Shown here: positions 1-19,948 of the stretch, in pieces
How positions within the stretch are numbered: the stretch's first letter is position 1
How the letters are laid out: each line of letters opens with the position of its first letter
Assembly: GCA_003157445.1 (NCBI GenBank)
Contig: PMJN01000498.1
Coordinates: forward strand, 12,042 to 31,989
Direction of reading: 5' to 3'
DNA: 19,948 bases
From: Micrococcales bacterium
GTDB taxonomy: Bacteria; Actinomycetota; Actinomycetes; Actinomycetales; Dermatophilaceae
Position numbers and translations under genes: made by a program
Notes under the pieces: generated by a model
What the model was told of the DNA's origin: nothing
Databases searched by the model: none
The model's input: only the letters and a program-made list of their open reading frames with translations

Positions 1-150
1 GACGAGGTCAAACATCTCCTCGTCTCCGGAGTAGGCACCGTCCTCGATACCGTAGAGTCTCAGCGCTTTCGGAGTGCTGCCACCACTTTGGTCCAGAGCT
101 GCGATGAAGCCCTCGGCGTTCTTGGCCTTGCTGAACTGCAGTTCGTTCAT
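1..150 (-). CDS. fda: class I fructose-bisphosphate aldolase, N-terminal part (cut by window edge)
   Basis: This is the first 50 codons of a minus-strand gene that runs off the left edge of the window. The translation begins [20 protein letters not shown] and continues [14 protein letters not shown], then DEEMFDLV, which is the conserved start of bacterial class I (Schiff-base) fructose-1,6-bisphosphate aldolases. The enzyme cleaves fructose-1,6-bisphosphate to two triose phosphates in cytosolic glycolysis or gluconeogenesis. The catalytic lysine lies outside the window. The ATG is well supported by a GAGGAGG ribosome site about eight bases upstream. The neighbouring exporter pseudogene is on the same strand but more than 400 bases upstream, so the aldolase is probably transcribed alone. 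Confidence 0.88.
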
Positions 151-584
151 GGTTCTGGCCTCCTCGTTGTCTTTCACACACCGTCACGAAGCGCTATTGA
201 TCAGCCTGGCACAGGCAAGAAACGGCTGCCCCTTTGAATGCCGATCTGCGGCCAAGTATTCGCACTCCGTGGGGTCGTGGTCGGGCCCCCGATGCGGGCT
301 CTAGATCTTGATGGTGCGCCCCTACAGGCCCACCCGTTGCGTCGTTCGCACCGGCGCGGAAGAACACCAAGCCAGTGGGTGCGGTGGCGCGGCACCGACA
401 GAGGGGCTCGACATTCAGCTTCGCGCAACTGCCGCAGTTCTGGGGCGTGCGTCGTCGGGGCGAAAGCGTGGCGCAGGTGGGGGGGTTCCATCATGGGTTC
501 CTAACTTTGGGTCCGGCAGCCCCGGAGGTGGTAGTCGATGAAGGATGTGGGCAGTGGCGGCCAAGACCGCATCGGACGGGGCCC
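151..584. other. intergenic stretch without a recognisable gene
   Basis: About 430 bases separate the aldolase start from the end of the exporter pseudogene. Several short open frames cross it, but their translations are rich in Arg, Gly and Ser and resemble no family I know, and none has a convincing ribosome site. It should contain the aldolase promoter, reading leftward, but I see no convincing -35/-10 pair. I see no RNA gene, terminator or repeat array here. Confidence 0.6.
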
Positions 585-1790
585 TTAGCTTCGTGTTTCG
601 GGCTCGATGGTGTCTTGCCGGTTTCGCGTGGTCTTGTTCGTCAGCAGCGCCGCGACTGCCAGGGCGGTCAGGACGAGAAGCCCGGCGGCCCACAACAGGG
701 CTGTCTGCATGCCGTTGACGAATGCGCCCTGTCCTTGCAGGGCCACCGGGCCCCCGATGTGCATGGCCATGCCGAGTGAGGACTTTGCCTGTTCGACCAC
801 CGCTGGCGGGAGCCGCACCAGATGCAGGTTGTCCTGGTACCCCGAGGTCATGATGCTGCCCAGCACGGCGATTCCGAGGGCGGCGCCGAGCTCGTGGGAC
901 AGGTCGTTCATCGCCGAGCCGACTCCTTGTTTCGCCAGTGGCAGTGCTTAGGTGATCGCGTTCGTGGCCGGTGTCATGGCCAGGCCCATGCCGGTGCCGA
1001 GCAGCAGCACCCCGCAGAGCAACAGGAGGTACGAGCTCGAGCTGTTCAGCGCTAAGAGAACCGCCAGACCGGCGGCAATCAGGAGAAGTCCGCAGACCAC
1101 CACGGGCCTTGTCCCGAACCGGAGGGCGGCACGGGGGCCGCCGCGCGGGCCGCCGGCATCGTGACCAACGCCAGCGGTGAGACCATCTGGGCCGCGACGA
1201 GCGCGCTCTCGCCTCTGACCAGCTGCACGTACTGCACGATCAGGAACACGAAGCCGAAGAAGCCGAAGAATTGCAGCCTCACCGTGAGGGTGCCCGCGGA
1301 GAAGCCGCGAACTCGGAGCAGCCGAGGATCCAGGAGGGGCTCATGGTGGGTGAGTTCCCAGCCTAAGGAAGCCCGCGACTACAGCCAGTCCGGACGCGAG
1401 CAAGCCGAGCATGGCGCTAGCCCCGGACACCCCGGCCCAGGTCCCGACTGCGCGAAACCGCCGCTCGGGTGGGAACGTGCTGGTGATGGTGGACAGCGTG
1501 GCGGACATCACCAGTGCGGCGCCTATGCCGAGCACCCCCTGCGCCGCGATGAGCTGCCCCGGCGACTGGACGGTCGTGGCGACCGCGGCGGCCCCGGCGA
1601 ACACCGACAGGCCCGCGATGAGGGCGCGACGGCGTCCGTAGCGATCGCCGATCGCGCCGGCCAGTAGCAGCAGCGCCGCGAAGACGAGCGCGTAGGCGTC
1701 AACGATCCACGTGATCTGGGTCTAAGTGGCGTGCAGGTCACGGGCGATCGAGGGGGTCGCAAGGTTGATCGACGTCAGCTGACTCGGCCG
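585..1790 (-). pseudogene. decayed MFS drug exporter, DHA2 (EmrB/QacA-like) family
   Basis: Three minus-strand fragments in different frames together spell a DHA2-type multidrug exporter. The N-terminal piece contains TWIVDAYALVFAALLLLAGA, then GDRYGRRRALIAGL, the classic MFS loop after helix 2. The middle piece contains RLQFFGFFGFVFLIVQYVQL. The C-terminal piece (585-911) contains MNDLSHELGAALGIAVLGS. The frame is broken by a TAG at 1722-1724, a frameshift near 1345, a second frameshift near 1120-1150 and a TAA at 948-950. The segment normally covering helices 5-6 seems to be missing between the first and second pieces, and the extreme N-terminus is not readable. With four independent lesions this is a dead gene. 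Its upstream edge at about 1790 is approximate. Confidence 0.85.
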
Positions 1791-1821
1791 CTGGTCTCAA
1801 CGATGGCTGTCTGAATCTCAC

Positions 1822-3027
1822 GTGTTCGAAACGGCGCCCTTTCGTTGTGCGACAAGGTGCAGGGCTTTCTGCGAGCATGACGGTGTGCAGGACGACACGA
1901 GCGGGTCTGGACGCCGATCCTGGCTGTCGGTCGTTAAGGCACTGCTTACTCATGGCGTGGTCGTGTTCCTTGGGCTGCTCGCCATCGAATACCTCGTCAT
2001 CCCGTTGCTCGTCGGCGCGAGCAAGAACCTTCACCTGCTCAGCAGGATCAACCTCGGATGGCTCGTCGCCGGGACTGTGCTCGAGGCGGCGTCGCTGCTG
2101 TGCTACGCGCTCCTGACCCGTACCCTCCTACTGGGTGCAAGGCCCGCCTTCAACAGGCTGGTGCGCATCGTGCTGGCGACCACAGCAGTCGACCACGTGA
2201 TCCCAGGCGGGGCTGCCGGCGGGGCTGGCCTTGGGTACCACCTGCTCACTTCGGACGGTGTCGAGGGCGCCGATGTGGGTTTTGCCTTGGGGACCGAGGC
2301 GATTGGGTCGGCCATCGTGCTCAATGCCATGCTGTGGGCATCGCTCCTGATCTCCATTCCGCTCGCGGGCCTGCACCCCATTTACGTGACGATCGCCCTC
2401 GCCGGTGTGCTTGCCATGCTCGGGGCTTGCGCCCTTGTCTACACATTCACCCGGGGCGAAGAACGTGCGGTTCGCATCGTGCGGGCTGTCGGCCGCCGCA
2501 TCCCCCGAGTCGGTCAGAACCGCCTCGAACGGCTCGTCCGCCAGATCGGCGACTCCATGGTCCACCTCGGGCGCGATCCCACGCTGCTCAAACGGGGTGT
2601 GCTGTGGGCCGGGCTGAACTGGCTCTTGGACGCCGCGTCGTTGTGGTCGTTTGTCGCCGCTTTCGGGCACCTTGTCAACCCTGTTGAGCTCTTCGTGGCC
2701 TACGGCGTCGCCAACGTGCTTGCCGTCTTCCCTGTCGTCCCTGGAGGCCTCGGGGTCATCGAGGCGTCCGCCGTCACACTGCTGGTTAGTTTCGGGACCG
2801 CGGGTGACGTCGCCACCCTCGCGGTGCTTGGCTGGCGTCTCGTGAACTTCTGGCTGCCCATCCCGGTGGGCGCCGCGGCCTACATCTCACTCAGGGTCCC
2901 CCGGGGCTCAGGCATCAAGGCGGGCCGCCGAGCCCTCACCGACATGGCCGCCCAGTTTAGGAGAACAGAACCTAGGCAGAAGCCGAGAGCGGCCGACACC
3001 GACGAAGGCCGGCCAGGACAAGACTGA
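1822..3027 (+). CDS. integral membrane protein, lysylphosphatidylglycerol synthase TM / UPF0104 (YbhN-like) family
   Basis: This predicted polytopic inner-membrane protein has up to 401 residues and many hydrophobic helices, starting with ALLTHGVVVFLGLLAIEYLV. Family hallmarks are visible: DHVIPGGAAGGAG near residues 125-140 and PGGLGVIEAS at about residues 307-316. These are typical of the membrane domain shared by MprF-like lipid flippases and stand-alone UPF0104 proteins. No soluble lysyl-transferase domain follows, so aminoacylation of lipid is not expected; lipid or glycolipid transport is a family-level guess. The C-terminal 40 residues are charged and presumably cytosolic. The GTG at 1822 has no clear ribosome site. 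A second in-frame GTG at 1885, 21 codons later and just ahead of the first helix, may be the true start. The gene is intact, unlike its divergent MFS neighbour. Confidence 0.8.
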   Translation: MFETAPFRCATRCRAFCEHDGVQDDTSGSGRRSWLSVVKALLTHGVVVFLGLLAIEYLVIPLLVGASKNLHLLSRINLGWLVAGTVLEAASLLCYALLTRTLLLGARPAFNRLVRIVLATTAVDHVIPGGAAGGAGLGYHLLTSDGVEGADVGFALGTEAIGSAIVLNAMLWASLLISIPLAGLHPIYVTIALAGVLAMLGACALVYTFTRGEERAVRIVRAVGRRIPRVGQNRLERLVRQIGDSMVHLGRDPTLLKRGVLWAGLNWLLDAASLWSFVAAFGHLVNPVELFVAYGVANVLAVFPVVPGGLGVIEASAVTLLVSFGTAGDVATLAVLGWRLVNFWLPIPVGAAAYISLRVPRGSGIKAGRRALTDMAAQFRRTEPRQKPRAADTDEGRPGQD

Positions 3028-3465
3028 CGTGTAGGCGCAGGGCCCCGCTCACCGGATGTGCTTCTCGGACCGCTGAGGGGGCTTCTCAGACCTGACCTCG
3101 TGCTGGGTACCACCTGAAATGATTGCGAGCCTATGGCCGCCGGCCGCTCAATCTCGACCAGTCGGCCCTGCCCGAGACCTCAGGCGCAGCAGCCCTCCGG
3201 GACCTCCGACGTCGATGTCTGCGGCGGCCGATCCCACGAGGGTGGTCGTCAAGGTCGAGCCATGTTCGCTCGGGCGACCGCCATCGCCGGTCGCTCTTGG
3301 CTGGACGGACATACCTTGACATCCTGCCGGCCATGAATGACCAGGATTCCAACCGCTCACCCGAAGGCAACATGTTGAGGTTAGCGCTTCACAGGCAGGG
3401 CCGAAACTCCTAAGTCTCCATGCGCTGCCACGGCATAGAAAGACGTTCAGCGTGTCGGTGCGTGA
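3028..3465. other. intergenic stretch, possibly including the left end of an IS110-type element
   Basis: About 440 bases lie between the membrane protein and the transposase hairpin. Short open frames in several phases give low-complexity Arg/Ser/Pro-rich translations that I do not recognise. IS110-family elements carry a non-coding end upstream of the transposase from which a guide (bridge) RNA can be made, so the last 150-250 bases may belong to the element. I cannot define an element boundary from this sequence. Confidence 0.45.
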
Positions 3466-3534
3466 CGTCGGAACGTCCTCCTGATGCGCTTGTCGGCCTT
3501 GATGTCCCAATTCGCAGAGGAGGACGTTCCGATG
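3466..3534 (+). promoter_or_regulatory. long hairpin covering the ribosome site and start codon of the IS110 transposase remnant
   Basis: The left arm 3469-3482 (CGGAACGTCCTCCT) is perfectly complementary to the right arm 3518-3531 (AGGAGGACGTTCCG). Pairing can continue by three more pairs, one of them G-U, to 3466 and 3534, for a 17-pair stem with a 35-base loop. The right arm contains the GGAGGA ribosome site, and its extension includes the ATG at 3532-3534. In RNA this fold would hide both initiation signals. Translation would then be low unless the left arm is absent or occupied. That role is inference; the complementarity is seen directly. Confidence 0.6.
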
Positions 3535-3762
3535 AGCAACGGTAAGGGAGTCTCACGGGGTGACCGCAACCGCAACGCCAGACTTTCTCGGCTGCGTGTG
3601 TTGGTACCGGCGTGCAATGCGATCGTCGGGATCGATCTGGCCGATAACAAGCAGGCGGTGGTGGTCACCGACCATGATTCGAAGGTCCTTGGGCGGCGGA
3701 CGTTTCGTTGCCGGGCGTGGGATCTTGGGTTGGCGTTCGACTCGGAGGGCAGGGTTCCATAG
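3532..3762 (+). pseudogene. truncated IS110-family transposase (N-terminal fragment)
   Basis: The ATG at 3532 follows a GGAGGA ribosome site and opens a 76-residue frame. Residues 29-43 read NAIVGIDLADNKQAV, followed by VTDHDSKVLGRRTFRCRAW. This matches the N-terminal RuvC-like DEDD domain of actinobacterial IS110-family transposases; Asp35 is the probable first catalytic acid. Intact proteins are roughly 350-420 residues, but the recognisable sequence stops at about residue 68 and a stop follows at 3760-3762. I find no continuation in another frame downstream, and no C-terminal serine domain. This is a 5' remnant left by deletion, not a working transposase. Confidence 0.78.
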
Positions 3763-4163
3763 CTACGAACAGCCAGGTCAGACGGTCGAGGCTGGCGGCT
3801 TGCCTTCACCGTGTCCGTAGCCCTGCACACGGACTGGAACGTTCTACGTTGCCCCGCGTTTCGCGGTCCCCAGCGGCCTGGAGTGTCCCTTGGATGCCTG
3901 CCGTAATGGCACGTCAATGGCACGAAGCCGGATGGAAGTGCACGGTGGTGCCAGTCGTCCCGTCATCGGGGAGGGGCGCCGGATCGGTCGTTGGCACGCC
4001 GTGCCCTTACCGCTGAGTCCGTCCGGCGAGCTCTGAGTATCTGCTTCTCGTAGCCGCTTCGTGTGCTGCATACCTGGCCAACGGCTGCCGCCCGACGTCG
4101 GAATGGGAGTTGCGCAACGGCCCATATGAACCGTCAGCGTGTTTGAGGGTTCATAGGGGATGA
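3763..4163. other. intergenic stretch without a recognisable gene
   Basis: About 400 bases between the transposase fragment and the end of the GNAT-VOC gene hold only short frames with unrecognised translations in both directions. It is probably the scar of the deletion that removed most of the insertion sequence. The only structure I can point to is the inverted repeat at 4125-4155. Confidence 0.5.
4125..4155 (-). terminator. inverted repeat just past the GNAT-VOC stop, possible terminator
   Basis: TATGAACC at 4125-4132 pairs with GGTTCATA at 4148-4155, giving an eight-pair stem with a 15-base loop. It starts nine bases beyond the stop of the minus-strand GNAT-VOC gene. No T-run follows in the transcribed direction, so it is not a classical intrinsic terminator. 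A role in 3' end protection or termination is inferred from position only. Confidence 0.3.
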
Positions 4164-5318
4164 CTATGGAGTGCTGAAGTCCGGTACGGAGATCGAGCCA
4201 TCGTCAGCGCGAGGGGATCCCGGGTTGTGGGCGACCTTCCAGGCGTGGCCGTCGGGGTCAGCAAAGATCGCGGCATAGGCGCCATACGAAGTGGGTGCTG
4301 GGTGTCGGGTCACCGTGGCCCCGGCGCGCTCGGCCGCCCTCATGACTTCCTCGACCTCTGCCTGCGAACGCACGCTGTGCGCGAGGACGACGCCACTGAA
4401 TCCACCCGCCTGCTCGTCGTGCAGACCGCAGTCGAGCGCGAGCTTGTCACGACCCGACAAGGACAGCACGATGGCGCCGGCCCGAATGAGCACGGTGTCG
4501 CCGACCTGTTGACCTTGCCACCCCAACCGCTCGTAGAACGCCCAAGAGCGATTCAAGTCCGCGACGCCCAGGGTGACAAAGGCGACCTCCTGCTCCGGCG
4601 CTGAATCGCTTTCGTCCTTGGGTGAGCGACACTGATGTGCCATGGGCGGCTTGGCTGTGGCGGAAGCGGGGTGATCGGTTCGTGCCGTTAGCGTTGTCGG
4701 AGGGGTTGCTTCGGCCCGGCCCGGTGGTAGGCGGTGCCCCACGTCGGTCCGCGACTTCGGAGTCCTTGGGGGCACAGGTTGTAAGCCGGTCTCGACCCAG
4801 AACCGGCACTTGCGCACCGACCTTCGGGCCGCTGGCACGTTCTCCAGAACCCCTCCGCAGTCCACGGTGGCGTTGATGGCGCCTACGTTGTTGTCATCAC
4901 AGGTCACCAGCACATGCGCCAGACCAGTCGTCGCCGCCACTGAGAGGGACTGGTGCAGGATGGCCGTGGCATAACCGCGGCGACGAAAGTCTGGACGAAC
5001 CCCGATGCCGATGTGACCTGCCACCTCTGCGAGGTAGGGGTTGAGGTGGTGTCGAATCGAGACACGGCCGACAACCTGCCCAGCCAACTCAGCAACGAGG
5101 AACGTCGCCGGCACCCAGCCCTGCGGGACGTCAACGCCAAGGCGTAGGTTCTCCAACCGCCCCAGGTATGCCGGCCATGATTCCCCCCGTTTCAGGTCGA
5201 GGAGGAAGTCGAAGGCATCCTGGGTGAGTTCCCAGTGTGTCTGCCGGGCTTGCTTCTCGTCTGAGATGCTTAAGGGTCGCAGCAGTATTGACGGCTGAGT
5301 GCTGATCTTGTCGTCCAC
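4164..5318 (-). CDS. GNAT acetyltransferase fused to a C-terminal VOC (glyoxalase-fold) domain
   Basis: This is a 384-residue two-domain protein. Residues 10-178 form a GNAT N-acetyltransferase: the central strand GHIGIGVRPDFRRRGYAT (101-118) carries the acetyl-CoA pyrophosphate-binding loop, followed by CDDNNVGAINATVDCGG typical of motif B. Residues 180-243 are a Pro/Thr/Arg-rich linker. Residues 245-367 form a VOC domain, VAFVTLGVADLNRSWAFYER at the start and FADPDGHAWKVAHNPG at the end, as in glyoxalase- or bleomycin-resistance-like proteins. The substrates are unknown; such folds often detoxify antibiotics or electrophiles. The start is GTG at 5318 with a weak ribosome site. Met226 could start a separate VOC protein but has no ribosome site, so I prefer one polypeptide. 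The fusion might be recent, through loss of a stop between neighbours. Confidence 0.75.
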   Translation of the reverse strand: MDDKISTQPSILLRPLSISDEKQARQTHWELTQDAFDFLLDLKRGESWPAYLGRLENLRLGVDVPQGWVPATFLVAELAGQVVGRVSIRHHLNPYLAEVAGHIGIGVRPDFRRRGYATAILHQSLSVAATTGLAHVLVTCDDNNVGAINATVDCGGVLENVPAARRSVRKCRFWVETGLQPVPPRTPKSRTDVGHRLPPGRAEATPPTTLTARTDHPASATAKPPMAHQCRSPKDESDSAPEQEVAFVTLGVADLNRSWAFYERLGWQGQQVGDTVLIRAGAIVLSLSGRDKLALDCGLHDEQAGGFSGVVLAHSVRSQAEVEEVMRAAERAGATVTRHPAPTSYGAYAAIFADPDGHAWKVAHNPGSPRADDGSISVPDFSTP

Positions 5319-5400
5319 TACGCACCATCCGTTGCATGCCGGCTCGGGTATTGATGGGCAGGGCTATCGCCCGCGTGACCACACATTGAGGAGGTCTTCC

Positions 5401-5424
5401 ATGTCCGCATCCGGCCTGGTGTGA
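5401..5424 (+). CDS. seven-codon mini-ORF with a strong ribosome site
   Basis: TTGAGGAGGTC (5387-5397) followed by ATG at 5401 is a near-ideal initiation signal, yet the frame encodes only MSASGLV before TGA at 5422. Nothing recognisable follows on the plus strand; the next gene ends toward it from the right. It may be the leftover start of a deleted gene or a leader peptide without a partner. Expression is unproven. Confidence 0.25.
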   Translation: MSASGLV

Positions 5425-5462
5425 TCTCCGCTACCTTGCACGTTGGTTCTCGCACTGGAGCG

Positions 5463-5768
5463 CTAACCGCCCGCGATAGCGCTGAGAATCGTGAGTTGCT
5501 GACCGGGTAGCACCGGTGTATCTAATCCCTGGAGGAATCGAATATCCTCATTGTCGAGATAGACGTTGACAAAGCGATGTATCTGCTTTCTTTCGGTGAG
5601 CAGTCGCGGTAATAGGTCAGGAAATGCCTCGATGAGCCTGTTGAGAGCCTGTTCGACAGTCCCAGAACAAAGCTCGACCTCTCTGCGACCGCCGGTCGCA
5701 GACTGCATCACGGTCGGCAATGAGACCGTTATGCCTGTTCGTTTGACGTCAAAGCTGGTTGCGGCCAT
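5463..5768 (-). CDS. CysO/MoaD/ThiS-like sulfur carrier protein
   Basis: This is a 101-residue ubiquitin-fold sulfur carrier. It contains HRFVNVYLDNEDIRFLQGLD (64-83) and ends LTILSAIAGG, with the terminal Gly-Gly that is adenylated and thiocarboxylated in this family. Overall it resembles mycobacterial CysO, which supplies sulfur to CysM for cysteine synthesis, more than MoaD. The first ten residues are an extension. The ATG at 5768 has an AGGGAG ribosome site. It lies 59 bases downstream of the MoeZ-like gene on the same strand, so the two are probably one transcript, and MoeZ is the known activator of CysO in mycobacteria. No CysM- or Mec-like gene is in the window. Its acceptor, whether cysteine, molybdopterin or something linked to nitrogenase, cannot be read from sequence. 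Confidence 0.82.
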   Translation of the reverse strand: MAATSFDVKRTGITVSLPTVMQSATGGRREVELCSGTVEQALNRLIEAFPDLLPRLLTERKQIHRFVNVYLDNEDIRFLQGLDTPVLPGQQLTILSAIAGG

Positions 5769-5827
5769 CAGGCGTCTCCCTGTTCAATTTCTGGTTTGGC
5801 CCTCGACCCCGCCGGAGGGTCGTCGTC

Positions 5828-7015
5828 TCAGTAGACACGGAGCTGGGGTTCGACGTCGCTCACCCAGGCGAGCACCCCGCCTTTGAGGTGGCTGACCCGG
5901 AAGCTGTCCTGCGAAAGAACCCGAGCCACATCCTCTGACCGGGCGCCGCCCTTGCAGTAGACGATGATCTCCTGCTCTATGGGTAGGTGGAGGTGACTTT
6001 GCAGGAGCGTCGTCTTTCGCGCAAGCTGCGCACCCTCGATCCGGACGATCTCCCACTCGAAGGGCTCTCGGACGTCCAGCAGCAGAAAGTCGTCCTCGTC
6101 GGCCCGGCGTCGCGCCAGGCGACTGGCCAGCTCGGTGGCGGATATCGTGCGCACCGGGGGGTGTGAGTCCGCAGGAACCGAACACGTGAACCTCACCTCG
6201 GCTATTTCATGGACGGTGGGGTTGGAGCCGCAGAGCTCGCAGTCGGGATCCTTGCGGAGCTGCCTGGTCTGGGTCTCGGCCCGGCTTGCGTCATAGAGCC
6301 AGAGCCGCCGCACAAGTGACTCCCCGTTGCCCACGATCAACTTGATCGCCTCTGTCACCTGGACTGAGGCCACGGTCGCGCAGACCGCACCGAAGACCCC
6401 GCCCTCTTCACAGCTGGGAGCAAACTGGGGTGGCGGCGGCTCCGGATACAGGCATCGGTAGCACGGGCCCCCTGGCGTGGAGAAGACGCTCGCCTGCCCG
6501 TGAAACTGCAAGACGGACCCCCAGACATACGGCTTGTGAAGCAGGAAACACGCGTCGTTGACCAGGTAACGGGTGGTGAAATTGTCCGATCCGTCCACCA
6601 CCAGGTCGTACTGGGAGATGATCTGCCGGCAGTTCTCGGCGCTCAGGCGAGTCCGGTGGGAGACCACCTGCGTGTAGGGATTCAGGTCCGCTATCCGTTG
6701 ACGCGCGGAGTCGACCTTCGCCATCTGCAGGGTTGACTGGCCGTGGATGACTTGGCGTTGAAGATTGGAGACCTCGACAACGTCGTCGTCGACCACTCCC
6801 AGCGTGCCGACACCGGCAGCCGCCAGATACATCAGCGCCGGCGATCCCAGGCCGCCCGCGCCAACCACCAGCACCCGAGCAGCCTTCAGCCGCCGCTGAC
6901 CTGGCAGGCCGATCTCCTTCATGGACAGATGCCGCGCATACCGTTGAAGCTCCGCCGGGCTGAGAACGCTCTCCGGGGACTCGGAGATACAGCGCTCGAG
7001 ATTGTCGAAGATCAT
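5828..7015 (-). CDS. moeZ: MoeZ-like sulfur carrier adenylyltransferase/sulfurtransferase (E1 + rhodanese)
   Basis: This 395-residue cytosolic enzyme adenylates the C-terminal glycine of a ubiquitin-like carrier and passes sulfur to it. Residues 24-265 are a MoeB/ThiF E1 domain: the nucleotide loop GAGGLG is at 52-57, DGSDNFTTRY at 141-150, zinc cysteines at 185, 188, 259 and 262, and the likely catalytic cysteine lies in APSCEEGG at Cys202. Residues 290-390 are a rhodanese domain with active Cys354 in VYCKGGARS. Size and order match actinobacterial MoeZ. I chose the ATG at 7015 because GGGAGGAG lies just upstream; the frame stays open a further 27 codons. It precedes the CysO-like gene and diverges from nifV, so it may share control with the nif operon. 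Activation of a MoaD for molybdenum cofactor is an alternative role. Confidence 0.87.
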   Translation of the reverse strand: MIFDNLERCISESPESVLSPAELQRYARHLSMKEIGLPGQRRLKAARVLVVGAGGLGSPALMYLAAAGVGTLGVVDDDVVEVSNLQRQVIHGQSTLQMAKVDSARQRIADLNPYTQVVSHRTRLSAENCRQIISQYDLVVDGSDNFTTRYLVNDACFLLHKPYVWGSVLQFHGQASVFSTPGGPCYRCLYPEPPPPQFAPSCEEGGVFGAVCATVASVQVTEAIKLIVGNGESLVRRLWLYDASRAETQTRQLRKDPDCELCGSNPTVHEIAEVRFTCSVPADSHPPVRTISATELASRLARRRADEDDFLLLDVREPFEWEIVRIEGAQLARKTTLLQSHLHLPIEQEIIVYCKGGARSEDVARVLSQDSFRVSHLKGGVLAWVSDVEPQLRVY

Positions 7016-7091
7016 TTCCCTACTCCTCCCAGCTGGCTTCGGAAACAAGGATGAAACATTGAGTGCAATTGATCGGGGATCGTGGTAGCAA

Positions 7092-7121
7092 ATCATGGAC
7101 TGCCAGCGCCGAATTGGTCAA
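7092..7121 (-). promoter_or_regulatory. candidate promoter for the moeZ-cysO transcript
   Basis: On the minus strand TTGACC (7121-7116) and CATGAT (7097-7092) sit 18 bases apart, a fair match to a housekeeping -35/-10 pair. The -35 falls inside the spacer of the inverted repeat at 7103-7140, so a protein bound there would cover it. Prediction only. Confidence 0.3.
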
Positions 7122-7140
7122 ACCGGGCGCGGGGCGCTGG
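7103..7140. promoter_or_regulatory. eight-base inverted repeat, candidate operator
   Basis: CCAGCGCC at 7103-7110 is mirrored by GGCGCTGG at 7133-7140 with a 22-base spacer. The arms lie about three turns of DNA apart and overlap the candidate leftward promoter, as expected for a dimer or tetramer binding site. It could also form an RNA stem in a leftward transcript. The regulator is unknown. Confidence 0.35.
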
Positions 7141-7196
7141 TCGAAAATGTCGACAACTGCTGCGGACAATGCTGGGAATAAGGCGACCCTTAGCCA

Positions 7197-7210
7197 GCCC
7201 TGGTCAGGGC
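7197..7210. repeat. short palindrome in the divergent control region
   Basis: GCCCT at 7197-7201 and AGGGC at 7206-7210 flank a four-base centre, giving a compact dyad about 50 bases ahead of the candidate nifV promoter. It is a possible activator or repressor site; nothing more can be said from sequence. Confidence 0.3.
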
Positions 7211-7260
7211 AAAGGGGACCCCGCTTGCCTCACGACCGGAAATCTCATAGAAACAAACCC

Positions 7261-7288
7261 TGGACAGATTGCAGCTCAACTTAATACT
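7261..7288 (+). promoter_or_regulatory. candidate promoter for the nifV-nifH-nifDK operon
   Basis: TGGACA (7261-7266) and AATACT (7283-7288) are separated by 16 bases, in the most AT-rich part of the gap. This would start the transcript near 7295 and leave a leader of about 110 bases before nifV. The match is moderate, and nif promoters usually need an activator, so this is only a candidate. Confidence 0.35.
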
Positions 7289-7334
7289 GCGTGCACCCTT
7301 CAGAAATCCTTTGCTGGCACCTTTCCTCTTGTTC

Positions 7335-7385
7335 CCGCAATCAATGCGGTGACATCCGTGGGATAGGGCGACGGCCTGTAGGCCG
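7335..7385 (+). promoter_or_regulatory. two stem-loops in the nifV leader
   Basis: CCGCA/TGCGG (7335-7339 with 7345-7349) and CGGCC/GGCCG (7372-7376 with 7381-7385) form two small hairpins. The second ends a few bases before the GAAGGAG ribosome site of nifV. They could influence translation or message stability. They do not match any riboswitch class I can recognise. Confidence 0.3.
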
Positions 7386-7406
7386 AGACTTGAGAAGGAG
7401 CCGGAC

Positions 7407-8517
7407 GTGACCGCGACAACCTCTATCAGCTTCTGCGACACGACGCTGCGAGACGGCCAGCAGGCGGCTGGGGTGGCCTTCTCCGTCGATGACGCCGTGG
7501 ATATCGCGCTCGCCCTGGATGCAGCCGGGGTGGACCAGATCGAGGCGGGGATTCCGGCCGCTGGCGCCCACGGGGCACAGACGGTGGCTGCGGTACTTCA
7601 GCTGAACCTCAAGGCCACCGTGTCCGCCTGGTGCCGGTGCCGGCTCGAGGATGTGGATGCTGCCCGCGCGGTGGGGGCTGCGGACCTGCACATCGCGGTA
7701 CCCGCCTCCGACTTGCATATCGGCCAGCTCCTGGGCATCGACCGAAAGGAGATGCTGTCCCGGGCTGTGGCTGTGGTGGCATACGCCCTGGAGCACAGCG
7801 CCTCCGTGAGCGTGGGGCTGGAGGACGCCTCCCGCGCAGATGAGGGCTTCCTGGTCGATCTTGGCGGCCGACTGAGCGAGCTCGGGGTACGGCGGTTCCG
7901 GTACGCCGATACGGTCGGGGTGCTTGAGCCGATCGGTGCGCTGGAGCGACTGCGACGGCTCACCAGGCAGCTGCCGGCCGAGTGGGAGATGCACGCTCAC
8001 AACGACTTCGGGCTGGCGACCGCCAACACGCTGGCCGCCCTGCAGGCAGGATTCAGCTGGGCCAGCACCACCGTCAGCGGGATCGGGGAACGGGCTGGGA
8101 ACGCATCCTTCGCCGAGGTGGCCATGGCGGCCCGGTACCTGTGCGGACGCACGCTGAACCTGAACGCCGCTGAGCTGCCCGCTCTGGCAACTCTGGTCGC
8201 CCGCGCCAGCGGCATCCCCGTGCCGGCCTGTGCTCCTGTCGTCGGAAGCCGTGCGTTCGCCCACGAAAGCGGCGTGCACGTGGACGGGACGCTCAAGGCG
8301 TCGCGCGCCTACGAGCCATATGACCCGGCCGACATCGGCGTTCGCCGCCGCCTGGTGCTCGGCGCACAGTCGGGCCGCGCCTCGCTGCGGGCTGCTGCGG
8401 CGGCCTTCGACCTTGACGTCACTGAGGAGGAACTCGTCGCACTGGTGGAGGTGGTGCGTAGCTCGGCCGTTCCGGGAGGCCGGTCGCTGGCCGGCTCCCG
8501 AAGCCGTCATCAGGTGC

Positions 8518-8528
<11 letters not shown>
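7407..8528 (+). CDS. nifV: homocitrate synthase NifV
   Basis: NifV condenses acetyl-CoA with 2-oxoglutarate to give homocitrate, the organic ligand of the iron-molybdenum cofactor. The 373-residue protein is a DRE-TIM metallolyase: FCDTTLRDGQQ (9-19) supplies the Asp/Arg active site, HAHNDFG (196-202) is the metal-binding HxH, and GIGERAGNAS is the conserved glycine-rich loop. There is no C-terminal regulatory domain of the leucine-sensitive isopropylmalate synthase type, and the length fits NifV. The GTG at 7407 is preceded by GAAGGAG. Its position as first gene of the operon, ahead of nifH, supports NifV over a lysine-pathway homocitrate synthase. Its TAA stop lies in the loop of the first hairpin repeat. 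Confidence 0.93.
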
Positions 8529-9518
<990 letters not shown>

Positions 9519-9537
9519 CCGGCATCGCTGTTCTCTG

Positions 9538-9554
9538 CCTGCGCGTCCCGCAGG
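9538..9554 (+). promoter_or_regulatory. stem-loop between nifH and nifD
   Basis: CCTGCG (9538-9543) pairs with CGCAGG (9549-9554) around a five-base loop, about 20 bases after the nifH stop. No T-run follows, so read-through into nifD is expected. Stem-loops at this junction in other diazotrophs help leave more nifH than nifDK message; that role here is inference. Confidence 0.4.
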
Positions 9555-9613
9555 TCCAGAGGGCTCCTTCACGTGCACGCCCCCCAGTTCCTTAGCCCAG
9601 AAGGGTGTTTCGC

Positions 9614-11140
9614 ATGACCATCAGCAACGAGAACCCGGCGGTCGCCGCCGGGGCACCACCCCCCACGAAAGGTGACGTGCAGGAGCTCATCGACGGCGTC
9701 CTCGCGGCCTATCCCGCCAAGGCGCGCAAGCTGCGGAGCAAGCACGTCAAGCCAAACGACCCCAGCGGCACCGACGAGCAGTGCGCGGTCAAGGCCAACA
9801 TCAAGTCCCGGCCCGGGGTGATGACCCCCCGCGGCTGCGCGTATGCCGGCTCCAAGGGCGTGGTCTGGGGTCCGGTCAAGGACATGGTGCACCTCAGCCA
9901 CGGTCCTATCGGCTGCGGTCAGTACTCCTGGGGCGGGCGGCGCAACTACGCCACCGGTACGCCCGGCATCGACAACTTCGTCAACTTCCAGTTCACCAGC
10001 GACTTCCAGGAGAAGGACATCGTCTTCGGCGGCAACAAGAAGCTCGCCAAGATCACCGAGGAGATCGCAGGGCTCTTCCCTCTGGCCCGGGGGATCTCCG
10101 TGCAGTCGGAGTGCCCGGTGGGGCTGATCGGCGACGACATCGAGGCGGTCGCCAAGGAGCAGGGCGAGGCTCTGGACCTTCCGATCGTCCCGGTGCGCTG
10201 CGAAGGATTCCGCGGCGTCAGCCAGTCCCTCGGCCACCACATCGCCAACGACGCGATCCGGGACTTCCTGTTGGGCACCAAGGAGCCTGAGGTGGAGACC
10301 GGGCCTTACGACGTCGCGTTGATGGGCGACTACAACATCGGCGGGGACGCCTGGGCGTCGCGGCGAATCCTGGAGGACATGGGGCTGCGCGTGATCGCGC
10401 AGTGGTCCGGTGACGGCACGATGCAGGAGCTGGCCAGCGCGCACCGCGCCAAGCTCAGCCTACTGCACTGCTACCGGTCGATGAACTACATCTGCACCAC
10501 CCTTGAGCAGGAGTACGGAATCCCCTGGGAGGAGTACAACTTCTTCGGGCCCACCAAGATCATCGAGAGCATGCGGCGGATCGCCGAGTACTTCGATGAC
10601 TCCATCCGGGAGAAGACCGAGGCTGCGATCGCCCGATATGAGCCGTACTTCGCCGATGTCCAGGCGCGCTACGGCCCCCGGCTGGCGGGCAAGAAGGTCA
10701 TGCTCCTGATCGGCGGTCTGCGACCGCGGCACACGATCGGAGCCTACGAGGACCTCGGCATGCAGGTCATCGGCACCGGGTTCGAGTTCGCCCACAAAGA
10801 GGACTACGTCAAGACCTCCAAGGAGCTCGGCGAGGCGGTGCTCATCTACGACGACCCCTCGTCCTACGAGCTGGAGGAGTTCACCCGCGCGCTGAAGCCG
10901 GATCTGGTGGGCGCGGGGGTCAAGGAGAAGTACGTCTATCACAAGATGGGAGTGCCGTTCCGGCAGATGCACTCGTGGGACTACAGCGGCCCCTACCACG
11001 GGGTCGAGGGGTTCGCGGTCTTCGCACGGGACATGGACACCACCATCAGCTCGCCAAGCTGGGACCTGTTCACCGCGCCATGGCAGGCATCCCAGCCTGC
11101 ACCGGCTGTGGCTGGCGCAGGGGTTGGTTCCGATGTCTGA
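9614..11140 (+). CDS. nifD: nitrogenase MoFe protein alpha chain NifD
   Basis: NifD with NifK forms the MoFe protein, where N2 is reduced at the iron-molybdenum cofactor. In this 508-residue chain the P-cluster cysteines are Cys75 ([10 protein letters not shown]), Cys101 ([10 protein letters not shown]) and Cys167 ([11 protein letters not shown]). The cofactor ligands are Cys286 ([10 protein letters not shown]) and His453 ([10 protein letters not shown]). All expected ligands are present. I chose the ATG at 9614, which follows AGAAGGG; a GTG three codons earlier (9605) overlaps that ribosome site. The C-terminus ends in an Ala/Gly-rich tail, and the last eight bases overlap the start of nifK, suggesting coupled translation for equal subunit amounts. 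Confidence 0.97.
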
Positions 11141-12722
11141 GGCCACCGCCGGCCGGGCTGACTCCGGCAACCTTGACCTGCGCGGCGACGCTCTTCGGGT
11201 CCTGGACCACAACGAGCTGTTCGGTCTGCAGGAGTACGTCCAGCAGCACGCCGCCAAGCGGGAGCTGGAGGCGGCACCCTCGGACGAGGAGGTCGAGGCG
11301 ACGCTGGCCTGGTCGCGTGGGTGGGAGTACCGCGAGCTTAACTTCGCCCGAGAGGCAGTCGTCGTCAACCCGCTGAAAGCCTGCCAGCCGTTAGGCGCGG
11401 TGCTGGCAGCACTGGGCTTTGCCGGCACGCTGCCCTACGTGCACGGCTCGCAGGGGTGCGTCGCGTACTTCCGCAGCCACCTGTCCCGGCACTTCAAGGA
11501 GCCTGTGCCAGCCGTCTCATCCTCCATGACCGAGGATGCTGCGGTATTCGGCGGCCAGGCCAACCTGATCGAAGGCGTCGAGAACGCCCGTGCCCTCTAT
11601 CACCCGGACATGATCGCGATCAGTACAACCTGCATGGCCGAGGTCATCGGCGACGACGTCGGGATGTTCGTCGGCAGCGCCGAGCAGGCCGGAGCACTGC
11701 CGGTCGGCTTCCTGGCGCCGTACGCTAACACGCCGAGCTTCGTCGGATCCCACCTCACCGGCTACGACTCGATGCTCTACGCCATCCTGAGCCTTCTCAC
11801 CAAGGACGCGAGTCCTGATGCCGTGGTTGATCCCGCGGCCGGTTCCCGCCCCAGGATCAATGTCCTGCCCGGTTTCGACCCCTACGTCGGCAACGTGCGG
11901 GAGATCAGCAGGTTGCTCGATCAGCTCGGTGTCGACGTCACGGTGCTGGGCGACCACAGCGACACGCTGGACTCGCCGGCCGACGGGGACTACAAGCTGT
12001 ACCCCGGCGGAACTCCCCTGGCTGCCGTGACCGCAGCGCCGGGGGCCGTGGCGTCGCTACCGCTGCAGGCATTCTCCACCCGCCGGAGCCGCCAGTTGAT
12101 CAGGGACACCTGGGGGCAGCCAGTGCTCGACGTTGCGCCGCCGATCGGTATACGCAATACCGACGCCATGCTGATGGCTGTGGCCGAAGCCACCGGGACC
12201 GAAATCCCGGTCGAGGTGACAGCAGAGCGCGGGCGTGTGATCGATGCGATCACAGACTCCCACCCCTACGTGCATGGCAAGCGGGTAGCAGTCGCCGGCG
12301 ACCCGGACCTGGTGCTCGGCCTGCTCTCGTTCCTGCTCGAGCTAGGTGCCGAGCCCACGCACATCTTGTGCACGCCGGGCGACGCCGACTTCGAAGCGGC
12401 GGCCTACGAGCTGCTGCACGCTTCGCCCTACGGGGCGCACGCCACTATCTGGACCGGCAAGGACGCCTGGCACCTGCGGTCTCTGGTGCTCACCGAGCCG
12501 GTGGACCTGATCATCGGCCCGTCGTACCTGAAAGGGATCGCCCGCGAGGCGGACGTGCCCCTGGTGCGGTTCGGCTTCCCGGTCTTCGACCGCCACCACC
12601 TGCACCGGTACCCGATCATCGGGTACGCCGGTGCCCTCAACCTGCTCACCTGGATCGTGAACACCATCCTGGATGAGCTGGACCGCAAGGCGCCGGACTA
12701 CGGGCTGGACATTGTCCGGTGA
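11133..12722 (+). CDS. nifK: nitrogenase MoFe protein beta chain NifK
   Basis: NifK is the partner of NifD and shares the P-cluster at the subunit interface. The 529-residue protein has the three P-cluster cysteines: Cys84 ([11 protein letters not shown]), Cys109 ([13 protein letters not shown]) and Cys167 ([12 protein letters not shown]). The long N-terminal segment before residue 70 ([12 protein letters not shown]) is typical of class I beta chains, and the chain ends with the [20 protein letters not shown] helix. The ATG at 11133 overlaps the nifD stop by eight bases; a TTG three codons upstream is less likely. Its own stop overlaps the GTG of nifE in GTGA, so nifDKE are translated in chain. 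Confidence 0.97.
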
Positions 12723-14164
12723 CCGGGCAAGGTTCGCCTGGGCGCACCACGGTCCGCGTCGGCTCGGCAGCCGGCCGGGCCGACGCGGGGGGCGCCGAGA
12801 GCTGCAGCAGCGGAGAGTCGGCTCGCCGCCCGTCCTGCCCGCTGCCGACCCCGGGTGCAGCGTCCGGCGGCTGCGCCTACGACGGGTCGGCGATCACCCT
12901 GGTTCCGGTGGCCGACGTCGCTCACCTGGTCCACGGGCCGATCGGGTGCGTGGGCAACTCCTGGGAGACCCGGGGCAGTCTGTCCTCCGGGCCTACGCTG
13001 TACCGCCGGGCGTTCACCACCGCCATGGGTGAGCACGACGTCATCTTCGGCGGTGAGGCCAGGTTGCGTGAGGCAGTGCTCGACGTCGGCCGCCGTTTTC
13101 GGCCCGCGGCGGTGTTCGTCTACCTCACGTGTGTGCCAGCCCTTATCGGCGACGACGTGGAGGCGATCTGCCGCGACGCGGCCGCTGAGCTCGGGATCCC
13201 GGTCGTGCCGGTGCTCGCGGCCGGGTTCGCGGGCACCAAGAACGCAGGCAACCGCCTCGGCGGGGCAGCGCTGCTGACGCACGTCATCGGTACCGCAGAG
13301 CCGTCGTACACCACGGCATACGACGTCAACCTGATCGGCGAGTACAACATCGCCGGGGAGCTGTGGCAGATACAACCGCTGCTGGACCGCCTCGGCATCC
13401 GGGTTCTGTCCCGGATCAGCGGGGACGCGCGGTACGCCGAGCTGACCTGGGCGCACCGCGCCAAGGCCAGCATGGTGGTCTGCTCCCGGGCACTGCTCAG
13501 CCTGGCGGCCGACCTGCAGAGCCAGTACGGCGTGCCCTGGTTCGAGGGCAGCTTCTACGGAGTCCGCGCCACCAGCGAGGCGCTGCGCGGTTTTGCGCAG
13601 GTGCTGGGTGACCCGGAGCTCGCCGACCGTACCGAGGCGGTGGTCGCCGAGCAGGAGGCCCGGGTGGCGGCCCGGCTCACGCCATATCGGCAGCGCCTGG
13701 CCGGCGTGCGGGCGGTGCTCTACACCGGCGGGGTCAAGAGCTGGTCGATGGTCGCGGCACTGCAGGACACCGGCGTCGAGGTGGTCGCCACGGGCACCAC
13801 CAAGAGCAGCCCCGATGACGTCACCCGGATCCGAGGCCTGCTCGGGGCGGACGCCCAGCTGATCGAGGAAGGCAATCCCCGCGACCTGTTACGGATCGTC
13901 CGCGAGAGCGGCGCCACGCTACTGGCCGCCGGCGGCCGTAACAGGTACACAGCGATGAAGGGCCGGGTGGCCTTCCTCGACGTGAACCAAGAGCGCCACC
14001 AGGCCTATGCGGGGTACGACGGGGTCGTGGCCCTCGCCGCCGAGATCGACCGGATCCTGTCCAGCCCGGTCTTCGACCGGGTCCGCCGGCCGCCGCCCTG
14101 GGCTGCCGGCACCCCATCTCGCACACTGGACAACCCGCGGGTTCCCCTCGGGCTGGAGGGCTGA
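12719..14164 (+). CDS. nifE: FeMo-cofactor assembly scaffold NifE
   Basis: NifE with NifN forms the alpha2beta2 scaffold on which NifB-co is converted to the iron-molybdenum cofactor. The 481-residue protein is homologous to NifD. The conserved start of the core, GAASGGCAYDGS, contains Cys52; Cys77 lies in GPIGCVGNSW, Cys138 in VYLTCVPALIGDD, and Cys255 (MVVCSRALL) corresponds to the cofactor-ligand cysteine of NifD. The GPIGCVGNSWETRGSLSSGP stretch is diagnostic for NifE over NifD. The first 45 residues are variable and rich in Gly, Ala and Arg. The GTG start at 12719 shares GTGA with the nifK stop. The nifN start follows one base after its stop. Confidence 0.95.
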   Translation: MTGQGSPGRTTVRVGSAAGRADAGGAESCSSGESARRPSCPLPTPGAASGGCAYDGSAITLVPVADVAHLVHGPIGCVGNSWETRGSLSSGPTLYRRAFTTAMGEHDVIFGGEARLREAVLDVGRRFRPAAVFVYLTCVPALIGDDVEAICRDAAAELGIPVVPVLAAGFAGTKNAGNRLGGAALLTHVIGTAEPSYTTAYDVNLIGEYNIAGELWQIQPLLDRLGIRVLSRISGDARYAELTWAHRAKASMVVCSRALLSLAADLQSQYGVPWFEGSFYGVRATSEALRGFAQVLGDPELADRTEAVVAEQEARVAARLTPYRQRLAGVRAVLYTGGVKSWSMVAALQDTGVEVVATGTTKSSPDDVTRIRGLLGADAQLIEEGNPRDLLRIVRESGATLLAAGGRNRYTAMKGRVAFLDVNQERHQAYAGYDGVVALAAEIDRILSSPVFDRVRRPPPWAAGTPSRTLDNPRVPLGLEG

Positions 14165-14165
14165 G

Positions 14166-15482
14166 ATGGCCACCATCGTCGCGAGCTCCAAACCGGTGAC
14201 CGTGGACCCGCTGCGACACAGCGCCCCGCTGGGCGCCGTCCTCGCCTTTCTGGGAGTCGCCCGGTGCATGCCGCTGCTGCACAGCTCGCAAGGCTGCGCC
14301 GCGCTCGCGAAGGTGCTACTCACCCGGCACTTCCGGGAGACCATTCCCCTGCAGACAAGTGCCCTGAGCGAGATAACCACCATCCTGGGCAGTGGCGACA
14401 GCCTTCTTGCCGGCATTGACACCGTGGCTGACCGTCAGCAGCCAGAGCTTATCGCCGTCATCACCACCGGCCTCGTCGACGCTGCAGGGGAGGACGTCCG
14501 CCGAACCCTTCGGCTGCGAACTGCCGGGCCGCCCGTCGTACTCGCCGCCGTTTCCGACCTCGGCGGCGGCCTGGAGCAGGGCTATTGCGCCGCGGTCGAG
14601 GCGCTCATCGCAGAGCTCGCGCTGCCGCGGAACGGGGTTTCGATCGACGACCAGGTCACGCTCCTTCCCGGGCCGGTCCTTACCCCGCTCGACGTGGAAG
14701 AGCTGGCACGGACCGCGCAGGCTTTTGGCCTGCGCACTGTCGTCCTGCCCGATTCCTCCCGCTCGCTGGACGGTCACCTCGATGCCGACTGGGACCCACT
14801 GCTGAGCGGCGGAACTCCCCTGAGCGCGATCGCAGCCGCCGGCCGGTCGGCGGCGGTTCTGGCACTCGGCTCCGGTCTGGCAACCGCCGGCCGGATGCTC
14901 GCCGGACCCGAGGCATGGACGGTTCCCCACGCGGTTGGCCTGGATGCCAGCGATGCCCTCGTCGCACATCTCGCAGCCGTCGCCGGCAGGGAGGTGCCCG
15001 AAGCCCTGCGACACTGGCGCTCGCGACTCACCGACGGGCTGCTCGACGCGTCCGGGGTGCTGGCCGGCCGCCGGGTGGCACTCGCGCTCGAACCCGACCT
15101 GCTGTCCGGCGTCGCCGCCCTGCTTACTGAGGCCGGCTGCCACGTCGTCACCGCCATCACCCCCACCGCTTCCGACCACCTGGGTGCCATGCCGTGTGAC
15201 GAGGTGGTCATCGGTGACTTCGAAGACGCCGAAGACCGGACCCGTGACGGCGGCGCAGAGCTGCTGGTCGCCTCCAGTCACGGTGCCGCCGCGGCCCGCC
15301 GGCTCGGGATCCCGTTGCTCCGGCTCGGGTTCCCGGTCGTCGACCGGCTCGGGGCCCAACACCTGACGTCGGTGGGCTACCGGGGAAGCCTTCGGCTGCT
15401 GTTCGCCGCCGCCAATGAACTGCTCGCCGCCCGTGATCTCGCCCCGACTCCGCCAACCACCTCCCGGGAGGGACCATGCTGA
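14166..15482 (+). CDS. nifN: FeMo-cofactor assembly scaffold NifN
   Basis: NifN is the beta-type partner of NifE and is homologous to NifK. The 438-residue protein keeps the core DPLRHSAPLGAVLAFLG and the conserved LLHSSQGCAALAKVLLTRHF with Cys44, but has His-Ser where NifK has the first P-cluster cysteine. The motif FRETIPLQTSALSEITTILG is diagnostic for NifN. NifE and NifN together hold a 4Fe-4S pair instead of the P-cluster. The frame is open far upstream into nifE, but the ATG at 14166, with GGAGG just before it and one base after the nifE stop, is the natural start. The final seven bases overlap nifX. Confidence 0.94.
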   Translation: MATIVASSKPVTVDPLRHSAPLGAVLAFLGVARCMPLLHSSQGCAALAKVLLTRHFRETIPLQTSALSEITTILGSGDSLLAGIDTVADRQQPELIAVITTGLVDAAGEDVRRTLRLRTAGPPVVLAAVSDLGGGLEQGYCAAVEALIAELALPRNGVSIDDQVTLLPGPVLTPLDVEELARTAQAFGLRTVVLPDSSRSLDGHLDADWDPLLSGGTPLSAIAAAGRSAAVLALGSGLATAGRMLAGPEAWTVPHAVGLDASDALVAHLAAVAGREVPEALRHWRSRLTDGLLDASGVLAGRRVALALEPDLLSGVAALLTEAGCHVVTAITPTASDHLGAMPCDEVVIGDFEDAEDRTRDGGAELLVASSHGAAAARRLGIPLLRLGFPVVDRLGAQHLTSVGYRGSLRLLFAAANELLAARDLAPTPPTTSREGPC

Positions 15483-15862
15483 CCGCAGCCTTTGCCACAG
15501 CCGACGGCGTCCACGTCGATGCCCACTTCGGCATGTGCGCTCGCTTCGACATCTATGACATCACCGCGCAGAGCACGCAGCTGCGCGAGACCCGCACCGT
15601 CGCCACCAGCGACGCGGACAACGAGGACCACCGGCTGCAGGCGCGGCTCGACGCTCTGGCCGGCTGCGCCCTGGTGTGTGTTGCCAGCATCGGCCCGGCC
15701 GCGGCGTCGCGGGTGGTCAAGGCGCGCGTGCATCCGTTGAAGACCGCTCCGAGCACGACGATCGTCAGCACCCTGGATCGACTTCAGGTCGTCCTCCAGG
15801 GGTCCCCTCCACCCTGGCTGCGAAAGCTCCAGAACCCCACTCCCTCTGGAGGCCCAGCATGA
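15476..15862 (+). CDS. nifX: FeMo-cofactor carrier protein NifX
   Basis: NifX is a small protein that holds NifB-co or cofactor intermediates during transfer to NifEN. The 128-residue protein is a single NifX/NafY-like domain: AAFATADGVHVDAHFGMCAR at the N-terminus contains the conserved HFG (17-19), and CALVCVASIGPAAASRVV matches the family core. The C-terminal tail PPPWLRKLQNP is typical of NifX. The ATG overlaps the nifN stop by seven bases, and the stop overlaps the nifB start in ATGA. It is homologous to the C-terminal domain of the NifB encoded next to it. Confidence 0.92.
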   Translation: MLTAAFATADGVHVDAHFGMCARFDIYDITAQSTQLRETRTVATSDADNEDHRLQARLDALAGCALVCVASIGPAAASRVVKARVHPLKTAPSTTIVSTLDRLQVVLQGSPPPWLRKLQNPTPSGGPA

Positions 15863-17358
15863 TCCGTTCCCTGCCCCTCATGCCCCTGCTCGCTCCCACT
15901 GCTCCTGCGGGCGCCGGCTGCGCACGAAAAGGTAGCTGCGGACTGCCGAGCACCGGTCTTGACGAAGCAACCAGAGCCCGCGTCGCCACCCACCCCTGCT
16001 ACAACCAGGACGCCCACCAGTACTACGCCCGCATGCACCTGGCGGTCGCTCCCGGCTGCAACGTGCAATGCAACTACTGCAACCGCAAGTTCGACTGCGT
16101 GAACGAGAGCCGTCCCGGCGTCACCAGCCGGGTGCTGACTCCGCAGGAGGCGCTGGCCAAGGTGGCCTACGTGGCTGCCAAGGTGCCACAGCTTTCGGTC
16201 GTCGGCATCGCCGGCCCTGGAGACCCGCTGGCGAATGCCAAACGGACCTTCCACACCTTCGAGCTGATCGCCCGGGACTTCCCGGATCTACGGCTGTGCC
16301 TTTCGACCAACGGGCTGCGGCTGCCTGAGAACGTCGACCGCATCGTCAATCTGGGTATCGACCACGTGACGATCACGATGAACCACGTGGACCCGCAGGT
16401 TGGGGCCGGTATCTACGCCTGGGTGGCGCACGACGGTAGGAAGCTGACCGGCGTCGAGGCTGCGCAGGTGCTGCTCGACCACCAGATCGCGGGCTTGCGG
16501 GCTCTTGTGGCCGCAGGAGTGCTGGTGAAGATCAACTCGGTGATGATTCCTGGCATCAACGACACACACCTCCAGGAGGTGGCTCGCCTGGTCAAGGCCG
16601 AAGGGGCGTTCGTGCACAACGTCCTACCACTGATCTCCGAGCCCGAGCACGGCACGCAGTTCGGGCTCACCGGGCAGCGCGGACCGACGGCCAGAGAGCT
16701 GAAGGATCTGCAGGACACGTGTGAGGTTTCGGATGGTCCGGGCCTCATGCAGATCATGCGGCACTGCCGGCAGTGCCGCGCGGATGCGGTGGGGATGCTC
16801 GGCGCCGACGAGGGCGAAAGCTTCCCGCCGGAGCTGTACCTCGCTCAGGGGGTGGCCAACGAGCCCGAACAGCGCCAGGGCGTGCGTGCGGAGATCGAGC
16901 AGCGGCGAGCCGAGCTGGCGGTCCTGCGCGATGAACGGGGCATCGCGACCGACGGCGCAAAGCCCGAGGATGTCGTGCTGGTCGCCGTCGCCAGCACCGG
17001 CGGGGGGCGGGTAAATCAGCACTTCGGCCGGGCCGAGGAGTTCTGGATCTACGAGGCGGCACCCGGCTGGGCCCGGTTCGTGCAGGTCCGCAACGTCCGC
17101 CGGTTCTGCTCCGGACTGCTGGGCTGCGACGACGACCCCTCGGCGCTGGGCAAACTGGTGGAGATGCTCTCGGACTGCGCCGCCGTCATCACTGCCGATA
17201 CCGGGCCGCGCCCGCGGGAGGCGCTAGAAGAGGCAGGGATCTGCTGCATCACCGTCGGTGACGAGGCAGAGGGACCAGACTCGGTCGTCGAGGTGGCAGT
17301 CGAGGCCGCAGGCGTCGCACTGGTTCCGGCCGCAGCCGTGATGGCCGGAGTCGCGTGA
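15859..17358 (+). CDS. nifB: NifB, radical SAM FeMo-cofactor core synthase with NifX-like domain
   Basis: NifB builds NifB-co, the 8Fe-9S-C core of the nitrogenase cofactor, inserting carbide from S-adenosylmethionine. The 499-residue protein has HPCYNQDAHQYYARMHLAVA followed by the radical SAM motif CNVQCNYC, with Cys67, Cys71 and Cys74, then NRKFDCVNESRPGV. The radical SAM barrel spans about 45-330, with CRQC near 300 typical of NifB. A C-terminal NifX-like domain begins near residue 372 (VLVAVASTGGGRVNQHFGRA). The ATG at 15859 is preceded by TGGAGG and shares ATGA with the nifX stop; the frame is open upstream within nifX but without a better start. Its stop abuts the Nfu-like gene. Confidence 0.96.
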   Translation: MIRSLPLMPLLAPTAPAGAGCARKGSCGLPSTGLDEATRARVATHPCYNQDAHQYYARMHLAVAPGCNVQCNYCNRKFDCVNESRPGVTSRVLTPQEALAKVAYVAAKVPQLSVVGIAGPGDPLANAKRTFHTFELIARDFPDLRLCLSTNGLRLPENVDRIVNLGIDHVTITMNHVDPQVGAGIYAWVAHDGRKLTGVEAAQVLLDHQIAGLRALVAAGVLVKINSVMIPGINDTHLQEVARLVKAEGAFVHNVLPLISEPEHGTQFGLTGQRGPTARELKDLQDTCEVSDGPGLMQIMRHCRQCRADAVGMLGADEGESFPPELYLAQGVANEPEQRQGVRAEIEQRRAELAVLRDERGIATDGAKPEDVVLVAVASTGGGRVNQHFGRAEEFWIYEAAPGWARFVQVRNVRRFCSGLLGCDDDPSALGKLVEMLSDCAAVITADTGPRPREALEEAGICCITVGDEAEGPDSVVEVAVEAAGVALVPAAAVMAGVA

Positions 17359-17921
17359 TGAGCCAGCTTCTCGAAGTGAGTCAGTCGGCGCTCCGCACGC
17401 TCCAGGAGGTGCTGTCGCCGGCCGCTGCAGGAACCCCGGCTGTCCGCGTCTCTGCCCGCCTGGCCGACACCGGCACCCCCGCCTACGATCTGGCGCCGGC
17501 GGACGGTCCGGCCCCCGGCGACACCGTGATCGACCTGGATGGGCTGGTGGTCTACGTCGACCCGGGAAGCGCGCCGCTGGTGGCGGGCGTCCGGATCGAC
17601 CACCTGTCAACCCCTCGGGCCACCGGCTTCCTGTTCCGACCCTCGGACGTCGAGCTGGCCGAGCGGGTCAGGACCGCGCTGGAGACTGTGCGTCCGCAGC
17701 TGCAGGCTGACGGCGGGGATGTGGAGCTGGTCGAAGTGCGTGAGGCGCGTGCGGTGCTTGCGTTCCAGGGGAGTTGTGTGGGGTGCGGCATGGCCAGTAT
17801 GACCCTGACCCGGCTCCTGGAGCAGCACCTGCGAAAGGTGGTTCCCGAGCTGGTGGCGGTCACCGCCGAGACCGTTCGCCCTGCCGGCATCTCGATGCTC
17901 GAGCGATCAGCGGATCAGTGA
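17358..17921 (+). CDS. Nfu-type Fe-S carrier (degenerate A-type domain plus NifU C-terminal domain)
   Basis: The 187-residue protein has two parts. Residues 1-90 resemble an IscA/HesB A-type fold but contain no cysteine. Residues 98-172 are a NifU C-terminal domain with PQLQADGGDVELVEV and the cluster-binding pair Cys140 and Cys143 in GSCVGCGMAS. This layout matches NfuA, which carries a 4Fe-4S cluster between two subunits and delivers it to target enzymes. Here it probably feeds clusters to NifH, NifB or NifEN in place of full-length NifU, which is absent from the window. The ATG at 17358 sits in TGATG with the nifB stop; a GTG one codon earlier is an alternative. The stop shares GTGA with hesA. 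Confidence 0.85.
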   Translation: MSQLLEVSQSALRTLQEVLSPAAAGTPAVRVSARLADTGTPAYDLAPADGPAPGDTVIDLDGLVVYVDPGSAPLVAGVRIDHLSTPRATGFLFRPSDVELAERVRTALETVRPQLQADGGDVELVEVREARAVLAFQGSCVGCGMASMTLTRLLEQHLRKVVPELVAVTAETVRPAGISMLERSADQ

Positions 17922-19555
17922 CGACCTCCGTGGAAACCTACGCCCGCCAGCTGTCTCTGCCCCGTTTCGGGGTGGCCGCGCAGCAGCGCTTGGCCGAAAG
18001 CACCGTGCTGATTGCCGGCATCGGTGGCCTCGGAGGTGCGACGGCGACCTATCTCGCGGCTGCCGGAGTGGGACGGCTGGTGCTGTTTCACCCGGGTTCA
18101 CTGGAACGGCCCGACCTGAACCGGCAGACGCTGATGACCCCGTCCGGACTGGGTCAGCTCCGGGTCGACTGCGCCACCGAGGCCCTCCACCGGCACTATC
18201 CGAATGTGGCGGTAGTCGCCGTGCCCGAGCCGATCACGGCCGACCGGACGCCGCCCTTTCTGGTGCAGTCGGACGTAGTCGTGGACGCCCGGCACAACTT
18301 TCCCGAACGGCTGCTACTGAACCGGCTCTGCGTCGAGCTGGAGGTGCCTATGGTGGAAGCGGCCATGAACGGCGCGGAGGGCCAGGTCAGCGTCGTTCGG
18401 CCGGGCCAGACGGCGTGCCTGGCGTGTCGTTACGGGGACGGCGACCCGGGGTGGGAACCCATGGACTTTTCCGTCCTTGGTGCCGTCTCCGGGACGGTTG
18501 GCTGCCTCGCAGCCATAGAGGCGATCAAGATTGTCACGGGATGGGGCGACCCTCTGGAGGATCGGCTCCTCACTCTTGATCTGGAGCACATGGACTTCCA
18601 GACGCTGCGCACAACCCGCGACCCCTCCTGCCCAGTCTGCGCGAGGAGCCGTCCGGCATCTGCAGCCAGGACAGCTCCGGCTGTGGCCGAACCAGCCGGA
18701 AAGCCCGCGGCCACCACCAAAACCCACCCGATCCGACCCCTGGAGCAAGTGATGCGTCAAAGTGTTCTCACCCTCACGGTGGCCGCCACCGCAGGACTGC
18801 TGCTGGTGGGGTGCGGCTCGTCCAGCGCCATCGGCGGATCGTCCACGAGTTCGCGCAAGACCGGGTCAAAGTCGGCGCCCCTGTCTGGCACGATCAACGT
18901 CTTTGCCGCGTCCTCCCTCCAGGAGGCCTTCACCACGCTGGGCAGGCAGTTCGAGGCCGCTCACCCTGGCACCAAGGTCGTGCTCAACTTCGGCCCTAGC
19001 TCGGGCCTCGCGACCCAGATCACCGCGGGGGCTCCAGCGGACGTGTTCGCCTCGGCCAGTACCAAGAACATGGCGCAGGTGGTCACCGCCCGCCAGGCGG
19101 TTTCCCCGAAGAAGTTCGCCAGTAATGTCATGGAGATCGCAGTCCCGGTGAAGAACCCGGCCAACATCACGGCGCTGGCCGACCTGGCCAAGCCCGCCGT
19201 AAAGGTGGCCCTGTGCCAGGCAGCGGTTCCCTGCGGCGTTTCTGCCGCCAAGGTCTTCTCCAACGCCAAGCTGACCGTGACGCCGGTGACCCAGGAGGTC
19301 GACGTCAAAGCCGTCCTGACCAAGGTCAGGCTCGGCGAGGTCGACGCCGGGGTCGTCTACGTCACCGACGTGCGCGCCGCCGGCGGCAAAGTTAAGGGCA
19401 TCAGGATCCCCACCTTCCTGAACGCCTCGACCCTGTACCCCATCGCCACCTTGTCCAAGGCGCCGAACAAAGCCACAGCCACGGCCTTTACCGACTACGT
19501 CCTGTCGCCCGCAGGGGCCAGCATCCTGTCCGCCGCGGGTTTCGCTAAACCATGA
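17918..19555 (+). CDS. hesA: HesA-like E1 protein in one open frame with molybdate-binding ModA
   Basis: The first 242 residues are a HesA/MoeB/ThiF-type protein. YARQLSLPRFGVAAQQRL opens the domain, GIGGLG (34-39) is the nucleotide loop, and the zinc pairs are CLAC (167-170) and CPVC (238-241). The loop that reads DGSDNFTTR in MoeZ is DARHNFPER here. HesA is an accessory gene near nifB in several nif clusters; a role in sulfur or molybdenum supply is suspected but unproven. An Ala/Pro/Thr-rich stretch (243-278) then leads without any stop into ModA (279-545). The GTG at 17918 shares GTGA with the Nfu stop. The gene may make a 545-residue fusion with an internal lipoprotein signal, or HesA may be made with ModA started separately inside. 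The frame continuity is certain; the product form is not. Confidence 0.8.
   Translation: MTTSVETYARQLSLPRFGVAAQQRLAESTVLIAGIGGLGGATATYLAAAGVGRLVLFHPGSLERPDLNRQTLMTPSGLGQLRVDCATEALHRHYPNVAVVAVPEPITADRTPPFLVQSDVVVDARHNFPERLLLNRLCVELEVPMVEAAMNGAEGQVSVVRPGQTACLACRYGDGDPGWEPMDFSVLGAVSGTVGCLAAIEAIKIVTGWGDPLEDRLLTLDLEHMDFQTLRTTRDPSCPVCARSRPASAARTAPAVAEPAGKPAATTKTHPIRPLEQVMRQSVLTLTVAATAGLLLVGCGSSSAIGGSSTSSRKTGSKSAPLSGTINVFAASSLQEAFTTLGRQFEAAHPGTKVVLNFGPSSGLATQITAGAPADVFASASTKNMAQVVTARQAVSPKKFASNVMEIAVPVKNPANITALADLAKPAVKVALCQAAVPCGVSAAKVFSNAKLTVTPVTQEVDVKAVLTKVRLGEVDAGVVYVTDVRAAGGKVKGIRIPTFLNASTLYPIATLSKAPNKATATAFTDYVLSPAGASILSAAGFAKP
18752..19555 (+). CDS. modA: molybdate ABC transporter substrate-binding lipoprotein ModA (internal start)
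   Basis: Starting at the internal ATG 18752, the product is a 267-residue binding protein. The N-terminus MRQSVLTLTVAATAGLLLVG followed by Cys21 is a lipoprotein signal with lipobox LVGC, so the mature protein would be anchored outside the membrane. TINVFAASSLQEAF, FGPSSGLATQITAGAPADVF and VDAGVVYVTD are ModA hallmarks, including the serines that bind oxyanion. It captures molybdate for nitrogenase cofactor synthesis. GGAG lies six bases ahead of the ATG, supporting independent initiation even though the frame is continuous with hesA. Tungstate or sulfate binding is possible for this fold but less likely next to nif genes. Confidence 0.85.
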   Translation: MRQSVLTLTVAATAGLLLVGCGSSSAIGGSSTSSRKTGSKSAPLSGTINVFAASSLQEAFTTLGRQFEAAHPGTKVVLNFGPSSGLATQITAGAPADVFASASTKNMAQVVTARQAVSPKKFASNVMEIAVPVKNPANITALADLAKPAVKVALCQAAVPCGVSAAKVFSNAKLTVTPVTQEVDVKAVLTKVRLGEVDAGVVYVTDVRAAGGKVKGIRIPTFLNASTLYPIATLSKAPNKATATAFTDYVLSPAGASILSAAGFAKP

Positions 19556-19578
19556 CCGTGGAGCACCCTCAAAGCTGA
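19552..19578 (+). CDS. eight-codon mini-ORF bridging modA and modB
   Basis: ATG at 19552 overlaps the modA stop as ATGA. The frame encodes MTVEHPQS and ends in TGA at 19576-19578, which overlaps a modB start as TGATG. It has no ribosome site of its own. It may let terminating ribosomes re-initiate and reach modB. The peptide itself is unlikely to matter. Confidence 0.3.
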   Translation: MTVEHPQS

Positions 19579-19948
19579 TGCCATCCAAGCGAGGCATGGT
19601 CACCTCTATCGACCGCCCACCAGTCCGGCCCCGTCCCGGGCAGCGAATCGCCCAGCGGACCCGCCGTGCGGATACAGCCCGTGGCGCGATCCCTTGGCAG
19701 CTCGGGGTTCCGGCCCTGGTGGGGGCTCTGTTCCTGCTCGTGCCGCTGGTGGGGCTCCTGATCCGGGCGCCCTGGCGGGACCTGCCCTCTATCCTGGCCG
19801 ACAGCCAGGTCCTGGATGCCCTGCGGTTATCCCTTGTCTGTGCCAGCGCCGCGACGGCCGCTTCTGTGGTGTTCGGGGTGCCTCTGGCCTGGGTCCTAGC
19901 CCGTTCTACGGTCCGCGGCATCACGCTGCTGCGCGCCCTGGTGACATT
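19578..19948 (+). CDS. modB: molybdate ABC transporter permease ModB, N-terminal part (cut by window edge)
   Basis: The frame is open to the right edge and encodes 123 residues. After a basic, Arg-rich cytosolic start it has a first helix at LGVPALVGALFLLVPLVGLL. It then continues APWRDLPSILADSQVLDALR and LSLVCASAATAASVVFGVPLAWVLARS, the start of the binding-protein-dependent permease domain typical of ModB/CysT. ModB forms the membrane channel through which ModA-delivered molybdate is pumped by ModC, presumably encoded just outside the window. The ATG at 19578 overlaps the bridging mini-ORF; an in-frame ATG at 19596 is an alternative, and neither has a good ribosome site. Confidence 0.85.
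   Translation, partial: MPSKRGMVTSIDRPPVRPRPGQRIAQRTRRADTARGAIPWQLGVPALVGALFLLVPLVGLLIRAPWRDLPSILADSQVLDALRLSLVCASAATAASVVFGVPLAWVLARSTVRGITLLRALVT

Follow-up and report, generated by a model that had tools for sequence, protein, structure and literature searches.

HesA proteins encoded in nif clusters, for example those of Paenibacillus polymyxa WLY78, Frankia and cyanobacteria, belong to the ThiF-MoeB-HesA family. In the Paenibacillus study (PMC6361004) the role of HesA in nitrogen fixation is described as unknown up to that work. The protein is reported there to be needed for nitrogenase activity and is tied to the entry of molybdenum and sulfur into FeMo-co; cystine or a high level of molybdate partly overcame the hesA mutation, which left nitrate reductase unaffected. 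The protein described here shares family and nif-cluster position with these HesA proteins, but there HesA is a separate protein, whereas here it continues into ModA. Similar to ModA lipoproteins (TIGR01256), the second part has a full domain, a lipobox and four of the five pocket positions; unlike in standard ModA, a cytoplasmic-type protein precedes the signal.

Fusion of neighbouring genes is also found in ModA-permease chains, which we recognised by their Pfam sets (P0034, P0048, P0053, P0054, P0062 and P0068). In these both parts belong to the transporter, unlike in HesA-ModA. Rhizobial FbcH (cytochrome b and c1) is a polyprotein that is cut at an internal signal. A single chain, an internal signal and a signal-peptidase cut would be common to FbcH and the present protein, with the difference that the front part is soluble here and its cutting hypothetical. 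Among the papers listed in a search of the open-licence literature on HesA, ModA, molybdate and nitrogenase, none described a fusion of HesA with ModA, in agreement with the remark in the original prediction that no such fusion was known to its author. Both parts represent known families; their fusion appears to be new.

Gene organization and domain structure of the fused protein

The analysed stretch of 19,948 nucleotides (the window) carries a nif operon with nifH, nifD, nifK, nifE, nifN, nifX, nifB, an IscA/NfuA-like gene, hesA-modA and the start of modB, all on the same strand. The genome is a draft of 551 contigs and 68.6% completeness. Pfam and curated profiles identified nifB at 15676..17358 (+); its product bears a C-terminal NifX-type (Nitro_FeMo-Co) domain. 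The IscA/NfuA-like gene (17355..17921, +) lies directly upstream of hesA and its 3' end overlaps the hesA GTG by 4 nt. Downstream, a modB-like permease gene, starting by eye at ATG 19578 or 19596, is cut at the contig end (19578..19948, +). The same genome has a second modA on another contig, C400 (L113, 4391-6105), which is 72% identical to the fused one and is followed by modB; the search gave no match to HesA next to this copy.

The open reading frame list, Pfam and the relatives agree on a fused hesA-modA frame of 545 codons plus stop at 17918..19555 (+), which starts with GTG at 17918 and has no internal stop; the absence of a stop codon between hesA and modA thus stands as first proposed. 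An alternative TTG start at 17774 would give a product of 593 amino acids, and in the alignment all 11 full-length relatives start at the residue matching GTG 17918. Both domains are complete within the single chain according to Pfam. The HesA/ThiF-MoeB-like domain covers residues 8-240 (17939..18637, +; PF00899 (ThiF), 4.5e-55 for the whole protein) and the ModA molybdate-binding domain residues 326-542 (18893..19543, +; SBP_bac_11, 5.3e-47). In an AlphaFold2 model built from a 56-row alignment both domains have high confidence, and Foldseek matched the first part to MoeB/ThiF and the second to molybdate-binding proteins. Since residues 250-318 fall below pLDDT 50 and pTM is 0.50, the model predicts no fixed arrangement of HesA and ModA.

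The fold of the HesA part matches that of MoeB (1jw9_B) with a TMt of 0.92. Cysteines 167, 170 and 238, as well as 241 just past the domain, are kept; we take these four to be the zinc ligands of MoeB. Arg14 and Arg73 of MoeB are also kept (Arg10 and Arg69 here), Lys86 is replaced by Arg82, and Asp62, Asp130 and Cys187 correspond to His58, His126 and Pro181. Asp62, Asp130 and Cys187 are residues expected in an active E1-like enzyme. Using our own patterns, aspartate was found at the two sites in none of the 125 and 120 readable sequences, respectively, among 348 proteins. The curated cut-offs were missed as well, with 148.7 of 376.55 bits for moeB and 135.9 of 275.25 bits for adenyl_thiF. The protein therefore lacks both the residues Asp62, Asp130 and Cys187 and the curated scores of an active MoeB/ThiF adenylyltransferase; it has a ThiF-family domain and a position inside a nif cluster, as expected for HesA. 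The residue replacements suggest that this HesA may not act as a MoeB-like adenylating enzyme, and the earlier description of the HesA part as ATP-using is doubtful because aspartates are absent at the two MoeB sites. A MoeZ/MoeB-rhodanese encoded on the same contig (5828-7096, minus strand), upstream of the nif genes, has Asp at both sites.

The ModA part scores 125.9 bits against TIGR01256 (modA equivalog; cut-off 62.5 bits, E 2e-36), and by sequence it matches the structures 4kd5 and 1amf. Taking as molybdate pocket the five positions that we assume from E. coli ModA, S333, S361, V463 and Y481 are as in the E. coli protein and A125 is replaced by C439, in all 14 fused sequences discussed below. 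With four of five pocket positions identical, the ModA part is a predicted molybdate binder. In addition to the equivalog score it has the hydrophobic signal and the lipobox cysteine of a ModA lipoprotein; this signal is internal in the 545-residue chain and N-terminal if translation starts at Met279.

Linker and probable internal modA start

The two domains are joined by a linker of 36 residues (243-278; 18644..18751, +), in which the pLDDT is under 50 from residue 250 onwards. Near its end lies a modA Shine-Dalgarno sequence, GGAG (18742-18745, +), 6 nt before ATG 18752, which in the fused frame is translated within Leu-Glu-Gln. The unfused modA paralogue on C400 has the same GGAG, 6-nt spacing and ATG, and so does modA of the congener G180. 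Met279 opens the ModA signal, which extends to the lipobox cysteine (LVGC, 296-299; 18752..18814, +; Cys299 codon 18812-18814), so that the proposal of a ModA with its own lipoprotein signal and ribosome site could be confirmed. An out-of-frame TGA read directly from the sequence overlaps the modA start as TGATG (18750..18752, +).

An open junction is by itself no proof of fusion, since the linker is open in all three frames in DNA of 67% GC (whole window): the +1 frame first meets a stop at 18750 (TGA), the +2 frame at 18997. A first-order dinucleotide simulation gave a probability of 0.49 (whole-window composition) to 0.67 (local composition) for 36 codons without a stop. The reading in which chance openness proves the fusion was therefore rejected. 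The GC content at the three codon positions of the linker (0.69/0.72/0.64) has no domain-type pattern, in a stretch of only 36 codons. What exceeds chance is conservation: the frame is kept across the junction in all 14 fused rows, that is, the window and the clusters P0002-P0014.

Distribution of the fusion and unfused relatives

A whole-chain protein search, which took in the junction as had been proposed for checking the prediction, recovered 13 further fused protein clusters (P0002-P0014) from the ena, jgi and lgn sources, all from one clade of uncultured actinobacteria. Eleven of these (P0002-P0012) cover 100% of the chain at 79-94% identity; P0013 and P0014 are shorter and cross the junction. 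The length is exactly 545 amino acids in nine of the 11 full-length clusters, P0008 having 18 additional linker residues and P0012 being 26 residues shorter. Identity to the window is 84-96% in the domains (88-95% in the HesA part) and 80-96% in the signal (279-303) of the 12 relatives that have it. The linker drifts fastest of all regions of the chain, with 50-83% identity in the 12 signal-bearing relatives and 31% in P0012. Methionine is found at position 279 in 12 of the 14 rows, at 278 in P0013 and is missing in P0012; the lipobox is present in every row except P0012. The retention of start codon, lipobox and signal next to a drifting linker is read as selection for an exported, self-starting ModA. 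A point against two products is the altered Glu codon of the Shine-Dalgarno stretch in P0011 (SGQQM). In P0012, which derives from one 4112-base contig with 2 member sequences, signal, lipobox and Met279 are gone and both domains are retained; lacking signal and start codon, its ModA is hardly an ordinary lipoprotein. Changes in linker length kept the frame in two of three cases (P0008 and P0012) and broke it in P0122, numbers too small for a selection test.

Because the whole-chain protein search was confined to candidates of 300-954 amino acids, separate genes were sought by searching with the HesA and ModA halves apart, taking the best 120 matches of each. Among the best 120 HesA matches, P0122 is the only unfused one above 90% identity (96% over 89%, 280 amino acids); it is supported by one 1315-base contig with 22 member sequences and could itself be an assembly fault. 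The next unfused proteins among the matches listed are P0161 (87% over 62%) and P0123 (83% over 95%, most of the length). Within the linker P0122 shifts out of the frame shared by the other rows. Its last residues are ...RPDPWSS, and those of the window's +1 frame, at the TGA, are ...RSDPWSK; judged from the protein letters, the HesA of P0122 thus appears to end at the TGATG overlap with the modA start.

In a HesA tree with midpoint root, from which P0014 was excluded as too short and in which the bootstrap had not fully settled, 13 fused rows and P0122 form one 14-row clade (support 100/97), in which P0122 shares a group of four rows with the window (95/84). The simplest reading of this tree is that the fusion was gained once and later split once. 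The fused rows also group in the ModA tree, yet with the unfused ModA rows P0231 and P0232 among them. The N-termini of these two look by eye like those of other lineages, so that both are possibly products of recombination or of chimaeric assembly.

Searches for further fused DNA started with 186 family genomes, where the whole-chain query gave, among the matches listed, no second match spanning the junction and both domains. Order (396 genomes), class (394) and phylum (396) were searched with the HesA half at strict E-values, in overlapping samples. HesA was present in 26 genomes of the class search; in nine of its loci (L104-L112) the flanks, which measured about 1.5 kb at most, contained no ModA. 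In G555, HesA is 92% identical and the contig stops at residue 171; G555 is the sole genome in the sample of its family. None of 80 genome-contig loci (80 kept of 254) encodes both parts in one frame by tblastn, the viral contigs gave no match, and no plasmid record had more than 80% cover. L056, matched over residues 3-337, was rejected as no ModA was found there. P0108, a protein of 815 amino acids with SBP/ModA-like parts followed by ThiF, was rejected as a reversed fusion since its middle looks frame-shifted by eye.

Origin of the fusion

By eye, the first two thirds of the linker can be aligned to the tails of unfused sister HesA proteins, for example ...TPATRTPVSAEPAGMSAAS, and fused linkers read like AEPAGTSAATTKTHPIRPLEQ-x-Met. 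Similar tails, like AEPAGMSAAS, occur in P0124, P0125, P0127, P0135, P0143, P0148 and P0150; some unfused HesA ends are possibly cuts at contig ends. This match places the lost hesA stop about 12 codons before Met279, and the linker looks like the former C-terminal tail of HesA plus the old intergenic spacer. HesA tails vary among the unfused sisters. In P0130 and P0137, HesA apparently crosses the modA ribosome site in another frame, as judged from the protein letters, and the HesA of P0145 ends in a ModA C-terminus; from these three proteins modA probably lay downstream of hesA before the fusion. G180 (UBA4719) cannot settle the ancestral order because its hesA is on one strand and its modA on the other, in a scaffold that contains an N gap; the hesA match of this genome (L024, 2922-3596) is in two pieces, the first part being frame-shifted.

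Outside the clade, hesA and modA of the Nitrospirota record L096 do not share a frame; they have an apparent ATGA overlap and are followed by modB. ModA was present in the fetched flank of seven of 45 loci whose HesA is at least 45% identical, namely five from Okeania/Trichodesmium, L096 and G180, and absent from that of the other 38. The 45 loci were drawn from L024-L112 and include dependent cases (L032 and L104 come from the same genome); with flanks of about 5 kb or less, seven is a lower bound. An upstream-neighbour fusion was seen in P0161 (266 amino acids), where a NifU-type domain and the first part of HesA form one chain.

Products and possible function of the fused frame

Our leading explanation, to which we give somewhat more credence than not, is a hesA-modA fusion by loss of the hesA stop in a nif-mod operon, yielding a chain that may be cut and a ModA started at Met279. 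As no stop separates the parts, every full-length HesA carries ModA unless the chain is cut or degraded. The ModA signal would then act as an internal signal-anchor, with HesA in the cytoplasm and ModA outside, and a cut by lipoprotein signal peptidase at Cys299 would release lipid-anchored ModA and leave a hydrophobic tail on HesA, both close to the normal products. Ribosomes starting at Met279 would at the same time produce ordinary ModA. Two products are accordingly favoured: ModA in its ordinary form and a HesA-ModA chain that may be cleaved at the lipobox; the alternative of an internal ModA start in the original prediction is the better supported one, with start and lipobox kept and a native-type modA Shine-Dalgarno sequence. 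The biological basis would be that HesA and molybdate uptake serve one step, the supply of molybdenum for FeMo-co, and the fusion as such may be almost neutral. It would be unusual for a protein to be exported with 278 residues ahead of its signal, which counts against this explanation.

The idea preferred at first, HesA tethered at the membrane, corresponds to a selected tether in which the uncut chain is the working form, HesA is held beside ModB and molybdenum is passed to FeMo-co assembly. The retained frame in all 14 rows with HesA identities down to 88%, the adjacency of hesA to modA-modB also in the Nitrospirota record L096 and the partial molybdate rescue of the hesA mutant (PMC6361004) point in this direction. 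We nevertheless regard it as doubtful: inside the clade, P0122 abandons the frame within the linker and has a HesA that ends separately; sister HesA proteins also end alone; the unfused P0231 and P0232 nest in the ModA tree; the linker drifts fastest; Asp62, Asp130 and Cys187 of MoeB have no counterpart; and ModA would bind molybdate outside the cell, across the membrane from HesA. Rather unlikely in our estimate is a selected two-sided device, in which a cytoplasmic, non-adenylating HesA would be linked to ModA via the internal lipoprotein signal, bringing molybdenum handling for FeMo-co assembly to the importer, and the link would be cut or kept by need. Stop-codon drift without consequence, with ModA made from the internal start and an idle extra part on HesA, fits the few stops in high-GC DNA, the three open linker frames and the variable tails of unfused sisters, and also the proteins P0130, P0137 and P0145 and the other neighbour-gene chains (NifU-type with HesA in P0161; ModA with permease in six clusters). 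It is nonetheless unlikely, as the clade holds 13 fused clusters besides the window but a single split HesA cluster, and a chain that is merely degraded would cost the cell its HesA too, yet HesA is 88-95% identical.

P0012, without signal, lipobox and Met279 and with both domains and the five pocket positions as in the other rows, might represent a cytoplasmic HesA-ModA, in which ModA has been recruited to hold molybdate for HesA inside the cell and is losing its signal. As this is one row of 14, the lipobox is kept in 13 and P0012 is possibly a recent deletion or assembly fault, we consider such a function very improbable for the family. An error of sequencing or assembly in a single metagenome-assembled genome, in favour of which its fragmented state could be cited, was rejected and is hardly credible, since the fusion recurs in 13 further clusters from three source collections.

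The fusion matters because high molybdate partly rescued the published hesA mutant (PMC6361004), and because an ATP-using role of this HesA is doubtful. Together with the adjacency of hesA, modA and modB in a distant phylum (L096), it provides independent genomic evidence for the molybdenum side of HesA, and the natural fusion is a direct construct for testing the link between HesA and molybdenum.
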